Origin: Aquimarina sp. MMG016
Lineage (GTDB): Bacteria; Bacteroidota; Bacteroidia; Flavobacteriales; Flavobacteriaceae
Length of the DNA: 64,000 nucleotides
NCBI RefSeq assembly: GCF_018100805.1
Contig: NZ_JAGJEA010000008.1
Coordinates: 124,001-188,000, forward strand
Direction: 5' to 3'
This document shows positions 1 to 64,000 of this stretch, in pieces; the stretch's first letter is position 1; every line of letters starts with the position of its first letter. Made by a program: the position numbers and the translations under genes. Below the pieces are notes generated by a model. The model saw nothing but the letters and a program-made list of their open reading frames with translations. It was not told the origin of the DNA and ran no database searches.

Positions 1-300
1 CCTAAATACTTATTCTGCGATGAACCCAACTCCGGACTTGATCCCAGAACTGCCATTGTGATTGATAACCTTATCAAGGAAATTACTGAAGAAAATGACA
101 TCACCACAGTGATCAATACTCACGATATGAATTCTGTGATGGAGATCGGTGAAAAAATTGTTTTTCTTAAAAATGGTTTCTTAGAGTGGGAAGGTGATAA
201 AACTCAGATCTTTAAAACCGATAATCAAGCAGTTACCGAATTCGTATATTCTTCGAATCTCTTTAAAAAAGTACGTGATGCGCAGTTAAAAGGGTTGTAA
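1..300 (+). CDS. ABC transporter ATP-binding protein, MlaF-like (C-terminal part)
   Basis: The window opens inside this gene; only the last 99 codons are present. The visible part contains the Walker B motif and D-loop (LFCDEPNSGLDP, residues about 5-16) and the switch histidine (THDM, about 40-43), so it is the nucleotide-binding subunit of an ABC importer/exporter. The wording PNSGLDP is typical of the MlaF/Ttg2A branch, which moves phospholipids between the outer and inner membranes with MlaE and MlaD; those partners would lie upstream of the window. The Walker A and signature motifs are outside the window, so the family is certain but the exact subgroup is inferred. It converges on the minus-strand gene that ends ten bases downstream. 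Confidence 0.85.
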   Translation, partial: PKYLFCDEPNSGLDPRTAIVIDNLIKEITEENDITTVINTHDMNSVMEIGEKIVFLKNGFLEWEGDKTQIFKTDNQAVTEFVYSSNLFKKVRDAQLKGL

Positions 301-309
301 TAATACACT

Positions 310-576
310 TTATTTTTCTTGCTCCTTTTTCTTTATCCCAGCCCAATAGATCACATCTCTAAAATCAGATTTAGCAACTTTAGTCACCCTAACTAACTCT
401 TCCAAATCCCCATCTGCAAGATATACCACAGAAAATCTGGCGTTACGTAAATTATGCTCAGACTCAGCCATAACATGTGTTAAGGTAATAGACTCTAGGT
501 GAGATACGACTTCTGGTATTTGATTTTTATCAAACTCCTTCTTAATTAAGGTTAATAAATCCTCTTCTAGTTTCAT
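310..576 (-). CDS. Small conserved-type hypothetical protein
   Basis: This 88-residue protein is not one I recognise. It is acidic at the N terminus, ends in a lysine/glutamate-rich tail, and has no signal peptide, membrane segment or cysteine. Its start codon overlaps the stop codon of the upstream DUF389 gene by four bases (ATGA), which argues for translational coupling and against a spurious frame. It probably works in or near the same process as that membrane protein, but nothing in the sequence says how. Confidence 0.6.
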   Translation of the reverse strand: MKLEEDLLTLIKKEFDKNQIPEVVSHLESITLTHVMAESEHNLRNARFSVVYLADGDLEELVRVTKVAKSDFRDVIYWAGIKKKEQEK

Positions 577-2033
577 TTTACGTACAAGGTATCTGCCTTA
601 AGTGTATTGGTCATCCAGATTCTTAAATCGTTATTTCTAATATCATTAAGACTATCAGACACAGCGAATTTCCATTCAGGAAAGATTGTCTTTAACGTAT
701 CTACCTTTTTAAAGTTAGATGTTATCACCTCTGCATATCCTAATTCTTTAAGATCCTGGAAATAAATCTTAGCATCTTTGGATATATCGAAGTATGGCAG
801 TACCTCAACAGGAACTACTTTTTGAGCTTCTTTTAACTGCAGTTCTAATGCTGCCATTTGGATTTTTAGATCTTCTATCTGATCTAAAAGTTGCTCATTT
901 TCTTTCTCTAAGCGATTTATTTGTTCTATAGATCGGTCATAGGCTTTAGATACCTGATCAATACCTCTAGCTTTATTACCTCTCACAGTTAATTTAAAAT
1001 CGCTGATATTATCATATTTCAATAACTCATTCTGTAAATCACTAGCAGTTGCATCTGATATTTCTCCGTCAAAAAACAACTTCAATGTTTTATTATCATA
1101 ATCATAGATAGGCTTTCTGAGGTATAGATTTTCATTGGCTTCAATTTCATTAGCAATAAAGCTTTCATAATCTCCTTCAGCCTGACTTTCGTTAAGCGTA
1201 ATCCAAAAGGTATAAATAGCAGGCACCATAACCACGATAGCAAGTATTGAAGCGATTCTGGCAGTAAGCTTTCGCTTAGCAGAATTGGCATATCTGATCA
1301 TCGGGAATCTTAGCAATTTCAAAACTAAAAAAGTTGCTAACCCAATAAAAATAGTATTGATAGTAAACAGATACATTGCACCTAATGCGTAGTCATATTT
1401 ACCGATAGCCAATCCAAATCCTACAGTACATAAAGGCGGCATTAAGGCTGTGGCTATTGCTACACCAAAAATCACACTGGCAATGGTTCCTTTTTTGGTT
1501 CTCGCTATAATCAAAGCCAATCCACCAAAAAATGCGATCAGCACATCTCTGATATCAGGTTTGGTTCTGGCTAATAATTCTGAAGACTCCTCTTTTAACG
1601 GAAACAACCAAAAGAATAACCAAGCAGTGAGCACACTCAATACCACCATCACCGCAAAATTGATCAATGATTTTCTAAGTGTATCGATATCATTTACCGC
1701 AATAGACATCCCCATCCCTAAGATCGGCCCCATTAGTGGTGAAATTAACATCGCACCGATTACCACAGGTATAGAATTAGCATTAAGACCTATCGACGCT
1801 ATGAATATCGAGCAAACCAGAATCCAGGCAGTAGCTCCCTTAAAAGGAATATCTGCTTTAATCAATTCTATAGTACCTTCCCGATCCGTATCGTGCCTAA
1901 AATCAAGTAATTCTTTTAAGAAAGTGGATATACTCTGAAATAATCCTTTAGCATCTTTTTTCACAGCTTCTTTCTGCTGTTCTACCTTCTGATCCTGATG
2001 CTGATCACCCGAATTTGGAATATTTTCTGCCAT
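573..2033 (-). CDS. DUF389 integral membrane protein with coiled-coil tail
   Basis: The protein has 486 residues. Residues about 61-282 hold about six or seven membrane segments with the DUF389 (TIGR00341-like) signature: GATAWILVCSIFIASIGLN around 66-84 and the glycine/proline-rich stretch IGAMLISPLMGPILGMG around 92-108. A cytoplasmic or periplasmic tail follows, with a coiled coil at about 361-405 (heptads of Leu, Ile, Glu, Lys), then a globular end of about 80 residues. No biochemical role is established for this family. The gene lies eight bases downstream of the mannose-1-phosphate guanylyltransferase gene and overlaps the next small gene, so the three probably share a transcript. Confidence 0.85.
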   Translation of the reverse strand: MAENIPNSGDQHQDQKVEQQKEAVKKDAKGLFQSISTFLKELLDFRHDTDREGTIELIKADIPFKGATAWILVCSIFIASIGLNANSIPVVIGAMLISPLMGPILGMGMSIAVNDIDTLRKSLINFAVMVVLSVLTAWLFFWLFPLKEESSELLARTKPDIRDVLIAFFGGLALIIARTKKGTIASVIFGVAIATALMPPLCTVGFGLAIGKYDYALGAMYLFTINTIFIGLATFLVLKLLRFPMIRYANSAKRKLTARIASILAIVVMVPAIYTFWITLNESQAEGDYESFIANEIEANENLYLRKPIYDYDNKTLKLFFDGEISDATASDLQNELLKYDNISDFKLTVRGNKARGIDQVSKAYDRSIEQINRLEKENEQLLDQIEDLKIQMAALELQLKEAQKVVPVEVLPYFDISKDAKIYFQDLKELGYAEVITSNFKKVDTLKTIFPEWKFAVSDSLNDIRNNDLRIWMTNTLKADTLYVK

Positions 2034-2041
2034 AATAATTG

Positions 2042-3121
2042 TTATCCGTATTGTTCTCCGTATGTATCTTTTACTTTTTTAAGTACCTGCTTAATATCCT
2101 GCTCTTTCTTTTTAGGATAGATCAATAGTACTTCTTCTTTATCCACAATAATATAATCTTCTAATCCGTCTACTACTACAATCTTATCTTTTGATGTTCT
2201 GATCATATTACCGGTTGCATCTTCAGATAATACTCTGGCATTAACCACAGCATTTCTAGCTTCGGTTTTATCCAGCTTATCATACAATGAACCCCAGGTT
2301 CCTAAATCATTCCAGTCAAAAGTAGCCGGCAATACATACACATTATCTGCTTTCTCTAAGATAGCATAATCTATGGATATATTCTCTGCTAAAGGATATT
2401 GAGACTGTATAAAATCTCCTTCCTGATCTGTGTTATATACAGCTACTCCTTTTTCAAACAAAGCTGTCATCTCTTCTTGAAACTTAGTAAATGCAGCTAC
2501 AATACTTTTTACACTCCAGATAAAGATTCCGGCATTCCAGAGATAGTTTCCGGCATCCAGGAATTGTTTTGCAGTTTCATAATTCGGTTTTTCGGTAAAT
2601 TGAGAAACCTCTTTAATATCCTCATCTACTTTTTTATATTGAATATATCCATATCCTGTATTGGCAAATGTGGGTTTGATTCCCAAGGTCATCAATATAT
2701 CTTTCTCAGTACAGGCATTGAAACTTTGCTCTAGATTATTGATAAAAGCATCTTCATCTTCTATCCAATGATCACTTGGTGCTACTACCATAACCGCATC
2801 AGGATTTTCCTTTTGGATTTTCAGTGAAGCATAGAGAATACAAGGAGCAGTATTTCGCATAGCGGGTTCAGTCACCACTTGCCTCTGCTTGGCTTGTGGT
2901 AATTGTTCTAATACCAGATCGTTATATCGTTCATTAGTAAGAATAAATATATTTTCTGTTGGTATAATCTTCGATAATCTGGAAAATGTACGTTGGATCA
3001 GTGTTTCACCGGTTCCCAACATATCATGAAATTGTTTAGGGAACTCGGTTGTACTTACCGGCCAGAACCTGGATCCTACTCCTCCTGCCATTAGTATGGC
3101 GTAATAATTCTTATTGTTCAT
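2042..3121 (-). CDS. manC: Mannose-1-phosphate guanylyltransferase
   Basis: This 359-residue nucleotidyltransferase makes GDP-mannose from mannose-1-phosphate and GTP, the donor for surface polysaccharides and for GDP-fucose. The N-terminal pyrophosphorylase motif is clear: LMAGGVGSRFWP (about 10-21) followed by FPKQFHDM with the catalytic-region lysine. The substrate-binding segments VVAPSDHWI, FTEKPN and WNAGIFIW are all present. It is the short form, lacking the C-terminal cupin (phosphomannose isomerase) domain of the bifunctional AlgA/ManC enzymes. It is followed closely by DUF389 and preceded by a lipoprotein gene with three bases between them. A Nudix hydrolase of the GDP-mannose pyrophosphatase type lies 6.5 kb away. 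Confidence 0.92.
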   Translation of the reverse strand: MNNKNYYAILMAGGVGSRFWPVSTTEFPKQFHDMLGTGETLIQRTFSRLSKIIPTENIFILTNERYNDLVLEQLPQAKQRQVVTEPAMRNTAPCILYASLKIQKENPDAVMVVAPSDHWIEDEDAFINNLEQSFNACTEKDILMTLGIKPTFANTGYGYIQYKKVDEDIKEVSQFTEKPNYETAKQFLDAGNYLWNAGIFIWSVKSIVAAFTKFQEEMTALFEKGVAVYNTDQEGDFIQSQYPLAENISIDYAILEKADNVYVLPATFDWNDLGTWGSLYDKLDKTEARNAVVNARVLSEDATGNMIRTSKDKIVVVDGLEDYIIVDKEEVLLIYPKKKEQDIKQVLKKVKDTYGEQYG

Positions 3122-3124
3122 ATA

Positions 3125-3673
3125 TTATTTCCAAAAATCTTCTATATCCTGTATAGAAGTGTTTCCATCATTATTTAAAAAAAGGTTTTCCCAACTAAGT
3201 CCATTAGCCGTTTTTATAAATACCCTATAATATCCTGATGAGAAATTTTCTAAGTTAATAGTTATATCAGTACCATTAATACCTGAAATATTTTCTACTG
3301 CAACAGCTGTAAGATCAGCATCCTCATAATTAACATCGGTTAATGTGGTTAGAAAATTAACTTCTTGATATACTTTTTGAGCATTTCCCGGGATAATCCA
3401 TAGATTACTTATACTTCCTCCTGTAACCGATGATACGCTAAATATTCCGTCACTACCAGTAGGGTTAGGGGCAATAAAAACTCCATTGTTCTTAATATTT
3501 GGGTTACCAAACACTAAGGGCATATCTAAAGCCGAGGCTTTAAGCGCTATTCCTGTTACCAGGGTAATACTATTTTGCCCATCAACAGCATTATCTAAAA
3601 CACCCGAATCATCATCATTCTTACAACCTAACAAAACTGTTAAAGTCAGAATTAAGCTTATTTTTTTAACCAT
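3125..3673 (-). CDS. Hypothetical lipoprotein with sorting-domain-like segment
   Basis: The 182-residue product starts with a basic n-region and a lipobox (LTVLLGCKNDDD, Cys16), so it is a predicted lipoprotein; the run of Asp after the Cys is common in exported Bacteroidota lipoproteins. The central part begins with FIAPNPTGSDGIFSV and ends with SSGYYRVFIKTANGLS, which looks like the beta-sandwich of a type IX C-terminal sorting domain (NPxxG... GxYxV). A lipoprotein carrying such a fold would be unusual, and the resemblance is by eye only. It sits in a tight minus-strand run between the SprT-like gene (gap three bases) and manC. Function is unknown. Confidence 0.6.
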   Translation of the reverse strand: MVKKISLILTLTVLLGCKNDDDSGVLDNAVDGQNSITLVTGIALKASALDMPLVFGNPNIKNNGVFIAPNPTGSDGIFSVSSVTGGSISNLWIIPGNAQKVYQEVNFLTTLTDVNYEDADLTAVAVENISGINGTDITINLENFSSGYYRVFIKTANGLSWENLFLNNDGNTSIQDIEDFWK

Positions 3674-3676
3674 ATT

Positions 3677-4288
3677 TTAGTTTAATAGTTCTACTTCTGC
3701 GTTAGGATTAAAAAGATAAATTCTCCCCGTACTCAATTCTACACACTCATATCTTTTCACTTTCTTATTTCCTTTTTTAAAAATCTTACCGTTGTACAAT
3801 CTAAAGGTACTTCCCAAAGGCAGCTCAAAGATATAATTTTTATCACTCTCAGGGTCAAATTGTTTTAAAGCTAAGGCCAGTTTTTCATCTGTATCACTAC
3901 TTGCTCTTGGGTTTTTAAAATGATTGGCAATCACCGGTAACAATTTAGAAGGAAAAACTTCGGGATTGATATACGGCAGCATCAATTGCTGAAAAGTTCG
4001 TTTCCACTCTATTCCATGGGGTTTGATAAAGCGTCCATATTTTTCAAATGCTACCAAGTGTGCAATCTCATGAATTAACGTGATCAAAAAACGATATGTA
4101 TTAAGCGACGCATTTACAGTAATCTGATGTCTACCATCCGGCATTTTGCGATAATCCCCATGACGAGTTACTCGTTCATTCACAATCTTGAGATGTACAT
4201 TACATTTTACGATCAGATCAAATGCCGGATCAATCGCCCTATCAGGTATATATCGCGCTAATATTTCCTTCACCTGCGCAAAATACAA
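3677..4288 (-). CDS. SprT-like zinc metalloprotease domain protein
   Basis: A 203-residue protein with the zinc-binding helix HEIAH (residues 73-77) inside LITLIHEIAHLVAFEKYG, followed by HGIEWKRTF, the pattern of SprT/Spartan-like proteases (third ligand is a downstream His). In eukaryotes Spartan cleaves DNA-protein crosslinks; bacterial SprT-like proteins have no settled role. The C-terminal third has a basic strand-rich segment (FRLYNGKIFKKGNKKVKRYECVEL) that could bind nucleic acid, but it lacks the usual cysteine zinc ribbon. It heads a minus-strand group with the lipoprotein, manC and DUF389 genes. The family assignment rests mainly on the HExxH context. Confidence 0.8.
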   Translation of the reverse strand: MYFAQVKEILARYIPDRAIDPAFDLIVKCNVHLKIVNERVTRHGDYRKMPDGRHQITVNASLNTYRFLITLIHEIAHLVAFEKYGRFIKPHGIEWKRTFQQLMLPYINPEVFPSKLLPVIANHFKNPRASSDTDEKLALALKQFDPESDKNYIFELPLGSTFRLYNGKIFKKGNKKVKRYECVELSTGRIYLFNPNAEVELLN

Positions 4289-4317
4289 AATAAGATGTGG
4301 TTCTTAAAAGATTATTT

Positions 4318-4370
4318 TGCTATCCTAAGCTTGTAGAATGTTTTATGTTTTTATCAAACTCAGGATAGCA
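4318..4370 (-). terminator. Inverted repeat downstream of the DUF4349 gene
   Basis: Perfect nine-base arms (TGCTATCCT at 4318-4326 and AGGATAGCA at 4362-4370) flank a 35-base AT-rich loop, just after the stop codon of the DUF4349 gene. The position suggests a transcript end, although the loop is long and the T-tract is poor. It may instead be a protein-binding or processing site. Confidence 0.35.
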
Positions 4371-4376
4371 GAAAGG

Positions 4377-5246
4377 TTATTTAGAAAGATATTTTCTAAT
4401 CCATCTAAAGTACATATAGATCATAAAGCCTAATAACAGGAAAGGCCAAATATAAAACATAATCAAACTTACGCTTTCAACCAATGACCATCCAAAAGTC
4501 AAACCTTTCGTTGCTTTATCCAAATATGTTGGTTCATATATAGATGGTTCTTCTTTAGGAATCACAGATTCATACATATCCAATTGGATAGTACTATACG
4601 CAACTCTATTGCCTAAGTAGTTTAATCTCCCTTGAGCAGATTCTATTTCTTCTTGTAGTCCACTTAGTTTTTCTTCAGCTTTCAATATATCTTCAACAGT
4701 CTTTGCTCGATTTCTAAGAATAGTTTCATAGCGTTGTTTTACTTCTAACTTTGTTTTTAAACGAGCCTTAATATCCAGATATTCTTCTGTAACATCTACT
4801 GTTGTTATATTTTTATGGTCGACAAATTCTGCCAATCCACAAATACTATCTAAAACAGTATCAAACCGATTTTGAGGAATTCTGATGGTAAAACGATTTT
4901 CTTTAGTATAATTGGTATTACTAAAACGTTCGTCAGAGACATATCCATTATTTGTAGATGCTATTCGCTTAGCTAATGAGGTAGCTTTTTCTACATTCCT
5001 GACCTTAATTTTGCAGTTTGCATTTCTGATAATTTTCAGATCAACACTTTCGCCAATCTTTTTCGGTTTTGATTCGTTTATTTGAGTTTTATAACTGTTT
5101 AACGAAGGGGTTTCTCCTGTTTCCTGTAATGAAATTTGTTCTGCAGAGATATCATATTTGCTTTCTGGTCTGGAGCAAGAAAAAGTTATTAAAATAAAGA
5201 ATCCTATACCTAACCCTTTAATTAATTTTAAATTATTTGTTTTCAT
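4377..5246 (-). CDS. DUF4349 domain lipoprotein
   Basis: About 289 residues from the chosen start. I prefer the start at 5246 (MKTNNLKLIK) over a longer frame from 5279, because it gives a compact lipoprotein signal peptide ending in LITFSCSRP. The body has the DUF4349 pattern: IIRNANCKIKVRNVEKA, then NNGYVSDERF, IRIPQNRFDTVLDSI, and a coiled-coil stretch around AKTVEDILKAEEKLSGLQEEIESAQGRLNYL written here only by its ends (AKTVED to LNYL). A C-terminal membrane helix (LIMFYIWPFLLLGFMIYMY) and a basic tail follow. DUF4349 proteins are membrane-attached with no proven function; some resemble stress or adhesion factors. An inverted repeat follows the stop codon. Confidence 0.8.
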   Translation of the reverse strand: MKTNNLKLIKGLGIGFFILITFSCSRPESKYDISAEQISLQETGETPSLNSYKTQINESKPKKIGESVDLKIIRNANCKIKVRNVEKATSLAKRIASTNNGYVSDERFSNTNYTKENRFTIRIPQNRFDTVLDSICGLAEFVDHKNITTVDVTEEYLDIKARLKTKLEVKQRYETILRNRAKTVEDILKAEEKLSGLQEEIESAQGRLNYLGNRVAYSTIQLDMYESVIPKEEPSIYEPTYLDKATKGLTFGWSLVESVSLIMFYIWPFLLLGFMIYMYFRWIRKYLSK

Positions 5247-5499
5247 CTTATACTTTTTTAAATTGTTAAACTGAAACAAACATAAATGCTAACCTCAACG
5301 ATCTTTTGTAACTTACTTGTAAAGCTTTTGTAAATTGTTTTACAAAACATAAAAAACTCATTTTCAAAATAGTACAACCATTACTTCTGAAGACAACATA
5401 TTATTCGACCTCCTTAAAAAAGCTGTAGCATTACAGTTTTTAAAGAGCAATACTGCTTCGAGTTCAGATATTTCTGAATGGAAAGGGAAGGATATAATA

Positions 5500-6285
5500 T
5501 TGTTTCAGGAAGACTTACAGCAACAAGTCAAAGCTAGTATTAGTGAAAAGTCTTTTTATAGCTACTTTAAAAACTCTTCAGAAAAACTACCAAGGATAGA
5601 TATTCTGAATCTTTTATCTCAATACTGTGAGTATGACCATTGGAATGATTTTAAAAACAGTCATTCCGCATCAGTACATCGTCAAAAAAAAGTACAAATC
5701 CCCAAATGGTTTTGGTTTTTTATTATAGGTAGTATCGTAATTACCGGGGTATATTTTATGATTCCTGCTAAAACTACATTTAGCTTTTGTTTTATAGATC
5801 AGGACCGTAATCAACCTATTACCGATATCCCAATAGATGTGATTATACTCAATAATAGTGAATCTCCTTTTTATGTAAAAAGTGATAGCTCCGGATGTTT
5901 TACTTGGAAAACAAAAGACGAATTCATTCATTTTGTAGTGCAATCACCATATCATAAATCTGACACCATTTATCGTATTGCGTCTTCTGATGCTAAGGAG
6001 GATTTACAAATTAAAACTGATGATTATGCATTGATGTTACATTATTATGCTAACGGAAAGGTAGATGACTGGAAAAATAGAAGAAAAGAACTATCACAAA
6101 TGATCTCAAATGAAGCTACCATTTTTCAGGTATTACCCCACGGGTTAGGGATCGAAATATACACAAAGCATAAATTCATCAATACGCTGACTACTCCTAC
6201 TCAAAGCCTTAAAAACATTGAAATTATAGAATCGAGAAGATCTAACGGACAAATTGTAAAACTTAAATTCAAAGTAAAATCATGA
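5500..6285 (+). CDS. Membrane protein with flavobacterial N-terminal domain, start uncertain
   Basis: The frame from the first recognised start (TTG at 5500) encodes 261 residues. Residues 1-55 (FQEDLQQQVKASISEKSFY and KLPRIDILNLLSQYC) match a domain I recall from flavobacterial proteins of unknown role. One membrane helix follows (WFWFFIIGSIVITGVYFMI, about 69-87), then an extracytoplasmic beta-rich region resembling a carboxypeptidase regulatory-like fold (DIPIDVIILNNSESPFYVKSDSSGCF). The reading frame clearly continues upstream of the TTG to about 5353 with protein-like content (ILFDLLKKAVALQFLK, SSSDISEWKGKDIIL), yet contains no ATG, GTG or TTG there. Start codon overlap with the next gene (ATGA) shows an operon of two. 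Confidence 0.6.
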   Translation: MFQEDLQQQVKASISEKSFYSYFKNSSEKLPRIDILNLLSQYCEYDHWNDFKNSHSASVHRQKKVQIPKWFWFFIIGSIVITGVYFMIPAKTTFSFCFIDQDRNQPITDIPIDVIILNNSESPFYVKSDSSGCFTWKTKDEFIHFVVQSPYHKSDTIYRIASSDAKEDLQIKTDDYALMLHYYANGKVDDWKNRRKELSQMISNEATIFQVLPHGLGIEIYTKHKFINTLTTPTQSLKNIEIIESRRSNGQIVKLKFKVKS

Positions 6286-7181
6286 AACAATTTGTATCTG
6301 TCATAATACTTTGTATACTATTTGGATGCGCTAATAATGCTTCTAAAGAAATGGATACTACAAATATCCTTGAAGCCAATGGAATTAAAAAGGAGGAAGA
6401 AATTATTTCTAAAGAAGATGCTTATGCGCTTTTGATTAAAGAAAAATTACAAGAACAAATTGATAAAAAGAACCTAACCAAAAACCATCCGAACTTTGAC
6501 ATTGACCTCGATGATAATAAATCGTTTTTTAACAAATTAGCCTCTGGAGTAAAAAGCGTTAAGCTAATCGAACCTATAGAAACAATTTCAGATTCGGTTA
6601 AATCCATAAAAACTGAAGTAGTCTTTGGCACTGAAATCGACAGCATGATAAGCGATACCATAGTTGCACGGATCAAAACTTCTACCATAGAAATTGATGG
6701 AGAGTCCTTAAACGCGACTCAAATTAGTTTTGATAAAATTAAAGTTTCAAAAAACAAAACTATTAATCAACCTAAAGCATCAAACCCCAAAAGTGTTAAC
6801 AAATTTTCTTTAAAAGACCTCAGTTTTACCTGGGAAGAAATTAATGCTTGCGATTGTTTATTTATGGTAAAAGCAACAAATACGGATTATAAAAAACTAT
6901 ATTTTGGGCGGTTTAAAGGTGACTCCACAGGAATCATACAGCTAGGTAAAAACACAGAGAAATTTCATATTCCGTTAATCCAATCCAGATCTAAAAACAG
7001 AAAACCAGGAACCACTTGGAAGGAAACCTATAAAAACAATCAATATAGGGTTCGGTTAAAGGCCACACCCACCATACCAAAAGTAAAAGGAAAATACACC
7101 TATTATATTGATTTTAGGTTTACTGATTTGAGCTCTAAAAAAGTGATCACAAAAAGGCTTTTGACCAATTGTAGACTTTGA
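6282..7181 (+). CDS. Hypothetical lipoprotein
   Basis: The 299-residue product has a lipoprotein signal (VIILCILFGCANN, Cys16) and no recognised domain. The first half is helical and charged; the second half (from about residue 175) contains a paired-cysteine segment (INACDCLFMVKATN) and a beta-rich end closing with another Cys (LLTNCRL). It is translationally coupled to the upstream membrane protein by a four-base overlap, so the two probably act together at the cell envelope. I cannot assign a function. Confidence 0.6.
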   Translation: MKQFVSVIILCILFGCANNASKEMDTTNILEANGIKKEEEIISKEDAYALLIKEKLQEQIDKKNLTKNHPNFDIDLDDNKSFFNKLASGVKSVKLIEPIETISDSVKSIKTEVVFGTEIDSMISDTIVARIKTSTIEIDGESLNATQISFDKIKVSKNKTINQPKASNPKSVNKFSLKDLSFTWEEINACDCLFMVKATNTDYKKLYFGRFKGDSTGIIQLGKNTEKFHIPLIQSRSKNRKPGTTWKETYKNNQYRVRLKATPTIPKVKGKYTYYIDFRFTDLSSKKVITKRLLTNCRL

Positions 7182-7292
7182 TTTAAAAATTCAATTCTAT
7201 TTTCAGAATTGAGGATTCATGCTTTATCCACATAAAAACGCCTCTACTTTTTTTATGTTAATTTTACGGTTTTACCTTAATAATACACTTTT

Positions 7293-7314
7293 AAAACCAT
7301 TAAAAACTGGTTTT
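7293..7314 (+). terminator. Weak hairpin between two plus-strand genes
   Basis: AAAACCA and TGGTTTT arms (7293-7299, 7308-7314) around an eight-base loop, followed by TTC. It may end the two-gene transcript upstream. The stem is short and AT-rich. The rest of the 259-base gap holds a second small inverted repeat at 7191-7212 (TCAATTCT/AGAATTGA). Confidence 0.3.
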
Positions 7315-7360
7315 TCAACGAAAAAATACAAGTTTTTATCGAGTATTTTAGTATTTTAAC

Positions 7361-7389
7361 TTGTTGTTAATCAAATATTAATATTTTTG
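7361..7389 (+). promoter_or_regulatory. Bacteroidota-type promoter
   Basis: TATTTTTG at 7382-7389 fits the -7 consensus TAnnTTTG exactly, and a TTG at 7361-7363 lies 18 bases upstream as the -33 element. It is 51 bases ahead of the small exported protein gene at 7441. Confidence 0.5.
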
Positions 7390-7440
7390 ATGTCCTGATA
7401 TTTTAACATTTTCTAAAGAAAAGTAAAAAAGTTTAGTCCC

Positions 7441-7833
7441 ATGAAAATAATTACAATTTTAGTTTTTCTTTTTACATGCTTTACTGGTATTTCGCAAACG
7501 GAAAACCAAGATCAAACACAAACACAAAACCAAGATACAGTTCAAACTCAAATTGAGGATGAGAAAAAGGAAAATGCAAAATTCCGCAAATTAGCTATAA
7601 ATAAAACAATCGAATTACAAGAAGAGCTAAGTCTTAATATCTATGCTGCAAGAGCGGTTGAAAAAACGATCTATAAATATTCTATTCAGGCAAATAAAGT
7701 CATTCAATCTAATTTATCAGCAAAAGAAAAGTCAAAAAGCCTAAGTAATATCATATATTTTCAGAACGAAGAATTAAAGAAAGTACTTACAGTTCCACAG
7801 TTCTATCAATATCTAAATTTAAGTACTGAATAA
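7441..7833 (+). CDS. Small exported hypothetical protein
   Basis: A 130-residue protein with a signal peptide (MKIITILVFLFTCFTGISQ, cleavage after about residue 19), then a short low-complexity Gln/Thr/Asp stretch (TENQDQTQTQNQDTVQTQ), then a helical domain (about 45-130) rich in Lys, Glu and Leu. The helical part resembles the small periplasmic helical-bundle proteins common in flavobacteria, but I cannot name a family. It has its own promoter and converges on the SDR gene, so it is probably monocistronic. Confidence 0.55.
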   Translation: MKIITILVFLFTCFTGISQTENQDQTQTQNQDTVQTQIEDEKKENAKFRKLAINKTIELQEELSLNIYAARAVEKTIYKYSIQANKVIQSNLSAKEKSKSLSNIIYFQNEELKKVLTVPQFYQYLNLSTE

Positions 7834-7866
7834 TACTTATTGTAAACCAGATTCTCAATTCTATGT

Positions 7867-8547
7867 TTAAGGAGTGCTACTAGAAACCTGAAGCACCTTT
7901 CCATTGTAAAACTTATTACCCGTGAGAGAAAAATCTTTGATATAAGAAGCCATTTCTACAGCTGTTAATGGCGCCTGATATCCCGGAAAAGCTTCTTCTA
8001 ACATTTCGGTTTGTACAGCACCAATTGCTAATACATTAAAAGCAATACCACTATCCTTATATTCTTCTGCCAATAACTCGCTTAATGTGATTACCGCCCC
8101 TTTACTAGAACTGTAGGCAGCCAATCCAGGGAACTTTACACTACCCTGAATACCACCCATACTACTAATAGTTACCACATGGCCTCCAGATTGCATATAA
8201 GGCAATACCAACCTGGTTAACTCCGCTACACCAAAAACATTTACTTTATACACTTCTTCAAATTCTCTGGAAGAAATTTCGGCAAAGGGTTTATTTAACA
8301 ACTTTCCTGCATTATTGATCAGAACATCTACCTGTTTCCATTCTTGTTCAATATAGTTCATTGCTTGTTTTAGATCTGATGAGTTACATATATCACAAGA
8401 AAATGTGTAGATATTTTTATGATGTAAAGATGTAATGGGTTTCTCATTTCGGGATAAAGCCAAAACCTGATGCCCCTCATCTGCAAAGAGCTTAGCCATC
8501 TCAAAACCGATTCCTCTACTAGCTCCTGTGATAATGATGTTTTTCAT
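7867..8547 (-). CDS. SDR family oxidoreductase
   Basis: This 226-residue classical short-chain dehydrogenase has the cofactor motif TGASRGIG (7-14), the NNAG motif (78-81), the catalytic serine around 128 (TISSM) and YSSSK (Tyr145, Lys149). It should be a soluble NAD(P)H-dependent enzyme acting on a carbonyl or alcohol; the substrate cannot be read from the sequence. It is somewhat shorter than the usual 240-250 residues, missing part of the C-terminal substrate loop. It stands alone, with 142 bases to the next gene upstream. Confidence 0.88.
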   Translation of the reverse strand: MKNIIITGASRGIGFEMAKLFADEGHQVLALSRNEKPITSLHHKNIYTFSCDICNSSDLKQAMNYIEQEWKQVDVLINNAGKLLNKPFAEISSREFEEVYKVNVFGVAELTRLVLPYMQSGGHVVTISSMGGIQGSVKFPGLAAYSSSKGAVITLSELLAEEYKDSGIAFNVLAIGAVQTEMLEEAFPGYQAPLTAVEMASYIKDFSLTGNKFYNGKVLQVSSSTP

Positions 8548-8581
8548 AAAATCAAACGATATAAAAAAGTATTCTTTTTAT

Positions 8582-8605
8582 GTCGGTCTGAGCTTGTCAA
8601 AGCCT
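8582..8605. repeat. Dispersed intergenic repeat fragment
   Basis: The segment GTCGGTCTGAGCTTGTCAAAG is a degenerate version of the repeat seen at 38305-38332 read in the other direction (core CTGAGCTTGTCGAAG). Sequences with this core are scattered between genes in many flavobacterial genomes. Confidence 0.4.
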
Positions 8606-8689
8606 ACTCAGTTTTTAAGATTTTAAAAACTTCGAGACCTATCCCCCTTTGAAGGAAGCTCAATTTGACAACTGAATATAGTATATTTA

Positions 8690-9634
8690 TTATTTTAATC
8701 TAATCTCTTTTGCTTCTGTATTTACCATTTTAGTAATTGCGGGAACACAATCATTAATTAGCTCCGCCATAAATTCAAAATTCATTTCTGAAACTTCATC
8801 ATCCACATGATGGTAGTAATCATAATTGGTGAAATCAAAAGTTGAGATCGTTTGACAAGGGACCTTAAACTGCTCATAGAATGGATAGTTATCACTCCTA
8901 CGGAACAATTGAAATTCTTTTGCTTTTGCTAGATAACCTACCAATTCAGAACCAACATATTCGTTTATTTTTTCAGCCATATTTGATATTTCGAAACCTG
9001 TAATATATGCTTTATATGACTTATCATTTAATGGTACTCCTATCATTTCGAAATTAACCATAGCATAGAGATCGAGTTTCTTTTCTTTTAACACTTTTGC
9101 CAGGTGTACTGATCCTAACAAACCTCTTTCTTCTGCTCCAAAAAGCACAAATAGTATGCTTCTCTTATTATCCTTGAGTTGCGCAAACTGCTTTGCTAAC
9201 GATATTACAGCGGTACTACCGGCAGCATTATCATTAGCTCCATTGGCAATTATATCGCCATTGACTTCTTTTCCGTTGCCTATATGATCAAAATGCGCTC
9301 CTATAATTACAAATTCATTTGCCAACTTCTCATCAGTTCCCTTTAGAAACCCTACTACATTATAAGTAGCTATACCTTTAGCATCAAAAGTATCTCTATA
9401 AGTTTCAAAATAAGGCTGGATCCCACTTTCTTTAAACTCTTTTTCAATAAAAGTAGCCGCTTTATCCAATCCTTCGCTACCTGTGTCGCGACCAGCAAGA
9501 TCATCACTAGCCAAAAACTTCATAATCTCTCCTACTTCTGAAGCAGTTGTAGGTGCTGTGGGCGCTTGAGCATTAGTTACTTGTTTACAATTGATAAATA
9601 ATAATGAAACTACAATTAGAAGGATGTTTTTCAT
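8690..9634 (-). CDS. M28 family zinc aminopeptidase, lipoprotein
   Basis: A 314-residue exported metallopeptidase. The signal peptide ends in a lipobox (LLFINCKQ, Cys16). The M28 dizinc site is complete by motif: IGAHFDH (His114, Asp116), ANDNAAG (Asp135, bridging), FGAEERG (Glu168 as general base, Glu169 as ligand), then NFEMIG and a C-terminal His in NYDYYHHVDD. Such enzymes remove N-terminal residues from peptides at the cell surface or in the periplasm. It is transcribed away from the Nudix gene by 50 bases on the same strand and may share its transcript. Confidence 0.88.
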   Translation of the reverse strand: MKNILLIVVSLLFINCKQVTNAQAPTAPTTASEVGEIMKFLASDDLAGRDTGSEGLDKAATFIEKEFKESGIQPYFETYRDTFDAKGIATYNVVGFLKGTDEKLANEFVIIGAHFDHIGNGKEVNGDIIANGANDNAAGSTAVISLAKQFAQLKDNKRSILFVLFGAEERGLLGSVHLAKVLKEKKLDLYAMVNFEMIGVPLNDKSYKAYITGFEISNMAEKINEYVGSELVGYLAKAKEFQLFRRSDNYPFYEQFKVPCQTISTFDFTNYDYYHHVDDEVSEMNFEFMAELINDCVPAITKMVNTEAKEIRLK

Positions 9635-9684
9635 ATTCTTTTGTTTTTTGAGATGAATCAGATTTGGGCTAAAGATAATTAAAC

Positions 9685-10266
9685 TTAGATTATATCTTTT
9701 ATTTTTAAATATTGTAATAACATAATTGTTCTGGCATCTCTGATTTCACCTGATTCTATCATATTGAATGCTTTTTCAAAATCAAGTTCCATCACATCAA
9801 TATGTTCTTGTTCCTCTTCTAACCCACCTCCTTCTTCAGTCTTCATATCATCGGTATATTCTGCAATAAATAGATGTGCTATTTCCGTCATTACTGCTGG
9901 AGAGGCATAAGCATTGAACGCTTTTTCAATTTTATCAATTCGGTAACCGGTTTCTTCTAAAACCTCTCTTTTTGCACACTTCTCTGGTGTATCGTTATCT
10001 AGTGAACCTGCACAAACTTCTATAGTCATACCAGATGTGTTACCATTTAGATATGTAGGTAATCTAAATTGCCTAGTTAATACCACGGTCTTTTTAGACA
10101 GATTATACAACAAAACTGATGCTCCATCTCCGTGATCATATACTTCTCTAAGATGTTTTTCTTTATGATGATTTTCTGTATGCTTATAATCAAAGACATA
10201 CTCCTTCAGCAGGAAGGTTTCATCAGAAAGGACCTTGGATCTTAAATTATTTATTCTTTTGTACAT
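9685..10266 (-). CDS. nudK: Nudix hydrolase, GDP-mannose pyrophosphatase type
   Basis: This 193-residue protein belongs to the ADP-ribose/GDP-mannose pyrophosphatase branch (TIGR00052/NudK). The Nudix box runs from Gly87 to about Tyr108 (AGSLDNDTPEKCAKREVLEE then TGY), with the REVLEE glutamates that bind magnesium. The flanking segments VVLTRQFRLPTYL and ASPAVMTEIAHLFIAEY also match NudK. It hydrolyses GDP-mannose to GMP and mannose-1-phosphate, the reverse direction of supply by the guanylyltransferase in this window. The gene symbol is by family resemblance. Confidence 0.8.
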   Translation of the reverse strand: MYKRINNLRSKVLSDETFLLKEYVFDYKHTENHHKEKHLREVYDHGDGASVLLYNLSKKTVVLTRQFRLPTYLNGNTSGMTIEVCAGSLDNDTPEKCAKREVLEETGYRIDKIEKAFNAYASPAVMTEIAHLFIAEYTDDMKTEEGGGLEEEQEHIDVMELDFEKAFNMIESGEIRDARTIMLLQYLKIKDII

Positions 10267-10278
10267 AATTATCTAAAA

Positions 10279-10312
10279 CCAAAAAATCCCACTTGAAGAA
10301 GCGGGATTTTAT
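10279..10312 (-). terminator. Terminator after pdhC
   Basis: Arms AAAATCCC (10283-10290) and GGGATTTT (10303-10310) form a hairpin; on the minus strand it is followed by TTTTTTGG. It lies directly after the pdhC stop codon and ends the pdhA-pdhC transcript. Confidence 0.7.
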
Positions 10313-10332
10313 TTATTATAATTCCATTATTA

Positions 10333-11940
10333 CTATGCTAACATAGTTACAGGATTCTCTAGATATTGTTTTAAAGTCTGTAAGAATTGAGCTCCAGTGG
10401 CTCCATCAACCGTTCTATGATCACAAGCTAAAGTCACTTTCATAGTATTTCCAACTACCACTTGATCATTTTTTACCACTGGTTTTTTCACAATAGCACC
10501 TACAGATAATATTGCAGAATTAGGCTGATTGATAATAGAAGTAAACTCTTGTATACCAAACATTCCTAAATTAGATACTGTAAAAGTACTGCCACTCATT
10601 TCCTGAGGAGTTAATTTTTTATTTCTAGCTTTCACTGCTAGATCTTTGACTTTAGTCCCTATTTGTGTAAGAGACATCTGATCCGTAAATGGAAGCACAG
10701 GGACTACTAAACCATCAGGAACAGCAACTGCAACACCAATACTGATATGTTTTGCGTATTTTGTAGCATTATCCGTCCATTGAGTATTAACCTGAGGATG
10801 TTTGCGCAATGCCATTGCACAAGCTTTTACCACCATATCATTAAAAGACACCTTGGTATCTGGTAATTCATTAATATTCTTACGAGAAGCCATTGCATTA
10901 TCCATGTCTACCTCAATAGTAAGATAATAATGAGGAGCATTAAACTTAGAAGCAGAAAGTCCCTTTGCAATAGCCTTACGCATTTGTGAATTCTTAACTT
11001 CTTCAAAACTTTCTTCTCCGGCAGGAGTAAATGTTTGTACTGCCGGGGTAGAAGTTGTTTCTTTTGTAGGAGCAGATGCACTAACTGTAGCAGACGGAGT
11101 AAATGATTCTACATCTTTCTTTACAATACGTCCATTTTCGCCTGTTCCTTTTACCTGAGAAAGATCAATACCTTTATCAGCTGCTATTTTCTTAGCTAAT
11201 GGAGATGCAAAAATTCTCCCTCCGGTACTTGTTACAGGTGTAGCTTCTGTTTTGGTTTCTGTTTTAGTTTCAGCAACAGGTGTTTCTGTTTTTTCAGAAG
11301 TTGATACCGCCACGGCTCCATCTTTAAGCCCTGAAACATCTGTACCTGCAGGACCAATAATCGCTAATAACACATCTACGGGAGCTGTCTGACCTTCCTC
11401 GATACCAATATGCAAAAGTGTACCATTATAGAATGACTCAAATTCCATTGTAGCTTTATCGGTCTCTATCTCCGCCAGAATATCTCCTTCTTCAACGGTA
11501 TCTCCTACTTTCTTCAACCATGTAGCCACTGTACCTTCTTCCATAGTATCACTAAGACGAGGCATAGTGATAATCTCTACTCCTTCAGGAATTGCAGCTG
11601 TCTCAGAAGCACTAGAAGCAGACACCTCAGTTTTTTCTTCTTTAACAGCCTCAGCTTTCTGAGGAGTGGTATTTCCATTTAAAAGACCTGATATATCTTC
11701 ACCTTCATCACCAATAATAGCTAATAACTGATCTACAGGAGCAGTTTCTCCTTCTTCAATACCTATATGAAGTAAAGTCCCTTCATAAAAAGACTCAAAC
11801 TCCATGGTAGCCTTATCGGTTTCTATCTCTGCAAGGATATCTCCTTCGCTAATCTTATCTCCTTTTTTAACAAGCCACTTCGCAACAACTCCTTCTTCCA
11901 TGGTGTCGCTCAATCGCGGCATATTAATTACTGTAGCCAT
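10333..11940 (-). CDS. pdhC: Pyruvate dehydrogenase E2, dihydrolipoamide acetyltransferase
   Basis: A 535-residue E2 that passes acetyl groups from E1 to CoA in the pyruvate dehydrogenase complex. It has two tandem lipoyl domains (about 2-78 and 124-200), each with the lipoylation motif ETDKATMEFES (Lys43 and Lys162), separated by Ala/Thr/Glu-rich linkers. A peripheral subunit-binding domain follows (about 243-280, FASPLAKKIAADKGIDL) and then the catalytic domain (about 310-535), ending with the active-site DHRTVDG (His508, Asp512). It is three bases downstream of pdhA. The E1 beta gene (pdhB) is not adjacent, the usual arrangement in Flavobacteriia, and E3 is also elsewhere. Confidence 0.95.
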   Translation of the reverse strand: MATVINMPRLSDTMEEGVVAKWLVKKGDKISEGDILAEIETDKATMEFESFYEGTLLHIGIEEGETAPVDQLLAIIGDEGEDISGLLNGNTTPQKAEAVKEEKTEVSASSASETAAIPEGVEIITMPRLSDTMEEGTVATWLKKVGDTVEEGDILAEIETDKATMEFESFYNGTLLHIGIEEGQTAPVDVLLAIIGPAGTDVSGLKDGAVAVSTSEKTETPVAETKTETKTEATPVTSTGGRIFASPLAKKIAADKGIDLSQVKGTGENGRIVKKDVESFTPSATVSASAPTKETTSTPAVQTFTPAGEESFEEVKNSQMRKAIAKGLSASKFNAPHYYLTIEVDMDNAMASRKNINELPDTKVSFNDMVVKACAMALRKHPQVNTQWTDNATKYAKHISIGVAVAVPDGLVVPVLPFTDQMSLTQIGTKVKDLAVKARNKKLTPQEMSGSTFTVSNLGMFGIQEFTSIINQPNSAILSVGAIVKKPVVKNDQVVVGNTMKVTLACDHRTVDGATGAQFLQTLKQYLENPVTMLA

Positions 11941-11943
11941 AAT

Positions 11944-12945
11944 CTATTGTGGTTTGTGTGATAAAAATGGGTAATCATCCTGGTCGTATACAACATCATA
12001 CATCACATTCTTCTCTGGGAATGGTGATTCTTCTGCAAATTTCTGACATTCTGCTACTCTAGATTTTACTCTCTTATCGATATCAGCAATTTCTTCATCT
12101 GTAGCATATTTCTTTTCCTTTATTACATCCAACACCTGAGTAATAGGGTCTATTTTTTGATATTCTGCTACTTCCTCTTTAGTACGATACTTTTGCGCAT
12201 CACTCATAGAGTGACCTCTATATCGATATGTTTTCAACTCTAAGAAAGTTGGGCCTCCTCCTGTTCTAGCTCTGGTAATAGCTTCATCCATAGCTTCAGC
12301 AACTTTTATTGGATTCATAGCATCCACTGGACCACAAGGCATTTCATACCCTAATCCTAGTTTCCAGATATCAGGATGGTTTGCAGTTCTTTCTACAGAA
12401 GTACCCATCGCATATCCATTATTTTCAACACAAAATACCACAGGAAGATTCCAAAGCATAGCTAAGTTGAATGTTTCGTGCAATGACCCTTGACGAGTTG
12501 CACCATCTCCCATAAAAGTAAGAGTAACAGCATCTCTTTTATGATATTTATCTGCAAATGCTAATCCAGCACCAAGAGGAATCTGACCTCCTACGATACC
12601 ATGTCCTCCATAAAAACGATGTTCTTTAGAAAATATGTGCATTGATCCTCCTAAACCTTGAGAGGTTCCTGTACCCTTACCAAAAAGTTCTGCCATTACT
12701 CTTTTGGGATCGACACCCATACCGATTGGCTGAACATGATTACGATAAGCAGTGATCATTCTATCTTTAGTAAGATCCATAGCATGTAATGCTCCGGCTA
12801 AAATTGCTTCCTGACCATTATACAAGTGTAAAAATCCTCTAACTTTCTGCTGGATATAGACCTGTGCGAGTTTATCTTCAAACTTTCTCCAGAAAAGCAT
12901 CTCTTCGTACCAATTCAGGTAAACCTCTTTAGTTACTTTTTTCAT
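11944..12945 (-). CDS. pdhA: Pyruvate dehydrogenase E1 component, alpha subunit
   Basis: A 333-residue thiamine-diphosphate enzyme subunit that decarboxylates pyruvate together with E1 beta. The ThDP/magnesium motif is MGDGATRQGSLHE to VVFCVENNGYAMGT (GDG to NN, about 165-200). The phosphorylation-loop-like region YRYRGHSMSDAQKYRT (about 242-257) is typical of heterotetrameric E1 alpha. It begins the two-gene pdhA-pdhC operon; 153 bases separate it from cdd upstream, enough for its own promoter. Confidence 0.94.
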   Translation of the reverse strand: MKKVTKEVYLNWYEEMLFWRKFEDKLAQVYIQQKVRGFLHLYNGQEAILAGALHAMDLTKDRMITAYRNHVQPIGMGVDPKRVMAELFGKGTGTSQGLGGSMHIFSKEHRFYGGHGIVGGQIPLGAGLAFADKYHKRDAVTLTFMGDGATRQGSLHETFNLAMLWNLPVVFCVENNGYAMGTSVERTANHPDIWKLGLGYEMPCGPVDAMNPIKVAEAMDEAITRARTGGGPTFLELKTYRYRGHSMSDAQKYRTKEEVAEYQKIDPITQVLDVIKEKKYATDEEIADIDKRVKSRVAECQKFAEESPFPEKNVMYDVVYDQDDYPFLSHKPQ

Positions 12946-13098
12946 TTACGATTGATTGTGCTGATATATCAAAAATAATTCAGCTATAATACTGACTATT
13001 ATCTGTTTTTACTCTTAATTTATTTAAAGAGCGAAAAACAAAAATAGCATATTCGGAATTAAGGGAAAAGTAGTTTTAGAATAAAATCAACGAAAACG

Positions 13099-13581
13099 TT
13101 ATAAATACGAATTATCAAAAATAAGAGGTAATAAATTAGCTAATGAATAAGATTTAACCACTTTCCCTGTTTCTCCTGTAAAAAAAATCTCTATCGGAGA
13201 ATTCTGTTTTATTTCATATTCTGCGATTGCTTGTCTACAAGCTCCGCAAGGTGGTGTAGGAGTAATTAATTGATGTTTTAATGATTTAGCAGAAAGCGCC
13301 ATTTTTTTAATTGCTACCCCTGGAAAATTTGCTCCTGCATAATAAATTGCAGTACGTTCTGCACATAAACCTGAAGGGTAACAAGCATTCTCCTGATTAT
13401 TACCAAGAACTATCTCACCATTCTCTAACAATAAAGCTGCTCCGACCAAAAATTCTGAATATGGAGCATATCCTTTATCCCTGATATCAAAAGATTGCTG
13501 CATTAATTGCTGAATATCCTCTGGTAATTCTTCGAATGAATCATATATCTCCAAAACAGATTTTATTTCAATTTCCTTCAT
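13099..13581 (-). CDS. cdd: Cytidine deaminase
   Basis: About 160 residues from the start at 13581 (MKEIEIKSVLEIY); a longer frame from 13620 would add 13 residues with no family support. The zinc site is CAERTAIY (the catalytic glutamate of the CAE motif) and PCGACRQ further on, supplying three cysteine ligands, as in the homotetrameric Cdd family. It converts cytidine and deoxycytidine to uridine forms in pyrimidine salvage. It lies between porV and pdhA; this conserved neighbourhood appears incidental to its job. Confidence 0.92.
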   Translation of the reverse strand: MKEIEIKSVLEIYDSFEELPEDIQQLMQQSFDIRDKGYAPYSEFLVGAALLLENGEIVLGNNQENACYPSGLCAERTAIYYAGANFPGVAIKKMALSAKSLKHQLITPTPPCGACRQAIAEYEIKQNSPIEIFFTGETGKVVKSYSLANLLPLIFDNSYL

Positions 13582-13626
13582 ATTACAACCTTGTTTAAGA
13601 AAAGGCTTCACAATGTACAATAAACA

Positions 13627-13663
13627 AAAAAAGTATCAAACCTTTAGCTTGATACTTCTTTTT
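13627..13663 (-). terminator. Terminator after porV
   Basis: Arms AAGTATCAA (13631-13639) and TTGATACTT (13649-13657) are perfect, with a minus-strand tail of seven T. It is placed just after the porV stop codon. Confidence 0.7.
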
Positions 13664-13684
13664 AAAATGTATAACAATTGTTAT

Positions 13685-14854
13685 CTATCTTTCATCATAG
13701 TCATCCCCGAAATTGAAGGAAAGACCAAAACGTAGTGTTCCTTCTAATGGACTTCTTACTGCTGATGTAGAAAACAAATATGATATATCAATATTAACGA
13801 TAGTATATCTAAACCCTGCTCCTAAGGAAACAAACTTACGAGCACCTTTTTCTTCTGCTTCATTAAAATACCCTCCTCTAAATGCAAATACATCACGATA
13901 CTTATATTCTGCTCCAAGAGACCAGGTAAATTCTTTTAGTTCTTCACTAAATCCATCCTCTGCATCTCCCCAAGAAGAAAATATAGCCCCAACAGAACTA
14001 ATATCTTGATACTCCTGGATGTCTCTTTGACTATTTCCTACAATTCCATCTCCATCAAAATCTTGTGGACTTGGTACCAATAATTTATTAAGTTCTAATG
14101 AAGGAGTAATAGTATTATACTCATCTAATATAAAATCAAAACCTGCTCCTATTCTAAAGTTGGTTGGAATAAAGTTTTCTTGTCCTGCATCATCATATTT
14201 AAGCTTAGGACCAATATTTGATATATTTAATCCTGCTCTCCATCTACCATTAAAAGAGCCATACGCTTTTTCCTCACTCTGATAGAACGCAGCAACATCC
14301 ACACCAAAACTACTTGCCGCTTCAGCCTCTGAAACCTGATCTAATTTAAGATCTGATCTTAAATAACGTCCTGCAACTGCCATAGAAAAATTCTGACTTA
14401 GACGTAGCGCATAAGAAACATCTATAGTTAATTCGTTTGGTTTCTGAATTAATCCCAAATCATTAGCATTTTCTCTAAATTCAATTTCACCTAAACTAAA
14501 ATATTTAAAACTAGCACCAATTGCACTTCTTCCCTCTACACCAAATCGATTATAGTACGTTAAATTACCTAATCCAATATCATTAACTAAATTACTTAAA
14601 TAGGGTGTATAATTAACTCCTACACCTTGTTGCTTTTCTGCAAAAACATATTTTGCCGGATTCCATTGTTGTGAAAAAGCATCTGCAGATGTCACAACAC
14701 CTTGATCTCCTAATCCAGCCGCTCTTGCATCTGCTGCTATAAGTAAAAAAGGAACCGCCGTAGTAATGGCCCTTGGGTCTCTATTATCTTGAGCTTGCAT
14801 TTTAAAATTACATAATGATAAAAAAGCAAGGACAAGTACTAATGATTTTTTCAT
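13685..14854 (-). CDS. porV: Type IX secretion outer-membrane protein PorV
   Basis: A 389-residue outer-membrane barrel of the FadL-like PorV/LptO family. The signal peptide is about 1-22 (SLCNFKMQAQ), followed by the characteristic opening AITTAVPFLLIAADARAAGLGDQGV and SQQWNPAKYVFAE. The protein ends in a barrel strand (RFGLSFNFGDDYDER). PorV carries type IX cargo from the translocon to the PorU sortase in the attachment complex. The gene is 42 bases downstream of porU on the same strand, and a strong terminator closes the pair. Confidence 0.93.
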   Translation of the reverse strand: MKKSLVLVLAFLSLCNFKMQAQDNRDPRAITTAVPFLLIAADARAAGLGDQGVVTSADAFSQQWNPAKYVFAEKQQGVGVNYTPYLSNLVNDIGLGNLTYYNRFGVEGRSAIGASFKYFSLGEIEFRENANDLGLIQKPNELTIDVSYALRLSQNFSMAVAGRYLRSDLKLDQVSEAEAASSFGVDVAAFYQSEEKAYGSFNGRWRAGLNISNIGPKLKYDDAGQENFIPTNFRIGAGFDFILDEYNTITPSLELNKLLVPSPQDFDGDGIVGNSQRDIQEYQDISSVGAIFSSWGDAEDGFSEELKEFTWSLGAEYKYRDVFAFRGGYFNEAEEKGARKFVSLGAGFRYTIVNIDISYLFSTSAVRSPLEGTLRFGLSFNFGDDYDER

Positions 14855-14896
14855 ACCGTGTAAATTGATTTTGACAAATATATAGTTATTTAGTTA

Positions 14897-17800
14897 TTAA
14901 AGGATAACGAGCTTCTCAAATTTTTCGACTCGCTGATTTGTTAACGTAGATTTTACTGATATCTTATATACATAGACACCTTTTCCTAATTTATCCCCAA
15001 AGTCATCTCGCCCATTCCATTGTATATCTTCTCTATATCCAGTCTTTCCTGAGAGTGTTTTATTCTGTGTCCAAATCACTTTTCCTGAAACCGTAAATAC
15101 CTGAACCTGAACTTCTAGAATATCACTTGCGGTACTACTATGTTCAAACCAAAATTCTGTATGACTAACAAACGGATTAGGATAGTTCAATACATTATTA
15201 AGCGCAAAACCTGATGCGTCTGCCACAATAAATTGTATTTCTTGAGTTGCAGAATTATTATATACATCCCAACCTTTAAAAGTAAGTGTATGTAGACCTG
15301 GCTCTAAGTCTTTAAACTTAAAATTCACTATTCCTCTAGTAAAATCATCTAATTCAGTCTCATAAAAATCATTTAAGATAAATGGATTTGCTTCATCTCC
15401 ATCTAAAATTGCTGAGATATCATGACCAATTCCACTAGCGGTATTAATACCATTATCATCCTGAAGCTTAGCAATAAGAACGGGAGAATTATCAGTAGTT
15501 CCACCAGAAACAAAACTTTCATCATTCATGAAGAGTTGTATCTGAGGACCAATATTATCTTCAGGAGCATTCTCATTTAATCCTCCTATTAAAATAGTTT
15601 CATCAGCTCCTGTTTGATCTTCCAACACCCCGTTTCGTGAGGCATAAAAACTAACTCTACCAGTATCTACAGGTATAGCGATATCCCTTGGGACTATAAA
15701 TTCAAAATCAAACACCCCATTGGTAACAGAGGCTTTACCTCTAAAAATAATTTCCCCAAGAGTTTTATAATTTAATTTTATAATCTCACCAGCATTATTG
15801 CTCACTCCATCATTCGCCAAAGTTTCTCTATCAATATTCTTATCATAGATAGTAGTACTTAAAGTTCCATTATAATCGCTAATCAAATTCCCGGCTTCGT
15901 CTACTACTTCTCCGGCAATTTTAACTCTACTTAATGCTTCAATCGGATCTATTACTTCAGAAATAGATACATCATTAATACTGGTAAGTCGCACATTAGG
16001 CTTAGGAATTGCCATCTTCATTGCGGGGTCACCAAAAAAGAATATTACACGTTTACTATTAGAAGTATATGAATTCTTCAGCTGTCTTACAGCTTCTGCA
16101 ACTGTAGGATAACTTGAACCATCCGGAAATAAAAAACCTGAAAGTCTTTCATTTACCGAAATCCCAAAAGTTACTACAACATCTCTAGTGGTACTAACTA
16201 ATCCTATCGCTCCACCATTATTATTCCAATACAACAATTCTCCTGCCGTAGGTCTCAACGGGTTATCAAACTTTGTTAACTCACAAGTAACTGTAATAAC
16301 AAATGGATATTTATTAGTATTGCTTAAACCTACAATATCAGATTTATTATAAATAAATTCTTTAGCCATCCCGTCTTCTCCCCCATGACCAAAATAATCT
16401 ACCGCTATAGCACCAGATTCAATTGCACTAGAAATAGCTTTATTAACCCTTGGATATCTACTTCCTGAAGAAGAAGATTCTTGCTGAAAAGCATCCGCAT
16501 ATATTTTCACAAAATTCAAAAAAGGTTTTCTTGCACCAACCTCATCTCCCAATTCATCTAAACTTCCTTGTATTGTTGCTTCCCAGTCGGCATCTACATC
16601 ATCCGCCACAAGCAAGATTGAATTTCTCCATCTTCCATAAGATTCCTGACTACTATAATTTATAATTTTATTAACCAGAGCATCTGCCAATTGACGAGTG
16701 TCCGCAAGGATTCTACCTACAGCAATATCTAAGAGATCTCCTCCTACCATTCTACCTTCTTCAGGATCCATCGCTCCAAAAAAGTCATCTGTTGCAAAGG
16801 AACTTACTAATGAAAAACTAGAAACACTTTCGAACGTGGGGACGATATTGTTATTTCCTTGTAATCTATTCTTGTAATCAACTGATCCATCACCAAAAAG
16901 ACATAAATATTTTAATCGATTTGCAGGATCTGAAGCGTTATCATACACATATCGCACCAAGTTTCGGATTGCTGAAATATCTTGTTTACCACTACCAAAC
17001 TCATTATAGATTTTCTCAAGAGTTAATACTTTTACATTATAATTATTGATATTTCTATGATGCTCTGCTAATCTATTTGCTGAAGACAATAAATTATCAT
17101 TGGTAATTATCAAATAATCAATATCCTGAAACTGACCTTGGTCATTTTGAAAAATAGTACCTTTTATATCTTGATTGACAACTCTAAAATTTTGATCTAT
17201 TATAGGCTGGTAAAAATTACTTGGCACAACGGTTACATATAGTCTTATTTCGCCTAAATTAGCTTTGAATCTTAAATTTGATTGCAATCCATTATTAGTA
17301 ACTGTAGTAATCGAGTTTGGATTTGTAACATCCCATACTTGTGCAATATTTGATGCGTTTGCAATAGTATACTCACCTATTCCCGTCATCGTAGCCGCTT
17401 CCTCGTAAGCAAATGACATCTGATTACCTGTACTTATTAAAGACCTTTTGGCTTTTAGACTAATAAAATCCAAATACCCAACTGCTGTTGGATTACCATT
17501 GTTATTAAATGTAAGCCCAACTGTCATCTGATCCGCTGAAGAAGTTACTGACTGAGTAGTTTCTCTGCCAGAAGCAAATGTAGTTCCTGTAATTGAAGAA
17601 AAGTTAAGCGTTGCAACATTCTGATTGTTAAAATTAACCGTCATACTTGAAGTTGACTCTGACACAGCAGCAGCTAAAACTCTTAACTCAATAGGCTCTG
17701 TAGTAATCAGATTAGGAAAATTAAACCCAAAACTTTTATTTCTTTCTATATCAAAACGATCTCCAAACCAACGTCTACCAATTTTCACTAAATTCTCCGT

Positions 17801-18721
17801 ATCTACTTCATAAAATTGATAATCGGTAAATGAATTTATTTGTGTTGTTGCAACTCCAGAGGGTTCTACATAATTGGATATTCTTTTACCATTTGCTCCT
17901 CCCGCAGTAATGAAATAATAAGACCTATCTGCATACAGATTAAGATTTGTACCATTTTCTTCACTATAACCAGTCGTTCCTTCGCCATAAAACAAGATAT
18001 AGTCGCTACCAGAAAATACCCCATCTTCTTCTCCAACAACCTGAATAGCATTTTCTCTTAAATCAAATTCTGTATTTTCCTGATTAAGCAAAGGAAGCAT
18101 TCGCCCTCCGTTACCATAGATTTTTATTGTTCTAGGATCAATTGAAGCTATATTCATACCTAAACTACTCAAAAACTCTGGAGTAATTCTAAAAACACCT
18201 GTTTTATCCACATAAATCCTATACCAATCTCCGGTGGCCAAAACAGAATTACTTATAGGAAACTTCTTAGCAAAAGATTTACTTCTACCGGTTTGATATT
18301 CTATATCAAAAGAAGTAATTCTTTTATAACCATTCCCATCTTTTATTATCGGAGTTAATTGAATAAAACCAGATTTTTTATTTCTAGCTCTAACAGTTTT
18401 AATAGTATACCGAAGTTTGTTCGGAATTAAGTTAATATCTAAATCCTTAAGAGCAGATCTGGATATATTTTGATACTTAATATTGGTCACTTTAGCGGTA
18501 TTGGTATTAATCTCGCCAGACTCCTCCCAAACAGAAGAATAAAAAATCCCAATATCATCTTGGTAATCAAAATATGATTCATCAAAACCCGGAACCGTTA
18601 TTGAAGTACTTGATGTACTAATTTCGACATCTTTCCAATCTATAGTAACTTGCCTTGTATTCTGAGCCAAAACTGGTATTGAAATCAGAAATATTAGCAA
18701 AAAAATAATTTTCTTCATCAT
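14897..18721 (-). CDS. porU: Type IX secretion system sortase PorU
   Basis: About 1274 residues from the start at 18721 (MMKKIIFLLIF); a frame from 18739 adds MLVLNA before the positively charged signal-peptide n-region and is less likely. The middle holds a C25 (gingipain-type) peptidase domain with catalytic His in DYFGHGGEDG (about residue 779) and Cys in VITVTCELTKF (about residue 813). The C terminus is a sorting-domain-like beta-sandwich (LNYPNPFVSHTEFWFEH to YKISV). PorU cleaves C-terminal sorting domains from secreted proteins and attaches them to lipopolysaccharide on the cell surface. It acts with PorV, encoded next, on substrates such as the two proteases at 53-57 kb. Confidence 0.93.
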   Translation of the reverse strand: MMKKIIFLLIFLISIPVLAQNTRQVTIDWKDVEISTSSTSITVPGFDESYFDYQDDIGIFYSSVWEESGEINTNTAKVTNIKYQNISRSALKDLDINLIPNKLRYTIKTVRARNKKSGFIQLTPIIKDGNGYKRITSFDIEYQTGRSKSFAKKFPISNSVLATGDWYRIYVDKTGVFRITPEFLSSLGMNIASIDPRTIKIYGNGGRMLPLLNQENTEFDLRENAIQVVGEEDGVFSGSDYILFYGEGTTGYSEENGTNLNLYADRSYYFITAGGANGKRISNYVEPSGVATTQINSFTDYQFYEVDTENLVKIGRRWFGDRFDIERNKSFGFNFPNLITTEPIELRVLAAAVSESTSSMTVNFNNQNVATLNFSSITGTTFASGRETTQSVTSSADQMTVGLTFNNNGNPTAVGYLDFISLKAKRSLISTGNQMSFAYEEAATMTGIGEYTIANASNIAQVWDVTNPNSITTVTNNGLQSNLRFKANLGEIRLYVTVVPSNFYQPIIDQNFRVVNQDIKGTIFQNDQGQFQDIDYLIITNDNLLSSANRLAEHHRNINNYNVKVLTLEKIYNEFGSGKQDISAIRNLVRYVYDNASDPANRLKYLCLFGDGSVDYKNRLQGNNNIVPTFESVSSFSLVSSFATDDFFGAMDPEEGRMVGGDLLDIAVGRILADTRQLADALVNKIINYSSQESYGRWRNSILLVADDVDADWEATIQGSLDELGDEVGARKPFLNFVKIYADAFQQESSSSGSRYPRVNKAISSAIESGAIAVDYFGHGGEDGMAKEFIYNKSDIVGLSNTNKYPFVITVTCELTKFDNPLRPTAGELLYWNNNGGAIGLVSTTRDVVVTFGISVNERLSGFLFPDGSSYPTVAEAVRQLKNSYTSNSKRVIFFFGDPAMKMAIPKPNVRLTSINDVSISEVIDPIEALSRVKIAGEVVDEAGNLISDYNGTLSTTIYDKNIDRETLANDGVSNNAGEIIKLNYKTLGEIIFRGKASVTNGVFDFEFIVPRDIAIPVDTGRVSFYASRNGVLEDQTGADETILIGGLNENAPEDNIGPQIQLFMNDESFVSGGTTDNSPVLIAKLQDDNGINTASGIGHDISAILDGDEANPFILNDFYETELDDFTRGIVNFKFKDLEPGLHTLTFKGWDVYNNSATQEIQFIVADASGFALNNVLNYPNPFVSHTEFWFEHSSTASDILEVQVQVFTVSGKVIWTQNKTLSGKTGYREDIQWNGRDDFGDKLGKGVYVYKISVKSTLTNQRVEKFEKLVIL

Positions 18722-18792
18722 AGCATTCAAAACGAGCATAACATAAATTTAGTGTTGCTCTAAATCAGAGTTTTTCTTCAAAAATAATAATA

Positions 18793-18811
18793 AACGTAAA
18801 AATATTACGTT
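18793..18811. promoter_or_regulatory. Palindromes in the porU/gldJ divergent intergenic region
   Basis: AACGTAA-N5-TTACGTT (18793-18811) is a perfect inverted repeat. A second perfect palindrome, TTAACGTTAA, is at 18882-18891, sharing the core AACGTTA. They lie in the 216-base region between two divergent genes of one secretion/gliding system and may be regulator sites; no strict TAnnTTTG box was found for either gene. Confidence 0.35.
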
Positions 18812-18937
18812 AAACCAAACATCATTGCAAAAACATAAAAGTTTTGCTATTTGATATTATTTTAAAAATATTAGGGTAAATTTAACGTTAATTATTATAT
18901 TGCAAGCCCTAATTTCTACTTTAACGAACTTAAGATT

Positions 18938-20614
18938 ATGAAAAACGCGTTTGTTTTTAAGTCACTAATGGCACTTACCATTAGTGTTTTGTTTCTCAGT
19001 TGTAATACAAAAAACAACTACGGAAGCAGTTCTAGAGCCACTGGTTGGAAATATAATTCCAAAGAAGGCGGATTTCAAGTTAACACAAATTACAAAGAAC
19101 AGGAAACTGGACCTGGTTTAGTATTCATCGAAGGTGGTACTTTTACGATGGGACGTGTCCAAGATGATGTAATGCATGATTGGAACAACACTCCTACTCA
19201 ACAACATGTTCAGTCTTTTTATATGGATGAGACCGAAGTAACCAATGTAATGTATCTAGAATACTTGGATTGGATTAAAGGTGTATATCCTCCTACTGAA
19301 CCTAAATACCGAAATATATATTTAGGAGCGCTTCCAGACACATTGGTTTGGAGAAATCGTCTTGGATTTAATGAGATGATGACTAATAACTACCTTCGTC
19401 ACCCAGCTTATGCACAATACCCGGTTGTAGGTGTAAATTGGATTCAAGCAGTTGAATTTAGTAACTGGAGAACAAACCGAGTTAATGAAGGTATTTTAGA
19501 AAAAGAAGGGTTTATTAAAGAAAATGCTCCTTTCGAAGATGTTTCTGCAGAAAGTACATTTGATACAGAAACGTATCTAAATGCTCCTTCTCAGACTTAC
19601 GGTGGTAATGATGAAGCTATTAGAGGAGGGAGACTTTCTGAAAGATATGCAAAAGATAATGATTCTACAGGTTTATATGTACAGCGTAAAGACGGACTTC
19701 TTTTACCTAAGTATAGACTTCCTACAGAAGCAGAATGGGAATATGCTGCTTTAGGTTTAGTAGAGATCAGAAGTTATAATATTTATAGAGGTAGAAAAAA
19801 ATATCCTTGGAGTGGTAAATATACACGCTCTGGAAAAAGAAGAACTCGTGGTGACCAATTAGCTAACTTTAAGCAAGGTGATGGTGACTATGGTGGTATC
19901 GCAGGATGGAGTGACGATGGTGCTGACATTACTGCACCGGTAGCATCTTATGATCCTAATGACTATGGTCTTTATGATATGGCAGGAAATGTTGCAGAGT
20001 GGGTTGCGGATGTATACAGACCAATAGTTGATGATGAGTATAATGACTTTAATTACTATAGAGGTAATGTATATACTAAAAATGCGATTAACCCTGACGG
20101 TACTGTAAAAATAGCTACAACAGATTCTATTATTTATGACACATTAAGTAATGGTAAAATTGTTGCCAGAGTATTACCTGGAGGTATTTTACAAACTCCT
20201 ATCACTGAAGATGACACATATCTAAGAACTAATTTTACCGAAAGTGATAATAGGAACTATAGAGATGGTGACAAAAGCTCTTCTAGATATTTTGAAGGAT
20301 TCCAAGATCAGGATTCTCCAAGTAGAAGAATGTATAATGCACCGATTCATAGTGTAACTGTGAGTGATGAGGATAGTACAAAACTAGATAGAAGATATGA
20401 TGAAACAAGTACAAGAACTACAATCGTAGATGATAATGTACGTGTTTATAAAGGTGGTTCTTGGAAAGACAGAGCATATTGGTTAGATCCTGCACAGAGA
20501 AGATTCTTCCCTCAGGACATGTCTACTGATTATATTGGATTTAGAAATGCAATGTCTCGTGTTGGAGAAAAAGCAAAAGACAAGAAAACACCAAGACATA
20601 AAAAACCTAGATAG
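18938..20614 (+). CDS. gldJ: Gliding motility lipoprotein GldJ
   Basis: A 558-residue lipoprotein (signal ending VLFLSCNT, Cys22) with a formylglycine-generating-enzyme (SUMF1)-like fold. Recognised segments are FIEGGTFTMGRV (about 66-77), MDETEVTNVMY, RLPTEAEWEYAALG, YDMAGNVAEWVADVY and a C-terminal GGSWKDRAYWLDPAQRRFF to IGFRNA. The tail after it is basic (KAKDKKTPRHKKPR). GldJ is periplasmic, stabilises the gliding motor/secretion complex in Flavobacterium johnsoniae and is needed for both motility and type IX secretion; GldJ is essential there for normal GldK levels. It is divergent from porU and followed by a terminator. Confidence 0.95.
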   Translation: MKNAFVFKSLMALTISVLFLSCNTKNNYGSSSRATGWKYNSKEGGFQVNTNYKEQETGPGLVFIEGGTFTMGRVQDDVMHDWNNTPTQQHVQSFYMDETEVTNVMYLEYLDWIKGVYPPTEPKYRNIYLGALPDTLVWRNRLGFNEMMTNNYLRHPAYAQYPVVGVNWIQAVEFSNWRTNRVNEGILEKEGFIKENAPFEDVSAESTFDTETYLNAPSQTYGGNDEAIRGGRLSERYAKDNDSTGLYVQRKDGLLLPKYRLPTEAEWEYAALGLVEIRSYNIYRGRKKYPWSGKYTRSGKRRTRGDQLANFKQGDGDYGGIAGWSDDGADITAPVASYDPNDYGLYDMAGNVAEWVADVYRPIVDDEYNDFNYYRGNVYTKNAINPDGTVKIATTDSIIYDTLSNGKIVARVLPGGILQTPITEDDTYLRTNFTESDNRNYRDGDKSSSRYFEGFQDQDSPSRRMYNAPIHSVTVSDEDSTKLDRRYDETSTRTTIVDDNVRVYKGGSWKDRAYWLDPAQRRFFPQDMSTDYIGFRNAMSRVGEKAKDKKTPRHKKPR

Positions 20615-20638
20615 TTAAAAAATAAAAGTTCGTTATAG

Positions 20639-20670
20639 AAAAGCCCTGATTAATAAGTCAGGGCTTTTTA
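20639..20670 (+). terminator. Terminator after gldJ
   Basis: AGCCCTGA (20642-20649) and TCAGGGCT (20658-20665) form a GC-rich stem with an eight-base loop and a trailing run of T. It separates gldJ from murF, which starts 20 bases later. Confidence 0.85.
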
Positions 20671-20685
20671 ATATCTTTATATTAC

Positions 20686-21963
20686 ATGAATATTGATCGA
20701 ATACACAAATTATTTTTAAAGTCAGATGGTGTTTCTACAGATACCAGAAACATTCAGAAAAACACCATTTTCTTTGCTCTAAAAGGAGAGAACTTTAATG
20801 GTAATGCTTTTGCTTCACAAGCTATTCAATCAGGAGCTTCTTATGCTATTATTGATGAAGAAGAATTTAATACTTCCGACAAACATATACTGGTTGACAA
20901 CGTTTTAAAAACATTACAAGAACTTGCGACGTATCACCGCTTATATTTAAAAACACCAATTATTGCTCTTACTGGAAGTAATGGAAAGACTACAACAAAA
21001 GAATTAATTAATTGCGTTCTTTCTACTTCTTATAAGACTAAAGCTACTGCCGGAAACTTAAATAATCATATTGGCGTTCCCTTGACATTACTTTCTATGA
21101 CCAAGGAAACGGAAATTGGTATTGTAGAAATGGGAGCTAATCATCTAGAAGAAATTAATTTTTTATGTTCAATTGCCCAACCGGATTATGGATATATTAC
21201 TAATATAGGTAAAGCCCATCTAGAAGGTTTTGGAGGCATCGAAGGTGTTCTGCAAGGAAAAACAGAAATGTATAGACACTTAAAAAAACATCAGAAGATA
21301 GTTTTTCTTAATACTGAAGATGACAAACTCTCTAAAGCCGCTTCAGGTATTAAAACTTTTACTTTTTCTAAGGGTTCAGAAAGTGATATTACGGTAAAAT
21401 TACTAGAAGCTAACCCAATGGTTTCTGTTAGTTTAGACTCCATTAATATCCATAGCAATTTAATAGGAACTTACAATTTCACCAATATAGCTGCTGCTAT
21501 TGCCATAGGTAAATATTTTAAGATAGACTCTTTACAGATAAAAAAGGCTATTGAATCTTATACACCATCCAACAATCGTTCTCAAATCATTGAAAAAGGC
21601 AACCAAACAATTATTCTAGATGCTTATAATGCTAATCCATCTAGTATGAGAGCTGCTATCGAAAACTTCAAACAGTTGAATTATAAAGCTAAAACTGTCT
21701 TTCTTGGAGACATGTTTGAATTAGGAGAAGAAGCTGAAGCCGAACATCAAAAAATAGCTGATTTGATTTGTAATACCAGAGTAGATAATATTTATCTCTT
21801 AGGTAATAACTTTTTTAGAACCACTTCTGATGATACCCGTGTAAAAAAATATAAATCTTTTGAAGAGCTTAAAAACGAATGGAACACTAACAAAACCAAC
21901 AAGGCAATTTTAATTAAAGGATCCCGTGGAATGAAATTAGAACGAATCCTTGATTTAATCTAG
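20686..21963 (+). CDS. murF: UDP-MurNAc-tripeptide--D-Ala-D-Ala ligase
   Basis: This 425-residue ATP-dependent ligase adds D-Ala-D-Ala to the peptidoglycan precursor. The Mur ligase P-loop is TGSNGKTTTKE (96-106), followed by the central-domain motifs GNLNNHIGVPLTLL and VEMGANHLEEI. The C-terminal domain shows NRSQIIEKGNQTIILDAYNANPSSM split here into the family's NRS and DAYNANPSSM signatures. Its length fits MurF (about 420-450). No other mur gene is adjacent; the link to gldJ is a common flavobacterial gene order rather than a shared pathway. Confidence 0.93.
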   Translation: MNIDRIHKLFLKSDGVSTDTRNIQKNTIFFALKGENFNGNAFASQAIQSGASYAIIDEEEFNTSDKHILVDNVLKTLQELATYHRLYLKTPIIALTGSNGKTTTKELINCVLSTSYKTKATAGNLNNHIGVPLTLLSMTKETEIGIVEMGANHLEEINFLCSIAQPDYGYITNIGKAHLEGFGGIEGVLQGKTEMYRHLKKHQKIVFLNTEDDKLSKAASGIKTFTFSKGSESDITVKLLEANPMVSVSLDSINIHSNLIGTYNFTNIAAAIAIGKYFKIDSLQIKKAIESYTPSNNRSQIIEKGNQTIILDAYNANPSSMRAAIENFKQLNYKAKTVFLGDMFELGEEAEAEHQKIADLICNTRVDNIYLLGNNFFRTTSDDTRVKKYKSFEELKNEWNTNKTNKAILIKGSRGMKLERILDLI

Positions 21964-21965
21964 TA

Positions 21966-23039
21966 TTAATTTTTTTCAGCAAATGACTTAAGCGTATTTA
22001 ATGAAGTATTTGTAGATTTTTTAATCGCTCGTTTTATAAATAAAGTAAGTATAAGCTTCTTTAGTAAAGATTTTGCTATAGGGTACATCTCTACAAGAAT
22101 CCTACACGATTGATCAGAAACTGGGATAAAGGTAAAAAACTGATATAACGAATCGATTGGTAAATCTTTTGTAAGCTCTCCATAAATAAGATGACCAGGC
22201 TCCACTTTTTTGGTAATTGTAGTGAAATTTAACCGTTTTCCGTCTATAACACATACATGTTCAGTACCTAATCTGGTAACCTCATCGGGATTGTATTCGA
22301 ACTTATCAACCCCTTTTGCCCAATGATGACGGTAACTATAATTCGTAACAAGTTCCATTAATTGAGAAGCAGAAACATCGAACTCTTTTTCAATTACTAC
22401 ACTTGGCGGGCATTGAAACTCTACCATTTCAGGAGTAGCAAACGATGTAAGTTTCAACTTATTCTTATCAATTTCTGAGTACACATATCCAATCTCTTTG
22501 CCATCATAGGCATCTGTACCTCCTTTAAAATCATAAAGCTTACTTTTATAATCATCCGGCAAACCTATAATTTCTGAGAGGTTCTTACTTATAAGTGTAT
22601 ACTGATCACTAGCTATAGAGTTTTTAAGTAATCTATGCGCTTCTATTACACATTCTCCAAAAGGCTTTTGTTTTTGCTGTACGGTAATAAATTGCAAATC
22701 TCCACAATGCGCAATAATTTTTAACTGAAGATCAGGAGCAGCTGCACAAGCATTGCATGGACAGATTCTATTCTTTTCCAAAAGCTTAAGATGACTATAA
22801 AAAGCTGTAAACATGGTTTCAATCTGAGCTAATAATTTCTCCTGAGAAGGAATTTCATTTTCCTTAAAGAAAAATAAAGCATCTCCTTCTACCTCTGCCA
22901 ATCTTAAATCTTGGGTATTAGCCTTTATCAAAACTTCTAATAATTCTGAAATCACATGCTGGCTATGTTCTATTTCAGTGTTTTGAACAAACTTGGTGAA
23001 ACCGGAAATATCTGGAATAAAAAGTAATGAATCAGTCAT
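21966..23039 (-). CDS. DUF2652 protein with SRPBCC-like C-terminal domain
   Basis: A 357-residue soluble protein. The first 180 residues resemble a class III nucleotidyl cyclase fold (MTDSLLFIPDISGFTKFVQ and EGDALFFF), but cyclase metal ligands beyond the first Asp are not obvious, so it may be non-catalytic. A cysteine cluster (ICPCNACAAAPDL) interrupts it and could bind a metal. The C-terminal half (about 200-357) looks like a START/SRPBCC ligand-binding domain (IEKEFDVSASQLMELVTNY to WAKGVDKFEY). The function is not established. It converges on murF with two bases between stop codons, and a structured RNA candidate lies 124 bases upstream of its start. Confidence 0.8.
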   Translation of the reverse strand: MTDSLLFIPDISGFTKFVQNTEIEHSQHVISELLEVLIKANTQDLRLAEVEGDALFFFKENEIPSQEKLLAQIETMFTAFYSHLKLLEKNRICPCNACAAAPDLQLKIIAHCGDLQFITVQQKQKPFGECVIEAHRLLKNSIASDQYTLISKNLSEIIGLPDDYKSKLYDFKGGTDAYDGKEIGYVYSEIDKNKLKLTSFATPEMVEFQCPPSVVIEKEFDVSASQLMELVTNYSYRHHWAKGVDKFEYNPDEVTRLGTEHVCVIDGKRLNFTTITKKVEPGHLIYGELTKDLPIDSLYQFFTFIPVSDQSCRILVEMYPIAKSLLKKLILTLFIKRAIKKSTNTSLNTLKSFAEKN

Positions 23040-23162
23040 AAAACAAAAGTAGTTGTACTACCAAATCTAAGAATTTATAGTTTCACCCTGTACAACCAAT
23101 ACAATATTTAGCAAATCATTTTGATAATGCCTGGGTATAAAATATAACACTAATCATCTTCT

Positions 23163-23304
23163 AAAAACAAAAGGTGGAAAGAACATGCTCTTCCCACCTT
23201 GATGTAAAAATCTGTATATGTAGAATTCTTTTGTCCCCTAAACTCTACGTAATTATTAATATACAGACTTTATAATTTGTTATTTTTCCAGACAAAACAT
23301 CTGG
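23163..23304 (-). ncRNA. Candidate structured RNA or attenuator leader
   Basis: On the minus strand three stems line up. The first is a small hairpin (CCAGA/TCTGG, 23288-23304). The second is a long interrupted stem joining 23259-23267 with 23211-23219 (TCTGTATAT/ATATACAGA) and 23244-23248 with 23220-23224. The last is a strong hairpin (AAGGTGG at 23171-23177 with CCACCTT at 23194-23200, extended inward by AAGA/TCTT) followed on that strand by TTGTTTTTAG. This is the architecture of a short RNA with a terminator, or of an attenuator in the 5' leader of the DUF2652 gene that begins at 23039. No clear promoter was found. The remaining part of this 520-base gap is AT-rich, with a direct repeat (AATTACAAACGAA twice) near 23422-23455. 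Confidence 0.4.
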
Positions 23305-23495
23305 TTCTTTATTATATAACGCATCACTTCTTATATACCCTACCCCTTAAAACAAAAAAAATAAATATTTTTACCCCTGGTGAAGCTTCAAAAACAATTC
23401 CTTGATTATTAGATACATAAACAATTACAAACGAATACAAATAATTACAAACGAAAATAAATACTTCCTAACCGAATCTTTTTTATTGGTCACAC

Positions 23496-23503
23496 TATGT
23501 TTG
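23496..23503 (+). promoter_or_regulatory. -7 box for ssb
   Basis: TATGTTTG matches TAnnTTTG and lies 57 bases upstream of the ssb start. A TTG is present too close upstream to serve as the -33 element, so only the -7 part is supported. Confidence 0.4.
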
Positions 23504-23559
23504 CCCTGTCGAAACATAAGAACTCGATAGTATCAATTGTTTAACGAAAAACTATAATT

Positions 23560-23895
23560 ATGAACACGCTAAAAAACAAAGTACAGTTGATTGGAAACTT
23601 AGGACAAGAACCAGAAATCATCAATTTAGATTCAGGAAAAAAACTGGCAAAATTTTCTATTGCTACCAATGATTATTATTATAATAAAGCAGGTGATAAA
23701 ATTACAGATACACAATGGCATAACATTGTAGCCTGGGGAAAGACTGCAGACATTATTGAAAAATATGTAAACAAGGGTCAGGAAGTAGCGATAGAAGGTA
23801 AGCTTACTTCTAGAAGTTATGATGATAACGAAGGTGTTAAAAGATATATTACCGAGGTGGTATGCAGTGAGTTATTGATGTTAGGTAATAAGTAA
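23560..23895 (+). CDS. ssb: Short single-stranded DNA-binding protein
   Basis: A 111-residue single OB-fold SSB. The recognisable segments are NKVQLIGNLGQEPEI (5-19), FSIATNDYYYNKAGDKI, TQWHNIVAWGKTADI (catching the QWHN/W signature) and EVAIEGKLTSRSYDD. It stops right after the OB fold (CSELLMLGNK), so it lacks the flexible linker and acidic tip by which the main SSB recruits replication and repair proteins. It is therefore probably an accessory SSB, used in competence, recombination or stress rather than as the sole replication SSB. It is monocistronic, with a promoter box upstream and a terminator downstream. Confidence 0.9.
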   Translation: MNTLKNKVQLIGNLGQEPEIINLDSGKKLAKFSIATNDYYYNKAGDKITDTQWHNIVAWGKTADIIEKYVNKGQEVAIEGKLTSRSYDDNEGVKRYITEVVCSELLMLGNK

Positions 23896-23920
23896 ATACA
23901 ATTTTTATCATAAATCATTA

Positions 23921-23952
23921 TACAAAAGCTCTCAGATGAGGGCTTTTGTATT
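23921..23952 (+). terminator. Terminator after ssb
   Basis: TACAAAAGC (23921-23929) pairs with GCTTTTGTA (23942-23950), with inner CTC/GAG pairing and a T-rich trail. Confidence 0.75.
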
Positions 23953-24082
23953 TCACATACTTAACAAACTGAAAAATAAAATCTTAGCAATTGTCGCCAA
24001 AAGTAAGTTTATAAAACTAATTCATAAATAGTAATATCAAAATTCACTATTTTTAACATAATAACTTGTAAACCAACCCTTT

Positions 24083-24754
24083 TTGAACACATATACTAAA
24101 TATTGGTTTTTAGAAGATTTCAATCTTTTTAATAAACTAGGAAGAATCACAATGATGCGTATGTGTGAGATACTCGAAATGGAGAATATCGACAAGGGAA
24201 CCACCATTCAATTAGTTAATAAAGACGAAAAAAGTATCTTTTTCCTCAAAAAAGGAACTATTAAAATCACTGACTCATCCAATAACACGGTAAAATATGT
24301 TGTAAAAAGGGGAAACATCTTTGGAGAACTATCTTTATATAATGAACAAGCTGCTGCTGAAGAACAGGCAATTGCTTTAGAGGATTGTATTATCTGTTAT
24401 ATAGAAGCTGATCGCATGGAAAGCATAATGGAGAAACATAAATCCTTAAAAAATGGGGTGCTTAAAGTCTATGGGCTTCGTATTAAAAAGTTAGAACGCA
24501 GATTACAAGACTTACTTTATAAAGATAGTACTACCCGGATTAAAGAATTTGTGATGGACTATATCTCTGAATTTGGGAAATTCGAAAACGACAAAGTCAT
24601 AGCTAAAAACTTATTATCTCATAAAGACATTTCAAATCTCACAAATACATCCAGACAAACTGTTAGTAATGTGATGAGTAGTTTACGAAAAGAAGACATT
24701 ATAGATTACAACTCCCAATTTATCTCTATGACCAACGATATGAAAACACGGTAA
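24083..24754 (+). CDS. Crp/Fnr family transcriptional regulator
   Basis: 223 residues with an N-terminal cyclic-nucleotide-binding-type beta-roll (about 30-115: KSIFFLKKGTIKITD, KRGNIFGELSLYNEQ) and a C-terminal winged helix (about 165-210: LSHKDISNLTNTSRQTVSNV). The arginine-serine phosphate-binding cassette of true cAMP receptors is not evident; the position after GELSLYNEQ reads AAAEEQA, so the ligand is unknown. There are no Fnr-type cysteines. The start is a TTG at 24083, because no ATG or GTG lies between the upstream in-frame stop at 24062 and the conserved fold. It is 33 bases upstream of the large outer-membrane protein gene, which it may co-transcribe with or regulate. Confidence 0.85.
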   Translation: MNTYTKYWFLEDFNLFNKLGRITMMRMCEILEMENIDKGTTIQLVNKDEKSIFFLKKGTIKITDSSNNTVKYVVKRGNIFGELSLYNEQAAAEEQAIALEDCIICYIEADRMESIMEKHKSLKNGVLKVYGLRIKKLERRLQDLLYKDSTTRIKEFVMDYISEFGKFENDKVIAKNLLSHKDISNLTNTSRQTVSNVMSSLRKEDIIDYNSQFISMTNDMKTR

Positions 24755-24787
24755 ATATGGTATAAGAAAAATAAACTTATTCAATCT

Positions 24788-27700
24788 ATGAATCGCACAC
24801 ACATAATCATTTTTCTCCTTTTAACCTTTTGGATAAATGTTTTATTCGGCCAAGAAAATCAGATAGAAAAATCAATTTTCATTATCTCTAACACAAATGA
24901 AAATGGAGGACTGGAAATTTTGGAGCAAATTCAATCTTCTTCTACCAACACTAAAAACAATACGCTACTAATTGTTGGTAATACTCTAGAGTCAAACAGT
25001 ATACAAAAGAGTTCATCAAAAACTTCCCTAGGTATGCAACTAGATATTATCTCAGATTTTAATGGTCAAATTATTTTTACTCCAGGGTATAATGAGTGGA
25101 AAGCATCGGGTTATAAGAATGTAAAAAGAATCGAAGATTTTATCCAGGAAAATAGCAAAGCAAAATATTATCCTGATGACGGATGTCCTATCAAGAAAAA
25201 AGACATGTCAGAAAATACTGTTTTAATTACCATTGATTCGCAATGGTTTTTGGAAAATTGGGATAAAAACATTTACATAAACGACGATTGTGATATTCAA
25301 AACAGAACTCAGTTTTTTCAAGAGTACGAAAGTATTTTAAAGAAAAACCAAGATAAAATAAAAATAGTTGCTATGCATCATCCTATTTTTTCTAATTCTA
25401 AAGCCGGATTGATTGCTAGAACTGGAGGAACTTCAATTCAGGATTTTCAGAATAAACAATATACTATTTTAAGAAATAACCTTATAACCCTAACCCGACA
25501 ACAAGAAAACACCATTTTTGTTTCCGGTAGCGACAAAAACTTGCAGTATATCAACAAATATGGAATTCCACAAGTTATGAGTGGATCAGTTGGTAAAACC
25601 AAAAATACCAGAAATCATGATATAGATGATTTTAGTTCTTCAAAAAACGGATATGCCAAATTGGATATTTATAGCAATGGAAAAGTAATCGTTAATTATT
25701 ATGAAATTGAAAGCAATTCTTCAATTTTCTCAACAACTATATTCTCTGGAGAAGTCTCAAAAACATCATATAATATTAAACCCAAAAGTAATTTTGGGGT
25801 TTCTCAAAAATCTTCAGTATACTCCATTGAAGAAACTACCAAAGGAAAGCTCTATCGTGGACTATGGGGTGATCATTATAGAAAATATTACAGTACACAA
25901 GTAGAAGCCCCTGTAGTTTTTCTGGACACCTTGATGGGAGGGTTAACGCCTATAAGAAGAGGTGGCGGACATCAATCAAAATCCTTACGATTAGAGGATA
26001 AAAACGGTAAGCAATATGTAATGCGAGCACTAAGAAAAAGTGCTATCAAATTTCTACAGGCTACAGCATTTCAGGATAAATATATTGAAGAGGATCTACA
26101 AGATAGTTTTGCAGATCGCTTTTTATTGGATTTCTATACCACAGCTCATCCCTACACTCCTTTTGCAATTAGTCAGCTTGCAGATGCAGTAGATGTATAC
26201 CATACCAATCCCACATTATATTATATTCCTAAGCAGGAAGCACTAGGAGTATTTAATGATGAGTATGGAGATGAATTATATATGATTGAAGAACGGGTAG
26301 CATCCAATCACAAAGACCTTGAAAGCTTTGGAAAGCCTAAAGATATCCTAAGCACTGATGATGTATTACAAGAAATTAGAAAAACAGGTAAATCCATAGT
26401 TGATGAGCCTTCTTACATAAGAGCAAGATTATTTGATATGCTTATCGGTGATTGGGATCGACATGAAGATCAGTGGCGCTGGGCACGATTCGAAAAAGTG
26501 GACGGCACAGAAGTATGTAAACCCATCCCAAGAGATCGAGATCAAGCTTTTTCGGTATTTGATGGTAGCATACTCTCGTTCTTGCGTTGTGCAGTACCAT
26601 TTATTCGGATGATGCAATCCTTTGATTCAACACTACCGAATACCAAATGGTTTAATTTTGAACCTTATCCATTAGATCTCACTTTCATCAACAAGTCCGA
26701 TTGGACAGTATGGGAAAAACAACTAAAATATATTCAGACTAACTTAACCGACGAAGTGATTGAACAAGCTTTTGAAGAACTTCCTGATGAAATAAAAGGA
26801 GAAACCATTGATGAAATTAAAGCTAAATTAAGAGGGAGAAGACAAAACCTTAAAAGTATTGCCCGAGAATACTATTTATACATTAATAAATTCGAAGTAG
26901 TGGTTGGTACACAAAAAGATGATGATTTTGTAATTAAACGACTCCCCAATGGTAAGACCTCACTGGATATTCATCGAAAAGATCTTGGTATTTTCAATAG
27001 AACATTTACCAATCAAGAAACCAAAGAAATCTGGTTATATGGACTGGATGGCAATGACTCTTTTAAAGTGGAAGGGGATGGTGATCATCCTATTATGATT
27101 AGAGCTATGGGAGGTCGAAAAAATGACACTTATGACTTCAAGAATCCTAAAAAAATCAAGCTCTATGATTATAAATCAAAAAAGAACACCATCATCAACA
27201 AAAAATCCAGAAAGTGGTTGGTAGACTCTTATGAAATCAATAATTATGATTACAAAAAACGAAAATATCATGTGTATCAATTACTCCCATTAATTGCTTT
27301 TAATCCTGATGATGGTCTCCGTGTAGGAGTTCTTAATAATTTCACTCAATTTGGATTACAACGAAACCCTTTTACAAGTAAACATTCCTTCGGAGCTTCA
27401 TGTTATACTGGGTCTTCTGGGTTTGACGTGTCCTATTCCGGAGAATTTTCTAATATTTTTCATAACTGGAATTTAGGTATTGATGCTAAATATAATAGTC
27501 CAACATTTGCCATTAACTTCTTTGGCTTCGGAAATGACACAGAATATGACAGAGATGATGTAGATCTCGATTTTAACAGAACACGAATTGAAAAGCTTAG
27601 TGGAGCTATTTCACTTATTTGGAGAGGACGTGATGGAGGTAATTTTTATTTCAAACCACTATTTGAGTCTTTTGAGGTAGAAAATACTTCTGGCAGGTTC

Positions 27701-28315
27701 ATTAATACGATACCGGATAACAATGATGTTTTCGAAAAACAAAACTATATTGGAGCTGAAATTCATTACCATTTCGAGAATAAAAATGACTTGGCTTTTC
27801 CAACTTTTGCACTTAATACAGGTATTACTACTGGCTACAAAACCAGTATTGACAAGAGTAATAACGAAAATAACTTTGCCTATATCGAACCCTATTTTTC
27901 CATTGATCATAGTCTTACTAAAAATGGAAACATAGTGTTTGCTACAAAAATTGGTGGAGAAGCTATTCTTGGAGATAATTTTGAGTTCTATCATGGAGCT
28001 CAATTAGGAGGAAATAATGGGCTAAGAGGGTTTAGAAATGAACGATTCACGGGGAAGTATTCTGTATACCAAAATATAGATCTTCGTTATCAAATAGGTA
28101 AGTTTAAGACCAGCTTTATCCCATTAAAATATGGCCTTACCGCAGGATTTGACCATGGAAGAATATGGATCGTAGATGATCAATCCGATACATGGCATAC
28201 AACTATAGGTGGTTCTTTTTGGATGAGCGGATTAGATACTTTTTCAGCCAATGCAGGATTTTATGGTAGCGAAGATGGGGGACGAATTGTATTTACCGTA
28301 GGATTTGCTTTTTAA
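24788..28315 (+). CDS. Composite outer-membrane protein: degenerate phosphoesterase, kinase-like domain, Omp85-like barrel
   Basis: A 1175-residue exported protein. After a signal peptide (ending WINVLFGQ), residues about 28-290 follow the order of a calcineurin-like phosphoesterase, but the metal-binding positions are altered: GNTLES where GDxxY is expected (about 60), PGYNEW (99-104) instead of PGNHDW, MHHPIFS (196-202) kept, and SGSDKNLQY (246-254) instead of GHEHNLQY. Residues about 380-690 include QYVMRALRK (409-417), then IGDWDRHEDQW (553-563) and, 20 residues on, PRDRDQAF (581-588), recalling Fam20C/HipA-type kinase motifs. Residues about 820-1175 form a beta-barrel with GLRGF (1078-1082), the Omp85 loop signature, and a terminal Phe (VGFAF). 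Similar long proteins are annotated metallophosphoesterases in flavobacteria. Confidence 0.75.
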   Translation: MNRTHIIIFLLLTFWINVLFGQENQIEKSIFIISNTNENGGLEILEQIQSSSTNTKNNTLLIVGNTLESNSIQKSSSKTSLGMQLDIISDFNGQIIFTPGYNEWKASGYKNVKRIEDFIQENSKAKYYPDDGCPIKKKDMSENTVLITIDSQWFLENWDKNIYINDDCDIQNRTQFFQEYESILKKNQDKIKIVAMHHPIFSNSKAGLIARTGGTSIQDFQNKQYTILRNNLITLTRQQENTIFVSGSDKNLQYINKYGIPQVMSGSVGKTKNTRNHDIDDFSSSKNGYAKLDIYSNGKVIVNYYEIESNSSIFSTTIFSGEVSKTSYNIKPKSNFGVSQKSSVYSIEETTKGKLYRGLWGDHYRKYYSTQVEAPVVFLDTLMGGLTPIRRGGGHQSKSLRLEDKNGKQYVMRALRKSAIKFLQATAFQDKYIEEDLQDSFADRFLLDFYTTAHPYTPFAISQLADAVDVYHTNPTLYYIPKQEALGVFNDEYGDELYMIEERVASNHKDLESFGKPKDILSTDDVLQEIRKTGKSIVDEPSYIRARLFDMLIGDWDRHEDQWRWARFEKVDGTEVCKPIPRDRDQAFSVFDGSILSFLRCAVPFIRMMQSFDSTLPNTKWFNFEPYPLDLTFINKSDWTVWEKQLKYIQTNLTDEVIEQAFEELPDEIKGETIDEIKAKLRGRRQNLKSIAREYYLYINKFEVVVGTQKDDDFVIKRLPNGKTSLDIHRKDLGIFNRTFTNQETKEIWLYGLDGNDSFKVEGDGDHPIMIRAMGGRKNDTYDFKNPKKIKLYDYKSKKNTIINKKSRKWLVDSYEINNYDYKKRKYHVYQLLPLIAFNPDDGLRVGVLNNFTQFGLQRNPFTSKHSFGASCYTGSSGFDVSYSGEFSNIFHNWNLGIDAKYNSPTFAINFFGFGNDTEYDRDDVDLDFNRTRIEKLSGAISLIWRGRDGGNFYFKPLFESFEVENTSGRFINTIPDNNDVFEKQNYIGAEIHYHFENKNDLAFPTFALNTGITTGYKTSIDKSNNENNFAYIEPYFSIDHSLTKNGNIVFATKIGGEAILGDNFEFYHGAQLGGNNGLRGFRNERFTGKYSVYQNIDLRYQIGKFKTSFIPLKYGLTAGFDHGRIWIVDDQSDTWHTTIGGSFWMSGLDTFSANAGFYGSEDGGRIVFTVGFAF

Positions 28316-28373
28316 TCTGAAGAAATTACATATTCATTTTATATATAAAATTTTATACTCTAAATATTAAAAA

Positions 28374-29132
28374 ATGTCAGAACAACTCAAGAAAATTACA
28401 GAAAAACATTGCGGAAATCCGCCTGCCAAGTATGATGACTTAAAAGTACTGTTTTTAAACTGCACACTTAACAGAACGCCAGTTTTATCACATACTGAAG
28501 GGCTCATTGACTTAGCTAAAAAAATTTTTGAAGCCAATGGGGTGACTACTAAAGTAATTCGCCCCGTAGATTATGTAATCCCCGCAGGATTAGGATTAGA
28601 TATGTCACAAACTCCTGAATGGGAAAAAGATGACTGGCCAATGCTTCAAAAAGAAGTGGATGCCTGCGACATTTTAATTCTATGTACTTCAGTTTGGCTA
28701 GGAGAAAAATCTTCGGTATGTAATAGAGTACTGGAAAGAATGTATGGCTATACACATCAATTTAATACAAAGGGGCAATATAGAGATTATGGAAAAGTAG
28801 GGGCAACATTGATTACCGGAAACGAAGACGGTGTAAAACATTGTGCAATGAATATCCTTTTTTCTCTATCACATATTGGATATACAGTCCCTCCTCAGGC
28901 TGATGCAGGTTGGATGGGTGAAGCGGGACCAGGACCATCCTATAGAGATGAAGCATCAGGAGGACCTGAAAACGATTTTACAAATAGAAATACAACATTT
29001 CTTGCTTGGAATTGTATGCACCTTGCACGAATGCTTAAAGATATCGGCGGTATTCCTGCCCACGGAAATCAGCCAGATGAATGGGAAGCAGGATGTAAAG
29101 CTGGATTCAATAGCCCTGAACATAAACGATAG
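28374..29132 (+). CDS. NAD(P)H-dependent flavoprotein reductase (flavodoxin-like)
   Basis: This 252-residue protein has a flavodoxin-like alpha/beta fold: LKVLFLNCTLNRTPVLSHTE (23-42, the FMN-phosphate loop region) and DILILCTSVWLGEKSSVCNRVLER (95-118, the usual TPIYWGS-like region). It resembles the NADPH-dependent FMN reductases and should reduce flavin or quinone-like substrates in the cytoplasm. The tail is longer than in small flavodoxins and has Cys-containing segments (AWNCMHLARML). It is followed by an unassigned gene with 44 bases between. Confidence 0.82.
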   Translation: MSEQLKKITEKHCGNPPAKYDDLKVLFLNCTLNRTPVLSHTEGLIDLAKKIFEANGVTTKVIRPVDYVIPAGLGLDMSQTPEWEKDDWPMLQKEVDACDILILCTSVWLGEKSSVCNRVLERMYGYTHQFNTKGQYRDYGKVGATLITGNEDGVKHCAMNILFSLSHIGYTVPPQADAGWMGEAGPGPSYRDEASGGPENDFTNRNTTFLAWNCMHLARMLKDIGGIPAHGNQPDEWEAGCKAGFNSPEHKR

Positions 29133-29176
29133 TAAAAAGAAAAAACATTAAAACTTCAAGCACACAAAACAAAAAT

Positions 29177-29926
29177 ATGACAACTCAAATGCATTTGGCG
29201 GCACAATATCTTGCCGCAGCAGGAATTAGTTTTGTAGATAAAAAAGATGACGATAGCCATACGAATCTTGGGTTCTCTATTGAAGACCCTAAGCTGTATA
29301 CCCATCCTCTCAATGAAGATGATGATACACTTTCTTTAAGCTATCAACATTTTACTTTAGATTGGAATTTCAAAAATTCGCAAAAAACATTACCCCTGGA
29401 TGGAGCTTCTCACTCCAAAATTGTCAAATGGATAGCAGAAACCGCGATTGAAGCAAATATTAAGAAGCCTTACAAGTATGACTTGCATTATGAACTACCA
29501 TACACCCCAATTACAGAAGATTTTATCTTTAAACTAATTGATGTTGCTAGTTTGAGAAAACTTACCTCTTTCAGAATTTTAGCACAACTTATATTAGAAA
29601 CGTTCATAAAAAATCAACAACTATCATCAGATATTAGAGTTTGGCCACATCATTTTGATACAGGGGCTTTCATGCCATTAGAGGATAAAACTAATCTTGC
29701 CATCGGTTTAGGTCTGGCAATTCCTGACTCATCTAATGATGAATACTACTTTTATATTAGTGCATATCATGGTCATGATAGTGTAGATACTGCAAAATTT
29801 AAACCGCTATCACTTGGCGAATGGAAGAATGAAGGTTTTAAAGGTGCTGTTTTACCAATTTCAGGGGTAGACAAAAATAGTGGGGTTGCTTTTTTTGAAG
29901 AAGCTCTTTCTGCTTATAAAAAATAA
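29177..29926 (+). CDS. Hypothetical protein with WPHHFD motif
   Basis: A 249-residue soluble protein, without signal peptide or membrane helix. The conserved-looking stretch is [15 protein letters not shown] (about 154-168) followed by [25 protein letters not shown]; the WPHHFD string recalls DUF5996-type proteins, but this is by memory and the rest does not let me confirm. It sits between the reductase and antiporter genes, with only 52 bases to the next start, and its own function is unknown. Confidence 0.6.
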
Positions 29927-29978
29927 AAACTGTGGAGCATTGGTATCCCATCAATATCAATGCAAAATCTTAGAAATT

Positions 29979-31220
29979 ATGTTACAGTCTTTCAGTATTG
30001 TTTTTTCGATTGCTGCTTTTTTTAGTTTTGTGAATTACAAATGGCTAAAATTACCAACTACGATTGCGCTAATGCTGATGAGCTTGGTTACCATTGGAAT
30101 TATTACCGTAAGCAAAGGGGTTTTTCCACAATTTTACCAATTCTTTTGTGATATTGTTACCAATTCTGATTTCAGGAGCTTGCTTTTAGATGGCATTTTA
30201 AGTTTCCTTCTGTTTGCAGGTGCACTTCACGTAAATATTGAGGAATTGGCAAAAGAGAAATGGGCCATTATTTTATTTGCAACGTTGGGAGTTGTGATAT
30301 CTACATGTATCGTTGGAGGATTAACATTTGGTGCGGCACAACTTATAGGTATTGAACTACCTTTTTTACATGCATTACTTTTTGGCGCATTGATTTCGCC
30401 AACAGATCCAATAGCTGTGATGGCAATATTAAAAAAAGCAAAAATTGCAAAAAGTTTAGGGATTAAAATTGAGGGGGAATCCTTGTTCAACGACGGGATT
30501 GGAGTTGTTGTATTTTCTGGAATACTCATCCTTACGGGAATGGGAGAACATCAAGCTGAAGGTTCTATTAGCGCAGAAATAGGCAAACTATTTCTGGAGG
30601 AAGCAGTTGGCGGAATCTTATATGGAGCGCTCCTTGGTTTTATAGGATCCCGAAGTATTAAATCAGTAGAAGAAAATCCGCAATTATCCGTAATGATAAG
30701 TCTGGCCATAGTGATGGGTGGATATGCATTGGCATCGCTGATCCATGTATCCGGACCACTGGCTATGGTGGTTGCGGGAATGATCATTGGTAATAGATTA
30801 AATGTTGCGACTAATAAAGGACCGACAAGAAAACTGATCAATGATATCTGGGAAGTATTGGATGATGTTTTTAATGGTATTCTGTTTGTGTTGATTGGGT
30901 TAGCTATTCATTTATTGAAATTCGATGCAAGTCATTTAACGTTGGGGATTATTGCAATTTTCATAGTACTTTTTTCCAGATTTATTTCTGTGTTTCTACC
31001 TTATTCTTTATTAAAACATTCAGAAATGAGTCCTCTGAAAACAGTAACCATACTTACCTGGGGCGGTTTAAGAGGTGGTATTTCTCTGGCATTAGCGCTA
31101 AGTTTAGCTGATAATCCTTCTTCAGAAATTATATTATATATAACCTATGTCGTTGTATTCTTTTCAATAATCGTTCAAGGATTAAGTATCGGAAGACTCG
31201 TTAAAAAGTTATATAACTAA
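29979..31220 (+). CDS. Cation/proton antiporter, CPA1/NhaP type
   Basis: 413 residues from the ATG at 29979 ([15 protein letters not shown]); a longer frame from 29880 overlaps the preceding gene and adds 33 unlikely residues. About 12 membrane segments are visible. The ion-binding core of the CPA1 family is clear: [18 protein letters not shown] (about 133-150, TDP motif) and [15 protein letters not shown] (about 165-179, ND motif), plus the conserved [15 protein letters not shown] near the end. It should exchange Na+ or K+ for protons across the inner membrane. Unlike many NhaP proteins it has no cytoplasmic C-terminal domain. Confidence 0.9.
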
Positions 31221-31328
31221 AGGTATCTTAAAATCTAAATCAAGTAAAAACACCTATTTTTTTACTTTGGGAAAGTTATATCTTTAAAATTCTTAAAGAC
31301 TATATAACTTCTTAACCAAAAACCAACA

Positions 31329-32270
31329 ATGGATACCAATAAAGGCATAACCAATCTCATAAAAAAAGATAAAATTTGGATTATTATTACGACTTTTATG
31401 TTAGTTGGAATAGCTTTTAGTAATGTTTCGGTTACCCCTGCCCTCAATTTCTTATCTGATGTAAACGGCGATTTAATGCTAAGCTTAGGACTTGCTTTGG
31501 AATTAAAAAGTATCACTACCAGCATAGATCACTCAAATATTCCTTTGGTTGGAGGAATTGCAATAGAATTTTCGGACATTTTAACGAGGGTGATTGATTA
31601 CCTTTCTTTTGCCAATATTGTAATTGCAATCCAGACGATTCTGGTCAATATGGGAAAATCTTTATTATTTAAAATTCTCCCCTTATTGTTTCTTGGAGGT
31701 ATATTTCTAAAAAAATATAAACAACTCGCATTAAAGTTATTAATCATTTCATTGCTAATCAATCCTGGACTTTCTCTATACGTAAACGGAATACATTATG
31801 TTTCTGACTCTATGGAGTTAGATCTTGGTTCTGCTTTACACGAACATTTATCCGCTATAAAAAACAAATATGAAGAAAAAAGAAAAGAGGTAAAATCTAA
31901 ACAAGAAACTCGAAAAGAAAAGCAGTTAGAAAAAGCTAAAGAAAAAGGTCGTAAAGGTATTGGTATCTTTAAAAAAGTTGAAGATGCTGTTGTAGATAAG
32001 GTCGAAAATATCAGTGTAGATGTCGAAGAAGGGGTATCTGAAGCTTTTGAAGTACTAAAAGAAGGTAAAAAAGAATTAATGAAATTAATAATCAATATGA
32101 TCAGTAATCTTATCGTACTATTTTTAATCCTACCCTTGCTATATTTCTACCTGATGAGTTTTGTGCTGAAGAAACTCTTTCATTTTTCAGGATTAAGTAA
32201 AATCTATGCTTCTGAAACAAATAATCTTAAAAAAATAGGAGAAGATTTAAAAACACATAATAACTCTTAA
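31329..32270 (+). CDS. Hypothetical membrane protein with charged central helix
   Basis: A 313-residue protein of unknown function. Membrane segments are at about 16-32, 86-108, 116-126 and 130-150, then a highly charged Lys/Glu helix at about 178-215 (NKYEEKRKEVKSKQETRKEK), more amphipathic helix (VEDAVVDKVENISVDVEE), and two membrane segments near 254-280. The alternation of membrane pairs with a long basic/acidic helix suggests a scaffold or stator-like arrangement. It is 12 bases upstream of the GH25 lysozyme gene and is probably co-transcribed, which hints at cell-wall work, but that is inference. Confidence 0.6.
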   Translation: MDTNKGITNLIKKDKIWIIITTFMLVGIAFSNVSVTPALNFLSDVNGDLMLSLGLALELKSITTSIDHSNIPLVGGIAIEFSDILTRVIDYLSFANIVIAIQTILVNMGKSLLFKILPLLFLGGIFLKKYKQLALKLLIISLLINPGLSLYVNGIHYVSDSMELDLGSALHEHLSAIKNKYEEKRKEVKSKQETRKEKQLEKAKEKGRKGIGIFKKVEDAVVDKVENISVDVEEGVSEAFEVLKEGKKELMKLIINMISNLIVLFLILPLLYFYLMSFVLKKLFHFSGLSKIYASETNNLKKIGEDLKTHNNS

Positions 32271-32282
32271 CAACCAAACCTG

Positions 32283-33011
32283 ATGAAAAAACTTTTTATT
32301 GTAACTATAACAACTTTATTACTCTTCTCTTGTGCTAACGATAAAAATGACCCTTGCTATTCCGAGAATCAAAGATTAGAAAAAGATCCTTCTATTTTAG
32401 GAATGGATATTTCTCATTTTCAGAGTGAGATCAACTGGGATGAGATCAAAGCCGATGGAGTTAATTTTGTTTATATCAAAGCTTCTCAAAGCACACATTT
32501 TAAAGACCCAAAATTTAAAATAAACCGAGCTTCCGCAAAAAATGAGTGTATTTATCGCGGTCCTTATCATTTTTATGAAACCGGTAAAGATCCGGTAAAG
32601 CAAGCACAAAATTTTCTAGAAGCCGTAGGACAGTTAGAATCTGGCGATTTACCACCTGTTTTAGACCTGGAAGAAGGAGGTATTAAAACAGCAGTAAGTA
32701 TAGAAACCTATCACAAAAATACCCTACTTTGGTTAAAAACAGTCGAAGAAAAACTAGGCGTTATCCCAATTATTTATGCAGATCCATCTTTTGGGAATAA
32801 ATACCTGAGTAATCCTGCATTTGCGAAATACAAACTTTGGGTTGCAGAATACACAAAAGCAAAATCACCTAAAATACCTGAAACATGGAAAAATGAAGGT
32901 TGGACAATTTGGCAACGAACAGATCGAGAAAAACTAGAAGGTATTGGTAAAGTTGATTATGACTTATTTCAAAGTGATGCTAAAGCATTTAGGAAATTGA
33001 TAAAGAAATAG
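32283..33011 (+). CDS. Glycoside hydrolase family 25 lysozyme, lipoprotein
   Basis: A 242-residue lipoprotein (signal ending LLLFSCAND, Cys17) with a GH25 muramidase domain. Family motifs are GMDISHFQSEINWDEIK (about 40-56, first catalytic-region Asp), FVYIKASQ, GPYHFYE and PVLDLEEGG (about 123-131, Asp and Glu of the active site), then IIYADPSF and LWVAEY. It cleaves the MurNAc-GlcNAc bond of peptidoglycan. Attachment as a lipoprotein suggests it works at the inner leaflet of the outer membrane. Its transcript should stop at the hairpin at 33091-33117, which also terminates the opposite-strand RNA. Confidence 0.9.
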   Translation: MKKLFIVTITTLLLFSCANDKNDPCYSENQRLEKDPSILGMDISHFQSEINWDEIKADGVNFVYIKASQSTHFKDPKFKINRASAKNECIYRGPYHFYETGKDPVKQAQNFLEAVGQLESGDLPPVLDLEEGGIKTAVSIETYHKNTLLWLKTVEEKLGVIPIIYADPSFGNKYLSNPAFAKYKLWVAEYTKAKSPKIPETWKNEGWTIWQRTDREKLEGIGKVDYDLFQSDAKAFRKLIKK

Positions 33012-33087
33012 ATTACTGCCTCAACTTAACATATCTAATCTTTTACTTCATTGCTGAAAATCATAGAAGTTTCTAAAAATATATTGA

Positions 33088-33221
33088 AACAAAAAAGAGT
33101 GCCTCCGCACTCTTTTTCTTCACACAAATCATCTTAATTTAGGGGCTTATTCTAAAATTAAAACTCACTTTTTATAAAAACTTTCATCTTGGGGAAAATG
33201 AAAGCGTTAACTCATTATTAC
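33088..33221 (-). ncRNA. Small RNA gene, copy 1 of 3
   Basis: On the minus strand a promoter TTTG (33253-33256) -N19- TATCTTTAC (33225-33233) predicts a start near 33221. The predicted RNA of about 135 bases contains a hairpin at 33181-33204 (arms CTTTCAT/ATGAAAG, loop with GGGG or CCCC) and ends in a terminator hairpin (GAGTGC at 33097-33102 with GCACTC at 33107-33112, loop of four) followed by T6. Compared with copies 2 and 3 the terminator stem has two compensated pair changes. No open reading frame is shared by the three copies. Confidence 0.6.
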
Positions 33222-33300
33222 AGTGTAAAGATACAATCATTTTTCAATCCACCAAACAAATTTGTGTATTTTATCTAAAAAAAATGTTTTTTAACATTAA

Positions 33301-33616
33301 TAAACACTATAAATCGTGTATTTTGTAAGTTTTTTATTACAAAAATATAAACTAAGCAAATATTCAGCTTCGAATTATGAACTTGTCATATATTCGGAAT
33401 TGTAATAATTCGAGCTGTCCCCACTTTAATTTGTTGATTTAAAACCAAATCCATCATCAGAGTTTTTTATGAATTCAAAAAAGAAGTATTTTAGTTTCAT
33501 GATCGAAAGGTGTAAAAGTTTTTAACTTCATAAAATTATAACGACCTTGTCTTCACAGGTAAAACATATGAATAATGATAAATTCATAATTTAAAAAACA
33601 GTACACAAGAAATAAT
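33301..33616. other. AT-rich region upstream of the methyltransferase gene
   Basis: No gene is visible. It contains the inverted repeat TCGAATTAT (33370-33378) / ATAATTCGA (33405-33413), similar in composition to AT-rich intergenic motifs at 39700 and 49660. The promoter of the methyltransferase gene presumably lies here, but I found no convincing box. Confidence 0.4.
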
Positions 33617-34228
33617 ATGAATACAAATCAATCTGAGGAACAACAATACTGGACACAACGATATGATGAAAATCGAACAGGTTGGGATGTAGGTTATGTA
33701 TCAACTCCGCTAAAGGAATATATTGATCAATTAACTGATAAGAATATTAAGATACTGATTCCAGGAGCAGGAAATGCCTATGAAGCAGAATATCTATTCA
33801 AAAAGGGATTCAAAAATGTTTTTGTACTTGATATTTCTGAACAACCACTAAATACACTTTTAGAAAGAGTTCCTGAATTTCCAGAATCACAGTTAATTAT
33901 TGGAGATTTTTTTACTCATACGGGAACATATGACTTGATCATCGAACAAACTTTCTTTTGCTCTTTTACTCCTACGAAAGAAAAACGTTCTAAATATGTA
34001 TCTCAAATTGCAAATCTTTTGAAACTAGAAGGAAAACTTGTCGGTTTATGGTTTGATATTCCATTAACGACTGATACAGAAAAACGTCCTTTTGGAGGCG
34101 ATAAAGAACTGTATTTATCATATTTAAAAAAACATCTGGAGGTTGTTATTTTTGAAAGATGTTATAATTCAATTCCAGAAAGACAAGGAAGTGAACTTTT
34201 CGGGATTTTCAGAAAGAAAATAAAGTAA
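33617..34228 (+). CDS. TPMT-like SAM-dependent methyltransferase
   Basis: A 203-residue class I methyltransferase of the thiopurine methyltransferase-like group. The order of motifs fits: WTQRYDENRTGWDVGYVSTPL (12-32), ILIPGAGNAYEAEYL (46-60, SAM-binding motif I), VFVLDISEQPL (68-78), IIGDFF, DLIIEQTFFCSFTP (105-118), and RPFGGDKEL near 150. Such enzymes methylate thiols, halides or selenium/tellurium compounds; the substrate here is unknown. It is a single gene placed between two copies of the small RNA repeat, whose hairpin at 34275-34301 serves as its terminator. Confidence 0.85.
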   Translation: MNTNQSEEQQYWTQRYDENRTGWDVGYVSTPLKEYIDQLTDKNIKILIPGAGNAYEAEYLFKKGFKNVFVLDISEQPLNTLLERVPEFPESQLIIGDFFTHTGTYDLIIEQTFFCSFTPTKEKRSKYVSQIANLLKLEGKLVGLWFDIPLTTDTEKRPFGGDKELYLSYLKKHLEVVIFERCYNSIPERQGSELFGIFRKKIK

Positions 34229-34271
34229 CTTTGATAGTATCTTTTCTTCTAATAAAATGCAAAGTATTGAA

Positions 34272-34406
34272 AACAAAAAAGAGCGTCTCCACGCTCTTTT
34301 TCTTCACACAAATCATCTTAATTTAGGGGCTTATTCTAAAATTAAAACTCACTTTTTATAAATGCTTTCACCTTGGGGAAAATGAAAGCGCTAACTCATT
34401 AACTCT
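34272..34406 (-). ncRNA. Small RNA gene, copy 2 of 3
   Basis: The promoter is TTTG (34438-34441) -N19- TATCTTTAC (34410-34418) on the minus strand. The internal hairpin is GCTTTCA (34364-34370) with TGAAAGC (34383-34389). The terminator stem is GAGCGT (34281-34286) with ACGCTC (34291-34296), loop CTCC, then T6GTTTT on the minus strand. The block around 34324-34336 is identical in all three copies. It is convergent with the methyltransferase gene, sharing the bidirectional terminator. Confidence 0.6.
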
Positions 34407-34650
34407 GGTGTAAAGATACAACTATTTTCTAATCCACCAAACTTTTTGTGTATTTTATCCAAAAAATATGCTTTTTAACATTTAAAAAATACCAAAACAA
34501 CAAATTTTGTAGTATTTTACTTACATATTTAATATCCTTACCAGAACAGAATACATGGTTTTATTGGATTCATAATTATTCAGAAAAAATAAAAAATCGA
34601 TTTGAAGGAAAAATAAAATTAAAGGGAATAATCAACCCAAAGTATTAGAA

Positions 34651-34785
34651 AACAAAAAAGAGCGTCTCCACGCTCTTTTTCTTCACACAAATCATCTTAA
34701 TTTAGGGGCTTATTCTAAAATTAAAACTCACTTTTTATAAATGTTTTCATCTTGGGGAAAATGAAAACGCTAACTCATTAACTCT
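34651..34785 (-). ncRNA. Small RNA gene, copy 3 of 3
   Basis: The promoter is TTTG (34817-34820) -N19- TATCTTTAC (34789-34797) on the minus strand. The internal hairpin is GTTTTCAT (34743-34750) with ATGAAAAC (34761-34768): the C-G pair of copy 2 is replaced by T-A here, keeping the helix. The terminator hairpin is identical to copy 2 (34660-34665 with 34670-34675). It lies 123 bases past the terminator of the E1 operon. Confidence 0.6.
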
Positions 34786-34921
34786 GGTGTAAAGATACAA
34801 CTATTTTTCAATCCACCAAACTTTTTGTGTATTTTACCCAAAAAAAATGCTTTTTAACTAAACATGTTGAACCAAAAATACATTTTTTGTATTATTTTTC
34901 TTACAAATTTATTATAATTAA

Positions 34922-34968
34922 AAATAAAGCCTCACTTGCTATATATAACAAACAAGGCTATTTTTTTG
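34922..34968 (-). terminator. Terminator of the 2-oxoacid dehydrogenase operon
   Basis: AGCCT (34928-34932) pairs with AGGCT (34955-34959) around an AT-rich loop, with T-rich tracts on both sides. It is 15-60 bases after the stop codon of the fused E1 gene. Confidence 0.55.
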
Positions 34969-34982
34969 ATTTCTATTTACTT

Positions 34983-37103
34983 CTAATACCTCAACAACTC
35001 TTCTATCTTCGCTCTAACTTTTTCTGTAGAAGGAATCATTGTTTGCTCCAGAGTACTATTTAATGGTATTGCAGGCATATTCTCAGATCCAATAGTAATT
35101 ACAGGAGCGTCCAAAGATCTAAAACACTCTTCCTGAATTTTTCCGGATAAAGCTCTGGCAAAAGAATTATTCGTAGGTTCTTCGGTAACTACTAAACACT
35201 TCTTGGTCTTTTTAATCGACTCTATAATAGTATCTTCATCCAACGGATATAGTGTACGTAAATCTATAATCTCCACAGTATCTTTCAGATCCTTTGTGGC
35301 GTTTAGTGCCCAATGTACACCCATTCCGTAAGTTACTACGGTTAATGTTTCTTCTTCATCCTTTGGCCATATTTGTTGTACAATATTGGCTTTCCCAAAA
35401 GGTAATACATAATCTTCTGACGGTTCGATAGTTCTGGCTGCATCGGTTCCTTTAACTTTGGACCAATACAATCCTTTGTGCTCTAATATCACCACCGGAT
35501 TGGGATCATAATATGCAGCTTTCATTAGTCCTTTTAGATCTGCCCCATTACTTGGATAGGCAATTTTGATTCCTCTGATATTGGTAACCACAGATTCTAC
35601 TGAAGATGAATGATATGGGCCACCACTACCATAAGCTCCAATAGGAACTCTTAGAATCATGGAGACAGGCCACTTACCATTAGAAAGATAACAAGATCTA
35701 CTTACCTCTGTAAATAATTGATTGAGTCCTGGCCAGATATAATCTGCAAACTGAACTTCTACAATTGGTTTTAAACCAACTGCAGACATCCCCACTGTAG
35801 ATCCAACGATAAATGCTTCTTGAATAGGTGTATTAAAAACTCGTTCATCACCAAATTTTTGTGCTAAGGTTGCTGCTTCTCTAAATACTCCACCTAATCT
35901 TCCACCTACGTCCTGACCATATAACAAACATTCTTTATGCTTCTGCATCAATTCTTCAACCGCAAAAAGAGCACAATCTACCATGACCACCTCTTCTTTG
36001 TCCTTTGGAGATCGTTCGCCACTTTCTTCTGTGATAGGTGTTGGAGCAAAATCATGTGTAAACAAATCTTCAGGTTTTGGATCTTCAGCTTTTATAGCTT
36101 CCCGAAGATCTTTAGCTACTGTTTCCTTTGCTTCTTTTTCTATAGTATTTACCTCTTCTTCAGTACAACCGGCTTCTAATAATTGATCTCTCAATACCGG
36201 ATATGGGTCTCTCGACCTAGCTTCTTCCAGATCATCTCGATACCATTCCATTCGTACTCCTGATGTATGATGATTTAGTAATGGTACTTTTGCATGAACT
36301 AAAATCGGTCTTCTCTCTTCTCTTATAATTCGAATAGCTTCTTGTACAGCCAAATAACTTTCCGTAAAATTAGCACCATCAATGCTTATTGCTTCTAATC
36401 CGTGAAACCCTGCCGCATATTCATAAGCGTTTTGTGCCCTGGTTTCTGCTTCATTTGCCGAAATATCCCAACCATTATCCTGAACCACATATAATATTGG
36501 TAATTGTTTTAATGCTGCCATCTGAAATGCTTCTGCAATTTCTCCTTCTGTAACCGAAGCATCTCCTAACGAACACACCACAAGAGGTGCAGCCATAGGC
36601 TGTTTATTTATCTCACTCTCCATCAGAGATGGTTTTGTTATTTCACTCTTATGTGTTAAGTCATGAGAAATCCCAACAAGTTCCTTGTATTGCATTCCTA
36701 AAGCAACACCAGTAGATGGAATTGCCTGCATACCTGTTGCAGAGGATTGGTGCGGAATTTTTGGTTTATCATCATCTTTCAAACTCGGATGAGAATAATA
36801 GGTTCTTCCTCCAGAAAAAGGATCATCCTTTTTTGCCAACAGTTGTAACATCAAATCATAAGGTCTCATTCCGATACCTAATAACATCGAATCATCCCTG
36901 TAATACGGAAACGCATAATCCTGAGGTAACAATTGCATTGCTACAGCAATCTGTATGGCTTCATGCCCTCTAGATGTTGCATGAACATATTTTGAAACTG
37001 TTTTAAAATTTTCTTCATATAGTTCCGTCATACTTTTAGCAGTACAAAGTGTACTAAATGCTTTTTTCAGAACTTCTTTTGCTATTGTTTTTTCAGCTAA
37101 CAT
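34983..37103 (-). CDS. 2-oxoacid dehydrogenase E1, fused alpha-beta subunits (branched-chain type)
   Basis: 706 residues joining the two E1 subunits. The alpha part (about 1-345) has the ThDP motif CSLGDASVTEGEIAEAFQ to YVVQDNGWDIS and HTSGVRMEWYRDD. The beta part (about 370-706) has MVDCALFAVEELMQKH, NTPIQEAFIVGSTVG, VEVQFADYIWPGLNQ and a transketolase C-terminal domain (VTYGMGVHWALNA, VVTEEPTNN). It decarboxylates branched-chain 2-oxo acids and transfers the acyl group to the lipoyl of E2. Fusion of alpha and beta is common in Bacteroidota. It is the last gene of an E2-aminotransferase-E1 run. Activity on phenylpyruvate is possible but unproven. Confidence 0.9.
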   Translation of the reverse strand: MLAEKTIAKEVLKKAFSTLCTAKSMTELYEENFKTVSKYVHATSRGHEAIQIAVAMQLLPQDYAFPYYRDDSMLLGIGMRPYDLMLQLLAKKDDPFSGGRTYYSHPSLKDDDKPKIPHQSSATGMQAIPSTGVALGMQYKELVGISHDLTHKSEITKPSLMESEINKQPMAAPLVVCSLGDASVTEGEIAEAFQMAALKQLPILYVVQDNGWDISANEAETRAQNAYEYAAGFHGLEAISIDGANFTESYLAVQEAIRIIREERRPILVHAKVPLLNHHTSGVRMEWYRDDLEEARSRDPYPVLRDQLLEAGCTEEEVNTIEKEAKETVAKDLREAIKAEDPKPEDLFTHDFAPTPITEESGERSPKDKEEVVMVDCALFAVEELMQKHKECLLYGQDVGGRLGGVFREAATLAQKFGDERVFNTPIQEAFIVGSTVGMSAVGLKPIVEVQFADYIWPGLNQLFTEVSRSCYLSNGKWPVSMILRVPIGAYGSGGPYHSSSVESVVTNIRGIKIAYPSNGADLKGLMKAAYYDPNPVVILEHKGLYWSKVKGTDAARTIEPSEDYVLPFGKANIVQQIWPKDEEETLTVVTYGMGVHWALNATKDLKDTVEIIDLRTLYPLDEDTIIESIKKTKKCLVVTEEPTNNSFARALSGKIQEECFRSLDAPVITIGSENMPAIPLNSTLEQTMIPSTEKVRAKIEELLRY

Positions 37104-37154
37104 CTCTATTTAATTTTTGATGTATGATTTTCGAATTAAGATTATTAAAATTCT

Positions 37155-38228
37155 TTATCCTACCTTTTCTTCTATGAATACAGGTATGATCCAATCAAAT
37201 TTATCGGCTATTTTTTGTGTCTTGATTTTGTCTAAGGTATTTTTCACATCCTGACTTACAGGATTTTCATCAGATAAAGTAATAACCTCATCCTTATACC
37301 CAATAGCTTCTATCATAGCTATGGCTACAGCTGTTCCTGTACCAAAAGCCTCTTCTAAAATTCCTTCTTTAGAATATCCTATTATCTCATCAATAGTAAT
37401 GGCACGTTCTTCTACTTCAAACCCTTTATCCTTTAGTAGCGTAATAACACTATCTCTTGTAATTCCTTTTAGAATAGAGCCTGTAGTCGCTGGAGTGATA
37501 AACTTGCCTTTTACTTTAAAAAAGATATTCATAGTACCAACTTCCTGAACATATTTATGCTCATTAGCATCTAACCATAGTACCTGATCATACCCTTTGG
37601 CTTTAGCTTTTTCAGTTGGTAAAATAGCCGCAGCATAATTCCCAGCAGCTTTTGCTTCACCAGTCCCTCCATCTGCAGCCCTTATGTATTCTGTTTCTGC
37701 ATATAATCTGATTTTTTTTGTAAAAAACGGTCCAGCAGGAGAACAGATAACAATGAACTTATAACTTGTCGCTGCACGCATACCAATAAAAGGCTCATCG
37801 GCATACATAAATGGTCTAAGATATAATGCGCTTCCATCCTTAGGAGGAATCCAACCATGTTCTACTCCTACGATTTGTTTTACAGCTTCTACAAAAAGAT
37901 CTACCGGAACAGACGGCATGCCCATTCTTGCAGCACTATGATTAAAACGTTTTGCATTTTCTTCAGGTCTAAAAAGTAATGGAGTATTCCCTTTTCCTAC
38001 AGTAGCTTTCATTCCTTCAAAAATCGCCTGACCGTAGTGCAATGCCATTGCTGCGGGATGCGTTGGGATAAGCTCTAATGGTTCAATTCTTGGATTATTC
38101 CAAGTACCATTTTCATATTCACAGATAAACATATGATCTGTAAAAGTTGTCCCTAAAGGAATATTATCAAAATCAATATCCTTTAATTTTGAATTTTGAG
38201 TTCTTGTAATTTTGATTCGTTGTTCCAT
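37155..38228 (-). CDS. ilvE: Branched-chain amino acid aminotransferase, class II
   Basis: A 357-residue PLP enzyme of fold type IV that swaps amino groups between Leu/Ile/Val and 2-oxoglutarate. It is the longer eukaryote-like (BCAT2/IlvE-II) form. Typical segments are HYGQAIFEGMKA (about 69-80), LYLRPFMYADEP, AKAAGNYAAAILP (the PLP lysine region about 202-214), VQEVGTMNIFF and FGTGTAVAIAMIEAI. It lies 51 bases upstream of the fused E1 gene and downstream of E2, which makes a catabolic role likely: it would feed 2-oxo acids to that complex. Aromatic substrates are accepted by some family members. Confidence 0.92.
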   Translation of the reverse strand: MEQRIKITRTQNSKLKDIDFDNIPLGTTFTDHMFICEYENGTWNNPRIEPLELIPTHPAAMALHYGQAIFEGMKATVGKGNTPLLFRPEENAKRFNHSAARMGMPSVPVDLFVEAVKQIVGVEHGWIPPKDGSALYLRPFMYADEPFIGMRAATSYKFIVICSPAGPFFTKKIRLYAETEYIRAADGGTGEAKAAGNYAAAILPTEKAKAKGYDQVLWLDANEHKYVQEVGTMNIFFKVKGKFITPATTGSILKGITRDSVITLLKDKGFEVEERAITIDEIIGYSKEGILEEAFGTGTAVAIAMIEAIGYKDEVITLSDENPVSQDVKNTLDKIKTQKIADKFDWIIPVFIEEKVG

Positions 38229-38241
38229 TCCGATTTTATTT

Positions 38242-38332
38242 TGGGCGCATCCCGAATCGTACCTCTCGGGATTGGGCTATTCGTTATATCTTTTTTACTG
38301 GTTCTCGCCCTTCGACAAGCTCAGGGTGACAG
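38242..38332. repeat. Two adjacent palindromic intergenic repeats
   Basis: The first repeat has arms ATCCCGA (38249-38255) and TCGGGAT (38266-38272) in a GGGCGC...GGGCT frame. The second (38305-38332) reads CCTTCGACAAGCTCAGG followed by GTGAC, with CCCT/AGGG arms. Both fill the gap between the E2 and aminotransferase genes and match repeat types dispersed in flavobacterial genomes; the second recurs, degenerate, at 8582. Confidence 0.55.
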
Positions 38333-38371
38333 CAGTAAAAAAGGATGCCACTACTATCCCTTGCGCATTTT

Positions 38372-39688
38372 TTATATTTCTCTATTTATATCAAAAGCTT
38401 CTAGTTCGTCTCCTATTTTACGTAAGAAAGAACCTCCTAAAAATCCATCTACAACACGGTGATCAAAAGATAATGACAAATACATCATACTCCTTATTGC
38501 AATTTCATCTCCTTTGTCAGTAGTGATCACTTCTGGGCGTTTCTTAATAATTCCCAATGCCAGAATCGCAACTTCTGGTTGATTGATAATTGGTGTTCCC
38601 ATCAGACTACCAAAGGTTCCTACATTAGAAATAGTAAACGTGCTTCCACCAATCTCATCTGGTTTTAAAGCATTATTTCTGGCATTATTGGCTAAGTGGT
38701 TTACATTTTTAGCTAAACCTAATAAGTTCTTTTCATCAGCATTTCTAACCACTGGAACAATTAAGTTTCCACTTGGTAATGCTGTTGCCATACCTACATT
38801 AATATCTTTATGAACTACGATTTTCTTGCCATCTACGGAAACATTAATCATCGGATATTCTTGAATCGCTTTTGCCACAGCTTCTACGAAAATTGGGGTA
38901 AACGTTAGTTTCTCACCATGTTTTTCTAAAAACTCGTGTTTCACTTTGTTTCTCCAGTTCACTAAATTCGTTACATCTACCTCTACATAACTCGTTACAT
39001 GTGGTGAGGTATGTTTAGAATACACCATATGATCAGCAATCATAGTTCTCATGCGATCCATTTCTACAATACGATCTTTTCCTTCTACATATGAAATTGG
39101 AGGAGGATTATATGATGACTTAGGTGCAACAGGTTGTGGTCTACTGGGCAATGGATATTTTCTATTCTTAAGATATAGCATGATATCACTCTTTCGAATT
39201 CTACCTCCATCACCAGTACCAGCAATACTTTGAACTTCTTCTATGGTTAAGTTTTCTTTTTGGGCAATACTAATTACAAGTGGTGAAAGAAAGCCATCAT
39301 TATCACCTGTATTCTGAGTCTTAAAATCTGTTTTACTAAACGTTTCACGTTGCGTCTGAGTTAACACATCTGATTTTGCCAGAATATTCTTCTCCGAAGA
39401 TACTTGCGTTTTCTCTTTCGCTTTATTACTCACTGAACTTTGATCAGCATCACCATCAATTATAGCAATCACCTGACCAACTTGCACTATATCATTAGAT
39501 TGATAAAGTAATTCTATAATCGTGCCATTACACGGAGAAGGTACTTCAGAATCTACTTTATCCGTAGCAACCTCCAAAATAGTTTCATCCTCTTCTACGG
39601 TATCACCAACATTCTTTAACCAATTAAGAATGGTAGCTTCGGATATGCTTTCGCCCATTTTGGGCATTTTTAATTCTACTCTTGACAT
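38372..39688 (-). CDS. 2-oxoacid dehydrogenase E2, dihydrolipoamide acyltransferase
   Basis: 438 residues with one lipoyl domain (about 2-78, motif ATDKVDSEVPS, Lys44), a subunit-binding domain (about 133-173, FLSPLVISIAQKENLTIEE to GRIRKSDI) and a catalytic domain (about 210-438) ending in FDHRVVDG (His410, Asp414). The DKVDSE form of the lipoyl motif points to branched-chain or oxoglutarate-type E2 rather than pyruvate E2 (which here is PdhC). It is the first gene of the operon with ilvE and fused E1. A palindrome matching the paa operator lies 71-88 bases upstream. E3 is encoded elsewhere. Confidence 0.9.
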   Translation of the reverse strand: MSRVELKMPKMGESISEATILNWLKNVGDTVEEDETILEVATDKVDSEVPSPCNGTIIELLYQSNDIVQVGQVIAIIDGDADQSSVSNKAKEKTQVSSEKNILAKSDVLTQTQRETFSKTDFKTQNTGDNDGFLSPLVISIAQKENLTIEEVQSIAGTGDGGRIRKSDIMLYLKNRKYPLPSRPQPVAPKSSYNPPPISYVEGKDRIVEMDRMRTMIADHMVYSKHTSPHVTSYVEVDVTNLVNWRNKVKHEFLEKHGEKLTFTPIFVEAVAKAIQEYPMINVSVDGKKIVVHKDINVGMATALPSGNLIVPVVRNADEKNLLGLAKNVNHLANNARNNALKPDEIGGSTFTISNVGTFGSLMGTPIINQPEVAILALGIIKKRPEVITTDKGDEIAIRSMMYLSLSFDHRVVDGFLGGSFLRKIGDELEAFDINREI

Positions 39689-39758
39689 TTTTTATAATTA
39701 CGAATTATGAATTCAGAATTATGGTTTAACTGTTATAATAATTCTAAGGTTTTCAACG

Positions 39759-39776
39759 AACTAATGTTTGTTAGTT
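39759..39776. promoter_or_regulatory. Palindromic operator-like site before the E2-ilvE-E1 operon
   Basis: AACTAA-N6-TTAGTT, the same arms and spacing as the inner part of the paa operator at 51803-51824. It lies upstream of the E2 gene, so the paa TetR repressor may also control this operon. Confidence 0.5.
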
Positions 39777-39802
39777 TTTTGATTCGTTCTTTTTATGAGC
39801 CT

Positions 39803-39895
39803 TTTGTCATTCCAGTGTAGGCTGGAATCCACTTCTTTATATGCTACATTAATGGATCCCAGATCGCCGGACGGGAGGAAGCCTGGGATGACAAA
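39803..39895. repeat. Two intergenic inverted repeats of the GGATTCC...GGAATGAC type
   Basis: The first has arms ATTCCAG (39809-39815) and CTGGAAT (39822-39828), in the orientation GTCATTCCAG...CTGGAATCC. The second (39853-39895) has ATCCCAG and CTGGGAT arms with a longer centre. They point toward each other in the 216-base gap between paaY and the E2 gene. Confidence 0.65.
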
Positions 39896-39904
39896 CCTTA
39901 TAAT

Positions 39905-40501
39905 TTATTTATCTTTAAATTCTTCTAATGTTTTATAAAACGCCTCCTGTGTTGGTCTATCTTTCGGAACCGCTCTTAACGGTTCTACTTCTTCTAATGA
40001 TTCAAAACAATCAGCGGGTAATTGTTGATATAACCTGGTTCCTTTTGTTTTCCAATCAATCATTTCATCACTAACTTGTTTAATCACTTTTGCAGGGTTA
40101 CCAACAATTAAACTTCTTTCAGGAAAAACAGTATTTGCTTTTACAAACGACATAGCTCCTACAATACATTCATCGCCAATTTCTGCATCATCCATAATTA
40201 CTGTATTCATTCCTATCAAACAATTACGCCCTAAATTAGCTCCGTGAATAACAGCTCCATGACCTACATGAGCACTTTCTTTGAGCACTATTGATTTACC
40301 CGGGAACATATGCACCGTACAATTTTCTTGTACATTCACTCCATCTTCAAGAATAATTTCACCCCAATCACCACGAATTGCAGCTCCCGGACCGATATAA
40401 CAGTTTTTACCAATAATAACATTACCAGTTACTGCCGCTAACGGATGAACGAAACTGCTTTCGTGAACTACTGGTATGTATCCTTTAAAACTGTAAATCA
40501 T
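39905..40501 (-). CDS. paaY: Phenylacetic acid degradation protein PaaY, hexapeptide-repeat
   Basis: A 198-residue left-handed beta-helix protein of the gamma-carbonic-anhydrase-like/PaaY group. Hexapeptide turns run from about 20 to 140 (IGKNCYIGPGAAIRGDWG, CTVHMFPGKSIVLK, VGHGAVIHGANLGRNCLIG), including the three histidines of the metal site. PaaY is a thioesterase that hydrolyses dead-end CoA adducts formed in phenylacetate degradation, such as the 2-hydroxycyclohepta-1,4,6-triene-1-carboxyl-CoA. It is the last gene of the paa cluster here. Its place in the cluster is what favours PaaY over a plain carbonic-anhydrase-like role. Confidence 0.85.
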   Translation of the reverse strand: MIYSFKGYIPVVHESSFVHPLAAVTGNVIIGKNCYIGPGAAIRGDWGEIILEDGVNVQENCTVHMFPGKSIVLKESAHVGHGAVIHGANLGRNCLIGMNTVIMDDAEIGDECIVGAMSFVKANTVFPERSLIVGNPAKVIKQVSDEMIDWKTKGTRLYQQLPADCFESLEEVEPLRAVPKDRPTQEAFYKTLEEFKDK

Positions 40502-40520
40502 TTTAATAATCTATTTTTCT

Positions 40521-40549
40521 GGATTCCAGCCTACACTGGAATAACAAAA
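40521..40549. repeat. Intergenic inverted repeat (GGATTCCAGC type)
   Basis: GGATTCCAG...CTGGAATAAC between paaY and the enoyl-CoA hydratase-like gene; the same unit recurs at 43872 and 50662 in this cluster. Confidence 0.65.
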
Positions 40550-40555
40550 GTCTTT

Positions 40556-41314
40556 TCACTTAAATCGTTTCAATGTTTCCTTGGTAAAATCACTTAGCAC
40601 TAATCTACCACTGATGATTGCTCTCTCAGCTAAAAGTGTATCCCAGTGTTCTGTTCCTTCCCAAAAAGCTTTCTTCATATCTCTCATTGCTTCAGGGTTA
40701 TACGTACATAAATGTTCTGCAAATACTTTTACTTCTGCATCTAGAGTTTCTGTATCTTCAAAAACTTTGGTAAATAATCCTTTATCTCTTGCCCATTCTG
40801 CGTCATAAAAAGAGTTTGCATCAATAGCTATTTGTGTCATTGCCGATAGCCCTATTTTGCGTTCCACTGCTGGCCCAACAACAAAAGGACCAATTCCCAC
40901 ATTCAGCTCGCTTAACTTAATAGAAGCAAATTTTGTAGCCATGCAATAATCTGTTGCAGATGCAACTCCAACACCTCCTCCTACAGTTTTTCCCTGTACT
41001 CGTCCAATTATAAATTTTGGACATTTACGCATTGCATTGATTACATTGGCAAATCCTGAGAAAAATACTTTGCCAGTTTCTGCATCGTTAATATTGATCA
41101 ATTCTTTAAAACTAGCTCCTGCACAAAATGTTCTATCGCCCCCACTTTTTAGTACAATAACTTTTACCTCATCATTATTTCCTGCTTCGGTTATAGTTTG
41201 TGCCAATTTTGCCAGAATATCACCTGGTAAAGAGTTGTGCGCCGGATGGAAAAACTCTATTGTTCCTACTCCGTTTTCTATGTCTATATGTACGTATGGT
41301 TGTGTCAAGTTCAA
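40556..41314 (-). CDS. Enoyl-CoA hydratase/isomerase family protein (PaaF candidate)
   Basis: 252 residues of the crotonase fold. The oxyanion-hole segments are DRTFCAGASFKELI (about 60-73) and GKTVGGGVGVASATDYCMA (about 109-127). The usual catalytic glutamate region is LSELNVGIGPFVVGPAVERKIG, which keeps a Glu in SELN but replaces the second acidic position, so it may be an isomerase or a hydratase with a shifted mechanism. In E. coli the paa cluster has two such proteins, PaaF (2,3-dehydroadipyl-CoA hydratase) and PaaG; the latter is assigned to the gene at 46821, making PaaF the natural role for this one. That is inference from context. Confidence 0.75.
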   Translation of the reverse strand: MNLTQPYVHIDIENGVGTIEFFHPAHNSLPGDILAKLAQTITEAGNNDEVKVIVLKSGGDRTFCAGASFKELININDAETGKVFFSGFANVINAMRKCPKFIIGRVQGKTVGGGVGVASATDYCMATKFASIKLSELNVGIGPFVVGPAVERKIGLSAMTQIAIDANSFYDAEWARDKGLFTKVFEDTETLDAEVKVFAEHLCTYNPEAMRDMKKAFWEGTEHWDTLLAERAIISGRLVLSDFTKETLKRFK

Positions 41315-41346
41315 TTTTTTAAATTATAAATACAAAATGATAAAGG

Positions 41347-43842
41347 TTAAAGTATTCCAAACTGTTCAAAGTGGTGGTTTAGATGCTTGATATTCAACAA
41401 ATCCCATTCAAACTTATTCATCTCACCGAATACGGCATTCTTTGTTACTGCTTCAGGGTTTTCTTTGAAATACACTACTAATGCATCCATTGCTTCTAGC
41501 AGTTTCATTTTGGCTGTTGTCAAATCTTCATGAACCAATTCTTCTAATACACCTTCTTTCATTAAAGGATGGTTATGTCCTTTGGGCATTGGTTTATGAT
41601 TGTAAATCATTTCTTGCACTTTTTCCAGATACTCTTCTGGCGTTGCAATGTCAAAATCCTGAATTTCTCCAGCTCCAATTCTGATGGTTTTCTCCACATG
41701 CTCCACCATATGTTGAGCTGTCATCATACCCCATTGAGGTTTGGCATCCTCGCTTAGCTTTGCTAAATATCCTTCAATATTTGATCGATTCACTTGTACA
41801 AATGGTGATTTCTTTTGTACCATTGTCAAAATTGTCGCTATTGCTGCTAATTCATCTTCCTGATCAAATACTTCTACGAACCATTTTACAATACCGCTTG
41901 GCAATTCTTTTCCACGATGATCTCGATCAATTTTTTGTTTACAGGTTAACCTAACATACACTGTATCGTTATGATAAATAGGGCGCAAGAATCTGCATTC
42001 TTCCAACCCATAATTAGCGGCAACGGGTCCTTTATTTGGGTATACGAACAATCCAGCGGCAGCAGCAAGAATGAAATACCCGTGAGCAGTACGCTTTTCG
42101 AAAATACTGCCCTCTAGAGAGGTAATATCTGTATGCGCATAGAAATGGTCCCAGGTTAAGTTACCAAAATTGATAATATCTGTATCCGTTACAGTTCTCT
42201 TATGCGTTTTAAGAGACATTCCAGGCTCAATATCTTCCCAATGATAGGCAAAAGGATGCTTATCTGACTCTTTATATTTAGAATTCGCCTGATAGATTCC
42301 GGTTACTTCAGTTAGCGTTGTTGGAGTTCCTTGTATTGCACAACGCTGCATGTAGTGTTTAATTCCACGCATTCCACCCATTTCTTCTCCACCTCCTGCT
42401 CTTCCCGGACCTCCGTGAGTAAGCATTGGCAGCGGGGAACCGTGACCTGTACTTTGTTTAGCGTTTTCCCTATTTCCTACTAAAATACGTCCGTGATGCG
42501 ACGCTGCTCCCACAACATATTCTTTTGCAATGTTATCGTCATATGTAAATATAGAAGATACCAAAGATCCTTTGCCCATTTGGGATAATGTAATGGCATC
42601 ATCCAATGTATCATATGGCATAATAGTCGAAACTGGTCCAAAAGCTTCAATCTCGTGAACATCAGTTTTCTGAAACGGGTTATCTTGTCTCATCAAAATT
42701 GGGCTTACAAAAGCTCCTTTCTTTGCATCCGCACCAACTGTTTCTATTTTGTCCAAATCTCCATATACAATTTGAGCAGTTTTAGCAATTTCTGTTACAT
42801 TATTTTTAAAGCTTTCTACCTGTTTTTTGCTGGCCAAAGCTCCCATTCGTACTTCTTTCAACCTTGGATCTCCAATGGTGACTTTATCTAATTGTTTGCC
42901 TAAAGCTATCTGTACATCTTCAACTAATCCTGATGGCACAATGATTCTACGAATGGCAGTACATTTCTGACCTGTCTTCACAGTCATTTCTTTTCGAACT
43001 TCCTTAACAAACAAATCAAACTCCGGTGTTCCTGGTACTGCATCCTCTCCAAGTATGCAGGCGTTTAATGAGTCTGCTTCCATAGTGAATGGTACAGATT
43101 CTTCAATTAATCTTGGATGTGCTTTTAATATTCTTCCGGTATGTGCAGAACCAGTGAATGTTACCACATCTTGAGATGCTACTGTATCCAGAATATTTTT
43201 AGTCATCCCGCTTAAAAGCTGTAATGATCCTTCTGGTAAAATTCCTGAATCCACAATTACTCGTACTACAGCTTCTGTAAGATATGCAGTTTGCGGCGCC
43301 GGTAAAACCACTGCAGGCATTCCTGCCATCCAGTTCACTGCACATTTTTCTAACATTCCCCAAATTGGAAAATTAAAAGCATTAATATGAACGGCTACAC
43401 CACGTTTAGGTACTAAAATATGATGCGCCATGAATCTTCCTCCTCTTGATAAATCAATAGGATCTCCTTCTACGTGATACGATTGATTCGGAAATAACTT
43501 ACGTAAGGATGCATTAGCAAAAAGATTACCAAAACCTCCTTCGATATCAATCCAGCTATCTACGCGTGTTGCTCCCGTTCTATAACTTAGCTCATAGAAT
43601 TGCTCTTTTCTCTTGGTAAGGTACAATGCTAGTTTCTTAAGCATATTTCCACGCTCTTGAAAAGTCATTTTTCTTAGCACTTCTCCGCCTTTGGTTCTAC
43701 CGTATTGCAAAACTTCAGGAATATCAAGGCCTTCTGTAGTGGATGTACCAATAACTTCTCCAGTAACCGCGTCGTTCATTACGATTCCATCACCTGAACC
43801 TTCAGCCCATTTCCCGGTTATATAGCTTTCTAAAACTTTCAT
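41347..43842 (-). CDS. paaZ: Bifunctional aldehyde dehydrogenase/oxepin-CoA hydrolase PaaZ with extra C-terminal domain
   Basis: 831 residues. Residues 1-520 are an aldehyde dehydrogenase with Glu255 (TMEADS) and the nucleophile Cys294 (GQKCTAIRR). Residues about 540-685 are an R-hydratase (MaoC) domain with WDHFYAHTD (Asp565, His570) and KRTAHGYFILAA. Together they open the oxepin-CoA ring and oxidise the aldehyde. E. coli PaaZ stops at about 680; here about 140 more residues follow (KPQWGMMTAQHMVEHVEK, and a closing LNIKHLNHHFEQFGIL), which look like a DinB/DUF1569 metal-binding bundle with the His pattern. It is flanked by paaJ and the crotonase gene in the paa operon. Confidence 0.9.
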   Translation of the reverse strand: MKVLESYITGKWAEGSGDGIVMNDAVTGEVIGTSTTEGLDIPEVLQYGRTKGGEVLRKMTFQERGNMLKKLALYLTKRKEQFYELSYRTGATRVDSWIDIEGGFGNLFANASLRKLFPNQSYHVEGDPIDLSRGGRFMAHHILVPKRGVAVHINAFNFPIWGMLEKCAVNWMAGMPAVVLPAPQTAYLTEAVVRVIVDSGILPEGSLQLLSGMTKNILDTVASQDVVTFTGSAHTGRILKAHPRLIEESVPFTMEADSLNACILGEDAVPGTPEFDLFVKEVRKEMTVKTGQKCTAIRRIIVPSGLVEDVQIALGKQLDKVTIGDPRLKEVRMGALASKKQVESFKNNVTEIAKTAQIVYGDLDKIETVGADAKKGAFVSPILMRQDNPFQKTDVHEIEAFGPVSTIMPYDTLDDAITLSQMGKGSLVSSIFTYDDNIAKEYVVGAASHHGRILVGNRENAKQSTGHGSPLPMLTHGGPGRAGGGEEMGGMRGIKHYMQRCAIQGTPTTLTEVTGIYQANSKYKESDKHPFAYHWEDIEPGMSLKTHKRTVTDTDIINFGNLTWDHFYAHTDITSLEGSIFEKRTAHGYFILAAAAGLFVYPNKGPVAANYGLEECRFLRPIYHNDTVYVRLTCKQKIDRDHRGKELPSGIVKWFVEVFDQEDELAAIATILTMVQKKSPFVQVNRSNIEGYLAKLSEDAKPQWGMMTAQHMVEHVEKTIRIGAGEIQDFDIATPEEYLEKVQEMIYNHKPMPKGHNHPLMKEGVLEELVHEDLTTAKMKLLEAMDALVVYFKENPEAVTKNAVFGEMNKFEWDLLNIKHLNHHFEQFGIL

Positions 43843-43871
43843 ATTAAAATATTTCTTTTAGTTCTTATTTT

Positions 43872-43900
43872 GGATTCCAGCATACGCTGGAATGACAAAA
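43872..43900. repeat. Intergenic inverted repeat (GGATTCCAGC type)
   Basis: GGATTCCAGC-ATAC-GCTGGAATGAC in the 71-base gap between paaJ and paaZ; a perfect stem with a tetraloop. It differs from the copies at 40521 and 50662 only in the loop and one arm base. Confidence 0.7.
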
Positions 43901-43913
43901 AGTACTATACTCT

Positions 43914-45125
43914 TTATATGTTCACATTTTCAATAACAGCAGCATACCCTTGCCCAACACCGACACACATAGTAATTAATGCATATCGTTTGTTTTGTTC
44001 TTGTAATTCTAGAGCTGCGGAATATGCTATTCTCGTTCCGGTTACTCCCAGAGGATGTCCAATAGCTATGGATCCTCCATTAGGATTGATACGAGGATCA
44101 TCATCTTTTAATCCCCATTCTCTAATACACGCCAGTGCTTGAGAAGCAAAAGCTTCATTCAATTCAATCACATCAATATCATCCATAGCGATCCCGGCTT
44201 TTTCTAATGCTTTATTAGAAGCTTGAACAGGACCAATACCCATAATTCTTGGTTCTACTCCAACTACTGCAGAACTGACTATTCTTGCTATAGGTTTTAG
44301 GTTATATTGTTGCACCGCAGCTGAAGAAGCAATAATAGTCGCAGCGGCACCATCGTTTAAGCCCGATGAATTTCCTGCAGTTACGCTTCCATCTTTTTTA
44401 AATGCAGGGCGTAATTTTGCTAACACCTCTTTACTCGTAGTAGGTTTTATGAATTCATCTTCAGAAAATTGGATTGGATCTTTTTTTCGTTGTGGAATCT
44501 CTACAGTTGTAATTTCTTTTGCCAATCTACCAGATTCTTGCGCTTTGGAAGCTTTCATCTGACTCCAATACGCAAAAGCATCCTGATCTTCTCTAGAAAT
44601 ATTATATTTCTCCACTAAATTCTCTGCAGTATTCCCCATTCCATCGGTACCGTACAATTCGTGCATTTTTTTGTTAACAAATCGCCATCCGAAACTGGAA
44701 TCGTACATTTTAGAATCATTTCCAAATGCTGAAGATGGTTTTGCAATTACGTATGGTCCACGTGTCATATTTTCGACTCCTCCTGATATAAAAAGATCAC
44801 CATCTCCTGCTTTTATTGCTCTATTTGCATGAATAATGGCAGAAAGCCCGGAACTGCATAAGCGATTCACTGTTTCTCCGGGAACTGTAAAAGGAAGCCC
44901 TGCCAATAAAGAGCACATTCTGGCAACATTACGATTATCCTCGCCTGCCTGATTTGCGCAGCCCAGTATCACATCATCATAAGATTCTTTAGGAATATTG
45001 GGATTCTTTTCTATTAATTCTCTTATTACTAAAGCTCCCAGATCATCCGTTCTAACTGCAGATAATGTTCCTTTATAATTCCCAATTGGAGTTCTAATAC
45101 CGTCTATTATATATGCTTCTTTCAT
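43914..45125 (-). CDS. paaJ: 3-oxoadipyl-CoA / 3-oxo-5,6-dehydrosuberyl-CoA thiolase
   Basis: A 403-residue thiolase with the acyl-enzyme Cys90 in NRLCSSGLSAI, the GHPLGVTGTR histidine (about 360-369) and the second active Cys in MCVGVGQG (about 389-396). In the Paa pathway this thiolase acts twice: on 3-oxo-5,6-dehydrosuberyl-CoA, and on 3-oxoadipyl-CoA to give succinyl-CoA and acetyl-CoA. It is also related to PcaF and to general acetyl-CoA acyltransferases; the operon position decides for PaaJ. Confidence 0.9.
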   Translation of the reverse strand: MKEAYIIDGIRTPIGNYKGTLSAVRTDDLGALVIRELIEKNPNIPKESYDDVILGCANQAGEDNRNVARMCSLLAGLPFTVPGETVNRLCSSGLSAIIHANRAIKAGDGDLFISGGVENMTRGPYVIAKPSSAFGNDSKMYDSSFGWRFVNKKMHELYGTDGMGNTAENLVEKYNISREDQDAFAYWSQMKASKAQESGRLAKEITTVEIPQRKKDPIQFSEDEFIKPTTSKEVLAKLRPAFKKDGSVTAGNSSGLNDGAAATIIASSAAVQQYNLKPIARIVSSAVVGVEPRIMGIGPVQASNKALEKAGIAMDDIDVIELNEAFASQALACIREWGLKDDDPRINPNGGSIAIGHPLGVTGTRIAYSAALELQEQNKRYALITMCVGVGQGYAAVIENVNI

Positions 45126-45182
45126 ATTAGTTTTTGAGTGTTTTAGTAAGTGAGTCTTTGAGTTTTCTCAATTTCATACGTT

Positions 45183-45611
45183 CTATTCCCAATCTTTATT
45201 AGTTCTATAGACAACTCCTTTGAACAAAGCTACAATTTGTTCTCCTCGCTTTACTTCAACTATGTTAAACCCTATCTTGGTTTTGGTAACATCTGTAACA
45301 GCCTCTGCAGTTAAATAATCTCCTTCTTCTAATGCTTCTATATGATTTATCGATGTCTCTATTGAAACTGCATATTTGCCATGTGTATTTGCAGAAAAAC
45401 CAAAAGCTGTATCCGCCAAACTATATGATATCCCACCGTGAGCTTTACCCATACTATTTAGCATTTCTTTTCGAATGGTCATTCCTACTCTGCATCTTCC
45501 TTTTTCTACTTCCAAAACTTCAATACCCAGCCATTGACTGAATGGATCAAGCGATAACATTTTATCTGGTATGGTTTGTGAGTTTTTGAGTATGTGAGTT
45601 TTGGAGGTCAT
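45183..45611 (-). CDS. paaI: Hydroxyphenylacetyl-CoA thioesterase PaaI
   Basis: A 142-residue hotdog-fold thioesterase with the HGG motif in MGKAHGGISYSLADTAFGF (about 52-70). PaaI hydrolyses ring-hydroxylated or stalled CoA esters, returning CoA when the pathway backs up. Its start overlaps the paaH stop codon by four bases. The N terminus (MTSKTHILKNSQTIPD) carries an extension of about 15 residues relative to the E. coli protein; an internal start at about residue 18 (MLSLDPF) is possible. Confidence 0.88.
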   Translation of the reverse strand: MTSKTHILKNSQTIPDKMLSLDPFSQWLGIEVLEVEKGRCRVGMTIRKEMLNSMGKAHGGISYSLADTAFGFSANTHGKYAVSIETSINHIEALEEGDYLTAEAVTDVTKTKIGFNIVEVKRGEQIVALFKGVVYRTNKDWE

Positions 45612-46777
45612 TTAAAAAACTTTTTATTTTCTCGTTCCATTCTTCTTAGCAAAGGACTACAACGATATCGATCTTCATGATATTCATTATATAATTTATC
45701 CAGTTTATTAACACACCAATCGATTCCTTTTTCATCTGCCCAAGCTAATAGTCCTTTTGGATAATTCACACCTTTGGTCATAGCATTATCTATGTCTTCA
45801 GCAGAGGCTATATTCCAAAATAAAGCATCTGCTGCTTCATTGATCAACATTACCAATACTCTATTAAAAATGTATTGGGAAAGTTCAGGATCTTTATCAG
45901 CGGATTCTCTATTAGATATAATTGAGCCATTATCATCATAATCATAATATCCTTTACCGGATTTTCTACCCAAATATCCAGCTTCGGATAATCTTTTTTG
46001 CGTAAATGCAGGTTTATAGCGTGGGTCATAATAAAATGCTTTGAAAACGGTTTCCGTAACCGTGTAATTCACATCATTACCTATAAAATCCATCAATTCA
46101 AAAGGTCCCATCCTAAAACCTCCTAGAGTTTTCAAACTCCAATCTATAGTAGCCACATCGGCAAGTCCTTCTTCATAAATACGCAGTGATTCTCCATAGA
46201 AAGGTCTTGCCACACGGTTGACTATAAAACCAGGAGTATCTTTGGCCAAGGCTACTACTTTCTTCCAGTCTTTGATGATCTCTACCACTTTATCAGTAAC
46301 TTCTTTTGATGTCTGGATAGCGGGAATTACTTCTACCAGCTTCATCAATGGAGCTGGGTTAAAGAAATGAATCCCAATACATCTTTCTGGGTTTTTCAAG
46401 GAAGAAGCAATCGACGCAATTGATAATGAAGATGTATTAGATGCAATGATAGCACCTTCTGAAACATAACTTTCTAATTCTGAAAACACCTTTTTCTTAA
46501 TATCAAGATTTTCAACAATAGCTTCAATAGTAAAATCAACATCTTTTAGATTTTTTATAGAATCTATATAAGAAATATTACCTTGAATTCGAGTTTTTTC
46601 GGCTTCATCAATTCTCCCTTTTTCGATTAATCGTGAAAGAATTTTATCTAAAGATTGTTTACTCCTATCTAAAGCTTCTTGCTTGGTATCAAAAACCTTG
46701 ACCGTATTACCTGCAGTTGCAGCAACCTGAGCAATACCACTTCCCATGGTTCCAGACCCTATGATTCCTATTATCAT
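45608..46777 (-). CDS. paaH: 3-hydroxyacyl-CoA dehydrogenase PaaH
   Basis: 389 residues. An N-terminal NAD-binding Rossmann domain (IIGIIGSGTMGSGIAQVA, 2-19) is followed by the dehydrogenase C-terminal domain with HFFNPAPLMKLVEVI (about 137-151), PGFIVNRVARPFY (about 181-193) and a duplicated C-terminal segment reaching RMEREN. It oxidises 3-hydroxyadipyl-CoA to 3-oxoadipyl-CoA with NAD+. At 389 residues it is shorter than the E. coli enzyme (about 475), which has a second complete C-terminal repeat; here that repeat is partial. It overlaps paaI. Confidence 0.9.
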   Translation of the reverse strand: MIIGIIGSGTMGSGIAQVAATAGNTVKVFDTKQEALDRSKQSLDKILSRLIEKGRIDEAEKTRIQGNISYIDSIKNLKDVDFTIEAIVENLDIKKKVFSELESYVSEGAIIASNTSSLSIASIASSLKNPERCIGIHFFNPAPLMKLVEVIPAIQTSKEVTDKVVEIIKDWKKVVALAKDTPGFIVNRVARPFYGESLRIYEEGLADVATIDWSLKTLGGFRMGPFELMDFIGNDVNYTVTETVFKAFYYDPRYKPAFTQKRLSEAGYLGRKSGKGYYDYDDNGSIISNRESADKDPELSQYIFNRVLVMLINEAADALFWNIASAEDIDNAMTKGVNYPKGLLAWADEKGIDWCVNKLDKLYNEYHEDRYRCSPLLRRMERENKKFFK

Positions 46778-46820
46778 ATTTTTGATTTAAGAATTACGAT
46801 TTACGAGTTTACTAATACTA

Positions 46821-47600
46821 TTATTTTCCTTTAAAAATGGGTTTTCTTTTTTCGATAAAAGATTGAACTCCTTCTGCATAATCTTCACTTTCTGCAGCTT
46901 CTATTTGCAAATCAGATTCTATTGCTAATTGTTCCTCAAGGTTATTGACCATAGACTGATTTAATAACCTTTTGGTTAAACCAAGAGCTTTTGTGGGCAT
47001 TTGAGCAACTTTTAGTGCTAACTTAGTTACTTCCTCTTCGAAAGTTGTAACCTCAACTACCCTATACACCATTCCTAACTGCTCGGCTTCTTTGGCAGAT
47101 ACTTTATCTCCTAGCATCATCAAAGCGGATGCTTTTTGAAAACCAATCAATCGAGGTAAAAAGAATGTTCCCGCACTATCCGGAATTAATCCAATCTTAC
47201 TAAATGCCTGAATAAAACTAGCCGCTTCTGAAGCTACTACGATATCACAAGCTAAAGCAATATTTGCTCCAGCACCAGCTGCTACACCATTAACCGCACC
47301 TATAATGGGCTTTTCGATATTTCTAATTCTTTGAACAATTGGGTTATAGTGTTCCTCTAATATTCTTCTAAAACCAGGATTCAATTCGGGAGAAGTCACC
47401 TCTTTAAGATCCTGACCTGCACAAAAGGCTTTACCATTTCCGGTAAGGACAATTGTTCTTACCTCATCATCAGTATTACAATCGTCTAATATCTTTTGTA
47501 ATAACAGAGCCATTTCTCTATTAAAACTATTAAAGCTTTCTGGTCGATTAAGTGTTATTCTTGCTATATTGTTTTCAATATGTAATTCTATTGAAGCCAT
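46821..47600 (-). CDS. paaG: Ring-1,2-epoxyphenylacetyl-CoA isomerase PaaG
   Basis: A 259-residue crotonase-fold enzyme. Segments are GKAFCAGQDLKEV (about 55-67), GAVNGVAAGAGANIALACDIV (about 99-119) and FSKIGLIPDSAGTFFLPRLIG (about 129-149). The Asp of LIPDS is the catalytic residue of PaaG, in place of the hydratase glutamate. It isomerises the ring epoxide to the seven-membered oxepin-CoA and later shifts a double bond. It lies two bases from the VOC gene and 43 from paaH. Confidence 0.9.
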   Translation of the reverse strand: MASIELHIENNIARITLNRPESFNSFNREMALLLQKILDDCNTDDEVRTIVLTGNGKAFCAGQDLKEVTSPELNPGFRRILEEHYNPIVQRIRNIEKPIIGAVNGVAAGAGANIALACDIVVASEAASFIQAFSKIGLIPDSAGTFFLPRLIGFQKASALMMLGDKVSAKEAEQLGMVYRVVEVTTFEEEVTKLALKVAQMPTKALGLTKRLLNQSMVNNLEEQLAIESDLQIEAAESEDYAEGVQSFIEKRKPIFKGK

Positions 47601-47602
47601 AT

Positions 47603-47968
47603 TTAGTTTTGTATTTTAAATTCAGGATTATATATAATTCCGATAATATTATTCCAAGGATCTTTTACAGAAGCTACCATAAGCTCTCCTCCAACATTTG
47701 TAGGCTTTTCGTGTTCGATAGCTCCCAATTCAATAAGTTTTTGAAATGTTTTATGAATATCATCTACACCCCAGTAGGAAAGTACACTATCTACTTTTTC
47801 TTTTATCGAACCTTCTTCCGGCAATAATCCAAGTTCATATCCTCCAATATTGAAGCCTACATAAAAGGATTCGTCAAAGTATTGTTTTGTCTCAAAAGCT
47901 TTTGCATACCATTCTTTAGCTTTATTGAGATCATTTACTTTGTATATCGTTGTTCTTAAACCAAGCAT
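47603..47968 (-). CDS. VOC (glyoxalase/bleomycin resistance-like) protein in the paa operon
   Basis: A 121-residue vicinal-oxygen-chelate protein with the beta-alpha-beta-beta-beta repeat: LRTTIYKVNDLNKAKEWYAKAF (3-24), FYVGFNIGGYELGL, VDDIHKTFQKLIELGA and VKDPWNNIIGIIYNPEF (about 101-117, which supplies the last Glu/Asn-type position). Metal ligands of glyoxalase I are not obvious, so it may bind rather than convert a ligand. It is placed tightly between paaG and paaD (gaps 2 and 4), so it must be co-expressed with the pathway; it is not a standard Paa protein. Confidence 0.82.
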   Translation of the reverse strand: MLGLRTTIYKVNDLNKAKEWYAKAFETKQYFDESFYVGFNIGGYELGLLPEEGSIKEKVDSVLSYWGVDDIHKTFQKLIELGAIEHEKPTNVGGELMVASVKDPWNNIIGIIYNPEFKIQN

Positions 47969-47972
47969 AGCA

Positions 47973-48476
47973 CTACTTTAAACATTTGAAATAATCAAAA
48001 GGTTCTAAACAGTCTTCACATTTAAACAAGGCTTTACAGGCCGTGGAGCCAAACTGACTTACCAATTTGGTATTGCTAGAACCACAATTAGTACATTTTA
48101 CAATACGTTTATTTCCTAGGAGTGCTTCTTTATCTGCGTCTTCTTCTAAAGGAGCTGCAATACCATAATCTTCGAGGGCTTTTCTGCCTTTTGGAGTGAT
48201 CCAATCGGTAGTCCAGGCTGGGGATAACACCAAAGACACTTCAGCTTTTATATTTGCATTATCAAAAGCTTTAATAATATCATCTCCTATGACATCCATC
48301 GCAGGACAACCGCTATATGTTGGGGTAATTTTGACTTGAGCAATATTATCTATCATCTCAGCAGAACGTACAACACCCATATCCATAATTGATAGTACTG
48401 GAATTTCAGGATCACTTACTTTCTCAAGGATCGAAATTAGTTTAGGGTCTATATGTTGCTCTAGTTCGATTGTCAT
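47973..48476 (-). CDS. paaD: Phenylacetyl-CoA epoxidase assembly subunit PaaD
   Basis: 167 residues. The first about 100 residues are a MIP18/DUF59 domain (ILEKVSDPEIPVLSIMDMG, GCPAMDVIG). The C-terminal part carries a zinc-ribbon-like cysteine set: CTNCGSSNTKLVSQFGSTAC to FKCEDC (about 131-158). PaaD is needed for epoxidase activity, probably in iron-cofactor maturation. It is 34 bases downstream of paaC. Confidence 0.9.
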   Translation of the reverse strand: MTIELEQHIDPKLISILEKVSDPEIPVLSIMDMGVVRSAEMIDNIAQVKITPTYSGCPAMDVIGDDIIKAFDNANIKAEVSLVLSPAWTTDWITPKGRKALEDYGIAAPLEEDADKEALLGNKRIVKCTNCGSSNTKLVSQFGSTACKALFKCEDCLEPFDYFKCLK

Positions 48477-48510
48477 AATGGAAATTGAGATTCCTGCCTA
48501 AGCAGAAATT

Positions 48511-49266
48511 TTACCACTTCATATTAGGGTATGTACGTTGCATATATTGCAAATCTGATAATAAATACCCCATATGTTCACTATGAATTCCTTGTTTACC
48601 TCCTTTTTGAAAGTATTTTGTTTCAGGAATTGTAAGTGTTGCTTCATCCAAAACTTCTTTAATTCTTTGATTATATTTTTCTTGTAGTGTTAATACGTTA
48701 ACACCAACTCCATTCTCTAAAGCAATTTTATCATCTTCTGTCATTAGGAATAATTCATTGGTAAACCTCCAAAGATCATCAAGAGCCTCCTGAACTTTTT
48801 TATGACTTTCTTGTGTTCCATCACCTAGCCTTTTGATCCAATCTGAAGAAAATCTTTGATGATAACTTACTTCTTTAATTCCCTTTTTGGCAATTGCTAC
48901 CAGGGTATCATCCTTACTATTTTGAAGTTCTTCTAACAATAATAAATGAAATGCATCAAACAAAAATTGTCTGGTAATTACATATCCAAAATGCCTATTC
49001 GGTTGTTCTACGAGTAATACATTTTTATATTGTCTCTCATTTCTTAAAAAAGCAATATCATCCTCTGTTTTTCCTTCTCCGGATAATTGAGCAGCATATT
49101 GATAATAACTTCTTGTTTGACCAAGAAGGTCTAAAGCTATGTTTGTACAGGCAATATCAGTTTCAAGATTTGGTCCATGACCACAGAGTTCAGACAAACG
49201 CTGACCTAAGATCAGAACATTATCTGCAATTCCGTATATATATTGTATTAAATTTTCGTTTTTCAT
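48511..49266 (-). CDS. paaC: Phenylacetyl-CoA epoxidase structural subunit PaaC
   Basis: A 251-residue ferritin-like helical protein: the structural, non-catalytic partner of PaaA. Family segments are YIYGIADNVLILGQRLSEL (9-27), IACTNIALDLLGQTRSYYQYA (39-59), YHQRFSSDWIKRLGDGT (about 135-151) and the C-terminal HSEHMGYLLSDLQYMQRTYP. The iron ligands of PaaA are not all conserved here, as expected. It sits between paaB and paaD. Confidence 0.92.
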   Translation of the reverse strand: MKNENLIQYIYGIADNVLILGQRLSELCGHGPNLETDIACTNIALDLLGQTRSYYQYAAQLSGEGKTEDDIAFLRNERQYKNVLLVEQPNRHFGYVITRQFLFDAFHLLLLEELQNSKDDTLVAIAKKGIKEVSYHQRFSSDWIKRLGDGTQESHKKVQEALDDLWRFTNELFLMTEDDKIALENGVGVNVLTLQEKYNQRIKEVLDEATLTIPETKYFQKGGKQGIHSEHMGYLLSDLQYMQRTYPNMKW

Positions 49267-49323
49267 ATCACTGTCTGCAAAGTGGATTTCTTATCTATTC
49301 AACTTAAAGTATGCTTTATAAGT

Positions 49324-49341
49324 TTCCCGCCTTCGCGGGAA
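49324..49341. repeat. Intergenic hairpin between paaB and paaC
   Basis: TTCCCGC-CTTC-GCGGGAA, a perfect seven-base stem with a tetraloop, followed by TTG. It belongs to the same style as the GGATTCC repeats. A weaker one (ATTCCTGC/GCAGAAAT, 48490-48508) lies between paaC and paaD. Confidence 0.55.
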
Positions 49342-49365
49342 TTGTAATTATTGCAAAAACAATAA

Positions 49366-49647
49366 TCACATATGTTTTACTTCGTCTGGTAAGGTATAGA
49401 ATGTAGGATGTCTATACACTTTATCCTGAGCAGGTTCAAACAATTCTCCGCTATTTTCAGGATTAGAGGCAGTAATATGTTTGGATTCTACAACCCAAAT
49501 ACTTACTCCTTCACTTCTTCTAGTATATACATCCCTCGCATTTTCTAATGCCATTTCTGCATCTGCAGCATGTAAACTTCCGAAGTGGCGATGTTCTAAA
49601 CCGTTTTTACTTCTTACAAATACTTCCCAAAGTGGCCAGTTTCTCAT
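49366..49647 (-). CDS. paaB: Phenylacetyl-CoA epoxidase subunit PaaB
   Basis: A 93-residue protein matching PaaB over its whole length (WPLWEVFVRSKNGLEHRHF, SLHAADAEMALENARDVYTR, WVVESKHITAS, YRHPTFYTLP). PaaB bridges PaaAC heterodimers in the epoxidase complex. It is 33 bases downstream of paaA. The 99-base gap to paaC contains a perfect GC-rich hairpin (TTCCCGC/GCGGGAA, 49324-49341). Confidence 0.93.
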   Translation of the reverse strand: MRNWPLWEVFVRSKNGLEHRHFGSLHAADAEMALENARDVYTRRSEGVSIWVVESKHITASNPENSGELFEPAQDKVYRHPTFYTLPDEVKHM

Positions 49648-49680
49648 AATTATGAATTTTAAATTCTGAATTCTGAATTA

Positions 49681-50637
49681 TTAAATTGCTTTTTTAAGCT
49701 TCTTACCTTCTTGTTTTTTTGCATATGCCATGGCAGCATCTCTTACCCATTCTCCTTCTTCCCAAGCATTTACTCTTGCAGACATGCGTTCTTTATTACA
49801 AGGACCATGGCCTTTAACCACTTGCCAGAATTCATCCCAATCTATTTCTCCAAAATCATAATGACCTGTTTCTTCATTCCACTTTAAATCTGGGTCTGGA
49901 ATGGTTAGACCTATTAAATCTGCTTGTGGAACTGTTTGATCTATAAATTGCTGACGTAGTTCGTCATTTGTTTTTCGTTTTAACTTCCACTTCATGGACT
50001 GAGCGGTATGCACCGATTCAGCATCGGTAGGTCCTAACATCATCAATGATGGCCACCACCAACGGTTTAATGCATCTTGAGCCATCTCTTTTTGCTCTGG
50101 AGTTCCTTTAGCCAAGGTCATTATAATCTCATATCCCTGACGCTGATGAAAACTTTCTTCTTTACACACACGAATCATTGCTCTTGCATAAGGACCATAC
50201 GAAGTATTACAAAGCGGCACTTGATTGATAATTGCAGCACCATCTACTAACCAACCGATGGCACCAATATCTGCCCAGGTAATTGTCGGATAGTTAAAAA
50301 TACTTGAATATTTTGCTTTACCGGTATGCAATTGATCATATAATTCATCTCTAGAAATCCCCAAAGTCTCACACGCACTATATAGATATAACCCGTGTCC
50401 TGCTTCATCCTGAACTTTTGCCAATAGAGCAACTTTCCTTCTTAGAGAAGGCGCTCTTGTGATCCAATTACCCTCTGGTAACATTCCCACAATTTCGGAA
50501 TGTGCATGTTGAGAAATCTGACGGATATGCGTTTTACGATATTTCTCCGGCATCCAATCCTTAGGTTCAATTTTTTCATCTCTGGCAATTCTTTGCTCAA
50601 AGATTTCTTCTAAATTCTTTATTTCTTTTTCACTCAT
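49681..50637 (-). CDS. paaA: Phenylacetyl-CoA epoxidase catalytic subunit PaaA
   Basis: 318 residues from the start at 50637 ([13 protein letters not shown]); a longer frame from 50688 crosses the intergenic repeat and is rejected. This diiron oxygenase adds one oxygen atom to the ring of phenylacetyl-CoA. Iron-ligand segments are visible: [10 protein letters not shown] (about 49-58), [13 protein letters not shown] (ExxH, about 75-87), and [12 protein letters not shown] (about 157-168). The [13 protein letters not shown] and [13 protein letters not shown] segments match the family. It is the first structural gene after paaE. Confidence 0.94.
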
Positions 50638-50661
50638 AACAATTACATTTATTATGGTTTT

Positions 50662-50690
50662 GGATTCCAGCCTATGCTGGAATGACAAAA
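50662..50690. repeat. Intergenic inverted repeat (GGATTCCAGC type)
   Basis: GGATTCCAGC-CTAT-GCTGGAATGAC between paaE and paaA, a perfect ten-base stem with a tetraloop. Confidence 0.7.
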
Positions 50691-50694
50691 AATT

Positions 50695-51768
50695 TTATAC
50701 ATCAAAATCTACTACTACTTTTTCTGTAGTTGGAACTGCCTGACAGGATAAAACAAATCCTTTAGCAACTTCATCATCTTCTAGTGCGTAGTTTATTTTC
50801 ATCTCTACTGCACCTTCAACAACTTTGCACTTACAGGTACTGCACACACCGCCTTTACAAGCAAATGGTAAATCAGCTCCTGCACCTAATGCTCCGTCTA
50901 AAATATTATCGTAGTCATCGTCCATAGCAAAATGGAATTCTTTTCCACCATCGATAATTGTGACTTCTGTTCCTTCGAATTTATGTTCTACAGCTTCAGC
51001 AGCTCTCTTTTTATCTTCTTCGGTAGCTCCAGAAAAGAAAAGTTCATAATGAATCTTATCTTTAGATAACCCCGCATTCACTAATTCATCTCTGATTAAA
51101 AAAATCATTTCTTCAGGACCACAAACAAAACACTCATCCACATTAGAAATATCGATAATTTTATTAGCCAATTCTTGAATCTTTTCGGCTGTAAATCTTC
51201 CATTAAGCAATGGAATATCACGTTGTTCTTTGGTTAAAAAATAAAATATTTCTAACCTCCCAAAGTATTTATTTCTAAGTGCTTCAATCTCTTCTTTAAA
51301 GATAATGGATTTAGCGTTTCGATTCAAGTAAAAGAGTTTGAAAGTACTTTGTGGCTCAAGTGCCAAATGGGTCTTTATAATTGAAAGAATGGGAGTAATA
51401 CCACTACCAGCGGCAAAAACAATATAGTTTTTAGGTTTTGATGGGTCTACTTCCACAAAAAAGTTCCCTACCGGAGCCATCACTTCTAGCTGATCTCCAA
51501 CTTTTAAGTCATTATTAGCAAAATTTGAAAACAAGCCTCCATTAATTCTTTTTACAGCTACTTGCCATTTATTTTCAATAGGACTTGAGCATAAAGAATA
51601 AGAACGTCTGACATCTTCTCCATTAATTAATGCTTTGATAGTAAGGTGCTGTCCCTGCTTATACTGAAAACGATCCCATAATTCATTGGGAATATCAAAC
51701 GTTATTGAAGTGCAATCCTTAGTTTCTTTTTTTATATCAGAAACTTGCATGGGATAAAAATCAGTCAT
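50695..51768 (-). CDS. paaE: Phenylacetyl-CoA epoxidase reductase PaaE
   Basis: 357 residues from the start at 51768 (MTDFYPMQVSDIKKE); a longer frame begins inside the promoter and operator and is rejected. The N-terminal FAD/NADPH reductase part has RRSYSLCSS (about 51-59 of this start) and FAAGSGITPILSIIKTH (about 115-131). The C-terminal 2Fe-2S ferredoxin domain has FACKGGVCSTCKCKV (CxxxxCxxC) and FVLSCQAVP as fourth ligand. It passes electrons from NADPH to PaaA. It is first in the operon, directly after its regulator. Confidence 0.93.
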   Translation of the reverse strand: MTDFYPMQVSDIKKETKDCTSITFDIPNELWDRFQYKQGQHLTIKALINGEDVRRSYSLCSSPIENKWQVAVKRINGGLFSNFANNDLKVGDQLEVMAPVGNFFVEVDPSKPKNYIVFAAGSGITPILSIIKTHLALEPQSTFKLFYLNRNAKSIIFKEEIEALRNKYFGRLEIFYFLTKEQRDIPLLNGRFTAEKIQELANKIIDISNVDECFVCGPEEMIFLIRDELVNAGLSKDKIHYELFFSGATEEDKKRAAEAVEHKFEGTEVTIIDGGKEFHFAMDDDYDNILDGALGAGADLPFACKGGVCSTCKCKVVEGAVEMKINYALEDDEVAKGFVLSCQAVPTTEKVVVDFDV

Positions 51769-51781
51769 AATTAATTGGGTA

Positions 51782-51824
51782 ACTATATCGTTATAGTAAA
51801 ACAAAACTAACGATTGTTAGTTTT
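51782..51824. promoter_or_regulatory. Operator palindromes for the paa TetR regulator
   Basis: The main site has perfect nine-base arms AAAACTAAC and GTTAGTTTT around GATT (51803-51824), covering the -7 box of the paaE promoter. A second palindrome, ACTATA-TCGT-TATAGT (51782-51797), lies at the expected transcription start. Repressor bound to either would block polymerase. The AACTAA/TTAGTT arms recur at 39759. Confidence 0.65.
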
Positions 51825-51833
51825 ATACACAAA
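51802..51833 (-). promoter_or_regulatory. paa operon promoter
   Basis: On the minus strand TTTG (51830-51833) -N20- TAGTTTTG (51802-51809) fits the Bacteroidota sigma-A consensus. It is about 34 bases upstream of the paaE start, and its -7 box is inside the palindromic operator. Confidence 0.7.
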
Positions 51834-51870
51834 TAATTATTTGTTAATTATTAAAAGTGAAAAAACCAGG

Positions 51871-52440
51871 TCAAGCCACACCTTTAAGTAATACCGATAT
51901 CATATCGCGTTTTAGAATATTGGCTTCTATATTATTTTGTTTTGGATACCATAAATAAAGTGTTCTCAGTGTAGAAAGTGTAGAAAAAACCATAATCTCT
52001 ATATTAAAGGACTTTATCTCTCCTTTATCAACACCTTTTTTGACAATTTTTCTAAAATTCTCCTCATACTCTTGACGCATTTTTTCGAAATAGATCAAAT
52101 TATCCTCCTCTAAATGCATCCAATCATTATTTAATGAAGCCAACCCATCAGCATTTCGTAAAGTGACATCTATATGTAGCGCAATAATATTTTCGAGTTT
52201 TTGAATCGTACTTATATCTGAAGCTACAATTTGATTCATCCCATTCGTAAATTCTTCAGCAAGCTCAATGATAATAGTAGAAAGAATCTCCTGCTTTGAC
52301 TGAATATGGTTATACAAACTTGCCGCTTTGATCCCCATTGCTTTCGCTAAATCCCTCATAGTTACCGCACTATAACCTTTTTCCTTAAAAAGAATTGATG
52401 CAGCGTTTATAATTTCTTGCTTCCTACTCTCGGGTTTCAT
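51871..52440 (-). CDS. TetR/AcrR family regulator of the paa cluster
   Basis: A 189-residue TetR protein. The DNA-binding helix-turn-helix is GYSAVTMRDLAKAMGIKAAS followed by LYNHIQSKQEIL (about 22-53). The C-terminal part is helical, as in ligand-binding TetR domains, and would be expected to bind phenylacetyl-CoA or an aromatic CoA thioester by analogy with PaaR of other bacteria; the analogy is inference. It is immediately upstream of paaE on the same strand, and operator palindromes lie in the gap. A spaced pair TTAGTC (52483-52488) / GACTAA (52505-52510) upstream of its own start may allow autoregulation. Confidence 0.88.
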   Translation of the reverse strand: MKPESRKQEIINAASILFKEKGYSAVTMRDLAKAMGIKAASLYNHIQSKQEILSTIIIELAEEFTNGMNQIVASDISTIQKLENIIALHIDVTLRNADGLASLNNDWMHLEEDNLIYFEKMRQEYEENFRKIVKKGVDKGEIKSFNIEIMVFSTLSTLRTLYLWYPKQNNIEANILKRDMISVLLKGVA

Positions 52441-52517
52441 GGATTGATTTAATTATATTACAAAAAAGATTTTGCCTTAGATTTAGTCCAAATCAAAGAT
52501 TAACGACTAAAATATAA

Positions 52518-52525
52518 TAAATTTG
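52518..52525 (+). promoter_or_regulatory. -7 box for the META lipoprotein gene
   Basis: TAAATTTG matches TAnnTTTG and is 57 bases upstream of the start. A clear -33 TTG on this strand is missing. Confidence 0.35.
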
Positions 52526-52581
52526 CTGCATACGAAATTAACAGAGCATCTTTTGAAATTTCACCTAAAACCTATCACACT

Positions 52582-53010
52582 ATGAAATACAGCTTTTCAA
52601 TTACATTTTTAGCTTTACTTTTATTGATCAATTGTAATAGCACAAGTAGTGCAAAACAAGATAAAACTCTAACTCCTAATCAATCTGAGCCTGATGGAAC
52701 TTACCTGGTAACTAAATTATATGGAGAAGATGTTTCTGAACATAAACTTACTATCGTATTTGACTCAGAAAAAAAGACTATCTCAGGATTTTCGGGTTGC
52801 AACACATATTCTTGCGGCTACACAATAGAAAAAGAAAATATCTCATTTGGGCTTCCTATGTATTCGAAAATGTATTGTGCCAAAACTGATCAGTTAGAAA
52901 AAGATTTTTTCAAAGCTTTATCCGAAACACAACTTAAAAACACGAATAAGAGTCTTTTAAAACTATCTAACAATACAACCGAAGCTATTGTTGCCAAGAA
53001 AGAGCAATAA
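52582..53010 (+). CDS. META domain lipoprotein
   Basis: A 142-residue lipoprotein (signal ending LLLINCNST, Cys19) with one META domain: GTYLVTKLYGEDV (about 38-50), LTIVFDSEKKTISGFSGCN (about 55-73), then YCAKTDQLEKDFFKALSE (about 100-117). The two inner cysteines of GCNTYSCGY are characteristic. META/HslJ proteins are linked to heat and drug stress in the envelope, without a known chemical activity. It is divergent from the TetR gene. Confidence 0.85.
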   Translation: MKYSFSITFLALLLLINCNSTSSAKQDKTLTPNQSEPDGTYLVTKLYGEDVSEHKLTIVFDSEKKTISGFSGCNTYSCGYTIEKENISFGLPMYSKMYCAKTDQLEKDFFKALSETQLKNTNKSLLKLSNNTTEAIVAKKEQ

Positions 53011-53077
53011 CTTTTAACTAAAAAAAATGAAACCATAAATTTCATTTTTTTTTAGCTAGTCATAAATTTAGAATATA

Positions 53078-54754
53078 TTACCAGATAGCTATTTTCTTAG
53101 TAAAACTAGCGCTGTTTGTAGTATTTGTTAAGGTTATAAAATAAATACCACTAGTATTTGATGATATATTTATAGTTTCATTTTCCTTATTAATTATTCC
53201 TTGATCAATTTTTTGACCGATTATATTAAAAACAATATAATCCAATTGACTTTTTGTTTTATTGGATACATTAAACACCCCATTAGAAGGAATAGGATAA
53301 ATAACTGTCTGGTTTTCAAATATATTATCTTCAACACTTAGTGAAATCTCTTGAGTAAGTGAGTTTAAAGTGGTTCTACCCGTATTTCCAGGATCCAACC
53401 AATTAGAAAGCCTGGTTGCATCTGTAGTTCCAAAATCCCACGAAACATCGAATCTACCATAAAAATCTTGTGCATTATTATCTACGGTACCACTACATGC
53501 TGCTGCTCCTCCTGCTAATTGCCCAATTATCCGTCCTGTGGGGTCAAAAATTGCAGAACCAGAAGAACCTCTTTCTGTAACCCCTAAATCCCAATCAGCT
53601 ACTCGCCAGGAATCAACAGCTGCTACCAATCCTCCAATACCAACCTCTTCGACTTTGGTAGGGCTAATATTTTCACGGCAAAGTTTCATAATATCACCGG
53701 AGGGATGATGTATCCCAACCACAAAACTTGGAGAATCACCTGTTCGATCCCAACCAGCCCATTCTAAATCCCAACTCTCCGGGAGGCTGGTATCTATGTT
53801 TACCAATAAAAAATCAGATTCAGAATTTCTGGCTAATATTGTTGAACCACTAGTGGTTTGATCAAAAGTTCCATTAGTACTTGGAGTTGTAGTTGCGCAA
53901 GAAGGATTAGGGCTGATCCAATTAAATCGAAATGCCCAAATAGCTGTATTTCCGGTTCCATTAGTATTTTCAAAACAGTGATTTGCAGTTAGAAAATAAG
54001 GAGCACTATCATTCGCGGTATTATTAATCAATGTTCCTGTACAAAATCCTGAACTTCCAACAACCATAAGTCCAACAGCACTTTTTAGTTCATTTTTTAA
54101 AGTTTCAAAATCATTCCCAACAGGACAATCTACATCCTGATTACAATCTCCAGAATCATTAAGTGCCTTTTGTTTAATATCAAAATCAGTAACAGAACGA
54201 TATCCGTGTACTACTTTTGATATATTAAATTCACCTTGTCCCTTTTTAGATTCCGGAACATAGTACTCTAGAATTATATCATCACCCTCTACCATCCAAG
54301 TACCAAGCATTCCATCAGTTCTATTAAAAGCATCTGTGTATGCTCCTAACAAATCTTTCCTGTCCTCACTATATAAATATAGAGACGCTCCTTCCGGTAG
54401 TTTATATTCATTACAAACAAAATTTAAAGTTTTAGCACCATCAGATTTAAAACGAATTCTCCAAATCCAATCACCACTACTTAATTGTTCCCAAACTCCC
54501 GCATTTTTAAAACCAAAATCAACATCAAATTCATATCCAAAACGATAAACTTTTGATTTGTCTTTATCGTTTATAGCATCTTCCATCCTGAGCTTTAGTA
54601 AATCAAAAGTTGGCATTTTTATTACTTTAAGGGATTCTTTTTTCATTCCTATAAAGCTTTCTTTCCAACTTTTTGGTTTTCCTTCATTAGTAACCTGGCC
54701 TATTGTGATATTAGTAAAAAATAACATCAAAGCCCAAAAAATAAGTTTTTTCAT
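53078..54754 (-). CDS. Type IX-secreted trypsin-like serine protease (lysyl endopeptidase-like), copy 1
   Basis: 558 residues: signal peptide (1-19, ends TIGQ), a pro-region (about 20-205) with EGASLYLYSEDRKDLLGAYT, a chymotrypsin-fold protease (about 215-455) and a C-terminal sorting domain (about 480-558; YPIPSNGVFNVSNKTKS, GIYFITLTN). The catalytic residues read FLTANHC (His), FLLVNID (Asp) and ERGSSGSAIFD (Ser), as in Achromobacter protease I-type lysyl endopeptidases. It would be exported through the type IX system, whose PorU and PorV are encoded in this window. It is a tandem duplicate of the next gene. Confidence 0.9.
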   Translation of the reverse strand: MKKLIFWALMLFFTNITIGQVTNEGKPKSWKESFIGMKKESLKVIKMPTFDLLKLRMEDAINDKDKSKVYRFGYEFDVDFGFKNAGVWEQLSSGDWIWRIRFKSDGAKTLNFVCNEYKLPEGASLYLYSEDRKDLLGAYTDAFNRTDGMLGTWMVEGDDIILEYYVPESKKGQGEFNISKVVHGYRSVTDFDIKQKALNDSGDCNQDVDCPVGNDFETLKNELKSAVGLMVVGSSGFCTGTLINNTANDSAPYFLTANHCFENTNGTGNTAIWAFRFNWISPNPSCATTTPSTNGTFDQTTSGSTILARNSESDFLLVNIDTSLPESWDLEWAGWDRTGDSPSFVVGIHHPSGDIMKLCRENISPTKVEEVGIGGLVAAVDSWRVADWDLGVTERGSSGSAIFDPTGRIIGQLAGGAAACSGTVDNNAQDFYGRFDVSWDFGTTDATRLSNWLDPGNTGRTTLNSLTQEISLSVEDNIFENQTVIYPIPSNGVFNVSNKTKSQLDYIVFNIIGQKIDQGIINKENETINISSNTSGIYFITLTNTTNSASFTKKIAIW

Positions 54755-54983
54755 AATTGTGTGATTATATTAGATCAGTCCAGTATTTTTAAAATAAGCA
54801 CTAAAAATTTATATACTAAATGTATTTATAGCAATAACAGCTTAAGCATAAAAACTGACCGCATCTTAACAAATTTAGCTAATTAATTTACAATCAAAAC
54901 TCAAACTAATTCTTTTTTTGGCTCAAAACAAAAAAGATTCTCTGTTATTATATATTAGAAGGATATAACTAAAACTACAAAAC

Positions 54984-56690
54984 CTAAAACAAACGAGGAT
55001 TCAGCACTACTCTTCTAGTGTAAGAAATCCCTTTAGATAAATCTTCTACATAAACAAAGTACATACCTGCTCTTTGCGAAGTAATATCTATTACTGGATT
55101 TTCCTCATCAGATTGACCTGAATCAATACTTTTACCAAAAATATCATAAATCGTATATTTTATAAGATTTTCTTCTTTGTTGGTAATTGTAAATTCTCCT
55201 TGGGTAGGATTCGGAAAAAGTATGGACTCTACTATATCCTCTCCTGGTGGAGATGGAGGTGGAGGTGGCACAACCACATCCCCTGAAAGCATATCTAAGG
55301 TTGTTTGACCTGTGTTTTGCGGATCCAACCAGTTAGAAAGCCTTGTTGCATCGGTAGTACCAAAATCCCACGAAATATCAAATCTTCCATAAACATCGAA
55401 TTGGTTATTATCTGTAGTTCCATTACAAGCAGCAGTTCCTCCTGCTAATTGCCCAATGATACGACCATTTTGATCAAACAATGCTGACCCTGACGACCCT
55501 CTTTCTGTAACACCTAAATCCCAATCAGCTATTTCCCATACTTCTGTTGTAGCGTTACCATTAAAATCTAGATTAGTTTGTGCAGGAGACTGATTATCCC
55601 GACATACCTTCATAATATCTCCGGAAGGATGATGAATCCCGACTGTAAAATTGGGAGTATTACCTGTTCTGTCCCATCCAGCCCACTCCAGATTCCAGGA
55701 ATCAGGAAGAGAAGTATCAATATTAACTAAAAGCATATCAGATTTGCTATTATTAGCTAATAATGTTGCTCCACTTGTTGTTTGATCAAAAGTTCCATTT
55801 GTACTTGGAGTTGTAGTAGCGCAAGAAGGATTAGGACTAGCCCAATTAAATCTAAACGCCCAAGTAGATATATTACTCAGTGGATCCCCCGATTCATTCA
55901 CATAACAATGGTTAGCGGTTAAAAAGTAAGGCGCCTTATTTTCTGCGGTATTATTAATCAATGTTCCTGTACAAAACCCTGAGCTACCCACTACCATTAG
56001 AGCTACGGAGCGTTTTAACTCATTTTTTAATGGATCAAAATCTGCTCCCACGGTACAATCCACATCTTGATTACAATCACCAGAATCATTCAACCCTTTT
56101 TGACTAATCTCAAAATCGGTTACTGATCTGTATCCGTGGACTACTTTTGATATATTAAATTTACCTTGTCCCTTTTTAGATTCTGGAACATAATACTCTA
56201 GAATTATATCATCACCCTCTACCATCCAAGTACCAAGCATTCCATCAGCTCTATTAAAAGCATCTGTATATGCTCCTAACAAATCTTTCCTGTCCTCACT
56301 ATATAAATAGAGAGACGCTCCTTCTGGTAGTTTATATTCATTACAAACAAAGTTTAAAGTTTTAGCACCATTAGATTTAAAACGAATTCTCCAAATCCAA
56401 TCACCACTACTTAATTGATCCCAAACTCCCGCGTTTTTAAAACCATAATCTACATCAAATTCATATCCAAAACGATAAACTTTTGATTTATCTAAGTCAT
56501 TTATCGCATCCTCTGATTTTATTTTAGCCATATTAAATTTTGGCATTTCTATAATAGATAACTCTTTTTGATTTTTTTTATTAATCTCTTTCCAACTATA
56601 AGGTTCTTTCTCATTGGTAACTTGAGCATTCAAACCAGTTACAAATACTAAAACAGTAATTATTATATACTTTAATCTCAAAACAAACAT
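54984..56690 (-). CDS. Type IX-secreted trypsin-like serine protease (lysyl endopeptidase-like), copy 2
   Basis: 568 residues with the same plan as the neighbouring copy: signal peptide (ends GLNAQ), pro-region, protease domain (FLTANHCY, MLLVNID, ERGSSGSALFD), then a proline linker (VVVPPPPPSPPGED) missing from copy 1, and a sorting domain (FPNPTQGEFTITN, GMYFVYVED). The pro-region is almost identical to copy 1 at the DNA level over about 400 bases, the protease part less so and the C terminus diverged. It has its own promoter, so expression can be independent. Confidence 0.9.
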   Translation of the reverse strand: MFVLRLKYIIITVLVFVTGLNAQVTNEKEPYSWKEINKKNQKELSIIEMPKFNMAKIKSEDAINDLDKSKVYRFGYEFDVDYGFKNAGVWDQLSSGDWIWRIRFKSNGAKTLNFVCNEYKLPEGASLYLYSEDRKDLLGAYTDAFNRADGMLGTWMVEGDDIILEYYVPESKKGQGKFNISKVVHGYRSVTDFEISQKGLNDSGDCNQDVDCTVGADFDPLKNELKRSVALMVVGSSGFCTGTLINNTAENKAPYFLTANHCYVNESGDPLSNISTWAFRFNWASPNPSCATTTPSTNGTFDQTTSGATLLANNSKSDMLLVNIDTSLPDSWNLEWAGWDRTGNTPNFTVGIHHPSGDIMKVCRDNQSPAQTNLDFNGNATTEVWEIADWDLGVTERGSSGSALFDQNGRIIGQLAGGTAACNGTTDNNQFDVYGRFDISWDFGTTDATRLSNWLDPQNTGQTTLDMLSGDVVVPPPPPSPPGEDIVESILFPNPTQGEFTITNKEENLIKYTIYDIFGKSIDSGQSDEENPVIDITSQRAGMYFVYVEDLSKGISYTRRVVLNPRLF

Positions 56691-56703
56691 TTTTTAGTTT
56701 AAC

Positions 56704-56732
56704 GTAAATTTAGGAAATTACTTATAGTTCAA
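56704..56732 (-). promoter_or_regulatory. Promoter of protease copy 2
   Basis: TTG (56730-56732) -N17- TAAATTTAC (56704-56712) on the minus strand. The -7 variant ending in AC is the same as that of the three small RNA genes. Confidence 0.45.
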
Positions 56733-56796
56733 TATTAAATAAATCCATTAATTTCCCATCTCTAAGCTTTTTAATCAAGACTCAACTATACTTATA

Positions 56797-58569
56797 ATGT
56801 CACTACCTATAGAAACCAATCCATTAATTGACAAGTTACCTCCTCATCTTAAACAGTTTATAAAACCGCAGAATTATGAGGAATACACTCCAATTAATCA
56901 AGCAGTTTGGAGATACGTAATGCGAAAAAACATTGCTTCATTAAGTAAGGTGGCTCATACATCTTATTTGAACGGTCTTAAAAAAACCGGTATTTCTATT
57001 GATAAAATTCCAAGTATGTATGGAATGAACCGTATTCTTAAAGAAATCGGTTGGGCTGCTGTGGCTGTAGATGGTTTTATCCCTCCTAATGCCTTTATGG
57101 AGTTTCAGGCATATAATATATTAGTGATTGCGTCTGATATAAGACAACTGGAAAATATAGAATACACTCCTGCACCCGATATCATTCACGAAGCTGCTGG
57201 TCACGCACCCATTATTGCTAATCCGGATTATGCAGAATATTTAAGGCGTTTTGGAAAAATAGGTTGCAAAGCTATTTCTTCTAAACGAGATTACGATATG
57301 TACGATGCAGTGCGAACTTTATCTATTTTAAAAGAAGCTCCAAATACAAAACCAAGTGATATTACTGCTGCTGAACAAAGAGTGGAGGAATTACAAAATC
57401 AAAAAGAAGATCCATCTGAAATGGCTCTAATTCGCAATCTACATTGGTGGACTGTAGAATATGGACTCATTGGTACTGTAGACGACCCGAAAATATATGG
57501 TGCAGGATTATTATCTTCAATCGGAGAAAGTGAGTGGTGTATGACAGACAATGTTAAAAAACTCCCCTACTCGCCGGAAGCTGCTTATCAAGATTTTGAC
57601 ATCACAAAACCTCAACCACAATTATTTGTCACTCCGGATTTTGCCTATCTCTGTCAAGTTTTGGAGGAATTTGCCAACACTATGGCTTTGCGCAAAGGTG
57701 GTCATCGAGGACTTGCTAAATTGATCGAATCCGAAAATCTTGGAACTATAGAATTAAGTACCGGATTACAGATTTCAGGAGTTTTTACCCGAATGATCAA
57801 AAATGAAGATAATGAAGTTATTTATTTTGAAACCGAAGGACCAACAGCACTTTCTTTTAGAGAAAAAGAATTAACAGGTCACGGAATTGAAACACATGCT
57901 AACGGCTTCAGATCTCCTCTTGGCAAGTTAAAAGGTATTAACCTTGCTATCGAGAACATGTCACCCAGAGATCTGAAAGCATATCATTTTTATGATGGTG
58001 AATATATAGAATTTGAATTCGAAAGTGGAATTACCGTTGCAGGGCTCAATATTACCGGAATGCGAAATATTAAAGGAGAACTTATCCTTATTCAGTTTAA
58101 AGAATGTACTATCAAATACAAAGATGAGTATCTGTTTAAGCCGGAGTGGGGAACTTTTGACCTTGCAGTAGGAAAAGAAATTGTTTCCGCATTCTCAGGT
58201 CCAGCGGATGATTATTCCTTTGATCTGGTTACTCATAATCCGGATATGAATACGATAAAAAGAACATACTCCTCTAAAGAAGAAGAATTACATTCTCTAT
58301 ATCAGGCTGTAAAAAATGTGCGACATGGAGAAAACACAAAGTTCTCTTTGGAAGCTGTTTTTGCTATTCTAAAAAAAGACCACTCAGATGACTGGTTGTT
58401 ACCTACAGAGATCTACGAACTTGTTTATGATAGAGATCAAAAATTTGCTGATAGTATTCTAAAACACCTAAGAGATATAACCAATAAAAGACCAGAAATT
58501 AAACATCTGGTTGATAGTGGTGTTGAAATTGTAAAAGCCAATTCTATTAATGATCAAATCACATCTTAA
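56797..58569 (+). CDS. Phenylalanine/aromatic amino acid hydroxylase, long form
   Basis: 590 residues. The first about 320 form the pterin- and iron-dependent catalytic domain: PSMYGMNRILKEIGWAAVAVDGF (about 68-90), PDIIHEAAGHAPI (His131, His136), WWTVEYGLIG (Glu221 as third iron ligand) and GAGLLSSIGES. It hydroxylates phenylalanine to tyrosine with tetrahydropterin and O2. Typical bacterial PhhA proteins end near 270-300 residues; here about 270 further residues follow, beta-rich up to about 480 (GLNITGMRNIKGELILIQF) and helical at the end. No pterin-recycling gene is adjacent. It is placed after the secreted proteases and transcribed alone. Confidence 0.9.
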   Translation: MSLPIETNPLIDKLPPHLKQFIKPQNYEEYTPINQAVWRYVMRKNIASLSKVAHTSYLNGLKKTGISIDKIPSMYGMNRILKEIGWAAVAVDGFIPPNAFMEFQAYNILVIASDIRQLENIEYTPAPDIIHEAAGHAPIIANPDYAEYLRRFGKIGCKAISSKRDYDMYDAVRTLSILKEAPNTKPSDITAAEQRVEELQNQKEDPSEMALIRNLHWWTVEYGLIGTVDDPKIYGAGLLSSIGESEWCMTDNVKKLPYSPEAAYQDFDITKPQPQLFVTPDFAYLCQVLEEFANTMALRKGGHRGLAKLIESENLGTIELSTGLQISGVFTRMIKNEDNEVIYFETEGPTALSFREKELTGHGIETHANGFRSPLGKLKGINLAIENMSPRDLKAYHFYDGEYIEFEFESGITVAGLNITGMRNIKGELILIQFKECTIKYKDEYLFKPEWGTFDLAVGKEIVSAFSGPADDYSFDLVTHNPDMNTIKRTYSSKEEELHSLYQAVKNVRHGENTKFSLEAVFAILKKDHSDDWLLPTEIYELVYDRDQKFADSILKHLRDITNKRPEIKHLVDSGVEIVKANSINDQITS

Positions 58570-58572
58570 AAA

Positions 58573-58612
58573 GAGATCGGGCACAGCCCCTAATGAACTC
58601 ATACCCGATCTC
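58573..58612 (+). terminator. Hairpin after the aromatic hydroxylase gene
   Basis: Perfect nine-base arms GAGATCGGG (58573-58581) and CCCGATCTC (58604-58612), then a second small hairpin AGGTT-AAAA-AACCT. No good T-tract follows the first stem, so this may be a processing or stability element. Confidence 0.5.
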
Positions 58613-58782
58613 AGGTTAAAAAACCTCACAATAAAGTTTTTTATAAAATTCCCCCAATTTTATTATTAGTGTAACTAATCACACATAGGTCAACATTATA
58701 ATCATCATTTTTTGCGGCATATTTTTTGATGAAGAAACATAGTATTCAACCAGAAACTATTTTAAATTCAACTATCCAAACC

Positions 58783-59196
58783 ATGACCTATTCAAAGATT
58801 TTATTTTTTGTAGTGTTTTTTACCTTCAGTAATTCGATACATTCTCAATTCACACCAAAACCTTCTTTAAACTTTAAAAAAACTTCTACACTTGTCATAG
58901 ATTCTATACCTGTTCTAAAGTTTAAAGAGCATAACCTATCAGATGTTATGTACACGAGTAATGAGTACTCAGTGTTTTTTAGCCTGCCGTACAATTCTCA
59001 ATTCCCATCTCTAAGCATCTCTAGATTTAACCCTTATGCTACAATTAGAAGAGACGCTTTTAACCATGAATCACTATTTGATCCAATGGTATATGAATCT
59101 TTGGAAAGAAGATCCTGGGATAATCCAACAGGTACAAATTCGTTTGGAGTAGGAGTATCTGTAGGAGTAATACAAACTTTATTTAGCTTGTTTTAA
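58783..59196 (+). CDS. Small exported hypothetical protein
   Basis: 138 residues from the ATG at 58783, chosen because it gives a clean signal peptide (MTYSKILFFVVFFTFSNSIH). An in-frame ATG at 58729 would add 18 polar residues ahead of it. The mature part is beta-rich with no cysteine and ends in a glycine/valine-rich stretch (FGVGVSVGVIQTLFSLF) that may be one membrane or barrel strand. No family is recognised. It converges on the GSCFA gene. Confidence 0.55.
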   Translation: MTYSKILFFVVFFTFSNSIHSQFTPKPSLNFKKTSTLVIDSIPVLKFKEHNLSDVMYTSNEYSVFFSLPYNSQFPSLSISRFNPYATIRRDAFNHESLFDPMVYESLERRSWDNPTGTNSFGVGVSVGVIQTLFSLF

Positions 59197-59214
59197 CAAT
59201 TAAATGTTTACAGT

Positions 59215-60162
59215 TTAAAACTTAATAAAAGAGTATTGTTCCTGAAGTTGATACTTTTTATAAGCCAAATTCTCTAAAAAAGCGATATGTTGTTTACTAT
59301 TTGGATTAAACACACGATGCAGCAATCCTTTTTGTACTTCTTCAACTTTTTTCATAGTGGATTTTGCGTGTTCCGAAATCCAAACTTCTGAAAAACGTTC
59401 CCAAATATATTCAATAGCGGTTTCTGTAGGGTGAATCATATCCTGATTATAAAACCTATAATCTCGGAGTTCATCCATCATAATTTCGTATGACGGAAAA
59501 TAACTCAAGCCTTTATCCGCTTCAATTGCTTGATGCATTGCTGCAATTAGATGTGACTTACTCCTATTATTCTCTATAAAGCCATCTTTTATATGTCGAA
59601 CCGGAGAGACTGTACATATAATTTTTGCAGAAGGATTAAGGTTTCGAATAAGATGCACACAATTTTGAAGACTTTCTGTAATTTCGTCAACAGACAGCAA
59701 CTCCTTTTTGAATTCTTTTTGCGGAATCTTATGGCAGTTTGCTACTATCATATCCAAAGCCTTCAATCTATACACCCAGGCTGTTCCTAAAGTGATAAAA
59801 ACATGAGTTGCTGATTGAATTTTATCCTGAGTAATCACCAATGCTTCATTTAGATCAGAAAGCAATTTATCTTGATCAGGACTACTAAGAGAAGAATGCG
59901 CATCAAAACAATGCCATTGTTCATTATGATAAAAAAGATCTGTCTCTGTATATCTTTCACCCTGAGTAGCCATCCACAAAAATGTCTCAATAGCTTTCGG
60001 ATGAAACAATATTCCGAAAGGATTGATATAATTTTTGAATTTATAATATTCAAATTTCTGTCCTACGTTTTCGGCAAAACAAGAACCAAACAACGCAACC
60101 TCAGCATTATAATCTATTTTATATTGCTGTGGTTGTAATGGTATTTTGGTTTGTAGATTCAT
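59215..60162 (-). CDS. GSCFA domain protein
   Basis: A 315-residue protein with the family's name motif FGSCFAENVG (about 24-33) near its start, plus ITLGTAWVYRL (about 124-134), SPVRHIKDGF (about 187-196) and HPTETAIEYIWERF. GSCFA proteins have an SGNH-hydrolase-like core with the Ser in GSC and the His in HPT, and are thought to act on esters of surface sugars; no activity is proven. It is 38 bases downstream of alaS on the same strand and likely co-transcribed. Confidence 0.88.
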   Translation of the reverse strand: MNLQTKIPLQPQQYKIDYNAEVALFGSCFAENVGQKFEYYKFKNYINPFGILFHPKAIETFLWMATQGERYTETDLFYHNEQWHCFDAHSSLSSPDQDKLLSDLNEALVITQDKIQSATHVFITLGTAWVYRLKALDMIVANCHKIPQKEFKKELLSVDEITESLQNCVHLIRNLNPSAKIICTVSPVRHIKDGFIENNRSKSHLIAAMHQAIEADKGLSYFPSYEIMMDELRDYRFYNQDMIHPTETAIEYIWERFSEVWISEHAKSTMKKVEEVQKGLLHRVFNPNSKQHIAFLENLAYKKYQLQEQYSFIKF

Positions 60163-60200
60163 AGAACTAAATCGAATAAAAACAATTACATCATTTTCTA

Positions 60201-62834
60201 TTAATTCAAATACTTTTTAGCATTCTCCAAAGCTTCATCAATTCCTGCCGGGTTTTTACCTCCTGCTGTTGCAAAGAAAGGTTGTCCTCCACCACCTCCC
60301 TGGATATATTTCCCTAATTCGCGTACAATCTGACCCGCGTTTAATTCTTTTTCAGCAACTAAATTTTTAGACACGTAACAGGACAGTAATGCCTTACCAT
60401 TTTGTTCTGCCCCAAAGAGTGCCACTACATTATCAAGTTCTCCCCCAAGTTCAAAAGCCAGGTCTTTAATTCCCGCAGCATCCAGATCTACTTTTTTAGC
60501 CAGGAACTGAACACCATTTATTTCTTCGAACTCAGATTTAAGCTCACTCTTTAGGTTTTTGGCTTTATCTTTTAACAATGCTTCAATCTGTTTTTTGAGG
60601 CTTGTATTTTCTTCTTGTAGAGATGTTATTGCTTTTACTGGATCTTTAGCGTTTTTAAGCACTGATTTCACCTCATTAAACGCTTCAGATTGAGCAGTAA
60701 AATATTCTTTTGCAGCATCAGAAGTAATTGCTTCTATTCTACGAACTCCTGCTGCGATTGCGCTTTCGGATGTGATTTTAAAATGCCAAATATTACTCGT
60801 ATTTTCCACATGTATTCCTCCACATAGCTCCATTGACTCTCCAAACCGTATTGCTCTTACCGAGTCTCCATACTTTTCTCCAAATAATGCTATAGCACCT
60901 TCAGCAATAGCTTGATCATATGAAATATTGCGTTTTTCTTCTAAAGGAAGGTTTTCACGAATTCTGGCATTCACAAAATTTTCAACCTCCTTAAGCTCTT
61001 CTGCTGTAACTTTAGAAAAGTGCGAAAAATCAAAACGTAAATTCCCACTATGTACCATTGAACCTTTTTGCTCTACGTGCGTTCCTAAAATAGTACGTAA
61101 TCCTTGATGCAATAAATGTGTAGCAGTATGATTAGCAGCTGTTCTGGAGCGTTGTTTAGCATCTACTATAGCCGTTAGTGTTTCATTAATATGTTTTGGT
61201 AAATTTTTAGCAAAATGAATAATCAGATTATTTTCCTTTTTCGTATCAATAATATACACTACATCTCCGTTAGGAACTTCTAAATACCCTTTGTCACCAA
61301 CTTGCCCTCCTCCTTCAGGATAAAAAGGTGTTTTGTCAAAAACTAACTGATATAGTTCTCCATCTTTCTTACTATTTACTTTGCGATAGCGAGTTACTTT
61401 AACATCCGCAGATAAATGATCATACCCAATGAATTCTTCTTTAGCATTATTCTGTAAAATTTCCCAATCACCAGTAGAAACCTGAGATGCTGCTCTGGAT
61501 CTATCTTTTTGTTTTTGCAATTCAACATCAAAACCCTTCTCATCCAATTCATATCCTTGTTCACTAAGAATCAAAGCTGTAAGATCAATAGGAAAACCAT
61601 AAGTATCATAAAGCTCAAATGCCTTTTCTCCAGAAACCACTTTCCCTTTGGTATTCTTAATCACATTATCTAACAATAACAACCCTTGATCTAATGTTCT
61701 TAAGAATGAATTTTCTTCTTCTTTAATTACATTAATGATTAGGTTTTTCTGTGATTTTAACTCAGGGAAAGCCTTACCCATCTGCTTACTCAATGTTTCT
61801 ACTAATTGATAGATAAATGGCTCTTTTGTGTTTAAAAAAGTAAATCCATATCGAATTGCTCTACGTAAAATCCTTCTGATCACATACCCTGCACCAGTGT
61901 TACTTGGCAGTTGTCCATCTGCAATCGAAAATGCTACTGCCCTAACGTGGTCAGCAATTACACGAATAGCCACGCTTACTTTACCATCTTCATCCGTAGG
62001 CAAGCTATCTTTATCGTATTCAGAATTAGTAATAGTTTCGATCTCTCTAATTAACGGAGTGAATACATCAGTGTCATAATTAGACTTTACTCCTTGCAAG
62101 ACCATACACAAACGTTCAAAGCCCATCCCGGTATCTACATGCTGAGCTGGAAGTTTCTCTAAAGAACTATCTGCTTTTCTGTTATACTGCATAAAAACCA
62201 GATTCCAAATCTCTACTACTTGAGGGTGATCGGCATTTACTAAATCACGGCCTGGGGTTTTAGCTTTTTCCTCATTAGAGCGAATATCTACATGGATTTC
62301 TGAACAAGGCCCACAAGGCCCCTGATCTCCCATTTCCCAGAAGTTGTCTTTCTTATTACCCATAATGATTCTATCTTCAGGAACGATTTCCTTCCACAAA
62401 TCATAGGCTTCCTGATCCATCTCCAGGTTTTCATCCTTTGCTCCTTCAAAAACAGAAACATATAATATATCTTTATCAATTCCATACACTTCGGTAAGTA
62501 GTTCCCAAGCCCAATGAATCGCTTCTTTTTTAAAATAATCCCCAAAACTCCAATTTCCTAACATCTCAAACATGGTATGATGATAGGTATCCATACCTAC
62601 TTCTTCCAAATCATTATGCTTACCACTAACTCGTAAACATTTTTGGGTATCTGTAATACGGTTACTCTTAGGAACACCATTACCTAAAAAGAATTCTTTA
62701 AACTGGTTCATCCCGGCATTAGTAAACATCAATGTAGGGTCGTCTTTTATCACCATTGGTGCTGATGCTACTATACTATGTTTTTTAGATTTAAAAAACT
62801 CTAAAAATTGATTTCTGATTTCTTGGGATTTCAT
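60201..62834 (-). CDS. alaS: Alanyl-tRNA synthetase
   Basis: 877 residues, full length for AlaRS. The class II catalytic core occupies about 1-440 ([15 protein letters not shown] at 33-47, [17 protein letters not shown] at 86-102). The editing domain has [20 protein letters not shown] (HxxxH, about 560-579) and the second zinc ligands [11 protein letters not shown] (about 665-675). The C-terminal coiled coil and DHHA1-like domain end with [17 protein letters not shown]. It charges tRNA-Ala and removes mischarged serine and glycine. It is divergent from the M23 peptidase gene. Confidence 0.96.
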
Positions 62835-62969
62835 GAATTCTATATGTTATCTAATATTATCTCAAAATTACACTTAAAACACTTGAAAAAACATAGGTTT
62901 CATCTTAACAAGTTTTACTAAATGCAAAATTGATCTTTGTCAGTTTTTCCGCACTTTGCAACATTTTAC

Positions 62970-62977
62970 TATATTTG
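62970..62977 (+). promoter_or_regulatory. -7 box for the M23 peptidase gene
   Basis: TATATTTG matches TAnnTTTG and lies 69 bases ahead of the start codon, within the 211-base divergent region shared with alaS. Confidence 0.4.
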
Positions 62978-63045
62978 TTGCGATGGTAGCAATTTTATTA
63001 ACCGCTATTTGGTTAATATCCTGCAAAAATAGTATATTTTAAATT

Positions 63046-64000
63046 ATGTCAAAGGTTAAATATTACTACGATAGTGATACTCTTTCTTATCGCAAAATTG
63101 AGCAAAAGAAAGGACGTAAATTTGGTATAGCAGCATTAAGTATTCTCGGTGCATTTTTGGCTGGGTTCCTGCTGCTTCTTATATATTTAAATATCCCACA
63201 ATTAGAGACTCCTAAAGAAAAGGCATATCGAAGAGAGCTTGAAAACATGAAGCTTCAATATGACTTAATGAATAAAAGACTTAAACGTGATGAAGTCATT
63301 CTACAGGAGATTGCAGAACGTGACGATAATATCTACCGTTTATATTTTGGAGCAAAACCAATTCCTGAAGAATTACGTAACGCTGGTTTTGGAGGTGTCA
63401 ATAGATATAAAAACTTAGAAGGTTTTGACAATTCTGAAATGATCATTAGCAGTAGTGAACGTATTGATAAACTTACCAAACAAATTGTAGTACAGTCTAA
63501 ATCTCTGGATGTCATAGCAGATCTGGCTGAACAAAAAGAAGAGTTACTTGCTACTATCCCCGCAATACAACCTATTCAGAATTCTGATCTTAAGAGAATG
63601 GCATCAGGTTATGGATGGAGAAGTGATCCTTTTACCAAAGCTAGAAAATTTCATTACGGAATGGATTTCTCCGCACCAACAGGAACGCCTATTTACGCAT
63701 CCGGAAATGGTGTTGTAAAAAGAGCCGATGCTAATTCTACAGGCTACGGAAGGCATATACGAATAGATCACGGCTTTAACTACATGAGTTTATATGCTCA
63801 TTTAAGTAAGTATAATGTAAAGGTAGGGCAAAAGGTAAAACGCGGTGACATCATAGGATATGTCGGAAATACAGGTAGATCAGTAGCTCCTCATTTACAT
63901 TATGAGATTTTCAAAGATGGCGAAAAAATTAATCCACGTAATTTTTATTACGGAAGTTTAACTCCTGAGGAATTTGCAGAAATGCTTAAAGCCTCTAACC
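63046..64000 (+). CDS. M23 family metallopeptidase, truncated by the window end
   Basis: The first 318 residues are visible and the frame is still open. It has a cytoplasmic N terminus, one membrane helix (about 26-46, FGIAALSILGAFLAGFLLLL), a coiled-coil region (about 60-95) and a LytM/M23 domain from about 185. The zinc site is intact: HYGMDF (His and Asp, about 202-207) and HLHYEIF (about 283-289). Such envelope peptidases or regulators cut peptidoglycan cross-links or control amidases during division. The order M23-alaS is common in Bacteroidota. Confidence 0.9.
   Translation, partial: MSKVKYYYDSDTLSYRKIEQKKGRKFGIAALSILGAFLAGFLLLLIYLNIPQLETPKEKAYRRELENMKLQYDLMNKRLKRDEVILQEIAERDDNIYRLYFGAKPIPEELRNAGFGGVNRYKNLEGFDNSEMIISSSERIDKLTKQIVVQSKSLDVIADLAEQKEELLATIPAIQPIQNSDLKRMASGYGWRSDPFTKARKFHYGMDFSAPTGTPIYASGNGVVKRADANSTGYGRHIRIDHGFNYMSLYAHLSKYNVKVGQKVKRGDIIGYVGNTGRSVAPHLHYEIFKDGEKINPRNFYYGSLTPEEFAEMLKASN

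Follow-up and report, generated by a model that had tools for sequence, protein, structure and literature searches.

A multicopy family of predicted small RNA genes in Aquimarina, probably linked to the ECF sigma-factor gene rpoE in the Flavobacteriaceae

Multicopy families of small RNAs (sRNAs) are already known as a kind; the LhrC, Qrr and CcsR families comprise several near-identical sRNA genes, partly in tandem, and in some of them C-rich unpaired motifs occur. In the Bacteroidota, FopS of Bacteroides thetaiotaomicron is encoded by 14 paralogous genes with primary-sigma promoters and a terminator hairpin; the RNA consists of a single-stranded 5' seed followed by the terminator hairpin and is associated with RbpB, an RRM protein, and LhrC is mentioned in the same paper (PMC11697453). 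For Rfp18 of Flavobacterium psychrophilum a strong predicted structure and conservation beyond the species are described, and in stationary phase two metalloprotease mRNAs are lowered when it is deleted (PMC9723704). In the Flavobacteriaceae as a whole, a large marine and soil family, small RNAs are little known.

Here we describe three units in a 64-kb window (i.e., the whole stretch of DNA analysed) of the genome of Aquimarina sp. MMG016. With a probability of roughly 60% we consider them to be genes for sRNAs of ~130 nt, which form a multicopy family in Aquimarina, are probably linked to rpoE across the Flavobacteriaceae and would act in trans. Each unit is 211 bases long (33085-33295, 34269-34479 and 34648-34858); relative to the second, taken as the reference, the first is 81% identical without gaps and the third 97%. 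As a preliminary description of this DNA had proposed, the units lie in tandem on the minus strand and share a promoter, TTTG-N19-TATCTTTAC, which is identical in all three copies with a spacing of exactly 19 nt (-10 boxes at 33225-33233, 34410-34418 and 34789-34797). Read on that strand, TTTG, the 19 bases and TATCTTTAC are followed by hairpin 1 with UCCCCAA in its loop, hairpin 2 with CCCC in its loop, an invariant stretch and a terminator made of a G+C stem and T6, in which the predicted transcript of ~130 bases ends. Each unit has a separate predicted promoter, of the primary-sigma type of Bacteroidota, and a separate predicted intrinsic terminator. The changes between copies that had been pointed out in the terminator stem (GAGTGC/GCACTC in copy 1 vs. 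GAGCGT/ACGCTC in copies 2 and 3) are indeed there: every pair is retained through two compensatory changes, and T6 follows each stem. The C-G pair of an internal hairpin in copy 2 that is T-A in copy 3 proved to be the closing pair of hairpin 1. The features are as follows; they rest on sequence anatomy unless stated otherwise, and the R1 bit scores are those of a model whose training set includes all three copies.

33091..33233, minus strand: sRNA gene copy 1, -10 box to terminator T-run; predicted RNA ~33221 to 33091; R1 173 bits
34275..34418, minus strand: sRNA gene copy 2, -10 box to T-run; predicted RNA ~34406 to 34275; R1 165 bits
34654..34797, minus strand: sRNA gene copy 3, -10 box to T-run; predicted RNA ~34785 to 34654; R1 165 bits
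33253..33256, minus strand: copy 1 -33 element TTTG, 19 nt from the -10 box
34438..34441, minus strand: copy 2 -33 element TTTG
34817..34820, minus strand: copy 3 -33 element TTTG
33181..33204, minus strand: copy 1 hairpin 1, UCCCCAA in loop (anatomy and covariation)
34365..34388, minus strand: copy 2 hairpin 1
34744..34767, minus strand: copy 3 hairpin 1
33132..33163, minus strand: copy 1 hairpin 2, second CCCC loop (pairing from folding energy; helix 2 nearly unvaried)
34316..34347, minus strand: copy 2 hairpin 2
34695..34726, minus strand: copy 3 hairpin 2
33118..33137, minus strand: copy 1 invariant stretch TTAAGATGATTTGTGTGAAG (19 of 20 positions the same in each of the 74 copies)
34302..34321, minus strand: copy 2 invariant stretch (alignment of 74 copies and anatomy)
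34681..34700, minus strand: copy 3 invariant stretch (alignment of 74 copies and anatomy)
33091..33112, minus strand: copy 1 predicted intrinsic terminator
34275..34296, minus strand: copy 2 predicted intrinsic terminator
34654..34675, minus strand: copy 3 predicted intrinsic terminator
33265..33295, minus strand: copy 1 direct-repeat pair, immediately 5' of the -33 element
34449..34479, minus strand: copy 2 direct-repeat pair
34828..34858, minus strand: copy 3 direct-repeat pair
33325..33340, minus strand: copy 1 upstream operator-like palindrome GTAR-N8-YTAC (anatomy and genus statistics)
34509..34524, minus strand: copy 2 upstream palindrome
34889..34904, minus strand: copy 3 upstream palindrome, one half-site degenerate

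The genome (5.35 Mb) contains seven copies, i.e., the three of the window and four more in tandem (contig C2:87940-89025), and by DNA search the family is also present in 50 of 51 other Aquimarina genomes. A covariance model gave matches in 36 of 37 Aquimarina genomes, and in all 33 of those that are at least 90% complete, with 1-10 copies each, counts that may be low since only part of the candidates were scored. An exact 24-mer of the core occurs in 83 stretches of the named genome collection; among the 80 listed, 78 belong to Aquimarina and the remaining two to MAGs named only Flavobacteriaceae or Bacteroidia. In total, 215 matches were obtained across 85 loci, mostly spaced 255-430 bases apart, and each array keeps to a single strand, apart from one weak extra match. 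The assignment of the three units to a predicted multicopy RNA family of the genus Aquimarina is well supported by sequence.

Structural constraint was assessed on an alignment (A1) of 74 distinct copies, 3 of 77 being left out (L030:1788-1945, L035:2594-2724 and L036:2990-3136). Of the cells of the 34-pair structure, 99.4% are paired, compared to 97.2% after shuffling, and changes on both sides of a pair occur at 7 pairs and in 71 cells, compared to shuffled means of 3.3 and 22.7; structures displaced by 1-3 columns gave values of 1-5 pairs and 2-27 cells. The stem substitutions in these homologues from the genus are thus compensatory more often than by chance, a point on which the preliminary description had let its interpretation depend. 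Hairpin 1 and the terminator account for the two-sided changes, apart from a single cell at a pair within the hairpin 2 loop. Helix 2 proper shows none on the 74 copies; it hardly varies and, consequently, covariation does not prove it, and its pairing is supported by folding energy. The invariant stretch is identical in all 74 copies at 19 of its 20 positions and in at least 90% at the remaining one, and TA--TTT of the -10 box is unchanged throughout (74 of 74). Between loci (250 random pairs of copies), mean identity amounts to 0.93 for the core, a value inflated by the picking of the loci with a core 24-mer, 0.71 for the promoter and 0.55-0.59 for the spacers; the 74-copy alignment came from a plain similarity search. 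The proposal that selection has kept structure and not sequence holds, therefore, for hairpin 1 and the terminator, where covariation is found, but not for helix 2 and the single-stranded stretch that follows, which are nearly invariant. From hairpin 2 up to the terminator the predicted RNA is kept at the level of sequence, and conservation of structure alone is confined to hairpin 1 and the terminator.

The units had also been described as lacking a shared open frame. This is correct in so far as no closed frame lies within the transcript, but an ATG does occur at one position in all 74 copies, and it could be taken as the start of a very small protein (MICVK...). In 71 of 74 copies no stop interrupts this frame before the T-run, and it crosses the terminator hairpin; its first five codons are unvaried even at their third positions, and its first 12 bases were encountered in none of the 69 rpoE-divergent regions of other genera discussed below. 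A coding function thus seems hardly credible, and the shared frame is not read as a gene.

Clustering of neighbouring genes places the main home of the arrays between an ABC transporter gene (Pfam ABC_membrane and ABC_tran) and an ECF sigma-factor gene (Pfam Sigma70_r2 and r4), to which we gave the labels msbA and rpoE in this analysis; two small genes after rpoE are without Pfam or NCBIfam matches. At the rpoE site of the MMG016 genome the transporter is missing and a phosphoglucomutase gene adjoins the array. In all 50 loci that show both, the sRNA lies upstream of rpoE and is encoded on the opposite strand (51 loci show rpoE, one without an upstream copy; these are counts of loci, not of species). 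Of these 50, 42 represent the main site with the next gene of the operon and 8, without that gene, largely a second, FecR-linked sigma gene. The array in the window occupies a satellite site beside a dehydrogenase E1 gene, common to other Aquimarina; satellites also recur at a DUF58/DUF456 pair and beside a band-7 gene that is accompanied by a sigma/FecR/TonB-receptor operon. Of the lysozyme and methyltransferase genes, whose transcripts the preliminary description had seen as convergent with the units and ending in the same hairpins, neither is among the common neighbours of the arrays, whose main home is upstream of rpoE, and the two genes do not seem to belong to the system.

Dispersed satellite sites and tandem arrays are also what a mobile repeat (MITE- or REP-like) would produce, which might carry a promoter and a hairpin by chance. 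This seems very unlikely, as order and strand are fixed at one place throughout the genus, no transposase was recognised by eye among 30 clusters of neighbouring genes, and the copies group by site in a tree. This tree, comprising 110 of 199 copies with the rpoE group randomly thinned, requires 17 changes between site groups, compared to 48.4 after shuffling. The clustering is imperfect: the dehydrogenase group alone requires 9 changes. A supported set of 33, of which 26 come from the dehydrogenase site and 7 from the FecR site, includes copies 2 and 3 of the window. Copy 1 belongs to a supported set of 49 that otherwise, save one row, comes from the rpoE site; by path, the nearest row to copy 1 is a copy from the dehydrogenase site. 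The tree suggests old paralogue lineages with some exchange between them. An origin from phages was considered and rejected, no exact 20-mer being present in the viral contigs, which also counts against a mobile repeat.

An orthologue of rpoE is present in 133 of 149 genomes of the family, including that of MMG016, so that the same place could be inspected in other genera. We considered 69 of the 132 other genera with an rpoE match, i.e., the 29 best-scoring loci and 40 further regions, 38 of which were taken in order of score and two (G217 and G221) picked by hand. In the 29 loci, model R1 gave seven matches at E ≤0.01, six of them at the rpoE-divergent place and one elsewhere (L149:3032-3134). 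Read by eye, a unit is present at that place in 21 of the 29; its short form measures 85-98 bases from -10 box to T-run and mostly has a CCCCAA loop on a stem that differs among genera, followed by a terminator (the unit of L161 is without the loop). A simple hairpin rule (a CCCCAA or TCCCAAG loop on at least 7 pairs, followed by a T-run) picks out the rpoE-divergent place in 40 of the 69 genera (19 of 29 and 21 of 40) and fails in 29. In Aquimarina the sRNA is at this place in all 50 loci with a copy upstream of an rpoE-type gene, the window copies themselves being at a satellite site. The rule gave 0.6 of 69 in dinucleotide shuffles (mean of 20 rounds), 1 of 69 on the other strand of the same place and 6 of 68 when applied, without change of strand, to positions 500-710 of these regions; on real sequence its false rate is thus as high as about 9%. 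Some units that are visible by eye (L151, L190 and L195) escape it. In G217, one genome of a many-species genus that we presume to be Flavobacterium, the hairpin is absent beside rpoE. Two units in a row stand beside rpoE in L212 and L215; most other genera that carry the unit have, judged by eye, one unit with one C-rich loop.

A second model (R2) was built from 17 short forms without Aquimarina; behind its alignment (A2) stand 21 units, from which L141, L143 and L144 (long forms) and L161 were excluded. R2 matches 22 of the 40 regions outside its training at E <1e-6, and on the 64-kb window its top three matches are the three units, at weak E-values of 0.031, 0.092 and 0.14 (the fourth match has 1.4). 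Matches on the reverse strand reach E 4e-4 because the terminator is palindromic, and the E-values are therefore rough. The stem changes among these genera are compensatory, with 93.1% of the stem cells paired (83.6% shuffled) and 14 cells double-changed (3.9 shuffled); double changes occur at 4 pairs (2.3 shuffled, equalled in 24 of 500 shuffles), and further pair types show no increase (6 vs. 6.8). A search with R2 over 196 genomes of the order found three and missed the MMG016 genome at the threshold; it says little, since 21 candidates were scored per genome, an insensitive setting that cannot be used as evidence of absence. Synteny, the performance of R2 on untrained regions and covariation are independent of the hairpin rule. 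Weak similarity matches outside Aquimarina were also obtained in 20 other genera, with 3 of the 21 listed places in the transcript half. We rejected these as homologues, as they mostly cover the promoter half and two of six fetched loci lie at a tRNA-Glu gene; one such match, G097, adjoins rpoE on its upstream side.

Somewhat less firmly than for Aquimarina itself, we thus propose that many other Flavobacteriaceae genera carry a shorter, mostly single RNA gene with the same kind of C-rich loop, divergent from rpoE. Aquimarina probably has an amplified member of this family-wide rpoE-linked sRNA family, lengthened by a second C-rich loop. Synteny, the loop and the promoter all agree with this; taken by itself, the sequence score is weak.

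The persistence of the CCCCAA loop while the stem beneath it is replaced may point to another function, i.e., that of a decoy whose C-rich loops titrate a protein, as CsrB/RsmZ or 6S RNA do, instead of pairing with mRNAs. The two C-rich loops per Aquimarina RNA, the up to 10 copies found per genome and the failure to find a long conserved complement would fit such a role. The single unit with a single loop of most other genera is poorly suited to titration, however, and the invariant 3' stretch lies outside the loops. To our knowledge no protein partner has been reported. We regard a decoy as rather unlikely, albeit the most serious competitor of an sRNA acting in trans.

Directly 5' of the -33 box stand two direct repeats of the type (C)GATAAAATGCA, ~20-22 bases apart, which we take to resemble the sites of LytTR regulators. 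In the other genera a regular expression for such repeats matches 21 of the 40 regions with the RNA and 3 of the 29 without. In Aquimarina, 103 of 119 internal copies carry the palindrome GTAR-N8-YTAC at a distance of ~100 bases upstream from the -10 box, as do 21 of 76 first copies; it occurs in 219 of 20000 background windows and none of 195 shuffled windows. Another direct repeat, TTTGTARGAA...TTGTARG, is found in 27 of 76 first copies and in no internal copy. A wider regulon of the palindrome in the MMG016 genome was rejected, with 19 sites (at most one mismatch) vs. 26 for the control. Operator-like repeats between rpoE and the sRNA promoter, and a terminator so nearly symmetrical that it would also end convergent genes (R1 matches the plus strand), raise the question of whether the units act mainly in cis, setting rpoE apart from its neighbour by divergent promoters, operators and bidirectional terminators, with the RNA a by-product. 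This is improbable: satellite arrays occur away from rpoE, the RNA core is better conserved than the promoter, and hairpin 1, which is neither promoter nor terminator, shows compensatory changes.

An sRNA acting in trans, which we prefer, would use its CCCC loops, and perhaps also the invariant 3' stretch, to pair with mRNAs for envelope or secreted proteins at G-rich or complementary sites close to their translation starts. It may do so without Hfq or an RRM chaperone; family searches of the MMG016 genome revealed neither Hfq (PF17209) nor RRM_1 (PF00076), the control search for RRM_1 giving matches in a Bacteroides genome. Copy number would set the dosage of the sRNA, and a DNA-binding regulator reading the sites 5' of the promoter would control its expression. 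Searches for long complements and for TTGGGG yielded no conserved target sites. A perfect 16-nt complement of the invariant stretch in the MMG016 genome ends 5 nt before an ATG (C1:691306-691325); the gene behind it resembles, by eye, an asparaginase/isoaspartyl-peptidase. It was rejected as a target, as a shorter pattern occurs in 4 of 52 genomes of the genus, exactly as does the reversed control (4 of 52), and the other three sites have different flanks; we treat it as due to chance or specific to the species. A cis target in the rpoE operon was likewise rejected: of 30 loci, the 3 with TTGGGG each have it at a different place, and the other 27 lack it in the operon stretch and just upstream.

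More tentatively still, and with considerable doubt, the rpoE locus might have an RNA arm across the Flavobacteriaceae, i.e., a divergent, Hfq-independent sRNA with a CCCCAA loop that tunes surface or secreted proteins as a functional counterpart of the enterobacterial sigma-E sRNAs. In Aquimarina this arm would have been elaborated into dosage arrays of up to 10 genes, each copy having gained a second C-rich loop and an additional operator.

The preliminary description had taken the units for a multicopy regulatory RNA family that it did not recognise as a known one, and at the level of sequence this is well supported by the copies throughout the genus, the conserved promoter and terminator, the covariation and the lack of an Rfam match. 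In a search of the whole window with Rfam 15 (4227 families), no family reached its gathering score at the three units, the best match there having an E-value of 1.8, and a search of 20 of the 29 loci from other genera likewise gave no match. In open-access literature, no title or beginning of an abstract names the Aquimarina RNA, most subscription papers being outside the scope of that search. What appears to be new is, thus, an sRNA family without Rfam match in Aquimarina, with a probable family-wide counterpart beside rpoE. If real, this sRNA family would be widely conserved and keep a fixed genomic address beside an ECF sigma factor, and its natural series of copy numbers (1 to 10) would allow dosage to be studied; the alignments are ready as a covariance seed for Rfam.

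Flavo-1 RNA (RF01705), the sole Rfam match in the window (38266-38369, away from the units), is likewise a structured flavobacterial RNA but differs in its place and has no match to the three units. The LhrC, Qrr and CcsR families, to which the Aquimarina RNA is likened by description, belong to other phyla. Rfp18 shares with the Aquimarina RNA that it is a structured sRNA of Flavobacteriaceae and could be a relative (PMC9723704). With FopS the likeness extends to a conserved multicopy family in the Bacteroidota with primary-sigma promoters and a terminator, in a lineage without classical sRNA chaperones (PMC11697453). Unlike FopS, the Aquimarina RNA occurs in a genome in which no RRM_1 protein was found, has two C-rich hairpin loops and is encoded in tandem arrays.

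Outside Aquimarina, two differing RNA units were seen by eye in tandem upstream of rpoE, the ECF sigma-factor gene, in the upstream regions L212 and L215, which belong to two other genera, and tandem duplication has therefore occurred outside Aquimarina too. Within the genus, the covariance model recovered only one copy of the small RNA, a rather divergent one, in each of four genomes (G005, G007, G034 and G035), at E-values of 1e-9 to 1e-12; these single copies may represent a pre-amplification state. The RNA is longer in three upstream regions from other genera (L141, L143 and L144), and these longer forms are possible intermediates. By eye, two Aquimarina-like CCCCAA modules are present in L143 and L144; among the three regions, the fixed rule (a CCCCAA or TCCCAAG loop with at least 7 pairs, then a T-run) counted two such modules in L144 only.

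A AAAGGTTTA-like stretch lies near rpoE in 61 of the 69 upstream regions from other genera (L141-L169 and L181-L220), a count made without a background control, and it is present in regions both with and without the small RNA. This stretch may correspond to the -35 element in rpoE's own ECF-type promoter.

Satellite copies of the small RNA at seven loci (L057, L082, L085, L089, L109, L117 and L136) lie opposite a second sigma gene, after which come a FecR-like gene and one for a TonB-dependent receptor. The small RNA promoter's direct-repeat element is also found upstream of other genes (loci L040, L174 and L177), the one at L040 encoding, as judged by eye, a small secreted or outer-membrane-type protein, and it may mark a shared regulon.

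The invariant stretch of the small RNA has a perfect 16-nt complement in the MMG016 genome (L051:1497-1520; genome coordinates C1:691306-691325), which stops 5 nt upstream of the ATG of an isoaspartyl-peptidase-like gene; conservation of this site across the genus was looked for but not found.

The window also contains a known RNA, whose function is called unclear in PMC9723704:

38266-38369, minus strand, Flavo-1 RNA (Rfam RF01705; Rfam match, 49.7 bits)
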